From the NCBI GenBank assembly GCA_017623655.1, contig JAGAON010000005.1, positions 22,594 through 86,593 on the forward strand: a DNA stretch of 64,000 nt, in the 5' to 3' direction. A model generated the notes under the pieces. That model saw nothing but the letters and a program-made list of their open reading frames with translations, was not told where the DNA came from and did not search any database. Of the stretch, positions 1 through 64,000 are shown piece after piece. Each line of letters begins with the position of its first letter. Position 1 is the stretch's first letter. The position numbers were made by a program, and so were the translations under genes. The DNA comes from Prevotella sp. (GTDB lineage Bacteria > Bacteroidota > Bacteroidia > Bacteroidales > Bacteroidaceae).

Positions 1-2
1 TC

Positions 3-365
3 ATGGATTTCCTTGCCAAGCTGACGGCCGTTCTGGAAAAGGAGCGTGAGCCGTACATGAAAAGGACACGCGCCTCCCGCATGGACAACCATTTCCGGAT
101 GTGGATAGACAACAACGTGGACGACCTCCAGGATGCGGAATGCCTGGATCACGCGGTGAGATACAAGGAAGATTACGGTATGTATAAGGTATCGCAGGAC
201 GGAGAGAAACTGTTTGTCCACACGGACGACAGCAGGCCGCTTTACCTGAACGGCGAGAAGGCCGTGAAACTGTTTCTTGACATATTGGAGGAGAAGCACG
301 GCATCGGCGGCCTGTCGGTAGAGGACTCGGCATCGTTCCAGCGTGCCATAGACAAGGACGACTGA
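3..365 (+). CDS. hypothetical protein, possibly 5'-truncated
   Basis: I do not recognise this 120-residue protein. It is acidic and lysine-rich, with no signal peptide or membrane segment. The N-terminal part looks helical (DFLAKLTAVLEKERE) and a central stretch YGMYKVSQDGEKLFVHTDD could be a small beta unit, followed by a helical LFLDILEEKHG. The first ATG is at base 3, so the reading frame may continue upstream of the window and this may be the C-terminal end of a longer protein. It is followed by 546 bases without a gene, so it does not appear to share a transcript with the next cassette. Confidence 0.5.
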   Translation: MDFLAKLTAVLEKEREPYMKRTRASRMDNHFRMWIDNNVDDLQDAECLDHAVRYKEDYGMYKVSQDGEKLFVHTDDSRPLYLNGEKAVKLFLDILEEKHGIGGLSVEDSASFQRAIDKDD

Positions 366-911
366 CAACGATTCATAGTTATTAGTTATCGGTTGTGAGT
401 TGTTAGTTTAGATAATTATCCCGCCCTTACATGACTGAACCCACAATTATAAATTATACATTATATAATATATAATAGAATAAAACATATAAAGAAAAAC
501 AATAAAGCGGTGTGGAAACGTGGACAACACGTACAATCGGCCGCATATCACGTGACGAAACGGTCTCTTTTACAACGTGATAAGCCGCCGTTTGTGACGT
601 AAACAACGGCCGTTCATATCCGTTGAAACCGGCGTTGAAATCCGTTTCGTAACCCTGTGGATTTCAACGCGCTGTTTTTCATTCCCTTTTCGCGTGTTGA
701 TAACCGGCAGTTTTCCGGTGGCTTTTCAACGTGTTTTGCACGGCTATTTCCACAGGCGGCACGGGAAAGGGGAACGTCCGCACAGCGATGTAACGGATGT
801 CCTCCCAAAAGTGAAAATTGAAACGATTGTGTTATAACTTACATTTTGTGTTAATAAATTATAACAATATATAAGTTTGTAACTTATAACTTTGCATACC
901 GTTTTATTTTT
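366..911. other. non-coding region with AT-rich tract and hairpin
   Basis: No convincing gene. It contains an AT-rich stretch around 440-500 of the AATTATAAATTAT type also seen near 29620 and 37070, then a region rich in CGTTGAAA/TTTCAACG motifs on both strands (about 621, 634, 661 and 723). Two of these form a perfect 12-bp hairpin (next entry). The 3' end holds the promoter of the downstream cassette. Confidence 0.5.
632..670. repeat. perfect 12-bp inverted repeat (hairpin)
   Basis: GCGTTGAAATCC at 632-643 pairs with GGATTTCAACGC at 659-670 across a 15-base loop. There is no T-run directly after it on either strand, so a standard terminator is doubtful. The stem sequence is related to other CGTTGAAA motifs nearby, which would also fit a protein-binding cluster. 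Confidence 0.45.
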
Positions 912-922
912 TTGTATCTTTG
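891..922 (+). promoter_or_regulatory. Bacteroidetes-type promoter for the TIGR04255 cassette
   Basis: TTTG at 891-894, 20 bases, then TATCTTTG at 915-922, which fits the -33/-7 consensus (TTTG/TTG and TAnnTTTG). It decides the gene start downstream: a TTG start at 912 would overlap the -7 element. Confidence 0.65.
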
Positions 923-942
923 CAGCATATCCCTTATGCTTT

Positions 943-976
943 CTTGGGCACGTGTTCAGACTTGGGCACGTGTTCA
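943..976 (+). repeat. two 16-bp direct repeats, possible operator
   Basis: CTTGGGCACGTGTTCA occurs at 943-958 and again at 961-976 (period 18). Each copy holds the palindrome CACGTG. The pair lies 20-55 bases after the -7 element, in the probable 5' leader of the cassette, where a repressor could act. This is inference. Confidence 0.5.
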
Positions 977-1058
977 AGATAAGGTTTATATATTTGGTAT
1001 CTGTAAACATGATAATCTGTCGGATGTCACAACGATATTCGATATTACGACAAAGAAT

Positions 1059-1799
1059 ATGGGTTACATTTTTGAGGAAATTGAGAGAAAGGTCTATCCG
1101 AAGACATTTCTGAAGGATGTCCATATAGGATTGGACTTTAATGGTTCTATGCCTGACAGGCAAAGTGCGGCGGATTTCTTTGAAAACAACTTCAAATTGT
1201 CGTTGGATGCAGATTCAGAATACAGTAGCGTCACTGTCAATTCAGAAGACGGGCTGATAAAGTTCGACTTCTCCCTTACCCACATAGAGCTTGTGATGCG
1301 TCATCCTGCCTACCGCAAGTTTGAACTTGCGTTGAAGTGGGTCTCGTTGATGACGGATTACTTGAACCTGATGGATGTCGGCAGTGTCGGCAAGTTGACC
1401 ATGAGCAAGTACAATGAGTTGGAATACGCCATTACTGACGGCGGTCCCGGCGTTGAGACGGTCATGCGGCAGGTGTTCAGCAGCGATATGCTGACGTTTG
1501 GCGGGGTGAATGCGGTAGATGAGGAGAAGAATTTTGAGAACATGACCAGATGGGAAAAGTTCGGGACTTTTGAGGGTCATGACGCTTGGGACAGCCTGTT
1601 CAGCTTTGAATATGGTTTCAGCAAGCGCGCCACTGATCCTTTGAGGGGATGCCTGACCTTGAAAACCATAATAGAGTCAAGGAATACGGTGCTGGCTACG
1701 CATGAGTTGGAAGATACCATGCAGTCGTTCAATTACATCCTTGACCGTGGATTCCACTGGTGTGTAACAAAAGAAATTATCAGCAAGATAAAGGAATGA
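1059..1799 (+). CDS. TIGR04255-family protein
   Basis: This 246-residue cytosolic protein resembles the sporadically distributed TIGR04255 family: a short N-terminus leads into a motif of the type KTFLKDVHIGLDF, followed by alternating strands and helices, ending in a helical segment with LEDTMQSFNYILDRGFHWCVTKEI. The function of this family is not known to me. Start: in-frame ATG at 936 and a TTG at 912 exist, but 912 lies in the promoter and 936-1058 would translate the direct repeats; the ATG at 1059 places the conserved N-terminal motif close to the start, as usual in the family. It is the first gene of a three-gene cassette with the two genes below (10 bases to the next ATG). Family assignment is by recognition of motif pattern and is moderate. 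Confidence 0.6.
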   Translation: MGYIFEEIERKVYPKTFLKDVHIGLDFNGSMPDRQSAADFFENNFKLSLDADSEYSSVTVNSEDGLIKFDFSLTHIELVMRHPAYRKFELALKWVSLMTDYLNLMDVGSVGKLTMSKYNELEYAITDGGPGVETVMRQVFSSDMLTFGGVNAVDEEKNFENMTRWEKFGTFEGHDAWDSLFSFEYGFSKRATDPLRGCLTLKTIIESRNTVLATHELEDTMQSFNYILDRGFHWCVTKEIISKIKE

Positions 1800-1808
1800 T
1801 ATAATAAG

Positions 1809-2156
1809 ATGGAGAAAAAGTTTAACTTGGTAAGCAGCCTGAAAATAGTCAAGAGCACCGTAACCTTATGTGCCGGAATTGTTGTCACCTTGTTCAGTTG
1901 TCTTGAAGAAGTTGTGGCCGACAATACGTTCGTAAAGGACGAGACGCGGGTGGAATTTCCTACGGACAGCGTTTCTTGCGAAGATTTCGATATAGTTCTT
2001 GCCCCGAACACAGATACCAAAGACTGTCCGGCAGGTGCGGAAAGCGAAACGGGCGGCGTACTGGACACTTTTGTATCATCTGTCTTGCAGGAGACCAAAC
2101 CGTTGGATGGTGACATATCAAAATTTGTGGATGACAATTTTTGGGACTTGATATGA
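1809..2156 (+). CDS. small single-pass membrane protein, middle gene of cassette
   Basis: Unrecognised 115-residue protein. Residues about 12-30 (IVKSTVTLCAGIVVTLFS) form one hydrophobic segment after a basic N-terminus (MEKKFNLVSSLK), so it is likely a membrane-anchored protein with a long acidic C-terminal tail containing four cysteines after the membrane segment (SCLEEVV, SCEDFD, DCPAG). It overlaps the next gene by an ATGA junction, which implies translational coupling. The association with a TIGR04255-like protein upstream and an unknown protein downstream suggests a functional set, but no biochemical role can be assigned. Confidence 0.6.
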   Translation: MEKKFNLVSSLKIVKSTVTLCAGIVVTLFSCLEEVVADNTFVKDETRVEFPTDSVSCEDFDIVLAPNTDTKDCPAGAESETGGVLDTFVSSVLQETKPLDGDISKFVDDNFWDLI

Positions 2157-2785
2157 TAGATCTGGTTGACAATATTCAACTATACCTGCCACAGTACCTG
2201 TCTGCCGAGTCGCAGAAAATAATGAAGGAGGAGCTGGCCAGATTTCCCATGGACGGCACCAAGGACAGTGTTTATACGTGCGCTCTTGACAAGGCCGACT
2301 ACTTGCTGCAAGGAGATGGCATCAAGGGGATGCCGTACATTAAGTTTCCTGACACGAAAATAGCGGATGTCCCGGCCTTGTTGCTGTCAAACACCTGCGA
2401 CATGGCTACGGGCAACAAGCGTATGTATGGCAGCAGGATAATATATGCTCCCATATTGAACTTGGAAAAATTTGAAGCTAAGCTCAAAAAAGAGTTTGGG
2501 CGTGACAGGGCGGCAAGCCTGGTACATGATATCCGGAAACAACACATCTCACAAATACTGTATCTTCCCAAGGGAGGAAAGCTGGATTATGAAGGCATTG
2601 TTTTCTTTGACCATGCCATCAGCATACCGTTAGAGAAAGACATTGTATATAAAAGTTGTGAAAACAAACTGTTCACATTCAGCGATTTCGGCTTTTATTT
2701 GTTTTTGCTGAAATTGTCAATACACTTTACAAGAATACAGGAAAGGGTGGACCGTTCTACCGGCGAGGATCTTGGACAGAAATAA
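2153..2785 (+). CDS. hypothetical protein, third gene of TIGR04255 cassette
   Basis: A 210-residue soluble protein that I cannot name. The ATG at 2153 overlaps the stop of the preceding gene (ATGA), which decides the start. Visible features are a central motif LLLSNTCDMATGNKRM followed by IIYAPI, a repeated pattern in a group of uncharacterised proteins that carry an S-x-x-CD signature, and a basic helical segment FEAKLKKEFGRDRAASLVHDIRKQ. The C-terminal third is hydrophobic (FSDFGFYLFLLKLSIHF) but probably buried rather than membrane-spanning. Together with the two genes upstream it forms a compact three-gene operon; such sporadic cassettes in Bacteroidetes often have defence or stress roles, which here is speculation. 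Confidence 0.6.
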   Translation: MIDLVDNIQLYLPQYLSAESQKIMKEELARFPMDGTKDSVYTCALDKADYLLQGDGIKGMPYIKFPDTKIADVPALLLSNTCDMATGNKRMYGSRIIYAPILNLEKFEAKLKKEFGRDRAASLVHDIRKQHISQILYLPKGGKLDYEGIVFFDHAISIPLEKDIVYKSCENKLFTFSDFGFYLFLLKLSIHFTRIQERVDRSTGEDLGQK

Positions 2786-2852
2786 ATATTTGTCTTTTGC
2801 TCTCGTTAACTGGCGATGATTGCGGCCGCACTGTCCGTGTGGTGCGCTGATG

Positions 2853-2889
2853 AAAAAAAGGCGGGCACCGCAGTTGCGGTGTCCGCCTT
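2853..2889 (-). terminator. intrinsic terminator of the C10 peptidase gene
   Basis: On the minus strand a 13-bp GC-rich stem (GGCGGACACCGCA against TGCGGTGCCCGCC, one wobble pair) is followed directly by seven T residues. It lies 24 bases after the stop codon of the minus-strand peptidase. Confidence 0.8.
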
Positions 2890-2912
2890 GTCGTGAGGGG
2901 TTATGGCATTAT

Positions 2913-5900
2913 TTATTCTACCACAACCTTCTTTCCGTTGATGATGTTGATGCCCGGACGGAGGTTTGACATACGTTGGCCGTTGATGTTGTATATGGCC
3001 TTGTCTTTGCCGTATGCCGCGCCGGCGGCTTCGATGCTGCCTGTCCCGGTGGGCTTGCCTATCTGCAGTGTGTAGCTTGCCGCCCCGCCTTCTATGCGGA
3101 AGTATCCTGCGAATGAGGATATTGTCTCTTCCTCCGCGTTGTTGGCGGTGTTGCCGCTGACGGTGTAGCATCCTTCCGGCAGTGTCTGCGGCGCGTATGC
3201 CGCCACGAACTCTATGCCGGGCTTGGTGTCGGCCGTGTAGTCTTCGGCGCTGTGTATGCTGTCAACGCTGAAGGTGTAGCTGTCCTTCGCGTCTGCCGCG
3301 CTTATGATGAACGGTGTGTTGGCCTTTACCTTCTGCGAGTCGTCGCTGAAGTATATGGTTTGCCCTGATATGGAGTCGAGGTGCGCCACGGTGGCGTTCC
3401 CGCCGAATGCGGCGGATATTTCCTCGCTGTTCATGTTGAATGGCAGCACGAGGCTGTTCCATGTGTTTCCGGCGTCGAGGTTGTGTTCCATGAGTACCTT
3501 GTTGCCGTTCATGGTGAAGGTGTTTGGCGTGTCGAACGCGTAGCCGCTGTTTATGCGTATGTCGGATGTCGCCACGTATCCTTCCTCGCCGCCTTTGTTG
3601 GCGATGATGTTCTCTCCCGCCGCCATTCCGTCCATCACGAATACGAGGCAGTTGGGGTTTGCGCCGGCGAACGATGATGTCCCTATGCCTTGCGCCGCCT
3701 TTGTCATGCCTTGCGCCGCCTTTGTCATGCTGAGTTTTCTGAGTCCGGTTTTCGCGGTGGTGTTTATTATCACGCTTGTCAGTTTCTCGCATCCTGCGAA
3801 TGCGTCTCCGCCTATTGCCGTGACGTTTGTCAGTGTCAGCGTCTCAAGGTTGGCGCATCCGGCGAATGCGCTGTCGCCTATTTCGGTCACGCATTCGGCC
3901 ATGTTGACGTTCACGAGGTTTGACAGTCCTTCGAATGCTTTTTCCGGTATGGCGGTGTTGGCCATGCCGCTGAGGTCTATGTTCTCGAGTCCGCTGAAGT
4001 TCTCGCGCACCACGGCGAATGTCTCTTCCGTTATCTCGCCGTCCAGCTTCACGTCGGTGATGCCTGCCACCTCTCCGGTGTCGATGGTGCCGAGGTCGTC
4101 ATTGTTCAGCGTGGCTCCGTTTACGGGTACTACCGATACATCGACCTTTGCGTTTGCCTGTATGTTTTCCAGCGTGAAGATGCCTGTCTCGTCTGCCATT
4201 GCCTCCGCTCCGTTTATCCTTACCTTTACGGTCATGTCCTTGTTGTCGGGTGCGGTTACGGTGAATTTCAGGTCCGAGCCTTCCTTTATGTCGGTGAGCG
4301 AGTATCCCTGCGGCATGTTCACGCTGACGTTCTGCGGTGCTGTCAGTGTCGCGTCATAGAAATATACCACGTCGAAGCGTGTGTCGCTGTTGACGGTGAT
4401 GTCCCACATGTTGTAGTCTTCCGCTAACCATCCTCCCCCGTGCTGTGTCCCGTTGACATAGACCTTGTATTTCTGTCCTGCCTTGACGGGGTTGTTGCCG
4501 TTGTATATGGGGTGTGCCTTTACCTTCATCGATACCTTTCCTCCCGCGTTTACCTTGTCCGTGTTTGTGGTGATGTTGTATGGTTCCGCGCGTTCGGGGT
4601 CGTATATGACGGTGTATGTCGGCGTTATCTCGCTGATGGTGTTAAACAGGTTCCAGTATGACAGCGACTGGTACTTCGCCTTGCTTCCCTGCGGTATCTC
4701 CAGCACGATGTTCTTGTTCATGTTCGTGCTTGGGAAGGGGTCGCTTGATAGTGGTTTCGGCTCTGCCGCCAGTGATGTCACCTTGCTCAGCTTCGGGCAG
4801 TAGGTAAAGGCGTACATGCCTATGTACTCCACGTTTTCCGGTATGGTTATCTCCGTGAGCGAGTAGAGGCGGTAGAACGCGCTTTGCTCTATGCGCTTCA
4901 GTGTCTTCGGCAGTTTGACGGTCTTTATGGCTGACACGGATGTGGCCGACAGCGGTGCGAATGCCTTTACGGGCAGCGAGTGTGCCTCCTGTCCGTCTCC
5001 TGTTATCTCCACGTCCGAGAGGTCGATGGCCGTGATGCTTGCCGAGTACTTCTGTATGGTCTCGAAGTCCTTTTTGTTCATTGTGCCGACAAGGCGTATG
5101 TTCTTGTTCACCGGCATCCCGGTCATCTTCTCCGCCAGTTGTCCCGCGTAGATGTTGTACGTGTGGTACGGTACTTCTTTCTCGTCGTATATGGATATTG
5201 TTATGTCGAGGTCTTCCTTCACGTTTTCCATTTTAACGTTGGCCGACTTCTCGCCTGCCACGAGGTCCTTGCCGTTTACGGACACATACACCCTGTCGGT
5301 AGATAGTTTCGGGTTGACGGAGAACGAGAAGTCGCCGCCGTGCAGCACCTGCGTCACCGCGTTTGTTATGATGGCCTTCTCTATTGTCTCCGGCATCTTG
5401 ACGGTGTGGTATATCACCTCGTTGCCTATGGCCGGTATCATGGCCTTTACTTCCGGCGCGGCCCCTTCCACGAGTTTCCATGTCCTTGTGTTGGAGGATG
5501 TGACGATGCGTATGAGGTTGCCCTCGTTCACGCTTGACTCCTTGACGCAGCACGTGAACGTTGCCGGCATCACGCCTGTGTTGCCTGACGGGTTTATGAT
5601 CTTGGGCGAGATTATTTCCTTTATGCGTCCTTCCTTGTCAGTCAGTGCCGCCGCGAACATCAGCCCGCTGCTGAACGAGTCGCCTGACGGTATGTTAAGC
5701 GCGTTGACGCGGATGGTGAACGTTCTTCCCGGCATGACGTTGATGACGTCGGTCACCATGCCCGTGCCTCCCTTTTCTCCCGTTATGGTCCACGGTGACG
5801 TGCCGGCGTTGGCCTCAGGTTCCGTGAACTCGGCGTGTATCAGCGTGTTGGCGTTGATTACGGCCTCGTACACGTTGTTCACGGCTGTCAGCTTCGTGTT

Positions 5901-8330
5901 GTTCGCATATACCGTCATGCGCGAATCGCCGTTGGAGCCGTCTGTCCCTACCGTGAAGCGGTATTTTGTTCCGGGCGCCACCTCCTGTCCGTTCCCGTCA
6001 AGCGGTGTGACCTCCACGCCGTCCGCGTCCTGTATGATGACCTTGTACGACGTCTCGGGCAGTATCTCTTCCTCGACGATGCTCTTGAAGTCCTTCCAGT
6101 TGTCCTTCGCCGCATACAGGGCCGCGCTTCCCTTGGGCACGATGAGCTGTGTGCGTGGGGACCCCACGAACACGCACCAGTTGACAAACGCCGGAGTGCC
6201 GCGCAGTGACCTTACCTTTGTCAGGCGTGAGCAGTTGAGGAAAACGTTGTAGCCCCATGTGGCGACAGAGGCGGGAATCTCCACCTCTGACAGTCCGGTG
6301 CATTCAAAGGCGTTGGCGCCGAGGCGGTTGATGCTTTTCGGCAGCTTGACATATTTCAGCGAGCCGTAGCGGCTGAAGGCGCGTGTCGGTATGGCGTTTG
6401 CCGCGCTTGTGCCGTTTGCCGTTATCGTGACGCCTGACAGGTCCAGCGAGTCAACAAGCATTTTCTCGCGTATGAAGGCGAAGTCCCTGTCGTCCATCGT
6501 TCCGAAGAGCGTCAGGCTCTTCACCGTTCCGCACTCTTCCTCCGTCAGCGCCTTTTCAAGCGTGCCGCCGGAAATCCATAGCGTGCGGCGCAGCCTTACG
6601 TCCGCCGCGTCCTGCACATACACGTCGAGCGTGATGTCCTCCGTCACGTTGGGCAGCGTGTAGGTGAAGTCCTTTCCGGCTGTTATGATGCGCCCGTTGG
6701 CTTTCACGGTGACCACGTCGCCGGTGTTGCCGGGTATCACGCGGAAGGAGTAGCCCCTGCCCTTTATCACCCTGTCCGCCGCGTCCTCGATGGTGGCGCC
6801 GGCGATGTGTGACGGGGTCTTGACCGTGAAGTAGGCGATGTCGTTGCCCGTGGCGGCTATGGCGTTGGCGGTCAGCGAACCGCCGGTCATGGCCTTCCAC
6901 CCGCTTTCGCCGTTGGCCTTGGTGGCCATGCGTATGACGTCGCCCGGCGATACCGTCACGCCGGCGGGTACGGTGCAGCTGAAGTCACGGTAATAAGTTC
7001 CGTCCACCTGGAACGCCGCAAGGCCGTAGTTGTATTCCGGTGAGACGAGAGCCTTGAAAGTGCCGTCGGCGGCGAACAAGGCTACCGCTATCTTTCCGGA
7101 GAAACCGTCGTATGACACGTTCTTGAACGCTCCGGCGCGTACCGTGAAGCTGTCGCCCGCGCCGACAGACTCACGGTCGGAGCTCATGCCGATCTGCCTG
7201 CCGTCGCTTGTCAGCTGGACGGGAGACCATGCCACGCTGTTCTCCGCCGGCTTTATGTTGTAGATGACGGTGGCCTGCTCGGAGAAGTTCCATTTGTTTC
7301 CCGACTGTGTGGTCGGTGTGAGGCTTGAGACGAGGAAGACGTCGTTGCCTATGCCTCCCCATCCCCAGTTCATGCGGAAATAGGGCTGGTCGCCGCGCAT
7401 CTCGTAGCCGTCACATACGAAAGCGTGCCCGGCGGAAACGTCCTGACCGCTGTAAAGCACCGGGCGTCCCGCGTCGATTTCGCTCATGATGAGCTGCTCC
7501 CACGCTTTCTGTGACATCTCGGACTTCTTCTTGTATGAAACGCCCGCGTCATAGCCGAAGTAGCTGACCAGTGCTGCCGGCACCCTCACCTCGCTGGCGC
7601 TGCTGCTTGACATGGCGAAGTTTGTCTGTATGCTCTGCGCCGCGTCCGCTATCAGCTGCGCCACGGCGTTGGCCTGCTCCGTGGTATAGCCGCTGCGGTA
7701 GTTGTCCGTGCGCATATTCGCCCAGTCGTATGAATGGTTGAAGTCAATGCCGTCAAGGCTTCCCCTGCCGGCGGCCGGGTACTGGTAATACTGCATTATG
7801 GTAGCCATCGCCACGCCTACGCAGCCTACAAGCCTACGTCCCGGTATAAGGTTATTGAAAGGTGTCTCCTGGCTCCACTCGGCGGTGTTGCGCTCAAGCA
7901 CCCTGCGGCTTGTGACGGTTGACAGGGTGTTGGCGGATGTGGCCGTCCCGCCCGTTGCGGCGCTGTTCCTTATCTGCGCCTCGTAGTCTGCGAGCATCCG
8001 CTTCATGGCCTCCGGCATGGAGCCGTAGTCGAACCTGCCGCTGTCGGAGAATCCGATTACGGGTACTGTCGCGTCGTCTGCCGACACGATGACGAAGCCT
8101 CCGTCTCCACCTTTGTTGAATACATAATAATAAGGTGTAGAATTAGAACTGTCCTCACTAAGGCGCAGCTCGTCCGCCGTTTTTACGCCGGCGGCGCGCC
8201 CTGTGGAATGTCTGCCCAAAAAGCTCAGTGCTGTTTTCTTTGCATCAGAAACATCCACCCTTTTTGCGCTGGCGGGCAGAAAGGATGCTGACCCCAATAC
8301 GGCGAGACCAACAATAATTTTCTTGTACAT
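2913..8330 (-). CDS. secreted C10-family cysteine peptidase with BspA-type LRRs and T9SS tail
   Basis: Very large (1,805 residues) exported protease of the streptopain/prtT type. Residues 1-22 are a signal peptide ending ASA. A pro-region (about 23-145) precedes the catalytic domain, in which the nucleophile is Cys170 in LVGCVGVAMATIM and the base His302 in SAGHAFVCDGYE, followed by YFRMNWGWGG. Beyond about residue 380 come repeated beta-sandwich modules and at least three blocks of BspA-like leucine-rich repeats (for example IPTRAFSRYGSLKYVKLP and ITEIGDSAFAGCANL-type units), which usually mediate adhesion. The C-terminus (IYNINGQRM then NIINGKKVVVE) matches the type A sorting signal of the type IX secretion system, so the protein should be displayed on or released from the outer membrane. 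Most C10 peptidases are 400-900 residues, so the long LRR extension is unusual. A 21-bp in-frame tandem duplication lies at 3685-3726. Confidence 0.9.
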   Translation of the reverse strand: MYKKIIVGLAVLGSASFLPASAKRVDVSDAKKTALSFLGRHSTGRAAGVKTADELRLSEDSSNSTPYYYVFNKGGDGGFVIVSADDATVPVIGFSDSGRFDYGSMPEAMKRMLADYEAQIRNSAATGGTATSANTLSTVTSRRVLERNTAEWSQETPFNNLIPGRRLVGCVGVAMATIMQYYQYPAAGRGSLDGIDFNHSYDWANMRTDNYRSGYTTEQANAVAQLIADAAQSIQTNFAMSSSSASEVRVPAALVSYFGYDAGVSYKKKSEMSQKAWEQLIMSEIDAGRPVLYSGQDVSAGHAFVCDGYEMRGDQPYFRMNWGWGGIGNDVFLVSSLTPTTQSGNKWNFSEQATVIYNIKPAENSVAWSPVQLTSDGRQIGMSSDRESVGAGDSFTVRAGAFKNVSYDGFSGKIAVALFAADGTFKALVSPEYNYGLAAFQVDGTYYRDFSCTVPAGVTVSPGDVIRMATKANGESGWKAMTGGSLTANAIAATGNDIAYFTVKTPSHIAGATIEDAADRVIKGRGYSFRVIPGNTGDVVTVKANGRIITAGKDFTYTLPNVTEDITLDVYVQDAADVRLRRTLWISGGTLEKALTEEECGTVKSLTLFGTMDDRDFAFIREKMLVDSLDLSGVTITANGTSAANAIPTRAFSRYGSLKYVKLPKSINRLGANAFECTGLSEVEIPASVATWGYNVFLNCSRLTKVRSLRGTPAFVNWCVFVGSPRTQLIVPKGSAALYAAKDNWKDFKSIVEEEILPETSYKVIIQDADGVEVTPLDGNGQEVAPGTKYRFTVGTDGSNGDSRMTVYANNTKLTAVNNVYEAVINANTLIHAEFTEPEANAGTSPWTITGEKGGTGMVTDVINVMPGRTFTIRVNALNIPSGDSFSSGLMFAAALTDKEGRIKEIISPKIINPSGNTGVMPATFTCCVKESSVNEGNLIRIVTSSNTRTWKLVEGAAPEVKAMIPAIGNEVIYHTVKMPETIEKAIITNAVTQVLHGGDFSFSVNPKLSTDRVYVSVNGKDLVAGEKSANVKMENVKEDLDITISIYDEKEVPYHTYNIYAGQLAEKMTGMPVNKNIRLVGTMNKKDFETIQKYSASITAIDLSDVEITGDGQEAHSLPVKAFAPLSATSVSAIKTVKLPKTLKRIEQSAFYRLYSLTEITIPENVEYIGMYAFTYCPKLSKVTSLAAEPKPLSSDPFPSTNMNKNIVLEIPQGSKAKYQSLSYWNLFNTISEITPTYTVIYDPERAEPYNITTNTDKVNAGGKVSMKVKAHPIYNGNNPVKAGQKYKVYVNGTQHGGGWLAEDYNMWDITVNSDTRFDVVYFYDATLTAPQNVSVNMPQGYSLTDIKEGSDLKFTVTAPDNKDMTVKVRINGAEAMADETGIFTLENIQANAKVDVSVVPVNGATLNNDDLGTIDTGEVAGITDVKLDGEITEETFAVVRENFSGLENIDLSGMANTAIPEKAFEGLSNLVNVNMAECVTEIGDSAFAGCANLETLTLTNVTAIGGDAFAGCEKLTSVIINTTAKTGLRKLSMTKAAQGMTKAAQGIGTSSFAGANPNCLVFVMDGMAAGENIIANKGGEEGYVATSDIRINSGYAFDTPNTFTMNGNKVLMEHNLDAGNTWNSLVLPFNMNSEEISAAFGGNATVAHLDSISGQTIYFSDDSQKVKANTPFIISAADAKDSYTFSVDSIHSAEDYTADTKPGIEFVAAYAPQTLPEGCYTVSGNTANNAEEETISSFAGYFRIEGGAASYTLQIGKPTGTGSIEAAGAAYGKDKAIYNINGQRMSNLRPGINIINGKKVVVE
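3685..3726 (-). repeat. 21-bp in-frame tandem duplication
   Basis: Two identical consecutive 21-base units encode MTKAAQG twice near the C-terminal end of the last LRR block of the C10 peptidase. It adds exactly seven residues and looks recent because the units are identical. Confidence 0.8.
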
Positions 8331-8661
8331 TTTTCTTACTTCTTTTATTATTACTTAATAACCGGCTGCAAAATTAAGTAAAATAAGAAAAAAGCGAATA
8401 ATGCGGAAATGTTTTTTGTCTTGTTTTAACAATGTTTTCCTTGTGTCATTGATTTATATTAACGCGGGGTAGGGGGTGGCGTGATTGATTATGCACAAAC
8501 ACTGACTTAACAGTATTACGGGTGAAAATAATTGACGCGCGACAAATGTGTTGCTTCTTGCAAATACGCAATCAAAAAGTTGCGCTTTCCACATTTTTGT
8601 GTTACCTTTGTATCCGAAGGTGTATATGTAATATTTCAAGACAAGTAATAAAGCAAGAAGA
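8331..8661. other. divergent intergenic region
   Basis: No gene seen. It separates the minus-strand C10 peptidase from the plus-strand ORF6N gene. On the minus strand CAAAATTA at 8369-8376 reads TAATTTTG, a possible -7 element 39 bases upstream of the peptidase start, without a clear -33 box. The ORF6N promoter is listed separately. Confidence 0.5.
8580..8610 (+). promoter_or_regulatory. promoter of the ORF6N gene
   Basis: TTG at 8580-8582, 20 bases, TACCTTTG at 8603-8610: a full match to the Bacteroidetes consensus. The expected transcript start is about 40-50 bases before the ATG at 8662. Confidence 0.7.
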
Positions 8662-9594
8662 ATGGCAGAGGAAACGGAAAACGGCATGGCAAGCGAACCG
8701 GTCGCAATTTGCGACAGGTTGCCCGAAGTAATCAATATTCAGCCGATGATTAGGGTAGTAAGGGGGAAGCAGGTTATGCTCGACAGGGATTTGGCAGCGT
8801 TATATGAAGTGGAAACCAAACGCTTGAACGAACAGGTGAAGCGTAACATCGAACGTTTCCCTGATGATTTCATGTTTCAGTTGAGCAAGAAAGACATTGA
8901 AATCTTGAAGTCGCAAAATGCGACCTCAAGTTGGGGAGGCGACAGAAGGTTACCTTACGCTTTCACCGAACAAGGTATCGCCATGCTTAGTTCCGTGTTG
9001 AAATCAAAAACAGCAGTGGAAGTGAACATCCGTATTATGCGGGCTTTTGTTGTCATGCGCCGTTTCATCGCTACAAATGCCCAGCTGTTTCAACGGCTTG
9101 AGACTATCGAATATCACCAACTGGAAATGAAACAACATCAGGAACAGGCAGACAAGCGCATTGATGAAGTGTTCAAACGATTGGATGCAGGCATTCCGCC
9201 GATGCAGGGTATATTTTATGACGGGCAAGTGTTTGACGCTTACTGTTTCGTGTCAGATTTGATACGAAAGGCGAAGCGTTCAATCGTACTTATTGACAAC
9301 TATGTGGATGACACCGTGCTGACATTACTTGACAAACGAGAAAAAGGAGTGACGGCAACCATCTATACACAGCGTGTCGGCAATCAATTCAGATTGGACG
9401 TTGACCGCCATAACGCCCAATATCCGCTTGTCGAGATAAAGCAGTTCAATAAGGCGCATGACCGCTTTTTACTCATTGATGACGGAGTATATCACATTGG
9501 GGCGTCAATTAAGGATTTGGGCAAAAAGTGGTTCGGGTTTACATTTATGCGGGATATTACGGCAACCGAACTCATAAATAAAATAAAAGACTGA
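8662..9594 (+). CDS. ORF6N-domain protein with C-terminal PLD-like domain
   Basis: 310 residues. The N-terminal half (about 30-150) is an ORF6N domain, a KilA-N-related DNA-binding module often found in phage and mobile-element proteins: it has the signature [21 protein letters not shown], then [14 protein letters not shown] and [18 protein letters not shown] coiled-coil linker rich in Q and E (about 160-190) leads to a C-terminal domain with [24 protein letters not shown] and [24 protein letters not shown], which resembles the second half of a phospholipase D fold with an HxR-type rather than HxK motif. This combination is common in Bacteroidetes and is usually annotated only as ORF6N protein; a nuclease or regulatory role is inferred. 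It has its own promoter and a strong terminator behind it, so it is a single-gene transcript. Confidence 0.85.
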
Positions 9595-9643
9595 CGGTTG
9601 TGGAAAAATAAGAGTGAGTTATACGGTTTGCACCGTAATGAAG

Positions 9644-9690
9644 TTAACGGACAATAGCCTTTTTATGATATAGAGGCTATTGTCCGTTAA
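9644..9690. terminator. 17-bp hairpin terminator, probably bidirectional
   Basis: TTAACGGACAATAGCCT (9644-9660) pairs perfectly with 9674-9690 across a 13-base loop. It sits between the convergent ORF6N and GH95 genes. The arm contains the GTTAACGGAC motif that recurs in other intergenic repeats of this window. Confidence 0.7.
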
Positions 9691-9742
9691 TTTCAGGTAA
9701 CTCCCAAGCTGAGCGTTAACTCCCGCTTAACTCCTTAAATTC

Positions 9743-12199
9743 CTACTCTGTGCGGAAGGTGTATTGCCCGCCTGCCGTGGTCTCTACGTCGTACTCGTAG
9801 GTCTTGTAGAGCATCGGGTGCTGCGGCCTTATCTCGTTGCTTACCACCGGCTGCTTTATCTCCGGCAGTGCGTAGAACGGGTTGTCGTTCACGCCCTGTG
9901 CCGGTTTCAGCCCGTTGCCCTTCAAGGGTACGTATGAACGCAGGCGCAGCTTGCCTCCGAGGCGTGAGGTTATGGTGACCTCCGAGAGCTGTTGTCCGTT
10001 CCATTTCATTTTGTCTATTACGAAGCCGCCGCGTGCCTGCAAGCCGCTCACCTCGCCCTGTTGCCATGCGTCGGGCAGTGCGGGGAGCAGGTGCAGCGCG
10101 CCGTCGTGGCTCTGCATGAGCATCTCGGCTATGCCTGCCGTGACGCCGAAGTTGCCGTCAATCTGGAATGGCGGATGCGCGTCGAAGAGGTTGGGGAAGG
10201 TGCGTCCGTCGGGATATTCCTTTTCCATGCCCTCGTTGGGCAGCAGGTGCAGCATATTCGATATAATCTTGTATGCGTGGTTGCCGTCCAGCATTCGTGC
10301 CCAGAAGCAGGTCTTCCATCCAAGGCTCCATCCTGTGGCCATGTCTCCGCGTTGCAGCAGCGTGTTGCGTGCCGCCTGAAACAGTTCCGGGTTGCGGTAT
10401 GGTGACACCTGATTGCTGGGGAACAGTCCGTAGAGGTGTGATATGTGGCGGTGCTCGTCGCGCGGGTTGTCGGCGTCCTGCAACCACTCCTGCAACTGGT
10501 TGTGCCGGCCTATGTGCATCGGCGGCAGCTGGCTTATGGCGTGTCGCAGGCTGTCAGCGAACGCCTTGTTGCCGGCATCCACGATGGCCTGTGCGGACAG
10601 AGCCTGTGTCAGCGCGTCGAAGATAATCTGGTTATCCATGGTGCATCCGGCCGTTACGGGCGTTCCCGTGCCCTGCGGACCGTGTTCGGGAGATACTGAC
10701 GGCACTGCCACGAGCCATCCGTTGCGCGGGTCTTTCTGCATATAGTCCAGATAGAAGCGTGCCGCGCCGGCCAGCACGGGGTAATACTGCCTCAGGAAAT
10801 CCTTGTCGCCGCTGTAAAGGTAGTGCTGCCAGATGTGTGTGGAGAGCCATGAGCCGCCGTTGGGGAACATTCCCCATGAGGCGCCATCGACAGGGCCGGC
10901 TATGCGCCACAGGTCGGTGTTGTGGTGAGCCACCCATCCGCCGCAGCCGTACATCTCCTTTGCCGTCTTGGCTCCGGTGACGGAGAGGTCGCGTATCATG
11001 CTGAACAGCGGCTCGGCCGTCTCGGCAAGGTTGCACACGTCAGCCGGCCAGTAGTTCATCTCGGTGTTGATGTTGATGGTATATTTCGAGTCCCACGGGG
11101 CTTTCAGTTTGTCGTTCCATACGCCTTGCAGGTTTGCGGGCTGTCCGCCGGGCTGCGACGATGATATGAGCAGGTAACGCCCGAACTGGAACATCAGCGC
11201 CACGAGCGACTGGTCCTTGCCGTCCTTGGCGAACATCTCCACGCGCTTGTCGGTCTCCAGCTTGGCGTTCTTCCCCTCTGGCAGGGTCAGTCTTACGCGG
11301 TCGAACTGCTTTTTGTACGCTGCGGTGTGCCTGTCGCGCAGGTCGGAGTACGACATCTTCGCCGCCGCCTTGAGGTATGCGTTGGCCTTTTTCAGCGCGT
11401 TGCCGCTCACGTCATGGTAGTTCACGAAGTTCGTTGCGCAGCTGATGTATATCGTTGCCGTCGTTGCTCCCGTCACGCTCACGGTGCTGTCACGTCCCAC
11501 GGTCTTTCCGTCTGCCGTGACCTGCATCACGCACTGCGCCGTCAGTCCGGCCTTTATGCCCTCCTGCTCCACGTTCCTCACCGTTGCCGTGAGCACGTTT
11601 TTCCTTACGCTCACGCTGTTCTCCAGCTTGCAGTCGTAGCCCATCTCCATGTTCAGCGCGCCGGGCTTGCCGGCCTCTATGCGCATCACGATGATGCCGT
11701 CGGTCATGGAGGCGAAGGTGGTGCGTGTGTATTTCACGCCATCCACGGTGTAGCGTGTCGTGGCCGTGGCGTTGCTGAGGTCAAGCTCGCGGTAATAGTC
11801 TGTGGCCTTGCCGTGTCCGGGGAATTTCAGTTTCATGCTTCCCACGGTGAGGAATCGCATTCCGCTGGGTCCGGGAATGAACTCCTTGTTTATTATGTCG
11901 GCCGCCTGCTTCTCCTTGCCGCTGAATATCAGCTGCCTGACCTCGGCGAGGTGTTGCAGTGATGTCTTGGAATTGTTGCTGTACGGGCTGCCGGACCAGA
12001 ACGTCTCCTCGTTGAGTTGCAGTTCCGCTGTCTCCGTTCCCCCGAAGTCCATTGCCCCGAGGTGTGAGTTGCCCAGCGGCAGAGCCTCAAGCCAGCACGA
12101 TGCCGGGCGGCTGTACCACAGTTTCTGCGCCATGGCGGCGGTGACGCCAAGCACCAGCAGCGTGATGATGGCGGTCAGTGATTTCTTGTTCATTGTCAT
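9743..12199 (-). CDS. exported GH95 glycoside hydrolase (alpha-L-fucosidase/galactosidase type)
   Basis: 818 residues, close to the usual length of GH95 enzymes, which hydrolyse terminal alpha-1,2-L-fucose or alpha-L-galactose from host glycans and plant xyloglucan. A signal peptide (residues 1-24, ending AMAQ) precedes the N-terminal beta-sandwich ([19 protein letters not shown] and [14 protein letters not shown]), then the (alpha/alpha)6 catalytic barrel. Expected catalytic motifs are visible: [11 protein letters not shown] around residue 380, SVSPEHGP around residue 503 (general acid glutamate) and [11 protein letters not shown] around residue 681 (aspartate). The first ATG at 12199 is used; a second in-frame ATG at 12193 is equally possible. 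It is followed in the same direction by no other gene, and preceded upstream by the large palindromic element and the GH127 gene. Its sugar specificity cannot be fixed from sequence. Confidence 0.9.
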
Positions 12200-12333
12200 T
12201 TAGGTTTTGTATGTTTATGATAATGTTTTGTTTATAGTGTGACGATTGGATAGTCGTTAGTGCTTTACGCACGGCTGAGAGTCATTATATATAATGGATA
12301 AGGCATCGGTCAGCGACTTCAATATATGAAGCG

Positions 12334-12722
12334 ATGAACCCCGTAGGGGTGACATATTATAGGATAGGGGCTTGCCCCTATTTACAAAGGCATATCCCTC
12401 AAAATGTATCGGGAACCCCGAAGCCGGCAGGCGAGGAGGCCTAACAGGCCGACGAGGGGTGATATATTCATCGCATATTATACGCCACGGCACATTGTTT
12501 TTATGATGAGTCCTTATGCTGTATTATGTCACCCCTCGTCGGCCTGTTAGGCCTCCTCGCCTGCCGGCTTCGGGGTTCCCGATACATTTTGAGGCAAACC
12601 ATCTGAACACAGGGTTGACACCCTGTGCTGTATTGTGTCACCCTTTCAGGGTTCATCCCGTCATATTTCGGGAATTACGTAACGTATTCTGTGCTGTATT
12701 ATGTCACCCCTGCGGGGTTCAC
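12334..12722. repeat. composite palindromic intergenic element, copy A
   Basis: Core is a perfect 66-bp inverted repeat: arm 12397-12462 and arm 12529-12594, with a 66-bp spacer. Flanking modules of the form GCTGTATTATGTCACCCCT followed by CGGGGTTC occur at about 12518, 12627 and 12692 and inverted at 12334-12360. The same architecture with diverged sequence is found at 29054-29362. No transposase is present, so this looks like a non-autonomous REP/BIME-like element. The region 12200-12827 contains no gene that I can see; the last 100 bases carry the GTTAACTCCC motif family. Confidence 0.8.
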
Positions 12723-12827
12723 AATGCGTCCCTACATTTGTCCGTTAACTCCCTGCGGCGCAAGCCGCATAACTCCCCTTAACTCCCGATAACTCCATAA
12801 CGGAACAATAACTCCTATGGAAGGAAA
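12723..12827. repeat. GTTAACTCC motif tract
   Basis: A tract with repeated TTAACTCC, GATAACTCC and ATAACTCC motifs and a small hairpin GCGGC/GCCGC. The same motif family recurs near 9640-9730, 30920-30975 and 31055-31095, always between genes. It seems to be a module often found beside the palindromic elements. Confidence 0.5.
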
Positions 12828-15362
12828 TCACTTCATCAGCCTGAGATAGAAGCATCCGGGCAGCGGCGTGTTGCCCTCTGCCGCGAGTTTCACCTTTATC
12901 GTCTCCTTAGGTGTCTTGCCGTCGGTGGCGGTGAGCAGTTTGGGGTCTATGGGCAGTTCCATGTTGAAGAAGCCCATGTCGTCGGCGGCGGTCATTCTCT
13001 CAGCCAGTGTGAACGTGGTCATGGGCTGGTTATCTACGTAGATTGTCATTTGCCTGTTGCGGTCGGCCGTGGTGAAGCGCAGCATCAGCGACAGCCCCTC
13101 GGCCTTGCCGGAGGTGTTGGCGAGGGTGTATTGTATGTATCCGCCCTTCTGCGCATCACGGTAGAACTCGTCGCGGTATTCGCCCTTGCGGCTGTCGGGC
13201 GAGTGGCTCACGTCGTGTCCCGCCTCGCTCTGCTGCTCACCGGTGGCCACGAAGTCCAGCGTGCGGTCGGCCATGGCTTTCGCCTCGCGGTCGGCGCGCA
13301 TCATGTCGCTCTGCGCCAGCACCTCCGCCGGCCTTTGGTACCAGTAGCACATATAGCGGGCGTGCTGTATCTCGTGGAACGGGCGCAGTGTCAGCCTGTC
13401 CCAAGGCTTTGCCTTCGCCGCGTCGCTGGCATCCACCTTGATGCTGAATTGCAGCCGGCTGATGTCGGACGGCGTTACGCGTTGCAGCAGGCCGTCCCTG
13501 TCGCACAGCAGCATCGGTGCGGCCGAGAGGGGTTTCAGCTTTCCCCTTGCCCCGAGCGAGTGTCCCATGCGGCTGTCGTCGCCGTACTCGTTCTGCAACG
13601 GCTCGTATTCCAGTCCCGTCACGGCCTCGTCGGCCTTGCAGGTGGCTGTGGTCTGCGCGCCGAGGAGTATGGGGCCGTAGTTGAAGGCCACGTAGTCGGT
13701 GTAGTTGGGGCATTCCTCATAGCGCAGCTCCATGGGCAGGCTGACGGTTATCACGTCTCCCTTGCGCCACTTGCGGTTCAGGCTCACGTATGACGCCGTG
13801 CCCTTTTCCACGCTGATGTCCTGCCTCTGTCCGTTAATCTCTATGGCATATCCCTCCGCCGCCCACCGCGGGTGGCGTATGGCTATGGTGTATGTGCCGC
13901 CCTTGTTCACCGTCAGCCTTGTGGATGGCTGGTAGGGGAACGATGTCTCCTGCGTCAGGGCGAACTTCCCGGCCGCCAGTGTGCTGGCCGTGAAGAGGTT
14001 TACGTAGAGCGTCCTGTCGCCGTCGTGTGAGTAGATGAAGTGCCCGTACTTGCTGTGGTTCTCCATTCCCGTGCCCACGCAGCACCACATTCCCTGGTTG
14101 ACCTGCGAGTAGATGCGGTACGCCTGCGGGCGCAGCGAGGTGAAATACACGTATCCTCCGGTCTTGGGGTCCTGCGTGGAGAGTATGTGGTTCCATACGG
14201 CGTACTCGTAGAAGTCGGCGTAACGAGCGTCGTGAGTGGCGTCGAACAGCATCTCCGACAGTTTCATCATGTTGTTCGTGTTGCAGCTCTCCGGCCCGTC
14301 GGCCTCGTGTATGTACTTGGAGCAGTTGTTCTGCCCGAGGAAGTGCTCGTTGACGCTGTTGCCGCCGATGCACACCGTGCGGTTTACGGCCACGTCGCTC
14401 CAGAAGTTCCGTGCCGCGGCGGCGTATTCCCCTGCCGCCGGGTCTTCCTGCGCTATGCGCTGGAAGCCGATGTACTTGGGCACCTGCGTGTTGGCGTGCT
14501 TTCCGCTGAGGAAGGTGGTGCTGTACGTCCCCTCGCCCTGCATGCCCTTCACCATCACCTCGTGGCTGTATTTCTTCGCCGCGTCGAGGTATCGCCTGTC
14601 GCCGAAGATGACGTACGCGTCGGCGAGGGTCTCGTTCATTCCCCCGTGTTCCGAGTTGAGCACGCTCTGCATCTCCTCATGGCTGAGGTTGCCGACCACC
14701 GCCACGGCCCAGTCGCAGATGCGGCGGAAGCATTCGCGCGCCGTCTTGCTGCCGGTATATAGCCATGCGTCGCGCAGTCCGGCCAGCACCTTGTGCTCGC
14801 AGTAGAAGGGCACCCATCCGCCGTATTTGTAGAACTCCTTGAGGTCCTTGGCGTACAGTCCCGTCCATATCTGGTTGATGGGCTGTCCGCCCACAAAGCC
14901 TTTCATTCCTGACGTGTCGCCGGCGTAGGCGTCCTGACAGTCCTTGATGATGGCGAGACAGTAGTCCAGCCTCTCCTTCATCTGCCGCTTCACGGCCTCG
15001 TCGTCCGTGGCGGCGTAGGCCAGGGCGAGAGCCGTCAGGTAGTGTCCTCCCACGTGTCCCTCCAGCGACCACGACGGCTGTCCCCAGTTGGGGAACGAGG
15101 GGTGTCTCTCCACCCATCCGCGGTAGCGCGAGCCTTCCTTCGTGTCCAGTCCCGCCTGGCGGATGAACGGTGTCATGAGCCTGTCGGCGTCATACTCAAG
15201 GAGCAGCCTGTCGTTCACCCTCATGGCGTTGAGGAACGGGCCGTCGAGCAGCCTCACCTCGCTGAGGTCGAAGTGCTGCGGATAGATTTGTGATTGCGCC
15301 ATGACGCTCTCCGCGGAGAGCGTACACGCCGCCAAGGCGATGGTTGTAAGCAGTTGTTTCAT
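12828..15362 (-). CDS. exported GH127/GH146 beta-L-arabinofuranosidase family protein
   Basis: 844 residues with a signal peptide (1-22, ending VMAQ). The catalytic (alpha/alpha)6 barrel of the DUF1680/GH127 family spans about residues 30-560. The zinc-thiolate active site known from HypBA1 (Glu338, Cys340, Cys417, Cys418) is conserved here as Glu358 and Cys360 in PESCNTNNMMK, and Cys427-Cys428 in GMWCCVGTGMENH; the second cysteine is the nucleophile in the family. C-terminal beta-domains follow. The Bacteroidetes versions of this length are often placed in GH146 and release beta-linked L-arabinofuranose from plant arabinan. It is upstream of, and in the same direction as, the GH95 gene, but 628 bases of repeats separate them, so they may be transcribed separately. 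Family is firm, the exact GH number is less certain. Confidence 0.9.
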   Translation of the reverse strand: MKQLLTTIALAACTLSAESVMAQSQIYPQHFDLSEVRLLDGPFLNAMRVNDRLLLEYDADRLMTPFIRQAGLDTKEGSRYRGWVERHPSFPNWGQPSWSLEGHVGGHYLTALALAYAATDDEAVKRQMKERLDYCLAIIKDCQDAYAGDTSGMKGFVGGQPINQIWTGLYAKDLKEFYKYGGWVPFYCEHKVLAGLRDAWLYTGSKTARECFRRICDWAVAVVGNLSHEEMQSVLNSEHGGMNETLADAYVIFGDRRYLDAAKKYSHEVMVKGMQGEGTYSTTFLSGKHANTQVPKYIGFQRIAQEDPAAGEYAAAARNFWSDVAVNRTVCIGGNSVNEHFLGQNNCSKYIHEADGPESCNTNNMMKLSEMLFDATHDARYADFYEYAVWNHILSTQDPKTGGYVYFTSLRPQAYRIYSQVNQGMWCCVGTGMENHSKYGHFIYSHDGDRTLYVNLFTASTLAAGKFALTQETSFPYQPSTRLTVNKGGTYTIAIRHPRWAAEGYAIEINGQRQDISVEKGTASYVSLNRKWRKGDVITVSLPMELRYEECPNYTDYVAFNYGPILLGAQTTATCKADEAVTGLEYEPLQNEYGDDSRMGHSLGARGKLKPLSAAPMLLCDRDGLLQRVTPSDISRLQFSIKVDASDAAKAKPWDRLTLRPFHEIQHARYMCYWYQRPAEVLAQSDMMRADREAKAMADRTLDFVATGEQQSEAGHDVSHSPDSRKGEYRDEFYRDAQKGGYIQYTLANTSGKAEGLSLMLRFTTADRNRQMTIYVDNQPMTTFTLAERMTAADDMGFFNMELPIDPKLLTATDGKTPKETIKVKLAAEGNTPLPGCFYLRLMK

Positions 15363-15850
15363 TATTTCAGATTTTAGTTGTAAGTAAGTGAATAAAATTA
15401 ATGTATAATATAAAACTTAGTTATTTTTGAGATGTTTTTGTCTTGGAATGAGGGAGCATAGCGGGCTATGTGACCGAACGACAAGGCGGAAACAGCCAAA
15501 AATAACAAGGTTTATATATACAAGATTTCATCACTTGCTTCATTAATATATATTATCGTTTAATTTTGTTCACTTACTTAATGGATTACTGTGTGATATG
15601 GTGCCGATTACGTTGCAATAGACCCCTGATTACAAGGTGATTTGCACCCCTTTTCACGGTAGGCTTTACGCACGGCATCTTAACTTATATTTAACGGTAA
15701 GCCTGTTACTTTATTGTTCTTTTCCACATTATTATTGTCTGTAAGTCGATTTTTTACAACGGAATATCTTGTTTTTCCCATAAAATATTATTACATTTGC
15801 AATGGTTTCCGCATTCCGGTTATCCGCAACCCCTTTGGACACGCCTGACA
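15363..15850. other. divergent intergenic region with a degenerate repeat
   Basis: No gene seen. It separates the minus-strand GH127 gene from the plus-strand DUF5686 gene. Around 15598-15660 lies a degenerate copy of an element of the type GGTGCCGATTAC...GATTTGCACC that recurs near 36262, 42783 and 49160. The right end holds the DUF5686 promoter. Confidence 0.5.
15769..15799 (+). promoter_or_regulatory. promoter of the DUF5686 gene
   Basis: TTG at 15769-15771, 20 bases, TACATTTG at 15792-15799. An in-frame TTG at 15797 overlaps this element and therefore cannot be the start codon; the ATG at 15851 fits. Confidence 0.7.
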
Positions 15851-17992
15851 ATGAGCCATTTTCCCGAACATAGCCGTATTGTTTCCGCCGCGCTGCTTGC
15901 CTGCGCGCTGCTCTTGTCGGCGGTGCCGTGCCGCGGCGGAAAGGAGGAACGGCGCGGGAGGAAATACGGGCAGCTGCTGGAAAGCGTCTTCACCCTCTGC
16001 GACACGGTGGCCGCAAAGCGGTGGCACTACACGGCGACGTACTACTACCGCGGCGCGCTGAGCCTCGAGAGGAAGAACGCCGTCATCCTTTCCACGCCCA
16101 ACAGGCGTTTCTACATGAAGGACGGCAGGGACCTGCTGACGGAGGACGAGGGCGACATGGAGTACTCGGTGCCGGGAGTGTTCACGCGGAAGGCGAGGTA
16201 CAGGCGCAACGCCGTGGGCGACTATGACGTGTCGCACGGATACATCATGGAGTTCTTCAACATAAGGCCCTACGGGGCGTACCTGCTCGGCGACCACATA
16301 CTCTCGCCGCTATACAGGCGCAACGCCTACTGCTACCGCTACTCGCTGGACTCCGTCAGCGGGCGCAGGGCACACTTCTCGTTCAAGAGGAGGAAGAGGA
16401 ATATGCAGCTGGTGGACGGCAGTTTCGTGTATGACACGGGCAACCGCTGCGTGACCTCCATCACCTTCCGGGGGACATACAACTTCGTGACCTTCGAGGA
16501 GGAGGTCACCATGGGCACAGGAGGCAGGGAACGCTACTGGCCGGCAAGGGCGAGGCTGAGCATGAGATACTGGTATTACGGCAACGTGTTTGAGGGAACG
16601 GCCCTCTACACGCAGCGGTACAAGTCGCTGACGGACGAATACACGCCGCCGGTAGATAGGAAGGACAGGCATGACGTGACGCAACGCTACGCGCTGGCGC
16701 TGGACACGGCGCGGCTGCTATATGACTCGGCATACATAGCCCGGCACAGACCCGAGCCGCTGACGGACGCGGAGCAGGCCATATATGACAACGCACACCC
16801 GGCGAAAGGCGGCACGGGCAGCGCGGACACGGTGCGGACACGGCGGCGCGCCACGCCGAAATGGGTGAAGACGCTGGGCGGGCTGGGCGAGTTCTTCTTC
16901 AACGACTACGACCTGATGAGAACCGATTACAGCTCGCTGAGGGTGCTCTCGCCCACATGGGGATATTCCGGCAGCCGCGGCGTGAGCTACCGTCAGGACG
17001 TGGAATATGCGCTGAACATGAAAGGCGGGAGGCGGTGGAGCGTCATGCCGAGAGCATCCTACTTCTTCAAGGAGGGCAAGCTGGCGGGACGGCTGCGCAG
17101 CGAACTGCTGTTCCAGCCGCGCCACAGGGGCATGGTGGTGTTTGAAGCCGGGATGCAGCACATCACCGCCAACACCAACAACCTCTACTTCATAGAGGAC
17201 AACGGAAGCGGAGAGGGCAAGGTGGAGTCGCTGGACTTTCAGGATTTCTACACGCACATCGACGTGGGACGGGAGATTGTCAACGGCCTTGACCTCTCGG
17301 TGGGAATACTGATGCACCACCGACGGCCATACGGCATAGCAAGGACAAACAAGAAGGAGCTGGGGCTGAGAGACAGATACCGCGACTTCGCGCCGAGAAT
17401 GACGGCGACATACACGCCCGGACAGGCCTACTACCGCGCCGGAAACAGGAAAGTGCCCGTGGGAAGCCGGTGGCCCACGTTCGTGGCCGACTACGAAAGG
17501 GGCGTCAGCGGCGTGCTGGGCAGCACCAACAACTATGAGAAGTGGGAGTTCACCGTCAGCCAAGGCTTCCACTTCACGCCCCTGCACAGGCTGATATGGA
17601 AAGTGGGCGGGGGAATGTTCACCGACAGGAAGGACGGAGACTTCGTGCAGTACGAGTACTTCAACAACGGCATCACCGCCTACAACTGGGACGACGACCG
17701 CAGCGGCGTCTTCCAGCTGCTCGACCAGGAATACTACAACAACAGCTACCACTACCTCCGCGGCCACGTGGTGGTGGAGAGCCCGATGCTCATACTCGGC
17801 AACTTCAGCACCCGCGTACTGCGTGCCGAGCGCCTTTACGTCAACGCCCTCGTCACGGAAGGCCTCGTGCCATACCTCGAATTTGGCTACGGAGTGAGCA
17901 ACGAACTGCTCGACATCAGCTTCTTCTCGTCATACATAAAGGGCGAATCACTGAAGACCGGACTGAAATTCAGCCTCCATATCTTTGACTGA
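15851..17992 (+). CDS. DUF5686-family outer-membrane beta-barrel protein
   Basis: 713 residues from the ATG at 15851, with a signal peptide (about 1-28, SAALLACALLLSAVPCRG). The protein matches the DUF5686 pattern of Bacteroidetes: an N-terminal periplasmic part with KNAVILSTPNRRF and a long domain that alternates short strands, then a C-terminal region (about residue 330 to the end) of amphipathic strands typical of a barrel, ending in an aromatic residue after a hydrophobic strand (LKTGLKFSLHIFD). No carboxypeptidase-like N-terminal domain, which many DUF5686 proteins carry, was found, so this is a shorter variant. Substrate and role are unknown. The gene runs convergent to the TerB gene with only 16 bases between stop codons. 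Confidence 0.8.
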   Translation: MSHFPEHSRIVSAALLACALLLSAVPCRGGKEERRGRKYGQLLESVFTLCDTVAAKRWHYTATYYYRGALSLERKNAVILSTPNRRFYMKDGRDLLTEDEGDMEYSVPGVFTRKARYRRNAVGDYDVSHGYIMEFFNIRPYGAYLLGDHILSPLYRRNAYCYRYSLDSVSGRRAHFSFKRRKRNMQLVDGSFVYDTGNRCVTSITFRGTYNFVTFEEEVTMGTGGRERYWPARARLSMRYWYYGNVFEGTALYTQRYKSLTDEYTPPVDRKDRHDVTQRYALALDTARLLYDSAYIARHRPEPLTDAEQAIYDNAHPAKGGTGSADTVRTRRRATPKWVKTLGGLGEFFFNDYDLMRTDYSSLRVLSPTWGYSGSRGVSYRQDVEYALNMKGGRRWSVMPRASYFFKEGKLAGRLRSELLFQPRHRGMVVFEAGMQHITANTNNLYFIEDNGSGEGKVESLDFQDFYTHIDVGREIVNGLDLSVGILMHHRRPYGIARTNKKELGLRDRYRDFAPRMTATYTPGQAYYRAGNRKVPVGSRWPTFVADYERGVSGVLGSTNNYEKWEFTVSQGFHFTPLHRLIWKVGGGMFTDRKDGDFVQYEYFNNGITAYNWDDDRSGVFQLLDQEYYNNSYHYLRGHVVVESPMLILGNFSTRVLRAERLYVNALVTEGLVPYLEFGYGVSNELLDISFFSSYIKGESLKTGLKFSLHIFD

Positions 17993-18008
17993 CGAGGGCG
18001 GGGGTGAT

Positions 18009-18485
18009 TTATTTCTTCCCGTATTCAGCAAAGTTTATGTTATCGAATATGATATTGTCCCATATAGGATCTTCCTCTACATTGATATCTGGAAGCAAGA
18101 AATCCTCGATGTTTGCATGTATGGCAAGAATCTGTTCATCCGTCAAAGACAATCTGCTGCGAATTTTCTTGAAAAACTTTACTTCGGAATATTCTATTCT
18201 GTTATCAGCAAATATAGTCTGAATAGCAAAATCAACTATCTTTGTTTGTTCCTCATCTGATAGTCTTTGTGATCCTAATTCTTGAAGATACTTTTTCAAA
18301 AACGAGGCTCCGTCTGCGTTAATTGAAGTTACATATTCATTTATAGTAGCTTCAACGTTTATATCGCCAAATGTTCCTTGTTTAGAAGTTATATTTTTAA
18401 CTAACTCAATTTCTTCCTTTGCTATATCACCATCGCAAGCCATACAGCAGAAGATGGTCTTTAAGTACAATTCTTTTATATCCAT
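18009..18485 (-). CDS. TerB-like helical protein, last gene of the Hsp70 operon
   Basis: 158 residues, all helical and acidic, with the repeated pattern of the TerB (tellurite-resistance B) fold: FCCMACDGDIAKEEIELVKNI near the N-terminus and TIFADNRIEYSEVKFFKKIRSRLSL in the second half, each with the D-G-x-I/N-x-I-x-x-x-E metal-binding-like signature. In Ter-type stress systems TerB proteins bind divalent metal at the membrane. Here it is the sixth and last gene of the operon, 11 bases after the kinase-AAA+ gene, so a role as a sensing or scaffolding subunit of that complex is plausible but inferred. Confidence 0.75.
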   Translation of the reverse strand: MDIKELYLKTIFCCMACDGDIAKEEIELVKNITSKQGTFGDINVEATINEYVTSINADGASFLKKYLQELGSQRLSDEEQTKIVDFAIQTIFADNRIEYSEVKFFKKIRSRLSLTDEQILAIHANIEDFLLPDINVEEDPIWDNIIFDNINFAEYGKK

Positions 18486-18496
18486 ATTTTTAATGT

Positions 18497-20275
18497 TTAT
18501 ACAAATCCTATTTTAGGTCTATTAGCAGGTTTGTTAGTTTCTTCTCCGTCCATTTTTGCTTTGATGTCTTTATAGCGTTGCAGTTCTTTGTTATCCAAAG
18601 ACGGGTGAACTGCATCTATTGACTCTTTAAGCAGTATCATTGTTATCTTTGAGTGGCTTACCAGAGCATTTCTTGCTGCATTGTTTACAATGAGTTGTAT
18701 ATCAGCAGAAACATAATTTTCAGTAAGTTTGGAAAGTTCATCGTAATCCAAACCAAAGTCATACGGCCGTGATTTAAGATAGAGTTCAAACAAAGCTTTG
18801 CGGGCAGCGAAGTCCGGCACACCTATATAATATTTTTTGTCCAATCGTCCGGCGCGTAATATGGCGGGGTCAATCATATGAGGATAGTTTGTCGCTCCAA
18901 TAATGAAAATGCCTTTCTCGCCTGTCCTGTCCATTTGGGCAAGCATTTCGTTTACGGCACTTCGGTACATTTGATGTATGTTGCCATCGCGATTTGGAAC
19001 AAGTTCGTTCATTTCGTCAATGAAGATGATGGTCGGAGCATTTTCCTCTGCTTCCTTGAACATCTTGGCGATATTCTCCTGAGTAGCATTGACGTATTGG
19101 CTTTGAAGCGTTGCAGGGGTAATACACATGAAATTAAATCCGACCTCCTCCGCAAAATGTTTCGCAAAAAAAGTCTTGCCACATCCCGGAGGGCCATATA
19201 AAAGCATTCCGTTGGGTATCGTAACGCCATAGCGGCGGTATTCTTCCGGGTTATGCAGTGGTTCTATGACTTCTTCTTGTAGTTGTGCTTTCAGTTCATC
19301 CATACCCGCAATGGCAGCAAAACCTTCGCCCTTTTTCTTTGGAATTTGCGGAATATTTTTGTCAGAATAATTTTGTTGGGAAAGAATTTTTCTCTTGGTT
19401 GATTGTTTTCCAACTCTTATCTCGCTATCAATAGCTTTAATGAAATCATCAGCGGTTTGGAATCTGTCTTCAACATCATAGCTTAACGCTTTGGCTATTA
19501 CATTAAGAAACTGCTCATCCAATTCGTAACGATTATCATTTGTCAGGTCCAATTCTTTTTCACGCTCTGCCAATATAGCATCCACCCTGTCTTCTTTGTT
19601 GACTCTTGATAAATCAATAAACCATGGCAATTCGCCATAAAGCAACTGATACATCATTACGCCGACAGAGTATAAATCAGATTGAACTTGACTTACGCCG
19701 GAGAAGCGTTCGGGTGCAAGATAAAAAGCATTCAATGTGTTTATATCCGGCTTGGCAGGCGTTTGGTCGAGATAACAGGCATAACCGAAGTCTATCAGTT
19801 TCAAACTGTCCAAACTTCCTACAAGGTTAAGTAGGACATTTTGAATGGTCACCTCTCCATGTATAATAGGTACAGGTTGTTCATGGAGGTATGACAGAGC
19901 GGACAAGACGGACTTTGCAATCTGTTTAATCTCGTAAACACTCAAATTGCTATTCCTTATAATTCGCTGTGATAAGGTTTCGCTGCTTACATATTCTGTA
20001 ACAAGATATGTGTATTGTCCACCATCCAGCATCAGTTTCCCTGAATCTATATACTTACATAGATTGGGATGATTCAACTGTTTGGCAATTTCCACTTCCA
20101 CAACACGCCCCCTGTCGTCTATCTGATTATGATTCAGCTTACAGTAACAGATAAGTTTCAAAAAACGTGTTTTGCCCGCAGGATCTTTCACACGGTAGGT
20201 TTCCGCATAAGAACCTTGCTTATGCGGAAACGATACGGTGTAAGATGCTATTTTGTCGTTTTTATGAAATTTCAT
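18497..20275 (-). CDS. protein kinase-like domain fused to a Cdc48/FtsH-type AAA+ ATPase
   Basis: 592 residues with two clear domains. Residues about 8-290 form a eukaryotic-like protein kinase: Lys40 in FLKLI, Glu in VEVEIAKQLNHPN, hinge VTEYVSSE, catalytic loop IIHGEVTIQNVLL (His139-Gly140-Glu141, Asn146), Asp162-Phe-Gly164 and LAPERFSG. The usual catalytic HRD aspartate is glutamate and the lysine of the loop is threonine, so phosphotransfer may be weak or lost. Residues about 315-560 are a classic AAA+ module: Walker A GPPGCGKT at 361-368, Walker B IIFIDE at 416-421, and arginine-finger region LRAGRLDKKYYIGVPD. The kinase may sense or recruit clients for the ATPase. Six bases separate it from the repeat-protein gene upstream and 11 from the TerB gene downstream. 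Confidence 0.85.
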   Translation of the reverse strand: MKFHKNDKIASYTVSFPHKQGSYAETYRVKDPAGKTRFLKLICYCKLNHNQIDDRGRVVEVEIAKQLNHPNLCKYIDSGKLMLDGGQYTYLVTEYVSSETLSQRIIRNSNLSVYEIKQIAKSVLSALSYLHEQPVPIIHGEVTIQNVLLNLVGSLDSLKLIDFGYACYLDQTPAKPDINTLNAFYLAPERFSGVSQVQSDLYSVGVMMYQLLYGELPWFIDLSRVNKEDRVDAILAEREKELDLTNDNRYELDEQFLNVIAKALSYDVEDRFQTADDFIKAIDSEIRVGKQSTKRKILSQQNYSDKNIPQIPKKKGEGFAAIAGMDELKAQLQEEVIEPLHNPEEYRRYGVTIPNGMLLYGPPGCGKTFFAKHFAEEVGFNFMCITPATLQSQYVNATQENIAKMFKEAEENAPTIIFIDEMNELVPNRDGNIHQMYRSAVNEMLAQMDRTGEKGIFIIGATNYPHMIDPAILRAGRLDKKYYIGVPDFAARKALFELYLKSRPYDFGLDYDELSKLTENYVSADIQLIVNNAARNALVSHSKITMILLKESIDAVHPSLDNKELQRYKDIKAKMDGEETNKPANRPKIGFV

Positions 20276-20281
20276 ATAATG

Positions 20282-20836
20282 TTACCAAGTCCATATTTCC
20301 GTATTGGAATTGTTGCTTTTCTGATTCGTTGTGGTATTTCCGAACATATCCGTTTGCCTTGTAGTGGATGTTCCGGTCGTATTACCATAACGGTCTTTAT
20401 AGGTAGTAGTGGTATTTCCGAACATATCCGTTTGTCCCGTAGTTGATGTTCCGGTCGTATTGCCGTAACGGTCTTTATGGGTGGTTGTGGTATTTCCGAA
20501 CATATCCGTTTGTCCCGTAGTTGACGTTCCGGTCGTATTGCCGTAACGGTCTTTATGGGTGGTTGTGGTGTTACCAAACATATCCGTTTGCCCCGTAGTT
20601 GATGTTCCGGTCGTATTGCCGTAACGGTTTCTATGAGTAGTAGTGGTATTTCCGAACATATCCGTATGTCCTGTGGTTGACGTTCCCGTGGTGTTACCGT
20701 AACGGTTTCTATGAGTAGTTGTAGTATTGCCAAACATATCCGTTTGTCCCGTAGTAGATGTTCCTACATTATAATACTGTGCAAAAACCGTAAAAGGGCA
20801 GATTGCAACGATAAAAAATAAAATTGTCTTTTTCAT
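20282..20836 (-). CDS. secreted protein made of 26-residue tandem repeats
   Basis: 184 residues: a signal peptide (1-19, FTVFAQ) followed by about six near-identical 26-residue units of the form GTSTTGQTDMFGNTTTTHKD plus RYGNTT, and a short divergent tail ending EIWTW. The units are rich in Thr, Gly, Asn and Asp with a conserved DMFGN and RYGN, which suggests short beta-hairpins or a solenoid, possibly cation-binding. The underlying DNA repeats are 78 bp and highly similar, so copy number may vary between strains. It is embedded in the Hsp70 operon (15 bases after the Hsp70 stop, 6 before the kinase start). I know of no characterised relative; it may be a client or an exported effector of the chaperone machine. 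Confidence 0.75.
   Translation of the reverse strand: MKKTILFFIVAICPFTVFAQYYNVGTSTTGQTDMFGNTTTTHRNRYGNTTGTSTTGHTDMFGNTTTTHRNRYGNTTGTSTTGQTDMFGNTTTTHKDRYGNTTGTSTTGQTDMFGNTTTTHKDRYGNTTGTSTTGQTDMFGNTTTTYKDRYGNTTGTSTTRQTDMFGNTTTNQKSNNSNTEIWTW
20310..20775 (-). repeat. about six 78-bp coding tandem repeats
   Basis: The gene for the secreted repeat protein consists almost wholly of 78-bp units that differ by a few bases each (for example THRN versus THKD codons). Such a tract is prone to copy-number change by recombination or slippage. Boundaries are approximate. Confidence 0.75.
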
Positions 20837-20851
20837 TTCTGTCTATATTTA

Positions 20852-23344
20852 TTATTTTAATAATCCTCCTGCATTGGTAGCCTCGTCATTAGGCATCAGG
20901 TCAATAAGTCCACAAGCAATTGGATGCAGCTTATCTACAGTAGGCTGGTTGTTTATCTCTTCCATACCTTTGTTCACTAATTGACGGGCGCGCGAACTGT
21001 CTTTCCAACGTATGTTTGCAAAGCGACGTTGACAATCTTGAATTAGCCCCATACATTGATAAACCATAGTTATATGGACAAAAAGACTGTTGATGTGATC
21101 CAAAATCTCGCGTCCCATGCGCACATCTTTACTACGTATCACTTGGTCCGTTTGTGAGCGGAGTTGATTGACGATAGCCCCGGTCTTGTTGTCACCAAGT
21201 TCGTTTTGTGCTTTTTCAAGTCGTTCAAACTCTTCACGAAGCTCTTGTTCCAGTCGCTGCCATTCGGTGCTTTCGTCAAGGTCTTCAATCTTTCTAAGAA
21301 CTTCTTTGAGATGTTGTAGCACCATTTTCTTTTCCGAACTATTAGCGGCTTCGTCTTTTACCTGTTCCAAGTCTTTTTCTACATCGTTGGTTGAAATGCC
21401 TGAAACTTTCAAACGGTTAATGCTTCTTTGAGCATCGGTAATACCTTTTTTAATAACGTTAATGGCATCTTCTATTGATTGCTTTTTGTTTGTATCAAGG
21501 GGTTTTTCAACCGATGTATCCGTTGCCGGGAAATGTACTTCTAACACCATTTGTTCAGACGAATCAACTTTTAATGTAACGTCAACAGTACTGTCAGAAG
21601 GAATCAGTTGTTCTACTTCATCTCCTGTTATTATCACGTCCCCTACATATTCATAAAGAGAGACGGGGCGATTCTCGGCTTCGCTAAAATCATCCACTTG
21701 GTAAATTGGAATAGTCAATTTATCGCTGTCAACACCAGGACGTAGCTGACTTGATGTCTTTAAGTCGTTTACCACACCGATTGCCGGTACAGGTTTGTTT
21801 TTCTCCAGACCACGGGCCATACGGAACACCTCACGTTTCTTTTGGGAGTCCCAAACGGCAATGCCTATATTGTAAGGTAATGGAGCAGCTCCGACTTTAG
21901 AACCCTGTATTATAGTAATTCCATCAGGGAAGCAAGGAAGGGTATTGCCTTGGGCATCATAGCACATCACAGTGAAAGAATTGGGCTTTCCCTCTATCAG
22001 ATTAGCTTCAATCACATTACCGTTTCTGTCAATGTTTGTCTTTCCGCTTGACCATGCCTTATCACTGCGGACAAGTTCCACAAAGACCTCATTCAGTTTG
22101 GAATTCTTATTCAGTTTCACGCTAACCCATTCCGTGGTTTCCACGGATGTGGCTTCATATCCGACCTCAAGCTTTATGGTGTCAATTGCTATGTCTTCGT
22201 CGCTAACCTCTGCGTCTGTTGTTGAAGCATACAATGCTGCACCTGTGGCTACGGCTGTCATCGGGTCGATACTTGTGTCAACATTGGGAGTAATCTGTTC
22301 TCTGAGCATTTGACGGATAAGAGGTGAATGGGTTGGCCCGCCGACAAGAATCAACTTGTCAAGTTTTGATGAATCAAGATTGTTGCGCTCTAATAGTTTT
22401 TTACAGATGTCAACAGCTTTCTGGAAATAAGGGCGCATTACATTAAACGCTTCATCTTGCGTCACAGTGAGGTCAAGTTCTATTTCCTCACCATCCTCGT
22501 CTTCACCAAGGTCTCCAAGGTTGGAAATAATATCCTCATGATCTTTGAAAGAAAGTTGGTTCTTTACATCCTCAGCGTATGTCTTCATGGCATCCCTAAG
22601 GATTTCTTTCTTCTGATTATTACTCAAATAGTTTTCTATGCTATAATTCTTTTGTAGATAAGGTACAATAATCTTATCAACAATAGCATAATCCAGGTTC
22701 TTGCCGCCAAGGTAGTTGTCTCCTTCGGTGTCGAAAACTTGCATGATGCCGTCTTCCACCTTTAACAGAGCCGCATCAAAAGTACCTCCTCCGAAATCAA
22801 ATACCATCCAAATACCATTCTTGGTATCAGTAGAAAGTCCGTATGCCATAGCTGCTGCGATGGGCTCTTGTAATAGTTCACAACGTTTGAACCCCGCCAT
22901 CTTAGCGGCTTCCATAGTCGCTGTTTTCTGATTTACTGTAAATTTGGCGGGAACGGTGATAACAACAGATGATATGTTCTCATCTGTGACATACGATTTT
23001 AACGTTTTCAATACTTCTGCGGATAACTCTTCAGATGAAAAGTCTTTTTCAATATGGCTACTTGAATATTTTGTATTTGTAGCCATTGTACGTTTGAATT
23101 CAATGTAGGTGTTTGAAGTCCCCACCTGCCATGATTTTGTTGCGCGACGTTTGTCACTCTTCATATTGTTGTAAGCACCGTCACCTACTTTTACTGATTT
23201 CTTTTTGTTGAAAGACACACATGACGGCATAGTGTCTTTGAGTGTATCGCTTTTAATGATAACTGGTTCGCCTTTTTCCATGCGGCAGATGGCCGAATTG
23301 GTTGTACCGAGATCGATGCCATAATCTATTTTTAATCTTGCCAT
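20852..23344 (-). CDS. Hsp70-family (DnaK-like) chaperone with long C-terminal region
   Basis: 830 residues, longer than canonical DnaK (about 640). The nucleotide-binding domain has all signatures: phosphate-1 loop GIDLGTTNSAIC (residues 9-20), LQEPIAAAMAYGL, phosphate-2 loop VFDFGGGTFDAALL and adenosine motif LILVGGPTHSPLIRQML. The segment after the linker diverges: instead of a standard substrate domain there is a longer beta-rich region (about 400-610, including VWDSQKKREVFRMARGLEKN), followed by a long alpha-helical/coiled-coil tail (about 630-790). The nearby J-like and GrpE-like genes upstream make it a dedicated chaperone, separate from the housekeeping DnaK that the genome should carry elsewhere. 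It is 13 bases after the GrpE-like gene. Cytosolic by sequence: no signal peptide. Confidence 0.9.
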   Translation of the reverse strand: MARLKIDYGIDLGTTNSAICRMEKGEPVIIKSDTLKDTMPSCVSFNKKKSVKVGDGAYNNMKSDKRRATKSWQVGTSNTYIEFKRTMATNTKYSSSHIEKDFSSEELSAEVLKTLKSYVTDENISSVVITVPAKFTVNQKTATMEAAKMAGFKRCELLQEPIAAAMAYGLSTDTKNGIWMVFDFGGGTFDAALLKVEDGIMQVFDTEGDNYLGGKNLDYAIVDKIIVPYLQKNYSIENYLSNNQKKEILRDAMKTYAEDVKNQLSFKDHEDIISNLGDLGEDEDGEEIELDLTVTQDEAFNVMRPYFQKAVDICKKLLERNNLDSSKLDKLILVGGPTHSPLIRQMLREQITPNVDTSIDPMTAVATGAALYASTTDAEVSDEDIAIDTIKLEVGYEATSVETTEWVSVKLNKNSKLNEVFVELVRSDKAWSSGKTNIDRNGNVIEANLIEGKPNSFTVMCYDAQGNTLPCFPDGITIIQGSKVGAAPLPYNIGIAVWDSQKKREVFRMARGLEKNKPVPAIGVVNDLKTSSQLRPGVDSDKLTIPIYQVDDFSEAENRPVSLYEYVGDVIITGDEVEQLIPSDSTVDVTLKVDSSEQMVLEVHFPATDTSVEKPLDTNKKQSIEDAINVIKKGITDAQRSINRLKVSGISTNDVEKDLEQVKDEAANSSEKKMVLQHLKEVLRKIEDLDESTEWQRLEQELREEFERLEKAQNELGDNKTGAIVNQLRSQTDQVIRSKDVRMGREILDHINSLFVHITMVYQCMGLIQDCQRRFANIRWKDSSRARQLVNKGMEEINNQPTVDKLHPIACGLIDLMPNDEATNAGGLLK

Positions 23345-23357
23345 AATATTTGGATAT

Positions 23358-24269
23358 TTAAATGTTTTGACTTACTGTAATTTGAGCAGATTGTATCATC
23401 CTGCCGTTATAATTGATTTGTGGCTTAGTAACACCGGTTATTATTTGTTCACCTTCATTTAAGGTATCGTCAGGAACGAAGTTGGCTACCACCTTCATAC
23501 CCTCGTTATATGGTTTGCCAAGCATATCAATGATTTCATAACCATTTGCCATGAAGTTGTTTTTTATACGTTCTACAGCTTTGGACAGTTGTTTATATCC
23601 CTTTACAGAAGCATCCATCCGGGAAAGGTTAAGCTCAATGCGTACAATTTCGTCAGCTACTTTGAGGGCTAAAGAATGATCGGTTTCGTTGTTGTTTGTT
23701 GTTGTCGGTACATTCGCAATCTGTTGCTGAACCAAGGTCAGCATCTGGCTGTCCAGTTTTATGGAGTCTTCCTGCATCTTGGCTTGGGCGGACTGCAAAG
23801 CCTTTTGCGCCCTGCGAACCTCGTCAATGGAAGAGTCGCCTTTCTTTATCCGCTTTGTCAGATAAAGGAAAACAGCGAACAGGAATAGTAATATGGTGAT
23901 AAATATAACTCTTCCCCAAACGGTCCTGCGCTCTACTGTGGATTGGTTGGAAGCCACGGCATTGTCCGTTTTCCGAATCTTGTCACTGATAGTGGTGCGG
24001 TCCTTAGTCTGCGTTTCTTGCAGTTGTCCGCATACGTTTTTAATACTGTCTAAACTTTTATTCAGAGTCTCGTTGCGCTGGGTCAACATTTCCATGTCTT
24101 GTTTGTGCTGCCGAGTGACAGTCAAAAGTTTCCTGTCCAAGTCTTCACGCACCAAGATTGTCATCTTTTCCATTACGTAATTCTCATTACTTCTCGTTTG
24201 GCTGGTTGCCGACATAGAGAAGCAACACACAGCAAAGACGCTTGCTAAAATTCTTTTTGCTTTTTCCAT
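23358..24269 (-). CDS. membrane-anchored coiled-coil protein with GrpE-like C-terminal domain
   Basis: 303 residues. The N-terminus is hydrophobic and reads as a signal peptide or first membrane segment (about 7-23, ILASVFAVCCFSMSATS), followed by a polar coiled coil (30-110), a strong membrane segment (about 121-141, FITILLFLFAVFLYLTKRI), a second coiled coil (150-200) and a C-terminal domain. That last part, about 200-303, has the GrpE head pattern: long helix KVADEIVRIELNL, then NGYEIIDMLGKPYNEGMKVVANF and MIQSAQITVSQ, matching the G-x-E-x-I-D-x-x-G-x-x-[FY] and final A-x-V-x-V strands of nucleotide-exchange factors. A signal peptide plus one membrane segment would put the coiled coil outside and the GrpE-like domain in the cytosol, next to the Hsp70. 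This assignment is inferred from pattern, not search. Confidence 0.7.
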   Translation of the reverse strand: MEKAKRILASVFAVCCFSMSATSQTRSNENYVMEKMTILVREDLDRKLLTVTRQHKQDMEMLTQRNETLNKSLDSIKNVCGQLQETQTKDRTTISDKIRKTDNAVASNQSTVERRTVWGRVIFITILLFLFAVFLYLTKRIKKGDSSIDEVRRAQKALQSAQAKMQEDSIKLDSQMLTLVQQQIANVPTTTNNNETDHSLALKVADEIVRIELNLSRMDASVKGYKQLSKAVERIKNNFMANGYEIIDMLGKPYNEGMKVVANFVPDDTLNEGEQIITGVTKPQINYNGRMIQSAQITVSQNI

Positions 24270-24281
24270 AACTATGATTTT

Positions 24282-25847
24282 TTAATGTTCTTTTCCTCCT
24301 ATAATCAATCCTAATACAAATAATACAATGATAATTCCAAGAATGCAACCCACAACACCACCACAAATAGTACTAACAACGCCTCCAATTATTAGAAGAC
24401 CGGCTATACAAGACCATGTATCATTTGTGGAATCGGGTGTGGAAATTGTTGTGGAATCAGGTGTGGAAACTTTTAATTGTCCGCATATATTTTTTAGTGT
24501 AGCACGATTTTCTTTGTATCTGTTCTTCTTAAAGTCAGGTTCCATATCAAACTTATCCATCAAAACAATTATTGGCCAAGCGGCTGTTAAGATCTTTTTT
24601 AGATTTTCTATTTTTGAACGTGCAGCATCAGCATCATCAAATATTATTGTATGTATTGTAGATTGTGCTTCATTTACCTTTTCTATTAGGCAATTCAGCG
24701 CATTGTTTATAACTTGCGTAGATAGTTTTAGATAATAAGCATTCTCCGCGCCAAGTTCTTTCTTAATCACATCCAAGTGAGGCTTGGTCTTTTCCAGTAA
24801 GATTTTAGCTTCGTACAGACCTTTATGTGACTGTCGAAATATACCCAGTTCCTTTTTTATTTCCTTATCTTTTTCTGACACCTCTGCCGGAGGCAATTCG
24901 TCTATGATTCTCTGTAATACATTCATATTTTCCTTACAGCGACTTCTTGCCATGCTGCCTACCACCACAGACTGCGCATATAATAGAAGTTCCATCGCCT
25001 TATGAACCGCATTGTCAGACTTGATGTCATTATAATAGTCGATGCTGCATTGCAAGATCTCCAGTCCCAATTTGTCCGCAATCATCTGATATTGCAAATC
25101 TGATACAGGAAGTAACTCTTTTAGTTGTGCAAGTGTTGCTTGTGTTTCGTTTTTCAATTTCATTCCGGCATTATAACGTATAGCACCATGTGTTCCCTTT
25201 GGCGCTTTTGCTGAGTCTATCGCTGATTGCAACGCTGCTATTAAAGGTTTTACGGCCTGACTACTTACATATTGTCGCCACTCGTCATTGGGAAGGCATG
25301 GCATAATGTCTTTTACACCGACGGAGGAGCAAAGCTCATCAAGAAAGATGTATTCAGCTTTATCTATAACCAAAGTATGATTCTCGCCCAAAACAAGGTT
25401 TACAAAGTCCGCAGAATAAGAGTGATAAAGTTTTTCCGCTAATGCAAGAGCCTGCTTATAGTCACTGATTATCAGTGCGCACACTATCCGGTTTTGTAGT
25501 GAGGAGACATTCTCTTTCTTCTCCCAAATGGACTTTGCACTGTCAATATTCCCCGCTGTCAGGTGGTTCATTGCTATATCATCAAAAGGGGTAGCCTTTA
25601 TGAACCAGAATTGTGCGTACCTGAATTGGTCGTTAGGTAACGTCAACTCTGCATCAGCATTCGCCACCGTGTCGGCAGTTCTGTTTATAGAAGGAAGCGA
25701 TGTTGGCAGATCTAAGGCGAACGATATGTCTTTCCCCACTTTCAGAAAAGCTTTCAGTCTGTTATGGTTCGCCACTCGTTCTTTTGTAGGCGAGTTAGAA
25801 TATATGCCTAAAAGACGATAAGGATTGTTTCGTATTATGTTCAGCAT
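24282..25847 (-). CDS. J-domain-like protein with C-terminal membrane segments, first gene of the Hsp70 operon
   Basis: 521 residues from the ATG at 25847; a TTG two codons upstream is unlikely. The N-terminus NIIRNNPYRLLGIYSNSPTK resembles the opening helix of a J domain (N-P-Y-x-x-L-G), followed by RLKAFLKVGKDISF, but the HPD tripeptide that activates Hsp70 is absent. The middle (about 80-460) is helical and TPR-like, with patterns such as AKSIWEKKENVSSLQNRIVCALIISDYKQALALAEKLY. The C-terminus (about 475-518) has two or more hydrophobic segments rich in glycine (LLIIGGVVSTICGGVVGCILGIIIVLFVLGLII) and so anchors the protein in the membrane. It would recruit or position the Hsp70 at the inner membrane. 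It is followed after 12 bases by the GrpE-like gene. Confidence 0.7.
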   Translation of the reverse strand: MLNIIRNNPYRLLGIYSNSPTKERVANHNRLKAFLKVGKDISFALDLPTSLPSINRTADTVANADAELTLPNDQFRYAQFWFIKATPFDDIAMNHLTAGNIDSAKSIWEKKENVSSLQNRIVCALIISDYKQALALAEKLYHSYSADFVNLVLGENHTLVIDKAEYIFLDELCSSVGVKDIMPCLPNDEWRQYVSSQAVKPLIAALQSAIDSAKAPKGTHGAIRYNAGMKLKNETQATLAQLKELLPVSDLQYQMIADKLGLEILQCSIDYYNDIKSDNAVHKAMELLLYAQSVVVGSMARSRCKENMNVLQRIIDELPPAEVSEKDKEIKKELGIFRQSHKGLYEAKILLEKTKPHLDVIKKELGAENAYYLKLSTQVINNALNCLIEKVNEAQSTIHTIIFDDADAARSKIENLKKILTAAWPIIVLMDKFDMEPDFKKNRYKENRATLKNICGQLKVSTPDSTTISTPDSTNDTWSCIAGLLIIGGVVSTICGGVVGCILGIIIVLFVLGLIIGGKEH

Positions 25848-25853
25848 TAGCAA

Positions 25854-26445
25854 CTGATTTTGTTCGTGTCAGCTGACTCCATTGCTGGCATAATTCATTA
25901 TGAAAAGGTGTTTTTTCATACATATAAAAAACGTGGAGCCTGTCTGTTACTCGTTCCACTATGTAAGGCCTTCGCATTGCCCAGTTAATCGAAACGAGCA
26001 ACGCCGAAAGCCCCCACGCTGAGTTATTATATATATGACCCAATATCCGTCCAAATTATCGGATAGATATTGCAGGCAGTATATAATACACCCTGTGGGA
26101 CATTTCTCGTTGCTTTGTTTTTGATTAACTTGGAGAGTTTGCGAAGTTCTACATAGTCAAAACCAAAGCGTCAGAAACGCCTCTAATATGTACATCCCAC
26201 CCATAACCTCATCTTCTTAAGAAAGAAGATCAGCGTGGATAGGCGGTGTAAAGTTACAAATAAAAATCGAAAATTATCCTGTATTAGGGTTAAAAAAATA
26301 AAATGAGTTAAAATTATTCCGCAGACCAATATTTTTATTTACAATGTTATTGCATAATCCAAAAAAATATCATATATTTACAATCTTTTATGTTTTCCAA
26401 GTTCAAAGTGTGCGTAAATATTCATAACGGTTTAACACATTGCAA
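25854..26445. other. non-coding region upstream of the Hsp70 operon
   Basis: No protein gene is supported here. It holds the structured RNA candidate (25926-26021), a short hairpin ATGAAAA/TTTTCAT (about 25899-25918) between that RNA and the operon start, and AT-rich sequence from about 26240 to 26440 in which I see no clear feature. Confidence 0.5.
25926..26021 (-). ncRNA. candidate structured RNA upstream of the Hsp70 operon
   Basis: On the minus strand about 95 bases fold into a long imperfect hairpin. The outer stem pairs 26007-26018 with 25932-25943 (CGTGGGGGCTTT with ACAGGCTCCACG, mostly paired) and the inner stem pairs GTTGCTCGTTTC (26002-25991) with GGAACGAGTAAC (25957-25946) in all 12 positions. 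A short GGGC/GCCT apical stem follows. The 3' end runs straight into six T residues (25931-25926), like an intrinsic terminator. It ends 78 bases before the first operon gene, so it is either a free small RNA (6S-Flavo-type is one thought, unproven) or a leader/attenuator. I saw no convincing promoter motif directly upstream. Confidence 0.45.
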
Positions 26446-26979
26446 ATGAAAATAAATATAAGACAGGAGCGGGAAGGGGACTGTCCCGCAATACACGCGT
26501 TGGTTGAGGCCGCCTTTGCCGGTATGCAGGAGAGCGACCACAGGGAGCAGTTCCTCGTGCAAAGGCTGCACGGGGCGGACACGTTCATACCGCAGCTGTC
26601 TCTGGTGGCGTAGACGGACGGGGGAATCATAGTGGGATATATATTGCTTACGGAGGTGGAAATCGTGTCGGAAGGCGGCGTAGTGCCGTCGTTGGCCGTC
26701 GCTCCTCTTGCCGTCTCGCCCGGGTTTCAGAACCGAGGGATAGGCGGAAAGCTGCTCATGGAAGCCCACGGCAGAGCCGCTTCGCTCGGATATGGCACGG
26801 CTGTCTTGCTTGGGCACGCGGACTATTATCCGCGTTTCGGCTACCGCACGGCCGTGGACTGCGGCATAACGTTCCCCTTTGACGCTCCGCATGAGTGCTG
26901 CATGATTGCGGAACTGCTGCCCGGTGCCTTGGACGGCCTTGCCGGGACGGTGCGTTATCCCGGCGCTTTCTTTGAGTGA
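26446..26979 (+). pseudogene. GNAT N-acetyltransferase interrupted by an in-frame TAG
   Basis: From the ATG at 26446 the frame reads as a GNAT acetyltransferase of the YhbS type for 55 codons (INIRQEREGDCPAIHALVEA), meets TAG at 26611-26613, and continues in the same frame with IIVGYILLTEVEI, the acetyl-CoA loop SPGFQNRGIGGKLL, and DYYPRFGYRTA to the stop at 26979. The family typically has a glutamate in this position, so GAG to TAG is the simplest explanation. Total length about 178 codons matches an intact enzyme. Restart at GTG 26632 would leave out the N-terminal strand and helix. There is only a single lesion, so decay is recent, or the stop is a sequencing error. Confidence 0.75.
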
Positions 26980-27002
26980 ACAAATTTACACAGTAGTTTA
27001 TC

Positions 27003-27828
27003 ATGAACAAGCAACTTGCGATAAGAAACAGCACCGTGGAGTTCCTCATCTTCCAAACGGAAGGAAAAGAGGACGGGGTGCAAGTGGTGTACCGGGAAGA
27101 AAACATCTGGTGCACTCAGAAGGCTATGGCGCAGCTGTTTGATGTCGGGATACCGGCTATAAGCAAGCATCTTAAAAATGTCTTTGAAAGCGGAGAACTA
27201 ATGGAAGAGTCAGTTATTTCCAAAATGGAAACAACTGCTACTGACGGCAAGAACTATAACACTACATTTTATAATCTCGATGCCATAATAAGTGTAGGGT
27301 ATCGTGTTAACAGCGTCCGCGCCACTCAGTTCCGTCAGTGGTGTACGTCTGTTCTGCGGCAGTTTGCCATCCGTGGATATGTGATTGACAAGAAGCGGAT
27401 GGAGAACGGCTCGTTTACCGGAAAGGATTATTTCGAGCATCTGTTGGCCGAGATTCGTGAGATACGCCTCAGTGAACGCCGTTTTTATCAGAAACTTACG
27501 GACATATATTCAACGGCGATAGACTATAACAGGGACGCTCCGACCACACGGCTGTTCTTCAAGAAAGTGCAGAACAAGATACATTACGCCGTGCATGGCC
27601 CTGCGCCACATACCTATGACTATGGAGGACTGGGCAAAGCGCATCGACATCATTCTTGAGGCAACCGGTGACGCGGTTTTAGTTGATGCCGGGAAAGTCT
27701 CTGCTGAGTTTGCCAAGAGCTTTGCCGAAACCGAATTTGAGAAGTACCGCGTCATTCAAGACCGTCTTTTCCGGTCAGACTTTGATCGTCTTGGCAATGA
27801 TGACAGCCTGTTGTTGGATTTTGAATGA
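27003..27828 (+). pseudogene. RhuM-family virulence protein remnant with internal deletion and frameshift
   Basis: Frame 1 (27003-27659) encodes the N-terminal two thirds of a RhuM-type protein: VVYREENIWCTQKAMAQLFDV, IPAISKHLKNVFESGEL, YNLDAIISVGYRVNS, FRQWCTSVLRQFAIRGYV, and KVQNKIHYAVHG. After that the sequence leaves the family, and the conserved C-terminal part (MTMEDWAKRIDIILEATGDAVL ... FEKYRVIQDRLF) appears in another frame at about 27619-27828. Intact RhuM proteins have roughly 60 more residues between these blocks, so an internal deletion with a frame change has occurred at about 27597-27615. RhuM genes are frequent in genomic islands and near restriction genes. A shortened active product cannot be excluded. 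Confidence 0.75.
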
Positions 27829-27848
27829 CAGGTTAATCCACTGTGGCT

Positions 27849-29009
27849 TTACCGTTCCTGCCGGCTTGTGTAGAATTTCCTGTTCAGCTTTCCGTTGTCC
27901 GTCCGCTCTATGCGGGCGACCTGCCGGTATGTCAGCGGCACCTTGTATCGCTCCGTCAGGCGGCCGGCTATGTGGCGGGCTATGGCGCGCTTGTCGAAGG
28001 CGTGGCCCTCGGCGGTCACCACGAGCAGCGCCGGAGCCTGTCCGAGGATGGGGTGGGGCAGGGGAATGCAGATGCAGTCACTGACGGCGGGCAGCGACAG
28101 TGCCGCCTCCTCCACCTCCGTGGGAGCCACCTTGTAGCCCCCGACGTTGATGATGTCGTCGTTGCGGCCGAGTATGTGGAGCATCCCCTCGCCGTCGATG
28201 AAGCCGTTGTCGTTGGTCACGAAGACGCCTCCGTGCGGCGGGACGGGGTCGGGTTCGTAGCCTGACATCAGCGTGTCGCCCCCGCAGGCTATGCGGCCGT
28301 CGGGCGTTATGGTGACGCTTGAGTGCGGCAGCGGCTTGCCCAGACAGCCCGGCAGGCAGCGGCCGTCGTTGTAGTTGTATGTGGCCACGACGCCCGTCTC
28401 GGTCGATGCGTAGGTGTTATACAGCCGTGAGTGGGGCAGCAGCCGGCACAGGTGCTGCATATCACTGTGTGGCATGGGTGCCGCCCCGGTCTCTATGAAG
28501 TCTATCCTGTCGGCGTATCTCGCCAGCCGGCCGGCGGAGAATTGCAGGAGTATGCGTATGTTGGCCGGCACGAGGAACGTGGCGTACCTGCGGCCGGGCA
28601 GCAGTTCGAGTGCGGCGAAGAAGGCTTCGGTGTCCTTCATGCCGTCTTTCAGTATGAGCAGCGTGCCCCCTGTGGCCAGCACGGGGAATATCTTTGACCA
28701 GCATCCGAGGTGTGTCATGTCCCCGGCGATGATGAATGCGGTGTCCTCCGTGTATCCGTGTCCCCGTATCAGGTTGTCGGTGTTTGCCATCATGGCCTTC
28801 TGGCTTACGACGACGGTTTTCGCCTTGCCCGTCGTTCCCGTGGTGTGCAGGCGGAAGTCGCCTTCCCATGACGTGCCGAGCAGCGGCAGCGGCAACGGTT
28901 CCGCGTTCCTCATGCGCCGGTAAAGCTCGGCGTATGTGATGCTTTCCTCCCCGCATATCACGGCGACTTTGTCTTGTCTCTGGGCTTTTATCTTGTTCAG
29001 TATGGTCAT
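27849..29009 (-). CDS. AMP-dependent acyl/aryl ligase, short form
   Basis: 386 residues, versus 450-550 for most of this superfamily, because the N-terminal subdomain is reduced (VICGEESITYAELYRRM). The adenylation core is intact: P-loop TTGTTGKAKTVVVS, YNTYASTETG, GRNDDIINVGGYKV and the C-terminal catalytic lysine in ERTDNGKLNRKF. The enzyme should activate a carboxylic acid as an adenylate and load it onto an acyl carrier protein; a carrier gene (29377-29604) lies just upstream in the same direction. In aryl-polyene and flexirubin clusters an equivalent ligase loads the aryl starter unit. The gap to the carrier gene is filled with a palindromic repeat element, which may have separated an older operon. 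Substrate unknown. Confidence 0.85.
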   Translation of the reverse strand: MTILNKIKAQRQDKVAVICGEESITYAELYRRMRNAEPLPLPLLGTSWEGDFRLHTTGTTGKAKTVVVSQKAMMANTDNLIRGHGYTEDTAFIIAGDMTHLGCWSKIFPVLATGGTLLILKDGMKDTEAFFAALELLPGRRYATFLVPANIRILLQFSAGRLARYADRIDFIETGAAPMPHSDMQHLCRLLPHSRLYNTYASTETGVVATYNYNDGRCLPGCLGKPLPHSSVTITPDGRIACGGDTLMSGYEPDPVPPHGGVFVTNDNGFIDGEGMLHILGRNDDIINVGGYKVAPTEVEEAALSLPAVSDCICIPLPHPILGQAPALLVVTAEGHAFDKRAIARHIAGRLTERYKVPLTYRQVARIERTDNGKLNRKFYTSRQER

Positions 29010-29053
29010 AAGGAAATGTGTTGGTTGGTAATGTCCCTGTAAATGTGTCCCTG

Positions 29054-29362
29054 CGAAACCCCGAAGGGGTGACAGATTACAGCCCAGGGTGCGAACCCTG
29101 GGGATTTGTCAGGTTGATGAAAAAAACGTATCGGCACCCCAAAGCCGGCAGGCGAGGAGGCCGCAAGACCGACGAGGGGTGTGGAATGAATCCTTGTTTT
29201 TATCGTATTGCAATATTCGTTTTCTTGTATTCTTTTACACCCCTCGTCGCACTTTGTGCTCCTCGCCTGACGGCTTTGGGGTACCGATACATATTATCGC
29301 CATAATATCCTAACCCAGGGTTCACACCCTGGGCTGTAATCTGTCACCCCTTCGGGGTTCGC
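29054..29362. repeat. composite palindromic intergenic element, copy B
   Basis: Nested inverted repeats. Outer arms 29057-29103 and 29313-29361 are nearly identical when inverted (AACCCCGAAGGGGTGACAG... and CTGTCACCCCTTCGGGGTT), and each contains its own small hairpin (CCCAGGGT/ACCCTGGG). Inner arms 29127-29182 and 29237-29290 are a diverged version of the 66-bp arms of copy A (shared AAGCCGGCAGGCGAGGAGGC and GACGAGGGGTG). The element fills the whole 367-base gap (29010-29376) between the ligase and carrier genes. No coding sequence seen in it. Confidence 0.8.
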
Positions 29363-29376
29363 CGCTGGTGACAGAA

Positions 29377-29604
29377 TCATCCTTCCGCCTCCATCTTCCC
29401 CTTGACAAGGTTGACGATGGCGTCGAGAGACATGAAGTTCTTTGGCGTGACGTCGGTAGAGTCGAGGGTGATGTGGTATTCCTCCGACAGCAGCATCATG
29501 ACTGTCGTTATGTCAAGCGAACTGAGTTCGGCGAAGAGGAAGTCCGAGTCGAGGTCGGCAAGGGGCAGCGCATCTTCCAGTATGGCGCGTATTCGTTGTT
29601 TCAT
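29377..29604 (-). CDS. acyl carrier protein
   Basis: 75 residues, acidic, four-helix carrier pattern with the phosphopantetheine attachment serine in FAELSSLDITTVMML (the usual DSL motif is SSL here) and the typical second helix MLLSEEYHITLDSTDVT. A 75-residue length is normal for a discrete carrier protein. It lies between the AMP ligase (downstream) and the esterase (upstream, 42 bases), all on the minus strand. It should carry the ligase product for chain extension. The atypical residue before the serine does not rule out modification. Confidence 0.8.
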   Translation of the reverse strand: MKQRIRAILEDALPLADLDSDFLFAELSSLDITTVMMLLSEEYHITLDSTDVTPKNFMSLDAIVNLVKGKMEAEG

Positions 29605-29646
29605 CGTGTCGTCTTCAATTATAAATTATTAATTATACATTATAAA

Positions 29647-30897
<1,251 letters not shown>

Positions 30898-30960
30898 TTA
30901 GGTGCTGTTTGTTTTTGGAGTTAATGGGAGTTAGGGGAAGTTATACGGCTTATGCCGTAG

Positions 30961-31061
30961 GGAGTTAACGGACGTATGTAGGGACGCACCTTGGTGCGTC
31001 CGTTTCGTTATCGGTGGTGCGGACGCACCAAGGTGCGTCCCTACATACGTCCGTTAACTCC
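30961..31061. repeat. perfect 42-bp inverted repeat carrying GGACGCACC palindromes
   Basis: Arms 30961-31002 and 31020-31061 are perfect inverted copies with a 17-base spacer. Each arm contains the 20-bp palindrome-like core GGACGCACCAAGGTGCGTCC and a GTTAACGGACGTA extension. Further copies of the core are at 36161-36186, 38998-39023 and 39046-39071. It fills most of the gap between the esterase and exporter genes. Confidence 0.85.
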
Positions 31062-31085
31062 AAACTAACTCCCGATAACTTCCTG

Positions 31086-33938
31086 TTAACTCCCCGTTAC
31101 CTCCTCCTTACCTCCCTCCGTCCCGCTTGCGAAACGTATATTCGTCACCAGCCCCTCGGTCGACGAGCGCAGCACGCTCAGTTTCTCCGGGTCGGGGTCC
31201 CGGGCGATGACGGTCTTGTCGGGATGCACCAGCGCCATGAGCAGTGCCTCCTCGCCGTAACCGCAGTTCTCCACCACAATCTCCCGCCCCGCGTAGTCAC
31301 GATCCACGGACGAGGAGAAGCAGTCGTTAGCCCTCAGGCTGCGCCCCACCGTGCGCTGTATGTGCAGCCCTTTGTACAGGTAACGCTCATAGACCAGCCC
31401 GGCATATCCGCGGCTGTCGCACGCCTTGGGCATCATCCCGTCCCCGCCTCTGCCGCACAGCCTGCGCATCACGCCGCCTATCGTCAGCGGACGGAGGCGG
31501 TACTCGCCGTTCCTGCGGCGTGTGAGGAGGTTGAACACCAGCGGGGGCAGCAGCCATGCCATCAGCACCACGCTCGACATTCCTATTATCGTGACCTCGG
31601 CCAGCGAGTGCAGCGCGGGGTGACGGGCCGTTATCAGCGTGCCGATGCCTATGAACATTATCAGCGCCGAGAGCGTTATGCCGTGTTTGTATGACGCCAG
31701 CATGGGGCGGCGGTGGGCGTATTCGTACTGGCATCCCTCGGTCATGAAGATGGTGTAGTCGTCACCCTGTCCGAAGATGAATGTCGCCAGTATCACGTTC
31801 ACTATGTTGAACTTCACGCCCAGCAGTGCCATTATGCCGAGAATCCATATCCAGCTCACCGCCATGGGCAGGAAGGCCAGCAGCGCCAGCTCCAGCCTGC
31901 CGAAGGAAAACCACAGGAAGAGGAAGACGATGAGCGAGCAGGCGAAGCCGATGTAGTTGAAGTTGTCGGACAATGACGAGGCCATGGCGCTGTTCATGCT
32001 CTCCACGGTGAAGCTGCCGGGCAGCTGTTGGCGCAACTGCTCCACGCTGCTGCCGTCGGCATACAGCTTGTCTATCACGGAGTAACGCCCCCCGGCCTTG
32101 TCTATGCTGATGTTCCCGGCCAGCAACCCGTCTGTCAGCAGGGCGAAATGGGCGGCCTCACGCGGTTGGTATGAGGCCGCGATGATGTCCCTGAACTCGT
32201 CGAACGCCCCGTCGGCAAAGCCGTTCCTTTCCGCCGCCGCGTCCAGCCCTTCGGTCAGCAGGCGGCCGTTGCGCCCGACAAAGTCGCGCCACATCGCCAG
32301 CCTGCGCCGCTGTTCGGCCACCGGACAGAGGAAGGGCGCCACGCCCTCATGCGTTATATGCCGCGGCATCAGCGCCGTCACGCTGTCTATCTCCCGCTGC
32401 CGAGCCATGTTCTTTTCAAGGGCTTCGTCCATGGTCCGTGCCGATGACACGACGTACAGCGTCCTTACCCCCGATGCTGAGTCCGCCGCCGTCAGCCTCC
32501 GGAAGTAGTCCATCTCCTCCCGCTGGCTGTCGGTCATGTAGTTGAGGTTGGCCATGTTCGTGTCAAACTCCGTCTTTGTGGCCTGCCATGCGAACACCAC
32601 GGTCAGCACGGCCACCGTCCACACCAGCCACTTCTTGTTCTCCGGCCTGATGGCGGCGAGGCGTGTCAGCAGGCCGTTGTCCCGCCGTTCCGTAGCCACG
32701 GCCACGTGACGGGGCAGGAAGAACAGCACGAAGACGATGGTGCCCGCCAGCATCAGCGAGGCGAACAGCCCGAGGTCGCGCAGTGCCGTTGACCGTAGCG
32801 GCACGAGTGTGAGGAACGCTCCCACGGTGGTCACGTTGCCTATGAGCAGCGGGGCGGATATGTCCTTCATCGCCCGGCGGACGTTTGGTTCGTGGGACAG
32901 GTGCGCCACGAGGTGCAGGGGGTAGTTCACGGCGATGCCGAGGATGATGCTTGACAGCCCGATGACGATGAGCGAGACGCTGTCGTGCAGCAGTGCCATG
33001 CCGGCAAGGGCGAAGAGCCAGCCCCAGCCTATGGTGAGGGCGATGAGGAGTATGTTCTTCACGGAGCGGAAAGAGCGGAAGAGCAGCGTCAGTATGAGTA
33101 CCGCCGCAAGCCCGATGGCCAGTATGCTGTCACGCTTTATCTGCCCGGCGTTGCCCACGGCCACCTGCGGTCCTCCCGCGATGGTGGCCTTTATGTCGGC
33201 GTGATGCTGCTTCGCCACCTCGCCGAGAGCCTCTTCCAGCAGGCTGACCAGCCGTGCGTTCTTCTCCGTCTCGGCGTTGCCGAAGGGCGATGTCAGCGTC
33301 ACCACGGCGCGCTTCATGTCGGGAGTGAAGATGTAACCGTCGTAAGTCTCGAACCTCGTGTCCTGCCTTTGCCGCTGCAGTCGCGCCACGACGGGCGTGA
33401 AAAGGTTGAGCGGGTCACGCCCGATATTGTCCGACAGCAGTCCGCCGCCGGGCAGCATCAGCGCCTCCCTGGCCTCCCTCAGCCGCCGGTCGGCGTAGTC
33501 TGCCGTGCCAAGCAGCGAGTCCATGCGTGCGTAATCGGCATCGGTCAGGAAGTAAGGTATGTTCCTATATACGAAGTCCTGCACCTCCCCGATGTCCTCC
33601 AAGTCTATCTGCGCCGTCATGGAAGCCGTCCATCCTGCGGTGTCCCGCCTGCTTACCTCCTGTCGGAAGGCCTCCACCGCCTCCACGGTGCGGTCCGGGT
33701 CGCCGGGATTGTTGAAGATAACGAACAGCCTTCCCGCGCCGGAGATGTCCTGATACACGGCGAGGTTCTCCCTGTCGGCGGTGCCGAGAGGCAGGAAGTC
33801 GGATATGTCCTCCTTGTATGTCAGGCGCATGGCGAGGGCGGCAAGCAGTGCGGTGAGGAGAAGGAAGCCCCATTCCCGCCACCTGCCCCGTCCGGAAAGG
33901 AGAGAGGCGTGTGTTGAAGTGTCGAGACTTTTCGGCAT
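31086..33938 (-). CDS. MMPL/RND-family exporter with C-terminal methyltransferase-like remnant
   Basis: About 950 residues; the ATG at 33938 is preferred to a TTG at 33959. The protein has the MMPL layout: one N-terminal membrane segment (FLLLTALLAALAMRLTY), a large periplasmic loop, five membrane segments (for example LAIGLAAVLILTLLFRSF, IVIGLSSIILGIAVNYPL), a second loop and five more segments (IGFACSLIVFLFLWF, LGIMALLGVKFNIVNVILA). In aryl-polyene and flexirubin clusters a member of this family exports the lipid. The last about 130 residues are soluble and contain VVENCGYGEEALLMALVH and VIARDPDPEKLSVLR, which look like motifs I and II of a class I methyltransferase, but the rest of that fold is missing. 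The fusion is notable; see findings. Confidence 0.85.
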   Translation of the reverse strand: MPKSLDTSTHASLLSGRGRWREWGFLLLTALLAALAMRLTYKEDISDFLPLGTADRENLAVYQDISGAGRLFVIFNNPGDPDRTVEAVEAFRQEVSRRDTAGWTASMTAQIDLEDIGEVQDFVYRNIPYFLTDADYARMDSLLGTADYADRRLREAREALMLPGGGLLSDNIGRDPLNLFTPVVARLQRQRQDTRFETYDGYIFTPDMKRAVVTLTSPFGNAETEKNARLVSLLEEALGEVAKQHHADIKATIAGGPQVAVGNAGQIKRDSILAIGLAAVLILTLLFRSFRSVKNILLIALTIGWGWLFALAGMALLHDSVSLIVIGLSSIILGIAVNYPLHLVAHLSHEPNVRRAMKDISAPLLIGNVTTVGAFLTLVPLRSTALRDLGLFASLMLAGTIVFVLFFLPRHVAVATERRDNGLLTRLAAIRPENKKWLVWTVAVLTVVFAWQATKTEFDTNMANLNYMTDSQREEMDYFRRLTAADSASGVRTLYVVSSARTMDEALEKNMARQREIDSVTALMPRHITHEGVAPFLCPVAEQRRRLAMWRDFVGRNGRLLTEGLDAAAERNGFADGAFDEFRDIIAASYQPREAAHFALLTDGLLAGNISIDKAGGRYSVIDKLYADGSSVEQLRQQLPGSFTVESMNSAMASSLSDNFNYIGFACSLIVFLFLWFSFGRLELALLAFLPMAVSWIWILGIMALLGVKFNIVNVILATFIFGQGDDYTIFMTEGCQYEYAHRRPMLASYKHGITLSALIMFIGIGTLITARHPALHSLAEVTIIGMSSVVLMAWLLPPLVFNLLTRRRNGEYRLRPLTIGGVMRRLCGRGGDGMMPKACDSRGYAGLVYERYLYKGLHIQRTVGRSLRANDCFSSSVDRDYAGREIVVENCGYGEEALLMALVHPDKTVIARDPDPEKLSVLRSSTEGLVTNIRFASGTEGGKEEVTGS

Positions 33939-33969
33939 ATTGTTATCTCTTGTTTTCAAATATTACGTG

Positions 33970-34905
33970 TCATTTACCATGATGTTTCCCTGCCCATGTC
34001 AGGAACTCCTCCCTCCACCTGCGGCACTCCGCCGTCCCTTTGGTGTCAGACGCTCCGAAGCCGTGGCCGCCGGTGCGGTACTGTATGTAGCGGTGGGGGA
34101 TGCCGTGGCGGGTCAGTGCCGAGTCGAGCAGCACGGAGTTGCGCCAGTCAACCACCGGGTCGTCCTTGCAGTTGACGAGGAAGACGGGCGGACAGTCGTG
34201 CGGAACGTGGTGCTCCAGAGACAGCGAGTCGCGCAGACTGCGGCGGTATTTGCGCAGCTCTCCCAGCAGTGCGCGCCGCGAACGCTTGTGGGTCTCTTTC
34301 CCGCTCATCGTCACGACGGGGTATATGGGTGCCACGAAGTCGGGTCGCAGGGACTGTGTCACGCTGATGCCGAGCGGCGAGAGGAAGTCGGTGTGGAAGA
34401 ACTCCGCCGCCGACATCACGAGGTGTCCTCCGGCGGAGAATCCCATCGCCCCCACGCTGTCAGGCCGTATGTTCCACCGCCGTGCGTTCTGCCTGACGGT
34501 GTGTATGGCCATCTGTATGTCCTGCATCGGCATGGGGTGCCGGCGTCCGGGCACTATGAGGCGCGAGTGCGTGACATACTGGAAGATGCCCTGCACGCGG
34601 TAGTTGAGCACGAAGGCCGCGATGCCGTTGCGCTGCAGCCACCTTGCCACCTCGCTGCCCTCCGTCTCGCGGTCGTGCCAGCAGTAGCTGCCGCCGGGGC
34701 ATACTATCACCGCCGGCGTGGCGTGCCCCCTGTCTTCGGGCAGGTAGGTGTCGAGTGTCACGCTCTTCGCCTTCACTCCCGTGCCCTCCCACAGCCGTAT
34801 GCGCTGTTGGGCGTGGCAGGGGAGCATGGAGAAAAGCGTGAGTGCCGCAAGGAGTGCGGCCGGTATGTGGCGTAATGGGTGACGCATGATTCTCCGGACA
34901 GTCAT
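33970..34905 (-). CDS. exported alpha/beta-hydrolase (acetyl-esterase-like)
   Basis: 311 residues from the ATG at 34905; starts at 34887 and 34944 are also in frame. The segment MRHPLRHIPAALLAALTLF is a signal peptide ending about PCHAQ. The hydrolase core has oxyanion motif IVCPGGSYCWHDRE, nucleophile serine in GAMGFSAGGHLVMSA, aspartate in VNCKDDPVVDWRNS and histidine in YRTGGHGFG. This is the BD-FAE/acetyl-xylan-esterase-like clade common in Bacteroidetes glycan degradation. It is 31 bases upstream of the exporter start and overlaps or abuts the ATPase gene stop, so co-transcription is possible. A link to lipid export is not established. Confidence 0.8.
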   Translation of the reverse strand: MTVRRIMRHPLRHIPAALLAALTLFSMLPCHAQQRIRLWEGTGVKAKSVTLDTYLPEDRGHATPAVIVCPGGSYCWHDRETEGSEVARWLQRNGIAAFVLNYRVQGIFQYVTHSRLIVPGRRHPMPMQDIQMAIHTVRQNARRWNIRPDSVGAMGFSAGGHLVMSAAEFFHTDFLSPLGISVTQSLRPDFVAPIYPVVTMSGKETHKRSRRALLGELRKYRRSLRDSLSLEHHVPHDCPPVFLVNCKDDPVVDWRNSVLLDSALTRHGIPHRYIQYRTGGHGFGASDTKGTAECRRWREEFLTWAGKHHGK

Positions 34906-34922
34906 TGTTTCAAGTCCCGTCA

Positions 34923-36062
34923 TTAGTATTCCGTTGCAAGCCATTCCGAGAAAAAGCGGTCGTAGATGCGGTAAGTGTCGTCCGTCTTGGTTATGATGTC
35001 CGAGGCGAGGAGTCCTTTTGCCGCCGCCTGCACGGAACTTGCCGAGGGCAGGTTGTGGCGTGTGATAAAGCCGGTGCCTGTTATTCCCGTCGCCGTCCTG
35101 TCGCGCGCTATCGCCTGTAAGAGCATTTTCTGCCTTGGCGGCATCTGCGACAGGATGTCCTTGTAGGTATGTTCCTGCGAGCGTATCACGTTATGCCTCG
35201 CTTCGGGCAGTATGTTCATCGTGCATCTGTGCCCCTCGGGCGTGATGGCAAACAGTTCGTTCATCATCATCTGCACAAACCATGTGCATCCGTCATAACT
35301 GCGGTACACCGCTTCCACGCAGTCCTTGTCGATGTGCCTGCCCCTGCTTTCGAACATCCTCACGGCAAAATCGTGGTATGCCGCAAAGGGGATAGGGTCC
35401 AGCCCCATCATGATAGAACTCTGATAGAAAGGCTTTGACGGCGAATTGAACATATTTGCCATGACGTGTCTTTTGCTGCCGGCGAAGATAAAGGATATGT
35501 TTGCGCTTTGCTGTATCAGCGTGCGCAGCAGTGCTTCGGTGTTCCTCTCGCTGTAATTGCCTATCTGCTGGAACTCGTCAATGGCCACCAGACAAGGCTT
35601 GTCCGCCTGTTCCATATACCGGAAAATCTCGTCCAGCGTGGCTTGCGGGGTCTTTATGTCGCCTAATCCGATGTCGAATCCCGGTTCGCCGGTCATAGGG
35701 TCGAGCCTAAACCCCATGCGTAGCGAGCTGACCACGTTGAAGAACCGCTGTTTCCACATCTCCGACCTTGGCGCGACTCTTTCATATACGGCCTTTCCCA
35801 GCCGGTAAACAAATTCTGCCAGTGACGTGGTGGCGTATATATCCACGAATATGGTGATGTATCTCCCGGCCACGTCGGGCTGCCTCATGCAGTGGTGTAT
35901 CAGCTCCGTCTTTCCCATTCTCCTTGGAGAGATGAGCGCCACGTTGCGGCCGTTGTCTATTTGCTTTATCAGAAAAGCAGTCTCCTCCGTCCGGTCACAG
36001 AAGTATTCGTCGGAGACGTATCTGCCGATGACAAAAGGATTGGTTATCACGTATTTTGCCAT
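34923..36062 (-). CDS. AAA-family ATPase (archaeal ATPase/ATPase_2 type)
   Basis: 379 residues, cytosolic. The N-terminal ATPase has Walker A NVALISPRRMGKTELIHH (with the SPRRMGKT loop typical for this group), Walker B CLVAIDEFQQIG, and sensor-like ISFIFAGSKRHVMANMF. A C-terminal winged-helix-like region follows (about 290-379), ending DDTYRIYDRFFSEWLATEY. Members are very abundant in Bacteroidetes genomes, often mobile, and their function is unclear; some relate to transposon or toxin-like genes. It interrupts the polyene-like gene run and has a separate 5' region of 334 bases, which argues that it arrived independently. Confidence 0.85.
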   Translation of the reverse strand: MAKYVITNPFVIGRYVSDEYFCDRTEETAFLIKQIDNGRNVALISPRRMGKTELIHHCMRQPDVAGRYITIFVDIYATTSLAEFVYRLGKAVYERVAPRSEMWKQRFFNVVSSLRMGFRLDPMTGEPGFDIGLGDIKTPQATLDEIFRYMEQADKPCLVAIDEFQQIGNYSERNTEALLRTLIQQSANISFIFAGSKRHVMANMFNSPSKPFYQSSIMMGLDPIPFAAYHDFAVRMFESRGRHIDKDCVEAVYRSYDGCTWFVQMMMNELFAITPEGHRCTMNILPEARHNVIRSQEHTYKDILSQMPPRQKMLLQAIARDRTATGITGTGFITRHNLPSASSVQAAAKGLLASDIITKTDDTYRIYDRFFSEWLATEY

Positions 36063-36396
36063 AATATTCCTTGTTTTATTGCAAAGATAATAATTATACG
36101 GATAATAATGCCATTCTCTCCCTTTTTCTTGTGATTAATTAACAGTTTTGCGGTGTGTTTCGGACGCACCAAGGTACGTCCCTACAAGATGCGGCCGTTA
36201 CAGGCATCATGTCACGCAGGTCACGATACGTTTTCCCACTGATAACCAATGCGTTGCAAAAGGGTGCCGATTGTCATGCGAACAGCACCCTTTTACATAG
36301 TGATCTGCATCCGTTTACGTGACGGTTTGCGCCTTTTTTGTCTGGTAAGCCTTTTGGCCTGCGTGGCCGGTGCGGCGTTGTCTCACCGCATCCGTG
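36063..36396. other. intergenic region with repeat fragments
   Basis: No gene seen. CGGACGCACCAAGGTACG (36161-36178, one mismatch to the family core) is a single, half-element copy of the GGACGCACC repeat, extending to 36186. From about 36262 to 36330 lies a degenerate copy of the GGTGCCGATT...GCACCC element also found at 15598, 42783 and 49160. Confidence 0.5.
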
Positions 36397-37014
36397 TTAT
36401 CTGATGAAGTGCATCGGCGTCCATTCCTCCTTCTCCGGCAGGCCGTACCGCTGTTTGCCGAGGGCGATGCTTTTCACGAGGAAGGCCATGTTGCGCCCGA
36501 GGGTGCGCATGGTCTGCAAGCCCTCCACGTCCTGTGCCGCCTCGCCGGGAAGACGTCCGTGGACGGAGTTCCAGTACTGTGACGATGCCACGGGCATTCC
36601 GCAGATGGTGAAATATTTGTTGAGCACGTCGAAGGTGGTGCCGGCACCGCCACGGCGGCATACGGCTACCGCCGCGCCGACCTTCATGGTCTTGTCGAAG
36701 GGGGTGGAGTAGAACAGGCGGTCGAGGAACGACAGCATGGTGCCGGCCGGCGAGGCGTAATATACCGGCGAGCCGATGACCAGTCCGTCGGCCTCCGCGA
36801 ACTTCGGCGCCACTTCGTTTACGATGTCGCTGAAGACGCACTTGCCCGTCTCCTTGCACTTTCCGCAGGCTATGCAGCCGTGTATGTCCTTGTGTCCCAC
36901 GTGTACGGTCTCGGTCTCTATGCCTTCCGCCTCCAGTGTCTTCCGCACCTCGTCAAGCGCGACGGCGGTGTTGCCCTCTTTCCTTGGGCTGCCGTTGATG
37001 ATGAGTACTTTCAT
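36397..37014 (-). CDS. NADPH-dependent FMN reductase/iron-sulfur flavoprotein
   Basis: 205 residues, flavodoxin-like fold. FMN phosphate loop IINGSPRKEGNTAVAL at the N-terminus; a cysteine cluster GCIACGKCKETGKCVF (residues about 51-66) that in iron-sulfur flavoproteins binds a [4Fe-4S] cluster; and GLVIGSPVYYASPAGTMLSFLDRLF, the second FMN-binding loop. The enzyme probably shuttles electrons or reduces quinone-like compounds. It has no obvious partner gene: the upstream glycosyltransferase ends 75 bases away, and downstream comes the ATPase. The AATTATAAATTAT motif is found just upstream (37069-37099). Confidence 0.85.
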   Translation of the reverse strand: MKVLIINGSPRKEGNTAVALDEVRKTLEAEGIETETVHVGHKDIHGCIACGKCKETGKCVFSDIVNEVAPKFAEADGLVIGSPVYYASPAGTMLSFLDRLFYSTPFDKTMKVGAAVAVCRRGGAGTTFDVLNKYFTICGMPVASSQYWNSVHGRLPGEAAQDVEGLQTMRTLGRNMAFLVKSIALGKQRYGLPEKEEWTPMHFIR

Positions 37015-37089
37015 AGTCTATTGTCGTGTTTTGGTTGGTTCGTTATGGCGATGTCAAATGTTTGCGGGTCAATTATAAATTATAAATTG

Positions 37090-38601
37090 TTAATTATAAA
37101 TTCTCCCGCATTCCTCATCCACTCTCCTTATATAGTATCTCCGCATCCATTTCCTTACGTCCTTCACCTCTCCCATCGCCAGACATTCCTGCGGTGTGAT
37201 GCGGCGGTCTATCGTCATGCGGAAGAATCCGCGGCGCAGGTGGCGTGCGTCCCTTGGCAATACCATCGCGGGTCCGTGCTCCACGACGGGCAGTATGTCG
37301 AGGTCCAGCTCGCGGGCTATCCAGAATGCGCCCTGATAGAACGGCAGCACGCTGCCGTCGGGGGAGCGTGTGCCCTCCGGATATATCATGATGCTGTACC
37401 CGCGGCTGACGAGGGAGCGCAGCTTGGGCATCAGCTTGTCCGTGCCCATGGACACGGAGTGGAACTCGGCGTGGCGCAGGGTGAGGCCGAAGAAGGGGTT
37501 GTTATAGACCCAGTCCTTGGTGAGTATCACGATGCGCGGCGACAGTGCCAGCATGGCCATGATGTCGAGCGACGACTGGTGGTTGCAGATTATCATGGCA
37601 GGTTTTTCGAATGTCTCGCCGCGGGGGTTGCGTATGGTGTATCTTACGCCGGGTATGCCGTGGCGTATCATGGTGAAACGGCTGACGAGGTATAGCAGGC
37701 GGTGCAGCTTCCATGTGCGGCGGTCGCCGGACCTGTGCCTTTTCATCACGGCGCAGGTGGCGGGCAGCAGCACGAAGAGGCAGGTGGCGAGGAAGAACAG
37801 CAGCGCGTAGGCGGTGCGTAGTGCGGTCAGTGCGCCGCGCAGCAGCGCAAGGGGCAGGGCGTAACAGACGGCCAGCAGGCAGAGGACGGTGTTGAGGATG
37901 GAGATGCGCATGAAGTCATAGCCCGGCCGGAAGTGCGACACCCGCTCCTCCTTGGGCGGATAATACACGCTGACGGGTGTCTGCACGATGCGCACGCCGT
38001 GCCATGCGGCGAAGACGAGCAGTTCCAGTTCGGCCTCATAGCGTGAGGTCAGCAGGCTGAGGCCGTGCAGCTTGCGCAGAGGGTAGAGGCGGAACCCGCT
38101 CTGGGTGTCACGCAAGCGGCGCAGCGTCTGAACGCAGAACCAGAAGTTGCTGAATGCGTTGGCAAACCTGCTGCCTCCCGACCGCTCCATGCTGTCGAGG
38201 TCTTTGCGCTCGCCCACGATGATGGCTCCGGCGTTGCTGACGTTGGCCCGCAGCATCAGCGGTATGTCTTCGGGAAAGTGCTGGCCGTCGGCGTCGATGG
38301 TGACGGCGTATGCGAAGCCCATGGCCATGGCCTTGCGGAACCCCTGCCGCAAGGCGTTGCCCTTGCCGCTGTTGCGGGGCAGCGTGACGACCGTTATGCC
38401 CTCTATGGCGGAGAGGATGCCCTCGGTGCCGTCGGTGCATCCGTCGTTGACCACGATCACGTCGTGGCACTGCGCCTTGCACCGCTCTATCACATCGCGT
38501 ATGGTGCCCGCGTTGTTGTATGTGGGCACTATGACGCAGATGCCGCGGCGGCGCATACGGCTGCGTTGGTCGTAGGTTATGTCTTTTTCAGCGTCTTGCA
38601 T
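37090..38601 (-). CDS. family 2 glycosyltransferase fused to a lysophospholipid acyltransferase-like domain
   Basis: 503 residues. Residues about 15-240 are a GT2 domain (GICVIVPTYNNAGTIRDVI, VVNDGCTDGTEGIL, the D-x-D-type VTIDADGQHFPEDIP). One or two membrane segments near 250-285 (LALLRGALTALRTAYALLFFLATCLFVLL) join it to a PlsC-type acyltransferase (about 320-490) with NHQSSLDIMAML, the H(X4)D catalytic motif, and IYPEGTRSPDG. This fusion is a hallmark of aryl-polyene and flexirubin clusters in Bacteroidetes, where it is thought to build the glycolipid anchor. It overlaps the dehydratase gene upstream by 25 bases. Confidence 0.9.
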   Translation of the reverse strand: MQDAEKDITYDQRSRMRRRGICVIVPTYNNAGTIRDVIERCKAQCHDVIVVNDGCTDGTEGILSAIEGITVVTLPRNSGKGNALRQGFRKAMAMGFAYAVTIDADGQHFPEDIPLMLRANVSNAGAIIVGERKDLDSMERSGGSRFANAFSNFWFCVQTLRRLRDTQSGFRLYPLRKLHGLSLLTSRYEAELELLVFAAWHGVRIVQTPVSVYYPPKEERVSHFRPGYDFMRISILNTVLCLLAVCYALPLALLRGALTALRTAYALLFFLATCLFVLLPATCAVMKRHRSGDRRTWKLHRLLYLVSRFTMIRHGIPGVRYTIRNPRGETFEKPAMIICNHQSSLDIMAMLALSPRIVILTKDWVYNNPFFGLTLRHAEFHSVSMGTDKLMPKLRSLVSRGYSIMIYPEGTRSPDGSVLPFYQGAFWIARELDLDILPVVEHGPAMVLPRDARHLRRGFFRMTIDRRITPQECLAMGEVKDVRKWMRRYYIRRVDEECGRIYN

Positions 38602-38972
38602 GTCAGTGACATCTTTGCGTTTATGTTGTCATGGCTTCTTACCGTCACCCGGAAGGCCACCGTGTCGCCGTCGGTGGTGACGTGTGACAGGACGTACTCC
38701 ACCTCCTCCGTGGTGTCGGGGGATACGGGCGACAGGAACTTCGCGCTCCTTATTGCCGTCAGTTGCAGCCTGCGTCCGGTCGCCTTTTCGGCCAACCGCT
38801 CCGCTATCTGCACCATGCACGAGCCCGGCATGACGGGGTGTCCGGGGAAATGCGCCGCGAATATCCCGGCAAGCAGCTCTCCCGGCAGTCCCTCCGCCGT
38901 CCCGTTCCGGGTTGTGGAGGAGGTCAGTGACAGCGGGAACACATATTCGTTATCTGTCGTGTGTGAAGGCAT
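38577..38972 (-). CDS. hotdog-fold 3-hydroxyacyl-ACP dehydratase-like protein
   Basis: 131 residues. The FabZ/ApeI-type motif is present in IFAAHFPGHPVMPGSCMVQIAE, where the histidine of HFPGHPVMPG is the expected catalytic residue; the following helix QIAERLAEKATG and a central sheet (LQLTAIRSAKFLSPVSP) fit the fold. It should dehydrate 3-hydroxyacyl intermediates on a carrier protein. It overlaps the glycosyltransferase-acyltransferase gene. A 118-base gap containing an inverted GGACGCACC repeat separates it from the small exported protein gene upstream. Confidence 0.85.
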   Translation of the reverse strand: MPSHTTDNEYVFPLSLTSSTTRNGTAEGLPGELLAGIFAAHFPGHPVMPGSCMVQIAERLAEKATGRRLQLTAIRSAKFLSPVSPDTTEEVEYVLSHVTTDGDTVAFRVTVRSHDNINAKMSLTCKTLKKT

Positions 38973-38997
38973 GGTTTCGGTTGTTGGTGTTCATCCT

Positions 38998-39071
38998 TGT
39001 AGGGACGCACCTTGGTGCGTCCGTTTTCGCATGATTGTCTGTTGCCGGACGCACCAAGGTGCGTCCCTACA
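38998..39071. repeat. 26-bp inverted repeat of the GGACGCACC family inside the operon
   Basis: Arms 38998-39023 and 39046-39071 are perfect inverted copies with a 22-base spacer. Each carries GGACGCACCAAGGTGCGTCC (or its complement). The element sits between two genes of the polyene-like set and could fold in the transcript. Confidence 0.85.
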
Positions 39072-39090
39072 TCGCGGTTGTTGCGTCCGT

Positions 39091-39486
39091 TTATGGGGAG
39101 GGTTTATGACCGTTTTGTTTCTCTTCGTCACCATTCTCCGCCCTCCCCCCGGGGAGGGAAGGGGAGGGGGCTACTATTTTTCGCAGTTCCTTCCTTATCC
39201 TTTTCCTTATATACCACTTGTCGAGCGGTGCGGTGACGCTCACCAGCCGCAGTTTCTTCGTCTTGGGGGAGTAGGTGAAATCCACGTATGACACGCCGAA
39301 CTCGTTTACTATGCTGGCCTTTATCAGCCCCTCCTCCATCAGCATCAGGCAGACGCCGGTGAGCCTTGCGCGGCCGAGGTTCAGCTCAACGTTGTGCCGG
39401 GTGCGCTCACCTTCCGCCTCGGGCAGCCGCCGGGCGGCAGCCGTGAGGGTGAGAAACAGCAGCAGGGTGAGGATGGTGTGGCGCAT
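39091..39486 (-). CDS. small exported protein of the polyene-like gene set
   Basis: 131 residues from the ATG at 39486 (a GTG two codons upstream is less likely). A signal peptide (LTLLLFLTLTAAARR) is followed by a domain that I do not recognise by name: NVELNLGRARLTGVCLMLMEEG, then VNEFGVSYVDFTYSPKTKKLRL and a basic helix RKRIRKELRKI. The C-terminal 25 residues are low-complexity. It lies 4-10 bases after the LolA-like gene and is very likely co-transcribed. Small periplasmic proteins of this size are a usual part of aryl-polyene clusters. Confidence 0.7.
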   Translation of the reverse strand: MRHTILTLLLFLTLTAAARRLPEAEGERTRHNVELNLGRARLTGVCLMLMEEGLIKASIVNEFGVSYVDFTYSPKTKKLRLVSVTAPLDKWYIRKRIRKELRKIVAPSPSLPGGRAENGDEEKQNGHKPSP

Positions 39487-39495
39487 AGGCACAGG

Positions 39496-40116
39496 TTATT
39501 TGACGGCGAACTCCGCCGCGTTTATGGCGGTGTTGGCCTTTGCGTTCTTCAATACTATCTCCGTCCGGTCGCCGTTCTTCTCGTACATCGTGACCTTTGT
39601 GACCATCGATGTGCGGCTGTCGAACGTCAGCACGATGCGTGTGAACACCGCCTTCAGCTCCTTCTTCTGCGGTATGAGCGTGGCGGTGCAGGTGTTCCGC
39701 GCCGTTGTCATGCTCACCTTGAAGCTCTTTTTGTCGGTGAGGCAGTCGCCGACCACGCTGCTCATCATGATGCGGGCAATCTCCCGGAACATCTTGTTGC
39801 GGTTCACGTCCACCACGTCGCTGCGGTTTCCCTTCTTCATCAGCACGCTGTTGCCGTTGAGGATGAAGGTATAGGCGTAGGGCGAGGTGTATTCCCACCG
39901 CAGCTTGTCGCTCTGCCGGTAGCGCATCCTGCCCGTGGAGACCATCTTCTCGCCGAGCATCTTGAGGTGTTTTGTCTGCACAAAGTCAGCCTGCATCGAC
40001 TTCATGGCCGCCGCCGAGCGGCTTATCCGCTCTATGGCCTGCCGTTCCTGCGCCGTCTGTGCCGTGCCGGTTATGGCGGCAAGGCATATCAGCAGTATGT
40101 AAATGTATCGTTTCAT
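39496..40116 (-). CDS. LolA-like periplasmic lipoprotein-carrier protein
   Basis: 206 residues from the ATG at 40116, which overlaps the stop of the upstream SMR-like gene (ATGA) and places the signal peptide (YIYILLICLAAITGTAQTA) at the N-terminus. The core fits LolA: MKSMQADFVQTKHLKMLGEKM, then GRMRYRQSDKLRWEYTSPYAYTFILNG and VFTRIVLTFDSR. In polyene and flexirubin clusters an outer-membrane carrier of this type is thought to move the lipid to the outer membrane. The housekeeping LolA gene of the genome is expected elsewhere. Confidence 0.85.
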   Translation of the reverse strand: MKRYIYILLICLAAITGTAQTAQERQAIERISRSAAAMKSMQADFVQTKHLKMLGEKMVSTGRMRYRQSDKLRWEYTSPYAYTFILNGNSVLMKKGNRSDVVDVNRNKMFREIARIMMSSVVGDCLTDKKSFKVSMTTARNTCTATLIPQKKELKAVFTRIVLTFDSRTSMVTKVTMYEKNGDRTEIVLKNAKANTAINAAEFAVK

Positions 40117-40460
40117 CTTGCTATCATTACGCATCCTGTCATTATGAGCAGCACCCCGAGCCACTTCGTCCAGTCAACCGTCTCATGGAAGAAAACCATT
40201 GCGGCCGCCATGCCGAAGACGTAGCTGAGCGACCCCAGCGGGTATGCCGCGCTGAGGGGGAAGTGCCTTATGATATACATCCACAGCAGTCCCGCCGCCG
40301 CGAAGCACAGTCCGCACAGCGCGAACCATCCGTTGAGCAGCACGCTGCGCCAGAATGCGGCCGTCCAGCCGAACGGTTCCATGCGCACGAGAGCCGTTTT
40401 CAGCAGCACCTGACCCATGGCCAGCAGCAGGCTTTGGAGTAGTGAGAGGGGGAGAAGCAT
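40113..40460 (-). CDS. SMR/EamA-like small membrane transporter
   Basis: 115 residues, four hydrophobic segments: LLPLSLLQSLLLAMGQVLL, WFALCGLCFAAAGLLWMY, YPLGSLSYVFGMAAAMVF and WLGVLLIMTGCVMIA. This is the size and pattern of ArnE/ArnF- or EmrE-type proteins that flip lipid-linked or amphipathic molecules. It is coupled by overlap to the LolA-like gene. The stretch to the ketosynthase gene upstream (117 bases) is C-rich with CCCCGGGGAGGG motifs. It might flip the glycolipid intermediate; this is inference. Confidence 0.75.
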   Translation of the reverse strand: MLLPLSLLQSLLLAMGQVLLKTALVRMEPFGWTAAFWRSVLLNGWFALCGLCFAAAGLLWMYIIRHFPLSAAYPLGSLSYVFGMAAAMVFFHETVDWTKWLGVLLIMTGCVMIAR

Positions 40461-40577
40461 AATAATGACGGCCCCCTCCCCGTCCCTCCCCGGGGGGAGG
40501 GTATGAGTATGGGACTGAGGGTCTTGTTTTTATCTTTATATTTATAGTTCTTTATATATGTGTTCCGCGTTTACCCG

Positions 40578-42362
40578 CTATTGGTATTCACTCCCTCCCC
40601 CCGGGGAGGGTCGGGGAGGGGCTAATAACACGCTCCTCGAATACACCTCACGGGGTGCTTCCACGCCCAGTCTCTCGCAGAAACTGCGGAACAGCGGCGT
40701 TGCCTCGTCGTGGCATTCCACCAGCACCGTCCTCGCCTTGCCGGTGGCTATCAGCCGCCGTGCGTCACTCATGGCACGGCTCATGGAGTCCCTGCCCTGC
40801 GTGTAGGTTATGTTGTAGCCGTGGCAACGGGTGCGTATGGCTATCGCGCTGCCTACGGTGTTGTGCGTGCTCTGCATGAAGAGCGTGGGCTTGAGCAGCT
40901 CCTCGCCGTTGTCGCACATATCCGTCAGGAACCTTTCGCTCGTCTCCAGCATGCCGTATGCGGTTGCCGTTATGATGGCGTCGGGCGTCTCCACCCCGCC
41001 TTGCCGCAACGCGGCGAGAGCCGTCATGGTGGCGGCCTTCATCAGTTTTCCCATGCGCCGCGCCTCCATCGGCGGTATGAAGTCACGGCAGTCTTTCAGT
41101 TGCTCCACGCTGTCGATGGTCACGTCCGCCGTCACCACCGCCTCCGCGTGCCGCGGCTGCTGCGTGCCGCTGCTCCCGTGCGGCTCGCGGCACAGCACGA
41201 TGGAACTGTCATTGCCGCCGAAACCGAAGGAGTTGCACATCACGTTGTCTATCCTCACGCCGCTCATGCCCATGGACGGCGTGACGCATTCCGCGTCTTT
41301 CTCGCGCCATCCCGCATTGCCCGGCACGAAACCGTGGCGCATGGCCAGTATGCTTATCACCGTCTCTATCGCCCCCGACGCCGACGTGGTGTGGCCGGTG
41401 AGGCCTTTCGTGCTTGACACGGCGGGCATCCCGTCGCCGAACACACGCCTCAGCGCCGCGCTTTCGCTGGCGTCGTTGTTGGGAGTTCCCGTGCCGTGGG
41501 CGTTGACATACTGTATGTCCGAGGGTTGCAGACCCGCCGAGCGCAACGCTTCCGTCATGGCGAGGAACGCCCCCTCGCCGTCATCGGACGATGCCGTCTG
41601 GTGGAACGCGTCGCACCTGTTGCCGTAACCGCCCACGAACGCTTGTGCCCTGCCGTCTCCGCCGCCTTTCTCCAGCACCACGAACGCGGCTCCCTCGCCG
41701 AGGTTCAGGCCGGCGCGTGACTTGTCGAAAGGCCGGCACACGTCATGGTCAAGTATCATCAGCGTGTTGAACCCGTTGAGGTGGAAGCGGCTCAGCGCCT
41801 CCGTCCCGCCGGCTATCACCACGTCGGCCTCGCCGTTGGCCAGCATTTCGCAGCCCACGATGATGGCGTTCACCGCCGCCGAGCAGGCTGTTGACACGGT
41901 GCATACCTCGCAGCCGTCCAGCCCCGACAGCCTCGCTATCTCCTCCGTGCAGCTGCCGCAGTCGTGCCGGCGCACATACGTCAAGGCCTTGTCGTCGGTA
42001 CGCATGAGGGGAAACAGCCGCTCCGTCACGTCCATGCCGCCCACCGTGGTGCCCGACAGCAGTGCCACCCTGCGGCCTTTCAGCCCCTCCGGCGTAAGAC
42101 CCGCATCCTGCAACGCCTGCCTCACGGCCACGGCACCTAACAGCGTGGTGCGGCTCACCACACTGTCCGTGCTGATGCCCAACAGTGTTTTCAGCTCGTC
42201 GTCGCTGAGGCTCACCTCACCCACGGGCAGCTCCGTATGCGAGGACTGCAGATGGCGCATCCTCCCGATGCCTGACCTGCCGTTGCGCAGCGCGTCCAGC
42301 ACCTGCCCCGTGTCGTTGCCGATGGCGCACAGCACGCCCATTCCTGTAACCGCCGCGCCCAT
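40578..42362 (-). CDS. fused beta-ketoacyl-ACP synthase with second KS-like domain
   Basis: 594 residues from the ATG at 42362, overlapping the stop of the acyl carrier gene (ATGA). Residues about 1-400 are a complete FabF-type ketosynthase: nucleophile cysteine in VCTVSTACSAAVNAI, histidine in VNAHGTGTPNNDAS and histidine in KGLTGHTTSASG, followed by NSFGFGGNDSSIVL. The remaining 190 residues match the N-terminal-type KS-like domain found as a separate protein in aryl-polyene clusters (IPPMEARRMGKLMKAATMTAL, PTLFMQSTHNTVGSAIAI), which lacks an active cysteine and may set chain length. The fusion of the two is notable. The last residues (LAPPRPSPGGGSEYQ) are a low-complexity tail read from C-rich DNA. 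Confidence 0.9.
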   Translation of the reverse strand: MGAAVTGMGVLCAIGNDTGQVLDALRNGRSGIGRMRHLQSSHTELPVGEVSLSDDELKTLLGISTDSVVSRTTLLGAVAVRQALQDAGLTPEGLKGRRVALLSGTTVGGMDVTERLFPLMRTDDKALTYVRRHDCGSCTEEIARLSGLDGCEVCTVSTACSAAVNAIIVGCEMLANGEADVVIAGGTEALSRFHLNGFNTLMILDHDVCRPFDKSRAGLNLGEGAAFVVLEKGGGDGRAQAFVGGYGNRCDAFHQTASSDDGEGAFLAMTEALRSAGLQPSDIQYVNAHGTGTPNNDASESAALRRVFGDGMPAVSSTKGLTGHTTSASGAIETVISILAMRHGFVPGNAGWREKDAECVTPSMGMSGVRIDNVMCNSFGFGGNDSSIVLCREPHGSSGTQQPRHAEAVVTADVTIDSVEQLKDCRDFIPPMEARRMGKLMKAATMTALAALRQGGVETPDAIITATAYGMLETSERFLTDMCDNGEELLKPTLFMQSTHNTVGSAIAIRTRCHGYNITYTQGRDSMSRAMSDARRLIATGKARTVLVECHDEATPLFRSFCERLGVEAPREVYSRSVLLAPPRPSPGGGSEYQ

Positions 42363-42622
42363 CACTTCCTGCGGTTCTCCGCCACGTAGCCGGCCATTGT
42401 CCTCACGCTCCTGAATATCTCCTTGCCCTCCGCGGCGTTAGCAAGGCGTATGCCGTAGTTCTTCTCCATGAGAACAATCAGCTCCAGCGCGTCGATGGAG
42501 TCCAGTCCTATGCCCTCCTCGCCGAAAAGCGGCGCGTCGGCGTCAAACTCCTCCATGGTAAGCTCTTCAAGGTTCAATGCCTCCTTTATCTGTTTTTTCA
42601 GTTCGTCAATAAGTTCTTCCAT
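42362..42622 (-). CDS. acyl carrier protein, first gene of the polyene-like operon
   Basis: 86 residues from the ATG at 42622 (GTG at 42625 is less likely). Acidic four-helix protein with the phosphopantetheine serine in EEGIGLDSIDALELIVL, the canonical DS[IL] motif, and a following helix MEKNYGIRLAN. It is the second carrier protein of the region and is coupled by overlap to the ketosynthase gene, so it most likely carries the growing chain. A good promoter lies about 55-85 bases upstream. Confidence 0.9.
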   Translation of the reverse strand: MEELIDELKKQIKEALNLEELTMEEFDADAPLFGEEGIGLDSIDALELIVLMEKNYGIRLANAAEGKEIFRSVRTMAGYVAENRRK

Positions 42623-42677
42623 CACTGTTTTTCCTATGGTTTGTTGTCTTTTTTATACAAAAAATGCTTATCTTATG

Positions 42678-42708
42678 CAAAGATAAGGTATATAGAACAA
42701 AAAAACAA
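42678..42708 (-). promoter_or_regulatory. promoter of the acyl-carrier/ketosynthase operon
   Basis: On the minus strand TTG (42708-42706), 20 bases, then TATCTTTG (42685-42678). It fits the Bacteroidetes consensus and would start the transcript about 45-50 bases before the carrier ATG. Confidence 0.7.
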
Positions 42709-42784
42709 GGAAACAATGGTTTAAGATAGTTAACGGGGTATTAAAAGATGTAAAAACAATCAGATGCTGATTACCCGGTGAAAG

Positions 42785-42839
42785 GGTGCTGTTTACACTG
42801 CAATCAGGTGCAGATTACCGTGTAAACAGCACCTGATTG
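42785..42839. repeat. two alternative, mutually exclusive hairpins
   Basis: GGTGCTGTTTACAC (42785-42798) pairs with GTGTAAACAGCACC (42820-42833); CAATCAGGTGC (42801-42811) pairs with GCACCTGATTG (42829-42839). The two stems share bases 42829-42833, so only one can form at a time. This is one copy of a degenerate element seen also near 15598, 36262 and 49160. The surrounding 42623-43025 region contains no gene I can support. Confidence 0.55.
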
Positions 42840-43025
42840 CGGAGGGTGTGATTTGCCTTGTTTTGTAAGGATGGAGATGTTTTTCCACAAACAACCGAAT
42901 AATATCGTCACAAATCACCGAAAAATCGCCACAAATCACCGAAAAGCGGCAGATTCCCTCATACAAAAAATTGCGGCATCCCACGTCCTCACGTTGTGTG
43001 AAGGTCTGGTATGCCGCAATGAAAG

Positions 43026-43099
<74 letters not shown>

Positions 43100-43196
43100 T
43101 TGATGACGTTTCTCCGTTGTCTGCGTGCAAAATTACGAATAAAAATCCGATTACGCAACATTTCCGGCGTATTTTTTTAGTTTGTCCGGTATTGTC

Positions 43197-43589
43197 TTAT
43201 TCCAAAATACGTTTTATCTTTTCCACAAGGCCTTTGTCTGCGGGAAGCCAGTTCACGCTGTCCAGTTCGTCAGCCCCCAGCCACTGTGCCGCCTCATGTT
43301 CTTTCAGTGTGAGTGAGCCGCTTTCCACATGACACCAGAAACAGTGCATCGTTAAATGGAATGACGGATAGTCCCATTCAACGGTGGTGACCAGTCGTTC
43401 CACTGCGACTTGTGTTTCCAGCTCTTCCCATATTTCACGCCGCAGCGTCTCTTCGGGCGTTTCCCCGGGTTCCATCTTCCCGCCGGGGAACTCCCAGAAG
43501 TCTTTGAAGTCGCCGTACCCCCGTTGTGTGGCGAATATCTGCCCCTCGTTGTTGTGTATGATTGCCGCCGCGACTTCTATATGTTTCAT
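43197..43589 (-). CDS. NUDIX hydrolase, MutT-like, third gene of the restriction-modification operon
   Basis: 130 residues from the ATG at 43589, which overlaps the methyltransferase stop (ATGA). The NUDIX box is complete: GGKMEPGETPEETLRREI then WEELET. Both ends fit MutT/CTP-pyrophosphohydrolase-like enzymes that cleave (d)NTPs, including oxidised forms; DYPSFHLTMHCFWC and DELDSVNWLPAD are typical of the family. Translational coupling to a DNA methyltransferase is unusual and may be significant, for example to sanitise modified nucleotides, or may be simple gene packing. Confidence 0.9.
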   Translation of the reverse strand: MKHIEVAAAIIHNNEGQIFATQRGYGDFKDFWEFPGGKMEPGETPEETLRREIWEELETQVAVERLVTTVEWDYPSFHLTMHCFWCHVESGSLTLKEHEAAQWLGADELDSVNWLPADKGLVEKIKRILE

Positions 43590-44890
43590 GGTGTATGGAC
43601 AGTCAATGATCTTACTTTGTCGCAAATCTGTTTTACTGCCTCTGAACAATTGTAAGTGGTTGATGGCTCCACTTCTTGGATGTCGTTGAATAATCTGATT
43701 AGTGACCTGCCTACTGCCCATGCAAGGTTTACAGGCACAGCGTTGCCGATTTGCTTATACTTGTCGCTTATTGTCCCGGTAAAAAGCCATTTGTCAGGGA
43801 AGGTCTGTACTCTTGCGTATTCTCTTACAGTCAGCGGCCTCGTTTCCAGAGGATGGCAGCGCTCTGTCTGTTTTTGGCAAGGAGAACAGGTTAATGTCAG
43901 TGACGGTTCGTCAAGAGAAAGTCGGCGTGCCATACCGGTCTTTCCTCCACCTAAAAGCCAGCTGCCTCCCATATATTCCTTAGCCACATCTTCGGGTAGG
44001 TTACGCCAATTACCGCCTTGCGGGACGAGTTTCAGGACGTTTTTCTTTTTGGGCGGGTATTTTACTCCTTCGGAGTTAGGAACGTCTGTGTCGAAGATAA
44101 CGCTCTTGTAAAGAGCTTCACGCAATGTAAGTACGCGAGAATAAGGTGACGGCCAATGGAACTGGACTTTTTCCGCCAGATCATTTCTAATGGCAATAAG
44201 GATAAGCCTCTCGCGCTTTTGCGGGACTTGGTACATGATGGCTTTTAGTACGCGAGGTTCGACAAGCGTATAATTAAGTTCTGCTATGGTATTTTTTATA
44301 GTGCTGAAGGTGCGTCCGTTGTCGTGTGATGTTAGTCCCTTAACGTTTTCGCACATAAATACTTTTGGGTTAATTTCCTTTACGGCTCTTGCCAGTTCAA
44401 AGAAAAGTGTACCTCTTGTATCATTGAATCCGCCTTGCTTTCCTGCGTATGAAAATGCTTGGCATGGAAAACCGCCTGACAGGAAATCAACTTTGTTACG
44501 TAACGGCGTAAAATCGATATTCCGTACATCATCCTCTATAATGTTCCAGTCAGGACGATTTTGGCGTAGAGTTTCACACGCCGCTTTGTCGAATTCATTT
44601 AGCAGCACATGATTGAATCCTGCCAAGGACATGCCAAGGGCAAGACCTCCTCCTCCTGCGAAAAGTTCTACTGAGGTATATTTACGGAGAGGTATGATGT
44701 TCCATTCTTCGTTCCAACGGCTATTGAGCATAGCGTTAACTTCCGGGACAGAGTCAAGTTCCTCCAAATAGAATCCTTTGACACCGTTTTGGGTTTGTGA
44801 AGGGAAAACTCCTTTTTCTGCCCATTTCTGTGCCGTGGCGTTTGAAGTCCCTATTAGAGCGGCAAAGTTATTTTCTGATATAAATTGCAT
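43586..44890 (-). CDS. DNA (cytosine-5) methyltransferase of a type II system
   Basis: 434 residues. An N-terminal helix-turn-helix-like segment (residues about 1-50, NFAALIGTSNATAQKWAEKG) precedes a complete C5-methyltransferase core: motif I TSVELFAGGGGLALGMSL, motif IV with the catalytic Cys in SGGFPCQAFSYAG, motif VI MCENVKGL, motif VIII (QKRERLILIA), and motif X (IGNAVPVNLAWAVG). The N-terminal extension may bind its own promoter. It is 2 bases after the restriction gene and overlaps the NUDIX gene. Recognition sequence cannot be read from the protein. Confidence 0.92.
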   Translation of the reverse strand: MQFISENNFAALIGTSNATAQKWAEKGVFPSQTQNGVKGFYLEELDSVPEVNAMLNSRWNEEWNIIPLRKYTSVELFAGGGGLALGMSLAGFNHVLLNEFDKAACETLRQNRPDWNIIEDDVRNIDFTPLRNKVDFLSGGFPCQAFSYAGKQGGFNDTRGTLFFELARAVKEINPKVFMCENVKGLTSHDNGRTFSTIKNTIAELNYTLVEPRVLKAIMYQVPQKRERLILIAIRNDLAEKVQFHWPSPYSRVLTLREALYKSVIFDTDVPNSEGVKYPPKKKNVLKLVPQGGNWRNLPEDVAKEYMGGSWLLGGGKTGMARRLSLDEPSLTLTCSPCQKQTERCHPLETRPLTVREYARVQTFPDKWLFTGTISDKYKQIGNAVPVNLAWAVGRSLIRLFNDIQEVEPSTTYNCSEAVKQICDKVRSLTVHTP

Positions 44891-44892
44891 TA

Positions 44893-45603
44893 TTATAAAC
44901 CACCATTTTCGGTTATCTCATTGGCTATGTCATCTATTTTCTGCAAAATGAGTGAACTGCCGTTTATTCCGTCTTCTTCTACCACTTCACCAAAGGCTTT
45001 AGCCAATTGGTAATAGAAATTTCTGTCGCCTGTGATATGTTCCCAAAAATCTGTTCCACAATATACGGGATATGTTGTGGCAATAGTTTTATAATTTGCT
45101 GAGATTCTTTCTCCATATAATACGCCGACTATCATGTCGTCCATCTGTAAGGGAATACGGTCAAGGCGGGCTTTGCCGATAAGGCGTTTGAAATGCCCGA
45201 GTATAGTGTCCACATCATCTTTGTTGATGGTCTGCGGCCCGGCTTTACATTGGCAGTATTTTTTCCTTCCGTCAATGGCGTCAATAAATTCGAAGTCTAT
45301 GCCGTCAATACCTGATGCACAACCTGCTATTTGTGCGAGTTGTGAGATGAAAATCTGTATGTTTTGTCCGAAACTCGTATTGACGCTTGTGCCGAGAATA
45401 CGGGGATATACCAAAGCTTTAGCCATAGATTGTGGTGTAGTGTCTCCACAAAGAAAAGCTGCAAGATAGTTTATAAGGAAGGGATTTACATCAAAATCTT
45501 TCAGGCGCAGTTTCTGAAGATTCTTGATGTGATTTGGTATAATGGAAGAGCGGAAATAATCTTTTCCACTCTCAATGATAGATTTCTTTTGTTGTTCTGT
45601 CAT
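44893..45603 (-). CDS. type II restriction endonuclease, PmeII-like
   Basis: 236 residues. It begins ESGKDYFRSSIIPNHIKNLQ, continues FDVNPFLINYLAAFLCG and AKALVYPRILGTSV, and has the catalytic block GIDGIDFEFIDAIDGRKK followed by YCQCKAGPQTINKDDV, which fits a PD-(D/E)xK nuclease (acidic residues, then Q-x-K). I recognise the pattern from PmeII-type enzymes. It is the first gene of the operon endonuclease-methyltransferase-NUDIX, which is unusual because the methyltransferase is commonly made first. A TAACTTTG -7 element is located at 45633-45626 on this strand. Confidence 0.85.
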   Translation of the reverse strand: MTEQQKKSIIESGKDYFRSSIIPNHIKNLQKLRLKDFDVNPFLINYLAAFLCGDTTPQSMAKALVYPRILGTSVNTSFGQNIQIFISQLAQIAGCASGIDGIDFEFIDAIDGRKKYCQCKAGPQTINKDDVDTILGHFKRLIGKARLDRIPLQMDDMIVGVLYGERISANYKTIATTYPVYCGTDFWEHITGDRNFYYQLAKAFGEVVEEDGINGSSLILQKIDDIANEITENGGL

Positions 45604-45625
45604 GATGTTTTTATTATTCTGTCTG

Positions 45626-45633
45626 CAAAGTTA
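45626..45633 (-). promoter_or_regulatory. -7 element of the restriction operon
   Basis: TAACTTTG on the minus strand, 23 bases upstream of the endonuclease ATG. The -33 region is only T-rich without a clear TTG. Confidence 0.5.
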
Positions 45634-45704
45634 GTTCTTTTTTATGAGATTGGAAAAAGGAAACATTGAGAAAGTAATGGTCAGCATGATAATTGAATGA
45701 AAAA

Positions 45705-45750
45705 AAACGACAGTACTGAAAGCCTATTATGGTTTCCGGGACTGTCGTTT
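45705..45750. terminator. 10-bp hairpin terminator
   Basis: AAACGACAGT (45705-45714) pairs with ACTGTCGTTT (45741-45750); poly-A/poly-T on both flanks makes it a terminator for the minus-strand small protein gene just upstream, reading ...GACAGTCC then CTGTCGTTTTTTT on that strand. Confidence 0.7.
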
Positions 45751-45762
45751 CATTGTGATGTA

Positions 45763-46275
45763 TTACAGGCTGGCGAGTTCTTCGCCCAGTTTCTTCATCA
45801 TCTTTATATAGCTGTCATAAACCACGAAGTCGCGGCCTCCTTTCATGCGCTCTATGACAATCTCGCAGACGGTATTGCCTTGTTTGTCTTTGACTGTAAC
45901 CTTTGCCCAAATATCGTGTTTGTGCCCCGGTATGATGCTTGTGGCACTGAAGAAATAATCTATCTTCTGTATCTCCACTTCCGTCGTGTAGTCCGCGTTG
46001 TCATGCTTGGCAGTGGCTTTCAGTTGTTTGCCCTCTTCGTTGAAACCTTTGATGAATGCCGCCTCACCTTCTTCTATGTGTTTGTTATATTCTTCCTGCC
46101 AACGGTGTTGCAATGTCTCGCCATTTGCCCACAGTGCCTTGTCCCAGTTAAATGTTACGAGCATGGTGCCGGCGGTTTTCAGGAATTTCTTGCTGCCTGA
46201 GGTGATGTTCATTGTTCCGGCACTTACTATTATGACTGTGAGCAGAGCGCACAGCGTAATCAGGATTCTTTTCAT
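45763..46275 (-). CDS. small exported protein of unknown function
   Basis: 170 residues with a signal peptide (1-20, ILITLCALLTVIIVSAG). I do not recognise the family. Two visible stretches are MLVTFNWDKALWANGETLQHRW and VTVKDKQGNTVCEIVIERMKGG, and a C-terminal amphipathic helix YDSYIKMMKKLGEELASL. The fold is probably a beta-sandwich or lipocalin-like. It is 32 bases downstream of the GH2 gene on the same strand and has a terminator behind it, so it may be co-transcribed with the galactosidase. Confidence 0.7.
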   Translation of the reverse strand: MKRILITLCALLTVIIVSAGTMNITSGSKKFLKTAGTMLVTFNWDKALWANGETLQHRWQEEYNKHIEEGEAAFIKGFNEEGKQLKATAKHDNADYTTEVEIQKIDYFFSATSIIPGHKHDIWAKVTVKDKQGNTVCEIVIERMKGGRDFVVYDSYIKMMKKLGEELASL

Positions 46276-46307
46276 TATCTTGGATTTTTGCTGGTTTCTT
46301 TATGGCC

Positions 46308-48815
46308 TTACTTTGTCGCGATTACCATCTGCGCCTCTATCGCCGGTTGTGCGGCAACGGCCTTCCTGCCCTTGCGCGCCTTTACGGCCGGTGTGGCGGG
46401 ACGGCTCACTTTCAGTGTCATGGTGCCTTTGTCGGCGGTGCTCTGCACTGTTACCACGAGCTGGCCGTTAAACAGTTTCATGCTTGGCTGGGTGAAGGGT
46501 TCAAGGGATGTGGCGTCGCCGTTGCAGACGCATTTGAATGTTCCCTCGCCTTCTACGGTGAACTCCAGCTGGTCGGAGGCCAGAGGGCAGGGGTTGCCGT
46601 CCTTGTCGGCCATGGTGACGGTGACGTAGCAGAGGTCGTTGCCGTCGGCGCTGATGGTCTTGCGGTCGGCTGAGAGCAGCAGCTGTGCCGGTGCGCCGGC
46701 TGTCTTTACGCTCTTCTCCATTGCGGGCTTGCCGTCCTTGCCGTATGCCACCACGCGTATCTCGCCCGGCTCGTACTTCACGTTCATCCAGCGCAGGCGG
46801 TAGCGGTCGAGGTCGGGCGTGTATGTAGCCTTGCCCACCTTTGCCGGGTCTGCCGCCGCGGCGTGTTTCTTTATGCGTCCCTGACTTTTGCCGTTGACGA
46901 AGAGTTCGGCTTCGTCATAGTCCGAATATACCTGTACCGGCACTGTCTTGCCCACCATGTCAGTGCCCCATGACCAGTGCGGCGCGATGTGCAGGGTGTG
47001 CGCGTCCTTGTTCCATACGGAGCGGTAGAGCCAGTAGCGGTCTTTGGGCAGGCCTGCGAGGTCGCATGTTCCGAAATATGACGAGCGGCTCGGCCAGTAC
47101 TCGTCGTATGGCGTGGGCTCGCCAAGATAGTCTATGCCCGTCCATACGAACTGTCCGATGGTGTATGGCAGGTCGTCCATGTTCTCGAAGTCATTTTCCG
47201 GCAGGTTGCTCCATGAGCAGTATTCGGTGTCGTATCCGGAGCTTTGTCCGTCGCCGTATTGCGCCATGGCCTTCACTTCGTATGGCAGCTTATACACTCC
47301 GCGCGAGCTTACGCTTGACGCAGTCTCCGAGCCTAAGATGAAGCCTTTGGTGGTCTGTCGCAGCGCCTTGTCATACTTCTGTGTGCGGTAGTTCAGTCCC
47401 ACCACGTCCATCGTCTCCGCCACGCCGCTCTTCAGTGCGTTATCCACCCGGTCAAAGCCTTGCGTCACGGGGCGTGTCGGGTCCAGCCTGTGGCACAGGT
47501 CCTGCAACTTCTTCGCCCACATCACGCCGTTCTTGTTGTCACCCTGTTCGGGAATCTCGTTGCCTATGCTCCACATTATGATGCTCGGGTGGTTGCGGTG
47601 GTTGAGGACAAGGTTCGTTATGTCCTTCTCCGCCCACTCCTTGAAGAACCGTGCGTAACCGTTCTTGCACTTTGGGTATATCCACATGTCGAAGCTCTCG
47701 GCCATTACCATCATGCCGAGCGAGTCGCATACGTCCATCTGCATGGTTGACGGCATATTGTGCGCGGTGCGTATGGCGTCGCATCCCATGTCCTTCATCA
47801 GCTTTATCTGGCGTATCAGCGCCGCCTTGTTTATCGCCGCGCCGAGCGGGCCAAGGTCGTGGTGCAGGCATACGCCCTTTATCTTCCGCGTCACCCCGTT
47901 GAGCTGGAATCCGCCCTCCTTTGACACGCTGACGGTGCGCACGCCGAGGTTGGTCACGTTCTCGTCAATCACCTTGTGGTTTCTGTACAACCTTGTCCTC
48001 ACCTTATATAAATAAGGAGTCTCCGGCGACCACAGTTTCGGCTTGCTGAGGTTCAGCGTCGTGTTTATCACGCCGTCCGCCGGCACGTCGATGTGGCTGC
48101 CGGTCTCAAACCATCCCTTGTCGTTCAGTATCTCGATGACGCACGCCACGTCTCCCTCCACGTTCTTTATCACGGTGGCGAAGTCTATCGTGGCCTGCTT
48201 CTCCCTGCGCCCGTGGTTATCCACACCCTCCGTCAGCTGCCGGGTACGTATGCTTGTCTCCCACGGGTCGAGGCTCGTCTTGCCTGTCAGCACCAGCTTC
48301 ACGGGACGGTACAGTCCCGCTCCGGGATACCACCGCGAGCTCTCCTCCACGTTGTTCAGATCGACCTCCACGTTGTTCTCTCCGGGTTTCACGAGGCCTG
48401 TCACGTCAAGGCGGAAGGCGTTATACCCGTAAGCCCAATAACCGGCCTTGCTGCCGTTCACATATATGGTAGGCTCCGACATGGCACCGTCGAACACAAG
48501 CATGGCCTTTTCGTAACCCTTCGGCACGCTGACCGTGGTCTTGTAGTGTCCCTCTCCTATCCACGGCAGCGACCCAGAGCGCCCGCTCTTCTCCGTAGCC
48601 TTCTTCTCGTTGTTCTGTTCTATGCGCACCACCTGCAAGTCCCATTTCTTGTCAAACGGCCCGGAGATGGCCCAGTCATGCGGCACCGCCACATTCTGCC
48701 AGTTCACCTTGTCCTGTGAGAACTGCCATGAGTCAATCACCTTTTCCAGCCTTTGCGCCTGTGCGGTAGCGGCGGCCATAGCGACAGCCGCCAAGAGTAT
48801 GTTTCTCAGTTTCAT
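46308..48815 (-). CDS. exported GH2 beta-galactosidase-like hydrolase
   Basis: 835 residues, signal peptide 1-20 (LLAAVAMAAATAQAQ). GH2 domain order is intact: jelly-roll sugar-binding domain (SWQFSQDKVNWQNVAVPHDW, MSEPTIYVNGSKAGYWAYGY), immunoglobulin-like domain, and TIM-barrel with acid/base Glu in IIMWSIGNEIPEQ (about residue 420) and nucleophile Glu in ILGSETASSV (about residue 496). C-terminal Ig-like domains follow (to residue 800) and a basic tail. Members in Bacteroidetes cleave beta-galactosides of host or plant glycans. It stands with the small exported protein gene; no SusC/SusD pair is nearby. Confidence 0.92.
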   Translation of the reverse strand: MKLRNILLAAVAMAAATAQAQRLEKVIDSWQFSQDKVNWQNVAVPHDWAISGPFDKKWDLQVVRIEQNNEKKATEKSGRSGSLPWIGEGHYKTTVSVPKGYEKAMLVFDGAMSEPTIYVNGSKAGYWAYGYNAFRLDVTGLVKPGENNVEVDLNNVEESSRWYPGAGLYRPVKLVLTGKTSLDPWETSIRTRQLTEGVDNHGRREKQATIDFATVIKNVEGDVACVIEILNDKGWFETGSHIDVPADGVINTTLNLSKPKLWSPETPYLYKVRTRLYRNHKVIDENVTNLGVRTVSVSKEGGFQLNGVTRKIKGVCLHHDLGPLGAAINKAALIRQIKLMKDMGCDAIRTAHNMPSTMQMDVCDSLGMMVMAESFDMWIYPKCKNGYARFFKEWAEKDITNLVLNHRNHPSIIMWSIGNEIPEQGDNKNGVMWAKKLQDLCHRLDPTRPVTQGFDRVDNALKSGVAETMDVVGLNYRTQKYDKALRQTTKGFILGSETASSVSSRGVYKLPYEVKAMAQYGDGQSSGYDTEYCSWSNLPENDFENMDDLPYTIGQFVWTGIDYLGEPTPYDEYWPSRSSYFGTCDLAGLPKDRYWLYRSVWNKDAHTLHIAPHWSWGTDMVGKTVPVQVYSDYDEAELFVNGKSQGRIKKHAAAADPAKVGKATYTPDLDRYRLRWMNVKYEPGEIRVVAYGKDGKPAMEKSVKTAGAPAQLLLSADRKTISADGNDLCYVTVTMADKDGNPCPLASDQLEFTVEGEGTFKCVCNGDATSLEPFTQPSMKLFNGQLVVTVQSTADKGTMTLKVSRPATPAVKARKGRKAVAAQPAIEAQMVIATK

Positions 48816-48941
48816 GTTTCAGAGGTTAGTATAGTTAGAGAATAATCCCTACAAAGGTAGTACATTTCCTTTGAAAGAAGCAGGCGGCACAGTGTGAAAA
48901 GCATAAAATTAAGCATTTTAATGTTTTTTTTCGTTGAAAAC

Positions 48942-48972
48942 TTGTGTGTATGGAAAAAAATGCCTACCTTTG
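48942..48972 (+). promoter_or_regulatory. promoter of tRNA-Met
   Basis: TTG at 48942-48944, 20 bases, TACCTTTG at 48965-48972; the tRNA begins 39 bases after it. A textbook promoter for this phylum and the model against which the CRISPR repeat can be compared. Confidence 0.75.
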
Positions 48973-49011
48973 CACCGCATTTGAAATAAATGCACTGTTC
49001 ACACTAATGTC

Positions 49012-49085
49012 GGCGGGATAGCTCAGTTGGTTAGAGCGTCGGATTCATAATCCGGAGGTCCGGGGATCGTAGCCCCGTCCCGCTA
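49012..49085 (+). tRNA. tRNA with CAT anticodon (Met, or Ile2), atypical T-loop
   Basis: 74-base cloverleaf: acceptor GGCGGGA/TCCCGCT, U8-A9, D arm GCTC/GAGC, anticodon stem TCGGA/TCCGG with loop TTCATAA, variable loop AGGTC, T stem CGGGG/CCCCG. The T-loop reads ATCGTAG instead of the near-invariant TTCRANT, so positions 54 and 58 appear swapped (A and T). Discriminator A; CCA not encoded in full. Elongator Met or Ile with modified C34 cannot be separated by sequence here. Confidence 0.85.
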
Positions 49086-49090
49086 CATTA

Positions 49091-49127
49091 AGAAAAGGGA
49101 GTCGCAGTTGACGTGACTCCCTTTTCT
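49091..49127 (+). terminator. tRNA transcript terminator
   Basis: AGAAAAGGGAGTC (49091-49103) pairs perfectly with GACTCCCTTTTCT (49115-49127), 13-bp stem with an 11-base loop, 6 bases after the tRNA end, followed by CTTGTG. A strong hairpin with T-rich 3' arm. Confidence 0.75.
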
Positions 49128-49391
49128 TGTGCCCTTTAATACCGGTGCATTACCGGTACCCGAAATAAAACGGTGCTGATTATATTGCAATCAGCTGCAA
49201 ATCGCGCTGTAATCGGGCGTTGATTACAATGTAATCAGGCGCAAATTGTGCTTGCAATTCTTAGCTATTGATTGTCAGTAGGTTATAAAAATGCTTGCGG
49301 GTGCTCGTCGGATTCGCGCCGGGCGAAACGTGGGAAAAATGCGGTTCTGTCGGTATTATATAAGGAAAGAAACCTCTTCTGTATGTCGTTC
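49128..49391. other. intergenic region with degenerate repeat
   Basis: No gene seen. About 49155-49255 holds a degenerate copy of the GGTGCTGATTA...TGCAATCAG element, with several internal GATTAC/GTAATC inversions. The rest has no recognisable feature up to the palindromes. Confidence 0.45.
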
Positions 49392-49431
49392 TACGAAGAA
49401 AAAGTGGCAATATTGCCACTTTTTCTTCGTA
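49392..49431. repeat. 40-bp perfect palindrome, probable operator
   Basis: A perfect 40-bp palindrome centred on GGCAATATTGCC. It ends 5 bases before the -33 box of the downstream promoter. A second, shortened copy of its core and left arm (GAAAAAGTGGCAATATTGCC, 49471-49490) lies just after the -7 box. Such a paired arrangement is typical of an operator. Confidence 0.8.
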
Positions 49432-49435
49432 AACC

Positions 49436-49466
49436 TTGCCGTTATCGCAAAATATTCCTATCTTTG
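49436..49466 (+). promoter_or_regulatory. promoter of the DUF4143-type ATPase gene
   Basis: TTG at 49436-49438, 20 bases, TATCTTTG at 49459-49466, bracketed by two GGCAATATTGCC palindromes (upstream and at the expected transcript start). It implies tight regulation of the ATPase. Confidence 0.7.
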
Positions 49467-49519
49467 CAAAGAAAAAGTGGCAATATTGCCAAAAAATCTT
49501 CGTAAGGCTTGGCGGGATT

Positions 49520-50770
49520 ATGCAGATACAACGTGACTTTTATTTACAACAGCTTATTGACGGAAAGCGAAACGGACTGGTAAAGATTGTTACCGGCATC
49601 AGGCGGTGCGGCAAGTCGTACCTGCTGTTCAAGTTGTTCTACCAGCACCTTATAACAAGCGGCGTGGCGGAAGACCATATCGTAAGGATTGCGCTTGATG
49701 ACATAGAGAATGCCGTATTGCGTGAGCCGCTGAGCCTGTATAGGCATATCAAGGAGCGGATGAAGGACGCGGAGACGTATTACATCCTTTTGGACGAGGT
49801 GCAGCTGGTGCCGCGGTTTGAGGAAGTGCTGAACAGCCTTTTGCGTCTGGATAATGCCGATGTCTTTGTGACGGGCAGCAACTCCCGTTTCCTTTCGAGC
49901 GACATCGTAACGGAGTTCAGGGGCAGGGGCGACGAGATACGCCTTTTCCCGCTGTCGTTTTCCGAATACTGCCACGGGACGGGCAAGGCTCCGTCGGCCG
50001 CGTGGAAGGACTATATAGTGTACGGAGGCTTGCCGCAGACACTCTCGCTGGAATCGGACAAGAAAAAGACGGACTATCTTTCCAACCTCTTCGGCAGTGT
50101 ATATCTTGTCGATATACTTGAGCGTCACAACATCAAAAACAAGGTGGAGTTTGAGGAGCTGGCGCATATCGTGGCGTCGGGCATAGGCGCGCCGACCAAC
50201 CCCTCGCGGCTCTCCAATACGTTCAAGAGCGTAAAGAAAGTGGATATCAGCTCTGTAACCATCGACAAGTACCTGTCTTACATGCAGGATGCCTTTATGA
50301 TAGAGAAAGCGGTGCGCTATGACATCAAGGGCAGGAAATACATCGGCAGCCTGTCAAAATACTACTTTGTTGACATGGGGCTGCGCAACGCCCTGCTCGG
50401 TATGCGGCAGATGGAAGAGTCGCACATCATGGAGAACGTCATATACAACGAGTTGCGCCGCAGAGGCTTAAAGGTGGATGTGGGCATGGCCGAACAGAGG
50501 TACAGGGACAGCGACGGGACATGGCAGCGCAAGCAGCTGGAGGTTGATTTCGTGGTTAATTCCGGTAGCGGCAGGTGTTACATACAGTCGGCGCTGACCA
50601 TACCTGACGAGGAGAAGAGGCGGCAGGAGTCCGCCTCACTGTTGAGGATAAAGGATTCGTTCAACAAAATCATTGTGGTGAAGGATGACATCGTGCCATG
50701 GACGGACAACAACGGCATCACGACAATAGGCCTTTTCGACTTCCTGCTGAAAGGTATGGAAATACTATGA
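49520..50770 (+). CDS. AAA ATPase with DUF4143-type C-terminal domain
   Basis: 416 residues from the ATG at 49520; upstream in-frame codons lie in the promoter. The AAA_14 domain has Walker A VTGIRRCGKSYLLFKL, Walker B YYILLDEVQLVPRFEEVLNSLL and sensor VFVTGSNSRFLSSDI. The C-terminal DUF4143 region (about 185-416) has LSRLSNTFKS-type helices, YYFVDMGLRNALLG, NVIYNELRRRG and a nuclease-like block LEVDFVVNSGSGRCYIQSA (D-x(n)-Q), resembling a restriction-type fold. The family is extremely common in bacteria and archaea, and its role is unclear; the heavily palindromic promoter region suggests it controls its own expression or that its level must be kept low. Confidence 0.85.
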   Translation: MQIQRDFYLQQLIDGKRNGLVKIVTGIRRCGKSYLLFKLFYQHLITSGVAEDHIVRIALDDIENAVLREPLSLYRHIKERMKDAETYYILLDEVQLVPRFEEVLNSLLRLDNADVFVTGSNSRFLSSDIVTEFRGRGDEIRLFPLSFSEYCHGTGKAPSAAWKDYIVYGGLPQTLSLESDKKKTDYLSNLFGSVYLVDILERHNIKNKVEFEELAHIVASGIGAPTNPSRLSNTFKSVKKVDISSVTIDKYLSYMQDAFMIEKAVRYDIKGRKYIGSLSKYYFVDMGLRNALLGMRQMEESHIMENVIYNELRRRGLKVDVGMAEQRYRDSDGTWQRKQLEVDFVVNSGSGRCYIQSALTIPDEEKRRQESASLLRIKDSFNKIIVVKDDIVPWTDNNGITTIGLFDFLLKGMEIL

Positions 50771-50848
50771 TAATGGTATTCGTATGCTTTACTTTTCGTT
50801 TTATCTGACTTCTTTTTGCAAATGTTTCTGTATTCGGAAATAAAAGTG

Positions 50849-50856
50849 TAAATTTG
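50849..50856 (+). promoter_or_regulatory. -7 element ahead of the single-chain restriction enzyme
   Basis: TAAATTTG, 48 bases upstream of the ATG at 50905; the -33 region has no clear TTG at the usual spacing. Confidence 0.4.
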
Positions 50857-50904
50857 CAGACAAAATATTTTTTAATGTATCTCTATAAGTAAACGACTTG
50901 CACG

Positions 50905-53352
50905 ATGGCATATTATTCAAAAACGATACAAGAAGAAGAGTTGAAGAACCGAGTTCGCCAAAATTGGTTCTCAGGTTATGACAATGCCAATATACCGGGC
51001 AAAGTAGATTTCTATGTAGGTAATGGAGACACTTCATACCTATGGGCTGAGGCTAAGCGAGGAGTAAAGAAGGATATTTACGAACAGTTCGTGCAATTAA
51101 TTCTCACCATAGGCAAGGATCGCAGATTCAATGAATATGACGCACCGGATTACCTTGGGGCTTTTGATGCGGAAAAGATAGGTTTTGTGCATTACGATGA
51201 AATATCCGATGTTTTTGAATTGAATGACTTTAATTGGCAGGTTACTCCATCTGACCATAATACAAAAGAGTTTAAGTATCTTTACAAGTTGGTGCATGAT
51301 ACATTGAAAAATAATGTTTTCGTTTTTAATTTTGAACAACAAGGAGACAGTCTGCGCTTTTTCATTAAAGACAAATTTTCTCTTACTGGCAGACGTGCGT
51401 CACAGATAAATGTAAACAAAAACAATTTTCCACATGTTTATCGTCGTTGGCTAAAAGAGGTAAAAGATACGCTTGATGTTAATTGGAATGACCTTGCAGA
51501 TATTGGGGTTTACGATTGCCACTTCTTTCTTGCAGACTTGATGTCGCAGGATAATACAACTTTGCTTGAAAACCTTACCGTATTATTGTTGCAAGACCAT
51601 TATAAAGTAAATACGGGGAAACTGCAAGGTAATACGCAGTTGTTCGCACATTTTGAATTCAAAGACAAGCAGATGGCACATCACTTGTTCTGGCAGAGGT
51701 ACAAGCGTCCGCCTAAAAGTGAATATCGGGACTATATCATAGAGCGTGCGGACAGATTGCGTCCGCAAGACATACGTGAGCGACACGGTTCATATTTTAC
51801 TCCTATGATATGGGTAGAGAAGTCACAGGAATATATTGCGCAGGTGCTTGGAGAAAATTGGCAAGACGAATACTATGTCTGGGATTGTGCTGCCGGTACA
51901 GGAAATTTGCTGGCGGGGTTGGTAAACCGTCATAATATTTGGGCGTCAACGTTAGAACAGGCTGATGTAGATACGATTAAGGAACGAATAAATAATGGTG
52001 CGAACCTATTTAAGAATCATGTGTTCCAGTTTGACTTTTTGAATGACGCTTTGGTTGATGAGGTATCGGAATACGGTAAAATAAAGAAAAGTAAAGTCCC
52101 GCAGGATTTGCAGGCTATAATCTCTGATCCGGAAAAACGGAAACGTCTCGTTATCTATATCAACCCTCCCTTTGCGGAAGGGGATAACAGCCGCGGGGAA
52201 GGAAGAAGCGGTGTGGCTGCAAACACAGAGGTTGCCAAATCTTTAAGTGTCCTTATGGGCTATGCCAAGCGTGAACTGTATATACAGTTTCTGACAAAAA
52301 TATATCATAGAATGAATGGGGTGGTGATAGCAAACTTCTCTACTTTGAAGAACTTGCAGGCACCGAAGTTCGCTGATTTCAGGCGTACGTTCGCACTTAC
52401 CCCAAAGGCAATGTTCATTGTTCCTGCCGATACGTTTGACAATGTAACAGGCTCTTTTCCCATTGGCTTTACTATTTGGAAAACGGACGAGAAAGAACCT
52501 TTTATGGGTGTTGTCTCTGATGTGTATAACGAGAAAGGCGAAAAGTTATTCCAAAAGCATATTGTCAGTTATGAGAACTTGCCGCTTATAAACAGTTGGG
52601 CGCAGACTTTCATTGATGACACACAGCACTCCATTGCTACAATTATAGGTGTAGCCAATGATTTCCAAAACCAAAAAACAGTGAGGATAGAACGTCCGCA
52701 TCGCCCGTGGAATCATCAGTATCAATGGCAGATAACCCCATATAATATAATAGAGTCATGTATATATATGGCAGTCAGATTAGTTGTTGAGGCGACTTGG
52801 GAGAATGACCGTGACCAGTTCCTGTTTCCTAAGGACACGTGGATGGTGGATGAAGAGTTTAAGTTGGATTGCCTGACATACGCTATATTCTCGAATAAAA
52901 ACAATATCCGTTCTTCTGACGGTCTCAATTATTGGCTGCCATTCACGGAAGAAGAATTGGGTATTGCTAATGAGTTGCCCTGCCATTTCATGACCGACCT
53001 GTTTGCAGGGACAAGAAAACAAAGACTTACCTTGGGGAGTGTTTTTGACAGTGATTATGGTAAGGTTAAAACACCGTTGCTATTTTCTGCGGAAGCAAAG
53101 GTTGTGTTTAACGCAGGGAAGAAATTATGGAAATATTATTTTCAACAACCTGAGGCAGATTTGAATGCTTCATATTACGATATACGTCAATATTTCCAAG
53201 GTACAAAAATAGACAAGAAAGGTAAGGTGGTGATGAACTCTGCAAGTGATGACGATATTTACATGGAACTTCATACAGAATTGCGTAAAGCGCATAATAA
53301 ACTTGCAGACAAAATACGGCCAAAAGTTTATGAACATGGATTTTTGATATAG
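50905..53352 (+). CDS. single-chain (type IIG-like) restriction-modification enzyme
   Basis: 815 residues. The N-terminal domain (about 1-130) has a PD-(D/E)xK-type block: KVDFYVGNGDTSYLWAEAKRG with D-x(n)-E-x-K. A helical connector (about 150-290) leads to an N6-adenine methyltransferase: YFTPMIWVEKSQEYI, SAM motif I WDCAAGTGNLLAGL and catalytic motif IV VIYINPPFAEGDN (NPPF). The C-terminal 350 residues should be the target-recognition region (FRRTFALTPKAMFIVPADTF, DSDYGKVKTPLLF). Restriction and modification would both be done by one chain, as in type IIG/IIL or BREX-like PglX relatives. The next gene (DUF2971) follows after 87 bases and may be a partner. Coding is more AT-rich than the glycan genes, which fits acquired DNA. 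Confidence 0.85.
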   Translation: MAYYSKTIQEEELKNRVRQNWFSGYDNANIPGKVDFYVGNGDTSYLWAEAKRGVKKDIYEQFVQLILTIGKDRRFNEYDAPDYLGAFDAEKIGFVHYDEISDVFELNDFNWQVTPSDHNTKEFKYLYKLVHDTLKNNVFVFNFEQQGDSLRFFIKDKFSLTGRRASQINVNKNNFPHVYRRWLKEVKDTLDVNWNDLADIGVYDCHFFLADLMSQDNTTLLENLTVLLLQDHYKVNTGKLQGNTQLFAHFEFKDKQMAHHLFWQRYKRPPKSEYRDYIIERADRLRPQDIRERHGSYFTPMIWVEKSQEYIAQVLGENWQDEYYVWDCAAGTGNLLAGLVNRHNIWASTLEQADVDTIKERINNGANLFKNHVFQFDFLNDALVDEVSEYGKIKKSKVPQDLQAIISDPEKRKRLVIYINPPFAEGDNSRGEGRSGVAANTEVAKSLSVLMGYAKRELYIQFLTKIYHRMNGVVIANFSTLKNLQAPKFADFRRTFALTPKAMFIVPADTFDNVTGSFPIGFTIWKTDEKEPFMGVVSDVYNEKGEKLFQKHIVSYENLPLINSWAQTFIDDTQHSIATIIGVANDFQNQKTVRIERPHRPWNHQYQWQITPYNIIESCIYMAVRLVVEATWENDRDQFLFPKDTWMVDEEFKLDCLTYAIFSNKNNIRSSDGLNYWLPFTEEELGIANELPCHFMTDLFAGTRKQRLTLGSVFDSDYGKVKTPLLFSAEAKVVFNAGKKLWKYYFQQPEADLNASYYDIRQYFQGTKIDKKGKVVMNSASDDDIYMELHTELRKAHNKLADKIRPKVYEHGFLI

Positions 53353-53439
53353 AGATTGGGTGATTATGGTTGATATGGGCAAAAATTAAGAACGGAATGG
53401 AACTATAAATCATGTCCTATTAAGTTATAATAAAAGTTT

Positions 53440-54408
53440 ATGAATAAGGTATATAAATATAGAGCAAACACGGTAATAAATGGAGAGAAAAGAGATACTA
53501 TTCAATTATCGCAAAATATTTTATATGCAGCTGATATACGAAAATTAAATGACCCATTTGAAGGTTCTGTTGAACTACCACAATCATATGAGCATGAATA
53601 CTGGGTTACTCCAATAATACAAAAATTATATAGTACTGGCATTTATTCTTTGTCTAAGCCCCAAAAAGGTGAGACATTTCCATGTAATGAATTATTATGG
53701 GCACATTATGCTAATTCACATAAAGGTTTTTGTATTGAATATGATTTAGAAATTCTTTCCAAGAATATGCCACAGGGTATGGATTTGAGTAACGTGATAG
53801 ATGTTGCTTATAAGAATCAAAGGCCAAAAGTCTCTGAATATGATGATGAATCTCAAGTGCAGGAAAAAGTATTTGGTACAAAATCAGTAGCATGGGAATA
53901 CGAGAATGAAGTTCGTTTAGTGTTTGAAAAATTCGGTGAAAAGGTAATATCTAAGAATGCGATAACAGCTGTTTATTTTGGATTGAGAATAAGTTTAGAA
54001 GATAGGCGTGACATAATAAATAGATTGTCGGGGCATGACATAAATTTTTATCAGATAGAACGTATTGAGAATTTGTATCAGCTAAAAGCAACAAAACTAT
54101 TATTTGATTTTTCATATGAAATAGTAAATGAGGAACATCGCTTAACAGTTGATAACTATATGATTCTATATAAGTCACCCAATAAAGATAAAAATACATT
54201 GATGGAATTTATTGAGCAGTTTAGAAAGAAATTGAAACGCCCTACAAATATAACTGTTATAGATGATATTAGGGCAAAAGCGGTTTTGATTAATTATAAA
54301 CCACGCAAACAGATGTCTGATGAAGAAATTGAAATTCAAGCAAAACATTGGATTGCATATTCTTCTTTTGACGCACCTGAAGTGGTATTTATATATCCTG
54401 AAAGATAA
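53440..54408 (+). CDS. DUF2971-family protein
   Basis: 322 residues. It fits the DUF2971 pattern: VYKYRANTVINGEKRDTI, LSQNILYAADIRKLNDPFEG, IYSLSKPQKGETFPCNELLWAHY, NSHKGFCIEYDLE, and VAWEYENEVRLVFEKFGE. The conserved LNDPFE and WAHYA.xHKGFCIE motifs suggest an enzyme fold of unknown activity. Members are frequently next to restriction, abortive-infection or toxin genes. Base composition is markedly AT-rich, like the restriction enzyme upstream, so the two may have been acquired together. A long terminator follows. Confidence 0.8.
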   Translation: MNKVYKYRANTVINGEKRDTIQLSQNILYAADIRKLNDPFEGSVELPQSYEHEYWVTPIIQKLYSTGIYSLSKPQKGETFPCNELLWAHYANSHKGFCIEYDLEILSKNMPQGMDLSNVIDVAYKNQRPKVSEYDDESQVQEKVFGTKSVAWEYENEVRLVFEKFGEKVISKNAITAVYFGLRISLEDRRDIINRLSGHDINFYQIERIENLYQLKATKLLFDFSYEIVNEEHRLTVDNYMILYKSPNKDKNTLMEFIEQFRKKLKRPTNITVIDDIRAKAVLINYKPRKQMSDEEIEIQAKHWIAYSSFDAPEVVFIYPER

Positions 54409-54492
54409 CAATATAATTATTCAATAGAAAAAACTTCTATATTATATTCTTGTCTTTTTGGGAGTTCTTTTCTATAAGGCTATATACGGCAA

Positions 54493-54545
54493 AAGTAAAG
54501 GCGGTTTGTCGCAAGCGTATAGCCTGAGACAAACCGCCTTTACTT
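54493..54545. terminator. 18-bp perfect hairpin, bidirectional terminator
   Basis: AAGTAAAGGCGGTTTGTC (54493-54510) pairs perfectly with 54528-54545 across a 17-base loop. It separates the convergent DUF2971 and sulfur-metabolism genes; T-rich flanks serve the plus-strand side weakly and the minus-strand side (CCTTTACTTTTGCC) better. Confidence 0.75.
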
Positions 54546-54571
54546 GGGTTTCCTTGTGGCCGCTGATGCCC

Positions 54572-57043
54572 TTAGATGAAGAGGTTTACGTTGGCCTGCT
54601 CCGCACGTTCCATGTATGTGGCCACGCCGCCGACGGTGACGTTGTCCAGCAGTTCCTCGCGCTTGATGCCCATCACGTCCATCGACATCTGGCAGGCGAT
54701 GAACTCCACGCCGTTGTCTATGGCCTGCTGGCGCAGCGTTTCGAGCGAGTCAACGCCTTTTTCCGCCATCAGGCGGCGCATCATCTTGGCTCCCATGCCC
54801 ATCATGTTCATCTTTGAGAGGGACAGTTTGGTGGAGTCGGAGGGCAGCATCCATCCGAACATCCTGCCCCATACGTCTTTCTTCACCTCCGGCTTGCGTG
54901 TCTTCTTTATGGCGTTCAGTCCCCAGAAGGTGAAGAATATGGTCACCTTACGGCCTGTCGCCGCCGCTCCGTTGGCGAGGACGAAGGTGGCGAGGGTCTT
55001 GTCGAGGTCGTCGCTGAACATGATGAACGTTTTTCCTTTCTCCTCCGGCTGACACCGTGCGGCGTTCTCTGCGGCCTTGCGTGCCGCCTTCTCCATCCTT
55101 ACTATCTGTACTCCGCCCTCTGTGCGGTTGCCGAGGAAGCGGTTGCCGGTGGTATTGCACCATGCCTCCGCGTCGCGGGGAAAGCCGGCGTCGGTGGCGC
55201 GCACCTCCAGCTGCCGGCCCGGTTCGAGGCTCTCCATGGCCTGTTTCAGTTTCATTATAGGGCCGGGACACTGTATGCCGCAGGCATCTACCGTCAGTGT
55301 CTCCACCGTTCCGGACTGTGCCGGGGCGGCGCATGAGGGTGTGGTGTCGCACGTGCCGAAGCCGTCGGGCAGGGCTACCTTAGCCGTTGCGGCCTTGTAT
55401 GTCTTGATACCCCCGATGAGGTTGCGCACCTTTTTGTATCCGTTGGCCTTGAGGATGTTGGAGGCCAGGTATCCGCGCAGTCCCACGCCGCAGAACAGCC
55501 ACACCGGCTTGTCGGCGGGAATGTCGGCAAGACGGCCGCGTATGTCGTCCAAGGGGATGTTCACGGCTCCCGGTATGGTGCCCAAAGCGGCCTCGTCAGC
55601 CGTCCTGACGTCTATCAGGGTGACCTTTGACAGGTCGGCCTCCGCCAGTTCGCGCCAGTACAGCGGCGACATCTTGCCGCTCAGTATGTTGCCCGCCACA
55701 TATCCCGATATGGCCACGGGGTCTTTCGCCGACGAGAAGGGCGGGGCGTAGGCGTGCTCCAGACACGTCAGCTGTTCCACCGTCGCCCCCTGCTTTATGG
55801 CGAGCGCATACTGGTCGATGCGTTTGTCAACGCCGTCATAGCCCACTATCTGCGCTCCGTACAGCCGTCCGTCGGTGGGCGAGAACGTTATCTTTATGTC
55901 CATCTGCAACGCTCCGGGGTAATATCCGGCGTGCGCCGCCGGGTGTATGGTGGCCGAGAGATAAGGTATGTCCATCTGCTTCAGCCGCTTGGCCGGCAGT
56001 CCGGTAGAGGCCACGGTGAGGTCGAACACCTTGGCAATGGCCGTGCCAATCGCCCCCTCGTATTTCACGCTGTTGCCGCAGACCATGTTGTCCGCCACGA
56101 TTCTTGCCTGCCTGTTGGCCGGCCCGGCGAGGAAGTTCAGCCACGGCTTGCCCGTTATGGGGTGGGGGAACTCTATCGCGTCGCCCACGGCATAGACGCT
56201 TTCGTCAGACGTTTGCAGGTATTCGTTCACCCAGATGCCCCTCATCTCGCCCAGCTTCAGCCCCGCCTGCTGCGCCAGTCCGGTCTCGGCCCTGACACCT
56301 ATCGAGAGCAGCACCATGTCGGTCTTGAGCGATATGCCCGACTTGAAATGCACCGTCAGCCCGCCGTCCTCACGCGAGAACGACTCCACCGCCTGTTCAA
56401 GGTACAGCCTCACGCCGTGCTGCACAAGGTGTTCGTGCACCGGCGCGGCCATGGAGAAGTCTATCGGCGCCATCACCTGCGGCGCCATCTCCACCACCGC
56501 CACCTGTGCACCGGCGTGAACAAGGTTCTCGGCCATTTCCAGTCCGATGAACCCTCCGCCCACTATCACCGCGCGCTTCACCCTGTGCTCCGTCACGTAT
56601 GCCTTTATCCTGTCCGTGTCGTCAACGTTCCTCAGCGTGAAGATGCCCTCGGAGTCAATCCCCGGCAGCGGCGGCCGCACGGGTGACGCGCCCGGAGAGA
56701 GCAGCAGCTTGTCGTAAGGCTCGGTATAGACACGCCCGTCCGCCGTCCTCACCGTCACGGTCTTCCCGGCCGTGTCGATGCCCGTCACCTCGCTGTTCAC
56801 CCTCACGTCGATGTTGAACCGTTTGCCGAACGCCTCCGGTGTCTGCACGAACAGCCGTTCCCTGTCGCCTATCACTCCGCCGATGTAGTACGGCAGCCCG
56901 CAGTTGGCGTATGATATGTACGCCCCTTTCTCGAACAATACTATCTCTGCCTCTTCCGTCAGTCTTCTCATTCTCGCGGCGGCCGTGGCACCGCCCGCCA
57001 CACCTCCTACGATGAGGTATCTCTGTTTCTTGTCTTTATTCAT
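54572..57043 (-). CDS. four-domain CoA-disulfide-reductase/rhodanese/TusA/DsrE protein
   Basis: 823 residues in four modules. (1) Pyridine-nucleotide-disulfide oxidoreductase of the CoA-disulfide-reductase kind (about 1-450): FAD loop YLIVGGVAGGATAAARM, redox Cys in YISYANCGLPYYIGG and NADH loop RAVIVGGGFIGLEMAE. (2) Rhodanese (about 460-555): LIDVRTADEAALGTIPGAVN, active-site Cys in LFCGVGLRGYLAS. (3) TusA/SirA-like (about 580-660): VDACGIQCPGPIMKLKQAM with the persulfide cysteine. (4) DsrE/F-like (about 680-823): FIMFSDDLDKTLATFVLANG and VEFIACQMSMDVMG. The chain should relay sulfane sulfur from CoA-persulfide or polysulfide reduction to an acceptor in one polypeptide. Such fusions occur in anaerobic Bacteroidetes and Clostridia. 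No partner genes are next to it; cas9 starts 500 bases away on the other strand. Confidence 0.93.
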   Translation of the reverse strand: MNKDKKQRYLIVGGVAGGATAAARMRRLTEEAEIVLFEKGAYISYANCGLPYYIGGVIGDRERLFVQTPEAFGKRFNIDVRVNSEVTGIDTAGKTVTVRTADGRVYTEPYDKLLLSPGASPVRPPLPGIDSEGIFTLRNVDDTDRIKAYVTEHRVKRAVIVGGGFIGLEMAENLVHAGAQVAVVEMAPQVMAPIDFSMAAPVHEHLVQHGVRLYLEQAVESFSREDGGLTVHFKSGISLKTDMVLLSIGVRAETGLAQQAGLKLGEMRGIWVNEYLQTSDESVYAVGDAIEFPHPITGKPWLNFLAGPANRQARIVADNMVCGNSVKYEGAIGTAIAKVFDLTVASTGLPAKRLKQMDIPYLSATIHPAAHAGYYPGALQMDIKITFSPTDGRLYGAQIVGYDGVDKRIDQYALAIKQGATVEQLTCLEHAYAPPFSSAKDPVAISGYVAGNILSGKMSPLYWRELAEADLSKVTLIDVRTADEAALGTIPGAVNIPLDDIRGRLADIPADKPVWLFCGVGLRGYLASNILKANGYKKVRNLIGGIKTYKAATAKVALPDGFGTCDTTPSCAAPAQSGTVETLTVDACGIQCPGPIMKLKQAMESLEPGRQLEVRATDAGFPRDAEAWCNTTGNRFLGNRTEGGVQIVRMEKAARKAAENAARCQPEEKGKTFIMFSDDLDKTLATFVLANGAAATGRKVTIFFTFWGLNAIKKTRKPEVKKDVWGRMFGWMLPSDSTKLSLSKMNMMGMGAKMMRRLMAEKGVDSLETLRQQAIDNGVEFIACQMSMDVMGIKREELLDNVTVGGVATYMERAEQANVNLFI

Positions 57044-57356
57044 TATAGGTGGATTTGTATTTGTTTATAATTGTGGTTCTATGCGTTTCCTTTTGAAAGG
57101 CGTTGTAAAGTTATAAAAAGATTTTCTGCAAGCAATGTTTCCACAGGAAAGTTTGTTGTTTGTTAACGTTTTTTGCTGATACGGTGTAGTTTTGTGGGCT
57201 TGCCAGTGCCGCTTCATGCCTCATGACCCGTACTCCATGTTTCATATTTGTTTTGGACTGTGAAATAGCCAGCGGAAACCACACTGTAAAAGCATACTGA
57301 CAATAACCTGTTGCAGGGATAAAACCAGTGTGTACTTGACTCTGCCAACGGGTTGA
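57044..57356. other. intergenic region between sulfur gene and tracrRNA
   Basis: No gene seen. This is the 5' side of the sulfur-transfer gene and the region 3' of the tracrRNA candidate. I see no further structured element here. Confidence 0.45.
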
Positions 57357-57447
57357 TAATAAAATGCCCCACCGTTAAAGGACGATGGGGGCAGGACCTG
57401 ATGTTTTCACAACGGAATAATCCTTATTGTGATTTGCAAAAAAATTC
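57357..57447 (-). ncRNA. tracrRNA candidate for the type II-C CRISPR system
   Basis: On the minus strand the transcript would begin about 57447 with an anti-repeat: its complement at 57427-57447 (TTGTGATTTGCA then AAAAATTC) matches the first 22 bases of the CRISPR repeat in crRNA orientation with one mismatch. It is followed by AATAAGGATTATTCCGTTGT, then a terminal hairpin TGCCCC(C)ATCGT/ACGGTGGGGCA with a six-base loop and a bulged C, and TTTTATT. This order (anti-repeat, nexus-like stem, Rho-independent hairpin) is typical of tracrRNA. A -7 element TATCTTTG is at 57459-57452 on this strand. It is divergent from cas9, so both promoters share about 100 bases. Confidence 0.8.
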
Positions 57448-57451
57448 AATG

Positions 57452-57459
57452 CAAAGATA
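57452..57459 (-). promoter_or_regulatory. -7 element of the tracrRNA
   Basis: TATCTTTG on the minus strand; the expected start is 5-8 bases further on, exactly at the anti-repeat. The -33 region is T-rich without a clear TTG. Confidence 0.6.
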
Positions 57460-57502
57460 ATCATTTTCTGAGAAAAAACGATACTTTTCCTCTTTTTTTT
57501 AG

Positions 57503-57510
57503 TATTTTTG
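57503..57510 (+). promoter_or_regulatory. -7 element of the cas operon
   Basis: TATTTTTG on the plus strand, 36 bases before the cas9 ATG. No strong -33 match, which would fit low expression. Confidence 0.5.
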
Positions 57511-57546
57511 CAAAAAATATTTTATCTACAAACCTAAATACTGACA

Positions 57547-60500
57547 ATGATGGAGGAAAAACATATCTTGGGCCTTGACTTGGGCACTAACAGCATAGGA
57601 TGGGCGTTTATCAGGGAAATCGCCGGACAGGACAAGCGCATAATAAGCAGCGGCAGCCGCATTATTCCAATGGATGCCGCCATGCAAAGTGACTTCGCGA
57701 AGGGTAACAAGGTGTCGCAGACGGCTGACAGAACCGGTTATCGCGGTACGCGGCGGCTGCATGAACGCCACTTGCTGCGCCGTGAAAGGTTGCACCGTGT
57801 GCTTGCGGTCATGGGATTCCTGCCTCCGCATTATCTGGATTCCCTCACTCGTTACGGCAAGTTCAGGAAAGATGTGGAGTGCCGGTTGCCGTGGGCTACT
57901 GACGAGGGAGGCCTGCCCACATTCATTTTCAGACAGTCTTATGATGAAATGCTGCGGATGTTTTGGGAAAAGCATCCCGAACTGATGCGTAAGAACATGA
58001 AGGTTCCATACGACTGGACGCTTTACTACCTGCGCAAGAAGGCTCTGGATGAGGCCGTGACGGGGGAGGAACTGGCGTGGATACTGTTGAGTTTCAACCA
58101 AAAGCGCGGATACTACCAGATGCGTGGGGAGGAAGAAGAAACTGATAAGGCGAAGCAGGAGAAGTATTATGCCTTGAAAGTGACGGAAGTAATTGACACG
58201 GGTGACGTGAAAGGCAAGGACAGGTGGTATGACGTAATGCTGGAAAACGGTATGGTGTATCACTATAAGGCTAAGGAAAAGCCTGACTGGGTCGGCAAGG
58301 TGAAGGAGTTTATTGTGACGACATCACTTAATCCGGACGGCACGGAGAAACAGGATAAGGACGGAAACACGAAACGCTCTTTCCGTATGCCAAAGGAGGA
58401 GGACTGGGGGCTGATGAAGATAAAGACACAGGAGGACATACGCCGGTCAGGCCTCACGGTGGGAGAATATATCTTCAATGCCATTCTTGACAACCCGCAA
58501 CAGAAGATAAAGGGGAAACTGGTGCGCACCATAGAGCGTGACTTCTACAAGGAGGAGTTGGGCAGGATTCTTGAAAAACAAAAGGAGTTCCTGCCACAAC
58601 TGAGTGACAGGGAACTTTATGCCGCCTGTATTGCCGAGCTGTACCAGCAGAACACGGCCTATCGTGATTCCATAGCCTGCCGTGATTTTACATATTTGCT
58701 GGTGGACGACATTATCTTTTACCACCGGCCATTGAAGAGCAAGAAGTCACTTATAGACGAATGTGCCTTTGAATATCATGAGTATATCGACAAGGATGGT
58801 GCCAGGGCAAGGGCGGCAGTGAAGTGCATAGCCAAGTCGCACCCGCTGTTTCAGGAATTCAGATTATGGCAATTTATAGGGAATCTGAGGATATACGCCA
58901 TAGAAAAGGATGCTGACGGCAGACTGCATGACGACAGGGACGTAACGGAGCAGTTCCTGCCCGATGAGGAATCAAGGGCAGCACTGTTTGACTGGATGTA
59001 TGACCTGAAGTCCGTGAAACAGAATGACTTGCTTGAAAAGTATTTTAAGGTGAAGAAGCCAAGGGGCAAGGAACTGCCATACAGGTGGAACTATGTTCAG
59101 GACAAGTCATATCCCTGCAACCAGACGCGTGGCGAGATGCTTTCACGTCTTGCCAAGGCGGGCATAGACACCGCTTTTCTCGACAGGGAAGCGGAAGAGA
59201 AGTTGTGGCACATACTTTACAGTGTCAGCGACAGGACGGAGCTGCGTAAGGCTCTCGGCAGGTTCGCGTCGAATCATGGCCTGCCGGAAGAGTTTGTGGA
59301 GGTCATGTCGAAATTCCCGCCGTTTGAATCGGAGTATGGCTCATACTCTGCCAAGGCCATAAAGAAGTTGCTGCCGCTGATGCGCATGGGGCGTCACTGG
59401 CGGGAGGAGGACATTGACGGAAACACCCGTGAACGCATGGAGAGAATCATTGACGGCGAGCTGGACGAGGGTATAGACACACGTACAAGGGAGAAGGCGA
59501 TACACCTGACTGACGTGGGATGTTTTCGCGCATTGCCCCTGTGGCTGGCCTGTTATGTGGTGTATGACAGGCATAGCGAGGCCGGCGATTTAGGGAAATG
59601 GGAGTCGCCTGCCGACATTGACCTCTATCTTGCCCGCTTCAGACAGCACTCACTGCGCAATCCCGTAGTGGAGCAGGTGGTGACGGAGACGCTACGCACT
59701 GTGAGGGATATATGGAAGCAGTACGGACACATTGACGAGATACATCTGGAAATGGGTCGTGACTTGAAGAATCCTGCCGACAAGAGGGCGAAGACTACCG
59801 AGCTGTATTTGCAGAACGAGAATGCCAACCTGCGTGTGAAGGCGTTGCTGACGGAGTTCATGAACCCGGAGTTTGGGATAGAGAACGTGCGGCCTTATTC
59901 CCCGAGCCAGCAGGAACTGCTGCGGATATACGAGGATGGCGCGCTCAACAGTATGGAAGAACTGGATGAGGATATTGCGGATATAATAAAGAAGTTTGAA
60001 CAGGCAGATGTGGCCAAGCGGCCGTCACACTCGGAGGTGATGCGCTATAAACTGTGGCTGGAGCAGCATTATATGTCGCCATACACAGGACGGCCTATAC
60101 CTTTGGCAAGGCTTTTCACCACAGACTATGAGATAGAGCACGTCATACCGCAGTCAAGATACTTTGACGATTCTTTGTCAAACAAGGTGATATGCGAAGC
60201 GGAGGTGAACAAACTGAAAGACAACAGCCTGGGGTATGAATTCATAAAACAGCATCATGGCGAGAAGGTGACGCTGAACGGAGGGCGGACGGTCACCATA
60301 CTTGAGGCTGACAGTTATTGCTCACTCGTTGAACGTACCTATCACAGAAACCACGCTAAGATGAGGAAACTGCTGATGGACGAGATACCTGCGGACTTCA
60401 CAAAGCGGCAACTCAATGACAGCCGCTATATCAGCAAGTTCGTGAAAGGGTTGCTGTCAAACATCGTGAGGGAAGATGACGAGAGGGAGGCCATGTCAAA

Positions 60501-62106
60501 GAACGTGATAGTATGTCCCGGAGCGGTGACGGACAGGCTGAAACGCGAATGGGGCATAGGTGAAGTGTGGAACAACATTGTCCTGCCACGGTTCCAACGC
60601 ATGAACACTCTGACTGGGACGGAGAAATTCACCTCGGTAAGTTCCTCCGGGCATACCATACCGGATATGCCCCTCGAATTGCAGAAAGGCTTTAACAAGA
60701 AGCGCATAGACCACCGCCATCATGCTATGGACGCCATCGTCATAGCCTGCACTACACGCGAACATGTAAATCTGCTGAGTAACGAGGCTGCGGCGAACGA
60801 CAACAAAAACAGATACCAGTTGTCAAGAAAACTGCGCCGGTATGAGGATATTACCGTAATGCGAAACGGGGAAAGCAGGACAATGTCCGTGGCCAAGGAA
60901 TTTTTCATGCCGTGGCCGGCATTTCCAAAAGACGTGGAATGTGCGCTGAGAGACATAATAGTCAGTTTCAAGCAGAACCTCCGGGTTATCAATAAGACCA
61001 CAAACCACTCTACGCGCTTCGTTGACGGGAAGAAGAAAGCGGTGCCGCAGACAAAGGGAGACAGCTGGGCTATACGTAAGTCGATGCACAAGGAAACCGT
61101 GTTTGGTGAGGTGAATCTCATGTTCACAAAACCGTTCCCGCTGAAATGTGCCATACAAAAGCCGCAGCGCATAGTGAACAGTGAACTGAAAGAGAAAATT
61201 AAGGAACTGTTGGATAAAGGAAACAACGAGAAACAGATAAAGGCATACTTTGCCGAAAACGCTGACGTGTGGAGCGATGTGAACATCAAGAAGATAGAGA
61301 TGCGGTGCTTCACAAAGGAGACTGACGACCACTATTTCGCGACAAGAAAGAGCATAGACACATCCTTTGACGCAAAGACAATCAGAGAGAGCGTCACCGA
61401 CACCGGCATACAGAAGATAATGTTGCGCCATTTGGAACGCTATGACGGTAATCCGGAACTTGCCTTTTCGCCTGACGGCATCGATGATATGAACGCCAAT
61501 ATACAGGAACTCAATGGCGGAAAGCCTCACCAACCGATAAGAAAGGTAAGGAAATACGAAAAGGCCGATAAGTTCCCCGTAGGACAGACAGGTAATAAAG
61601 GCTGCAAGTTCGTTGAGGCAGCCAAGGGGACAAACCTCTTTTTCGCCATATCTGAGAAGGAACAAGTGAACAAGGAGACCGGCGAAGTGGAGAGGAAACG
61701 TTCTTTCCGTACCATACAATTGAACGAGGCTATCGGCAAAATGAAGAAAGGGCTGCCGTTGGATGAGGAAGCACTGTTCATTCTTTCACCCAATGACCTT
61801 GTATATCTGCCGACAGCGGAAGAACAGGAAACGGGAAAGATAACTATGCCATTGGATAAGGAGAGGATATATAAGATGGTTGATTCCAGTAAAAGTATAG
61901 CCAATTTTGTCCCTTATTCCTCTGCATACACCATTTTCTCTGTCCCAAAAGAAAATTCCAAATATTATAATAACATACAGAATGAATATGGTGTGGGAAG
62001 TCCAAAATCAAAAAATGAACGAGCCATAACAGGTGAGATGATAAAGGAAACCTGCATCCCTATAAAGGTGGACAGGCTGGGCAACATAATTAAAATAGGT
62101 ATATAA
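57547..62106 (+). CDS. cas9: Cas9 nuclease, type II-C
   Basis: 1,519 residues, in the 1,400-1,550 range of Bacteroidetes II-C proteins. RuvC-I is HILGLDLGTNSIGWAF with Asp11; the arginine-rich bridge helix reads GYRGTRRLHERHLLRRERLH; RuvC-II is IDEIHLEMGRDLKN with Glu735; HNH is DYEIEHVIPQSRYFDDS with His865, and KVICEAEVNKLKDN; RuvC-III is DHRHHAMDAIVIACT with His1059 and Asp1062. All catalytic residues are present, so it should cut both DNA strands under crRNA:tracrRNA guidance. It is 4 bases upstream of cas1; together with cas2 and no csn2 or cas4 this defines subtype II-C. PAM cannot be deduced here. Confidence 0.97.
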   Translation: MMEEKHILGLDLGTNSIGWAFIREIAGQDKRIISSGSRIIPMDAAMQSDFAKGNKVSQTADRTGYRGTRRLHERHLLRRERLHRVLAVMGFLPPHYLDSLTRYGKFRKDVECRLPWATDEGGLPTFIFRQSYDEMLRMFWEKHPELMRKNMKVPYDWTLYYLRKKALDEAVTGEELAWILLSFNQKRGYYQMRGEEEETDKAKQEKYYALKVTEVIDTGDVKGKDRWYDVMLENGMVYHYKAKEKPDWVGKVKEFIVTTSLNPDGTEKQDKDGNTKRSFRMPKEEDWGLMKIKTQEDIRRSGLTVGEYIFNAILDNPQQKIKGKLVRTIERDFYKEELGRILEKQKEFLPQLSDRELYAACIAELYQQNTAYRDSIACRDFTYLLVDDIIFYHRPLKSKKSLIDECAFEYHEYIDKDGARARAAVKCIAKSHPLFQEFRLWQFIGNLRIYAIEKDADGRLHDDRDVTEQFLPDEESRAALFDWMYDLKSVKQNDLLEKYFKVKKPRGKELPYRWNYVQDKSYPCNQTRGEMLSRLAKAGIDTAFLDREAEEKLWHILYSVSDRTELRKALGRFASNHGLPEEFVEVMSKFPPFESEYGSYSAKAIKKLLPLMRMGRHWREEDIDGNTRERMERIIDGELDEGIDTRTREKAIHLTDVGCFRALPLWLACYVVYDRHSEAGDLGKWESPADIDLYLARFRQHSLRNPVVEQVVTETLRTVRDIWKQYGHIDEIHLEMGRDLKNPADKRAKTTELYLQNENANLRVKALLTEFMNPEFGIENVRPYSPSQQELLRIYEDGALNSMEELDEDIADIIKKFEQADVAKRPSHSEVMRYKLWLEQHYMSPYTGRPIPLARLFTTDYEIEHVIPQSRYFDDSLSNKVICEAEVNKLKDNSLGYEFIKQHHGEKVTLNGGRTVTILEADSYCSLVERTYHRNHAKMRKLLMDEIPADFTKRQLNDSRYISKFVKGLLSNIVREDDEREAMSKNVIVCPGAVTDRLKREWGIGEVWNNIVLPRFQRMNTLTGTEKFTSVSSSGHTIPDMPLELQKGFNKKRIDHRHHAMDAIVIACTTREHVNLLSNEAAANDNKNRYQLSRKLRRYEDITVMRNGESRTMSVAKEFFMPWPAFPKDVECALRDIIVSFKQNLRVINKTTNHSTRFVDGKKKAVPQTKGDSWAIRKSMHKETVFGEVNLMFTKPFPLKCAIQKPQRIVNSELKEKIKELLDKGNNEKQIKAYFAENADVWSDVNIKKIEMRCFTKETDDHYFATRKSIDTSFDAKTIRESVTDTGIQKIMLRHLERYDGNPELAFSPDGIDDMNANIQELNGGKPHQPIRKVRKYEKADKFPVGQTGNKGCKFVEAAKGTNLFFAISEKEQVNKETGEVERKRSFRTIQLNEAIGKMKKGLPLDEEALFILSPNDLVYLPTAEEQETGKITMPLDKERIYKMVDSSKSIANFVPYSSAYTIFSVPKENSKYYNNIQNEYGVGSPKSKNERAITGEMIKETCIPIKVDRLGNIIKIGI

Positions 62107-62110
62107 CACT

Positions 62111-63055
62111 ATGATTAAGAAGACCCTGTATTTCGGAAATCCCGCCTATCTGTCGTTGCGTATGGAACAGATGGTGATAAGACTGCCCGAGGTGGAGAAC
62201 AATGACAACGTTCCCGACATTATCAAAAAGCAGTCTGTGGCGACACGTCCAATAGAAGACATTGGCATAGTGGTGCTTGACAACAGGCAGATAACCATCA
62301 CGCAGGGGCTTCTCGAAGCCCTGTTGGAAAACAACTGCGCCGTCATAACCTGTGACAGCAGGCGGATGCCGGTAGGACTAATGCTGCCACTGTGCGGCAA
62401 TACCATACAAAGCGAACGTTTCCAAGACCAGATAACAGCCTCACTGCCACTACGCAAACAACTGTGGCAGCAAACCATGAAAGCCAAGATATACAATCAG
62501 GCGAGAGTGTTGGCTATATGCGCACAGACAGAAACAAGGTGTATGATGAAATGGAGCACGGAAGTGAAGAGCGGCGACACCGATAACATGGAAGCGCGCG
62601 CAGCGGCATACTACTGGAAAAACTTTTTCTCTGGAATATCAGGACTGGAAACCTTCACAAGAAACCGAGACGGACAGGAACCTAACAACCTGCTCAACTA
62701 CGGTTACGCCATACTGCGCGCCGTAGTGGCAAGAGCACTTGTCAGCAGCGGAATGCTCCCGACATTCGGCATACACCACCACAACCGATACAACGCCTAC
62801 TGTCTGGCAGACGATATAATGGAACCTTACCGCCCGTACGTTGACGAAATAGTGTATGGCATGGTTCGCGAGTATGGAGCGGACAACCTGCAACTTCATA
62901 AAGAAGCAAAAGCCCGTCTGCTGGCAATACCTGCCACAGACGTGGTCATAGGAGGCAAACGCAGCCCACTGATGGTAGGCGTGACACAAACAACAGCCTC
63001 ACTATACAAATGCTTCAGCGGAGAGGCAAGACTCATAGCTTATCCGGAAAGATAA
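62111..63055 (+). CDS. cas1: Cas1 integrase
   Basis: 314 residues, usual for subtype II. N-terminal beta-rich domain (TLYFGNPAYLSLRMEQMVIR, IGIVVLDNRQITITQGLLEAL), C-terminal helical domain with the metal ligands: Glu in DNMEARAAAYYWKNFF, His in LPTFGIHHHNRYNAYCLADD, and Asp in the same LADD. It forms with Cas2 the complex that inserts new spacers. The ATG at 62111 lies 4 bases after the cas9 stop. Confidence 0.97.
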   Translation: MIKKTLYFGNPAYLSLRMEQMVIRLPEVENNDNVPDIIKKQSVATRPIEDIGIVVLDNRQITITQGLLEALLENNCAVITCDSRRMPVGLMLPLCGNTIQSERFQDQITASLPLRKQLWQQTMKAKIYNQARVLAICAQTETRCMMKWSTEVKSGDTDNMEARAAAYYWKNFFSGISGLETFTRNRDGQEPNNLLNYGYAILRAVVARALVSSGMLPTFGIHHHNRYNAYCLADDIMEPYRPYVDEIVYGMVREYGADNLQLHKEAKARLLAIPATDVVIGGKRSPLMVGVTQTTASLYKCFSGEARLIAYPER

Positions 63056-63079
63056 TGCCGCAGTAAAACATTACTTGTC

Positions 63080-63412
63080 ATGAACAGACTAAGCGAATAC
63101 AGAATTATGTGGATATTGGTGTTCTTCGACCTGCCAACGGAAACAAAGAGGGATAAGCGCGCATATATGCTGTTCCGTAAACAATTACAGAAAGACGGCT
63201 TCAGTATGTTTCAGTTTTCAATATATGTGCGTCACTGTGCAAGCACGGATAACGCCGATGTACATATCAAGCGCGTAAAATCATTCATGCCCGACTATGG
63301 ACATGTGGCTGTAATGTGTATAACAGACAAGCAGTTTGGCAACATAGAGATATTTCATGGCTCAAAAGTTGCAAAGGTAAACTCGCAACCAATGCAACTT
63401 GAACTGTTTTGA
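63080..63412 (+). CDS. cas2: Cas2
   Basis: 110 residues, ferredoxin-like fold. N-terminal strand [18 protein letters not shown] with the conserved Asp, [23 protein letters not shown], and [11 protein letters not shown]; slightly longer than average at the N-terminus. It is 24 bases after cas1 and is the last cas gene; it reads toward the CRISPR array. Confidence 0.95.
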
Positions 63413-63590
63413 TAAATTAACAAGAATTTGTTATTTTAAGTATGTAACAGGCTCTGTAAGCAAACTTTTGTTATGTGTCTTTGTTTCTTTTATGACACAT
63501 CGTGCCACTCTGTTTCCATTATAAAAGTGCATCCACTATGCATTATACATAATTTTCCTTCTCCGTTTTTCTTTTTCTATTATATAATGC
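63413..63590. other. short gap between cas2 and the array
   Basis: No gene seen. AT-rich, with a TATGTGTCTTTG-like stretch near 63475 and a TTATATAATGC motif at about 63580. Nothing that I can identify as a leader; a leader is expected on the far side of the array. Confidence 0.4.
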
Positions 63591-63634
63591 AAACAACTGA
63601 ATATGAGTTTGTTTCTCATATTCAGCTGTTGTTT
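63591..63634. repeat. imperfect 17-bp hairpin joining the last CRISPR repeat
   Basis: AAACAAC then TGAATATGAG (63591-63607) pair with CTCATATTCA (63615-63624) and GTTGTTT (63628-63634), with a three-base bulge and a seven-base loop. The right arm includes the first 10 bases of the repeat. Lying at the cas2-proximal end, it would terminate or cap array transcripts coming from the right. Confidence 0.5.
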
Positions 63635-64000
63635 ACCCTACAAAGGTACGAATTTTTCTGCAAATCACAACAAACATGAAAGCAATGCAAATTACAAAGG
63701 AGCTGTTGTTTACCCTACAAAGGTACGAATTTTTCTGCAAATCACAACATATCACTAGGCATTTAGAACGGTTCAAGGGCTGTTGTTTACCCTACAAAGG
63801 TACGAATTTTTCTGCAAATCACAACTTAACGAATGATTCAACCTTGTCACGATAAGCTGTTGTTTACCCTACAAAGGTACGAATTTTTCTGCAAATCACA
63901 ACTTGCTTAAAATGAACATCTCAGATTTTATCGCTGTTGTTTACCCTACAAAGGTACGAATTTTTCTGCAAATCACAACAGAGCGGCTTGAGTATGCATG
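63625..64000 (-). CRISPR. type II-C CRISPR array, five repeats seen, truncated by the window end
   Basis: Five identical 47-base repeats at 63625-63671, 63702-63748, 63779-63825, 63856-63902 and 63933-63979, with four 30-base spacers and a fifth spacer (63980-64000+) cut by the window edge. Repeat ends are GCTGTTGTTTACCC and AAATCACAAC. In the complementary orientation the repeat starts GTTGTGATTTGC, matches the tracrRNA anti-repeat and ends AACAGC, as in other Bacteroidetes II-C arrays; so crRNAs are read on the minus strand, toward cas2. Each repeat contains TTG, 19 bases and TACCTTTG in that orientation (see findings). Leader-distal and proximal ends cannot be assigned because all repeats are identical. 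Confidence 0.97.

Follow-up and report, generated by a model that had tools for sequence, protein, structure and literature searches.

A mobile operon, mainly of Bacteroidota, for a putative membrane-tethered Hsp70 machine departing from the HPD-arginine contact

Genes of the operon and their signature residues

The window analyzed here, a 64,000-nucleotide stretch of a Prevotella sp. contig, contains six minus-strand genes packed into an operon at 18009-25847, encoding in order a J-like protein, a GrpE-like protein, an Hsp70, a repeat protein, a kinase-AAA+ fusion and a TerB-like protein. The ORF coordinates give gaps of 12, 13, 15, 6 and 11 bases from the J-like end, confirming the tight packing (6-15 bases) described in the initial annotation. 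GC content per kilobase is low across 18-26 kb (37-42%). The adjoining 2 kb on the left have 59-62%; on the right the value is 48-50% over 2 kb and then 53-63%. Among 60 genomes of the genus the left-flank gene occurs only in the window's own (1/60) and the right-flank gene in 20.

The J-like membrane protein (521 aa; 24282..25847, minus strand; ATG start, with an alternative TTG start open at 25853) comprises a J-like N-domain at about residues 8-82 that lacks the HPD motif, a helical middle with weak TPR-type profile matches, and a C-terminal hydrophobic segment (residues 477-521). A hydropathy scan finds this segment in 50 of 59 J-like rows. Profile comparison of the N-domain with J domains gave E 2.3e-5 for the pair, a value that none of 150 column shuffles reached; two of the 30 DnaJ loci had no usable ORF. 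No J-domain chain occurs among the six PDB profile matches of the protein, and Pfam gave no informative match for either the J-like or the GrpE-like protein of the window. Pfam DnaJ matched one of the 59 rows, apparently a separate DnaJ-type protein (L095:9203) that is included in alignment A3 and is no true member of the J-like family. The alignments of J-like and GrpE-like proteins (A3 and A4) exclude L029, L062, L064, L068, L069 and L085, and A4 also excludes the GrpE-like protein of L093 (678 aa). The N-domain is strongly constrained, with N8, P9, R11, G14 and D46 each present in 75-77 of 77 members. No HPD stands at residues 36-38 in any of the 77, because position 37 is always V, I or A. 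The site with HPD-motif spacing, located by hand count without gaps from LG[VI], reads KVGK in the window (residues 36-39; 25731..25742, minus strand), and across members K or R occupies position 36 in 55/77 and position 39 in 69/77. The letters HPD do occur in the J-like proteins of L096 and L097, positioned beyond the W81 region. D46 could be the HPD-equivalent Asp if the loop register is wrong; there is no HPD at D46 either. The J-like call made earlier by pattern is supported by the profile match, for a putative J-domain relative that lacks the HPD motif.

The divergent Hsp70 (830 aa; 20852..23344, minus strand; Pfam HSP70 1.2e-69) retains its ATPase residues, seven catalytic positions being kept in 74-76 of 76 system members after the fragments from L041 and L092 were dropped, and the system Hsp70s form a clade separate from housekeeping DnaK. 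Its docking patch has changed at several places, not only at R167. The DnaK R167 equivalent is Glu156 (codon 22877..22879, minus strand), and this position is E in 73, S in two and Q in one of the 76, whereas control DnaKs have R in 30/30 (one of 30 control loci failed the motif filter). The equivalent of DnaK E206 is K or R. The HPD Asp acts on DnaK R167; PMC7289447 reports both residues as invariant and describes substitution of R167 as raising basal activity somewhat and leaving J stimulation ineffective. With a J-like domain lacking HPD and an Hsp70 lacking the docking Arg, the pair therefore does not follow the standard J/Hsp70 cycle. The full chaperone cycle proposed in the initial annotation is supported as far as its own GrpE-fold and J-like partners and intact ATPase residues are concerned, but not with respect to this contact, both sides of which are missing.

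The GrpE-like protein (303 aa; 23358..24269, minus strand) has a hydrophobic N-terminus, a long helix, a transmembrane segment at residues 115-142 (23844..23927, minus strand; hydropathy scan, with the transmembrane count across members omitting ORFs of 270 aa or less) followed by basic KRIKK, a second coil and a GrpE-fold domain. This domain (residues 199-301; 23367..23675, minus strand) is predicted as two helices and six strands in an AlphaFold block with pLDDT 94-97, and the six best structural matches of the model are all GrpE, supporting the earlier call of a GrpE-like membrane protein. Pfam GrpE is unmatched by the window protein and does not appear in the best 25 of 302 families for 64 members. 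An early GrpE profile comparison with 27 sequences fell short of significance (E 0.096); a later one used trimmed domains and 57 of 60 GrpE loci, three having no usable ORF. We regard the protein as a divergent GrpE relative rather than a standard GrpE, and as a predicted exchange factor.

The remaining genes encode the repeat protein, the kinase-AAA+ fusion and the TerB-like protein. The first (184 aa; 20282..20836, minus strand) looks secreted, with a hydrophobic N-terminus and 26-residue repeats that recur every 78 bases. The second (592 aa; 18497..20275, minus strand) joins a kinase-like domain (Pfam Pkinase 1.1e-33) to a classic AAA+ ATPase (Pfam AAA 2.6e-36) whose closest models are CDC48 and FtsH. 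All 63 members retain the Walker A Lys, the Walker B Glu and the sensor-1 Asn, and the arginine fingers are kept in 61 and 63. The fusion and its AAA+ residues are as first annotated, but the kinase is probably catalytically impaired because HGE stands in place of HRD (19853..19861, minus strand; motif comparison), exchanging the catalytic Asp for Glu; this Asp is missing in 51 of 63 members, the window's included, and present in 12. The TerB-like protein (158 aa; 18009..18485, minus strand) matches Pfam TerB weakly (1.4e-4; 22.6 bits, where the cut-off is 24.4), and the gene at the same position on plasmid pHALHY02 is annotated as TerB family.

Conserved core, variable slot and mobility

Using the GrpE-like gene as query we obtained 76 loci (L089 has no called GrpE-like ORF). 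Where contigs were long enough to check, the J-like gene lies upstream in 68/69 loci and the Hsp70 gene downstream in 75/75; the kinase-AAA+ gene follows in 54/62, the TerB-like gene adjoins it in 46/57, and these two keep the same relative order at every locus that has them. The grouping is far from chance. In many genomes the dedicated Hsp70 travels with J-like, GrpE-like, AAA+ and TerB-like genes, and the alternative that the genes are not kept together elsewhere finds no support. The J-like, GrpE-like and Hsp70 trio is found again in Bacteroidota and, less often, in records whose titles name Gammaproteobacteria or Desulfovibrionaceae. Of these Proteobacteria-type loci, L086 has none of the genes that would follow Hsp70, and the other contigs stop too early to show them.

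The cluster, which occurs mostly in Bacteroidota, is mobile and has been transferred between bacterial classes. Its distribution is patchy, with a J-like match in 10 of 301 genomes of the same family. A plasmid search with Hsp70 at E 1e-100 returned one record, and the Haliscomenobacter plasmid pHALHY02 carries the operon with all five conserved genes in order (the J-like and GrpE-like genes recognized by eye). A viral or phage origin was considered and set aside: none of 24 pattern matches to the GrpE-like protein in viral contigs was confirmed, and no relative was found in the phage records searched.

Between Hsp70 and the kinase-AAA+ gene, the repeat protein occupies an exchangeable slot outside the conserved core. 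Slot content varies between loci, and a slot swap was observed. The initial annotation had suggested the repeat protein as an exported client of the machine, and we rejected a dedicated client of this kind: the protein has no relative in the 76 loci. Its gene is accessory, with a match in 8 of 201 genomes of the family, one of them that of the window. Around its relatives in six of the other seven genomes (all but G111) tblastn found none of the five conserved operon genes, with two of the six stretches reaching a contig end. Slot proteins have the look of secreted or lipid-anchored proteins, the one in L058 carrying an SH3 domain, and the recurrent families resemble small membrane or secreted proteins rather than toxins (judged by eye, ten slot, neighboring and downstream proteins having been scanned).

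A proposed membrane machine and competing explanations

We favor, with a probability of roughly 0.6, the reading that the cluster is a horizontally spread operon for a self-contained inner-membrane Hsp70 motor with an insulated J contact, a membrane-spanning GrpE, an AAA+ arm and swappable adaptors. The membrane-anchored J-like protein would recruit its dedicated Hsp70 through a contact that uses neither HPD nor the R167 position, and the pair is therefore probably insulated from housekeeping DnaK/DnaJ. The exchange factor would cross the membrane, its exchange domain lying in the cytosol and its coiled coil beyond the membrane, so that an envelope signal could control how fast nucleotide is exchanged and substrate released. 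The AAA+ ATPase, its kinase domain mostly degenerate, and the TerB-like protein may act with Hsp70 on one substrate as an unfoldase or extractase, and the slot may provide locus-specific membrane or secreted adaptors. More tentatively, and at somewhat less than an even chance, we infer an orthogonal Hsp70 machine gated across the membrane, in which the transmembrane GrpE relays the envelope signal, a partly charge-inverted contact replaces HPD-R167 and avoids cross-talk with DnaK/DnaJ, and the module moves between classes while swapping slot adaptors.

What such a machine would do can be read in two ways. In an anti-phage or conflict system, signs of infection in the envelope or inside the cell would reach the Hsp70/AAA+ core, which would then release or activate effectors particular to each locus and encoded in the slot or further downstream, a role that we consider quite possible but short of even odds. 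The patchy, mobile distribution fits such a role, as do the known conflict systems with HSP70, GrpE and DnaJ treated below, the SIR2/WD40 genes and the BREX genes brxL and pglZ that flank the pHALHY02 operon, a TIR protein in L044 (third gene downstream of TerB), a DUF6602 gene between the J-like and GrpE-like genes in L028, and an XRE-type regulator about 10-100 bases upstream in 6/76 loci versus 0/20 control stretches. At the domain level the kinase-AAA+ protein resembles kinases and ATPases of the PADLOC set (mad6 2.3e-39, IetA 7.5e-37), but Hsp70 and the GrpE-like, J-like and repeat proteins have no PADLOC match up to E 0.1, the recurrent slot families do not look like toxins, and the window copy was not found inside a defense island. 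PADLOC families at E 1e-20 numbered 40 for 102 sampled flanking ORFs (of 244 eligible) versus 24 for all 102 eligible control ORFs (20 stretches in four genomes, which differ from those of most test loci), a modest difference since families and not proteins were counted. If the system does defend against phage, a complete Hsp70 cycle would become part of bacterial immunity. Envelope quality control seems to us plausible with the odds leaning against it. In this role the machine would pull out or hold back inner-membrane and exported proteins that have misfolded or stalled; the membrane-spanning GrpE would sense envelope stress, and the slot protein would be a substrate or a sensor. The membrane-spanning GrpE, the hydrophobic segment of the J-like proteins, the secreted or lipid-anchored look of the slot proteins and the proximity of the AAA+ domain to CDC48 and FtsH all suit this role; a housekeeping function ought to be widespread, yet the J-like match occurs in only the few same-family genomes noted above, and slot content differs locus by locus.

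It is unlikely, in our estimate, that the Hsp70 has merely lost J regulation, the R167 change uncoupling it and raising its basal rate while the J-like domain persists as a degenerate tethering scaffold. The behavior of R167-substituted DnaK is in line with such a loss, as is position J36, which is non-basic in 13 of 63 Glu-bearing systems and in the plasmid copy. The constraint on the J-like N-domain, the near-constant placement of its gene before the GrpE-like gene, and a docking patch altered at several places instead of one argue against it. A natural family with ATPase residues but neither side of the HPD-Arg contact is a direct test of J triggering of Hsp70, and the J-like/Hsp70 pair could yield orthogonal chaperone pairs.

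Relation to described systems

The gene set is undescribed in the open-licence literature searched, in agreement with the initial annotation, although older papers on Ter systems may be missed. Conflict systems with HSP70, GrpE and DnaJ have been described (Kaur et al. 2020, PMC7159879). In these GAP1-N2 systems an operon encodes HSP70 together with a dedicated GrpE and a DnaJ-fused protein, whose predicted site of action is close to the membrane, and variable components and envelope-type domains are shared with our cluster. GAP1 and FNIII-repeat GTPases are at their center, and their HSP70 theme is predominantly actinobacterial and firmicute. The present operon differs in being mainly of Bacteroidota and in its membrane-spanning GrpE-like protein, J-like protein without HPD, kinase-AAA+ fusion and TerB-like protein, and no GTPase appears among the Pfam matches listed for the six proteins (for kinase-AAA+, the best 25 of 35). 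CoCoNuT systems likewise place Hsp70-like modules in predicted defense operons, often with TerY-P genes; according to PMC11090510, fusion to McrB/McrC homologues is typical of their Hsp70-like unit, which is considered to have very poor ATPase activity, whereas the Hsp70 here is free-standing with intact ATPase residues.

Ter systems are membrane systems related to phage and stress in which TerB is presented as a sensor that may bind ligands, and the operons described in the consulted part of PMC7824862 contain TerC, TerD, TerF, TelA and nucleotide-metabolism genes and no Hsp70 machine. TerC, TerD and related families are absent from the Pfam matches listed for the six operon proteins. The TerB-like protein shows weak similarity in PADLOC (E 1.4e-4) to the Bunzi defense protein BnzA; no other Bunzi protein was detected among the six, and TerB alone makes for a loose link.

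Compared with housekeeping DnaK-DnaJ-GrpE, the operon shares the Hsp70 ATPase residues and a GrpE fold, but it differs in the Glu at R167, the K/R at E206, the lack of HPD, the membrane-tethered partners and the separate Hsp70 clade. The mitochondrial PAM motor (mtHsp70, Mge1, Pam18, Pam16) is likewise a membrane Hsp70 motor with J, J-like and GrpE components, although we claim no homology. Pam16 has lost its HPD. In the present operon the core J-like partner itself is without HPD and, in contrast to PAM, the exchange factor is itself membrane-spanning, which would be a new route for control of Hsp70 from outside the cytosol.

Conservation of the operon

The six minus-strand genes at 18009-25847, encoding J-like, GrpE-like, Hsp70, repeat, kinase-AAA+ and TerB-like proteins in that order, were confirmed with gaps of 6-15 bases. 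GC content is 37-42% in the operon, 59-62% across two kilobases of left flank, and 48-50% across two kilobases of right flank, rising to 53-63% beyond. Next to the operon, a truncated-looking ORF (27003-27659) matches the RhuM family model over its first 132 of 252 positions (1-132).

A profile search with the GrpE-like protein yielded 76 genome-contig loci. Their neighbours were scored on contigs of sufficient length, using profiles that each drew on five to seven systems. The co-occurrence across genomes that the initial annotation set as a check was found: a J-like gene lies upstream of the GrpE-like gene in 68/69 loci, and downstream are found Hsp70 (75/75), kinase-AAA+ (54/62) and TerB-like (46/57) genes. 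The machine is a kept system, with no exception to relative gene order, and some loci hold additional J-like or kinase-AAA+ copies. The eight loci scored without kinase-AAA+ include L072, where this gene follows another Hsp70, as well as L043 and L077, where a TerB-like gene is immediately 3′ of Hsp70. The J-like/GrpE-like/Hsp70 core occurs without kinase-AAA+ in L064, L069, L079 and L086 (Desulfovibrio), and the contigs of the Gammaproteobacteria-titled L093, L096 and L097 end 341-1326 bases past Hsp70. The window genome comprises 1.93 Mb in 9 contigs and is about 60% complete. Within its family, 10/301 genomes match the J-like protein; seven, the window's own included, carry the core, and three hold fragments or weak C-terminal matches.

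Several loci have individual peculiarities. L072 (Psychroflexus) carries two family Hsp70s within one operon, and L028 has a DUF6602 gene (L028:6082-6846) between the J-like and GrpE-like genes. Bacteroidales-like copies in MAGs labelled Clostridia (L030 and L045; the L030 Hsp70 is 90% identical to the window Hsp70 over 420 columns) reflect either misbinning or recent transfer. The L083 and L085 contigs, whose MAGs carry the labels Bacteroides and Duncaniella, share 99.99% identity across 16.6 kb and are probably one duplicated or misbinned contig.

Residue changes in the J-like, Hsp70 and kinase-AAA+ proteins

The family Hsp70s form a clade separate from 13 DnaKs and retain the ATPase residues. 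According to PMC7289447, the aspartate of the J-domain HPD motif acts on DnaK R167, an arginine without variation in that study's data. Its equivalent in the system Hsp70s is Glu in 73/76, Ser in two and Gln in one, whereas Arg stands there in 30/30 control DnaKs, that of the window genome among them. At two further docking positions, E206 and E217, the equivalents are Lys or Arg (69/76) and Gln or Lys (72/76), respectively.

The N-terminal 85 residues of the J-like protein resemble J domains in profile comparison (E 2.3e-5, probability 75.8%, 0/150 shuffles); the six PDB hits of the whole-protein profile include no J-domain chain. Counting ungapped from the LG(V/I) motif places K36-V37-G38 at the HPD position, with V, I or A at 37 in 77/77 and K/R at 36 in 55/77 and at 39 in 69/77. 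The profile aligner instead sets a conserved D46 (75/77) opposite the HPD Asp, and since the two registers disagree, that of the HPD loop is ambiguous. Both sides of the standard trigger, HPD and R167, are changed. We hypothesize that a charge-inverted contact takes their place. Among systems whose J-like domain is usable, raw counts that ignore kinship give K/R at position 36 in 50/63 of those bearing Glu and in 0/3 of those lacking it, two of the latter being sisters; the copy on the Haliscomenobacter plasmid pHALHY02 has EAEQ in its J-like protein and Glu in its Hsp70. There is a real chance that the machine controls Hsp70 by a new principle. Close to two of the systems, separate DnaJ-type proteins (L091:15605, L095:8513 and L095:9203) have DPS, DPK or DPA at the expected HPD, as placed by eye.

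The kinase-AAA+ protein has an intact AAA+ part, with Walker A Lys, Walker B Glu and sensor Asn each present in 63/63. The kinase HRD place holds Asp in 12/63 and Glu in 38/63, the window included, and nucleotide-binding residues are mostly retained (Lys 59/63, DFG Asp 54/63), a pattern from which we read most members as pseudokinases or weak kinases. The TerB-like protein shows weak similarity to Pfam TerB, and the pHALHY02 gene at this position is annotated as TerB family.

An exchangeable slot and possible function

The gap between Hsp70 and kinase-AAA+ exceeds 200 bases in 28/54 loci, and its genes are unrelated to one another: they encode CpXC zinc-ribbon, SH3, lipoprotein-like and DUF2971 proteins, and types of 206 and 307 residues that appear to have membrane segments. 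The L059 (Lunatimonas) and L060 (Allomuricauda MAG) operons, from different classes, share 90-92% DNA identity with unmatched flanks, and despite this identity their slot genes differ. The window repeat protein, earlier suggested as a possible exported client of the machine, sits in this slot; that role is not upheld, as no relative occurs at other loci of the GrpE-like set and, in the six neighbourhoods retrieved, its relatives are found apart from the machine.

Among described systems, the GAP1-N2 conflict systems that include HSP70, GrpE and DnaJ come nearest; the account of this theme mentions neither a kinase-AAA+ fusion nor TerB (PMC7159879). A search of the open-licence literature found no paper on the J-like/GrpE-like/Hsp70/kinase-AAA+/TerB-like set.

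We lean slightly, and without confidence, towards a defence system. The pHALHY02 copy is flanked by SIR2/WD40 and BREX genes, a TIR protein lies downstream in L044, the L028 operon includes its DUF6602 gene, and 6/76 loci have an XRE-type regulator a short way upstream. Two observations speak against defence or are neutral: flank enrichment is modest and comes from a weak test, and recurrent slot families resemble membrane or secreted proteins. Quality control of the envelope suits the architecture as well as defence does, but not the patchy distribution.

Accessory genes

A beta-rich-looking module, with motifs such as GCSQIKV, FFYYGKGW and GGF, recurs in lipoprotein-like proteins of the slot, in the C-terminal portion of the J-like profile and in a DnaJ-type protein encoded separately (L060:13326-14009, L067, L071, L072, L082, L065, L042; L095:9203-10990); the L060 copy has no Pfam match. 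The L074:13131-13748 slot protein, also without a Pfam match, contains by eye an RxxxxH-like sequence, RDHLCH, that calls HEPN domains to mind. In L256, the neighbourhood of a repeat-protein relative, this relative lies near a MPYGYY-type small membrane protein and a vWA-like protein (L256:5793-6089 and L256:7579-8349; by eye). MPYGYY-type proteins also occur, again by eye, after TerB in machine operons, hinting that repeat-protein relatives and machine operons draw on a shared accessory-gene pool.
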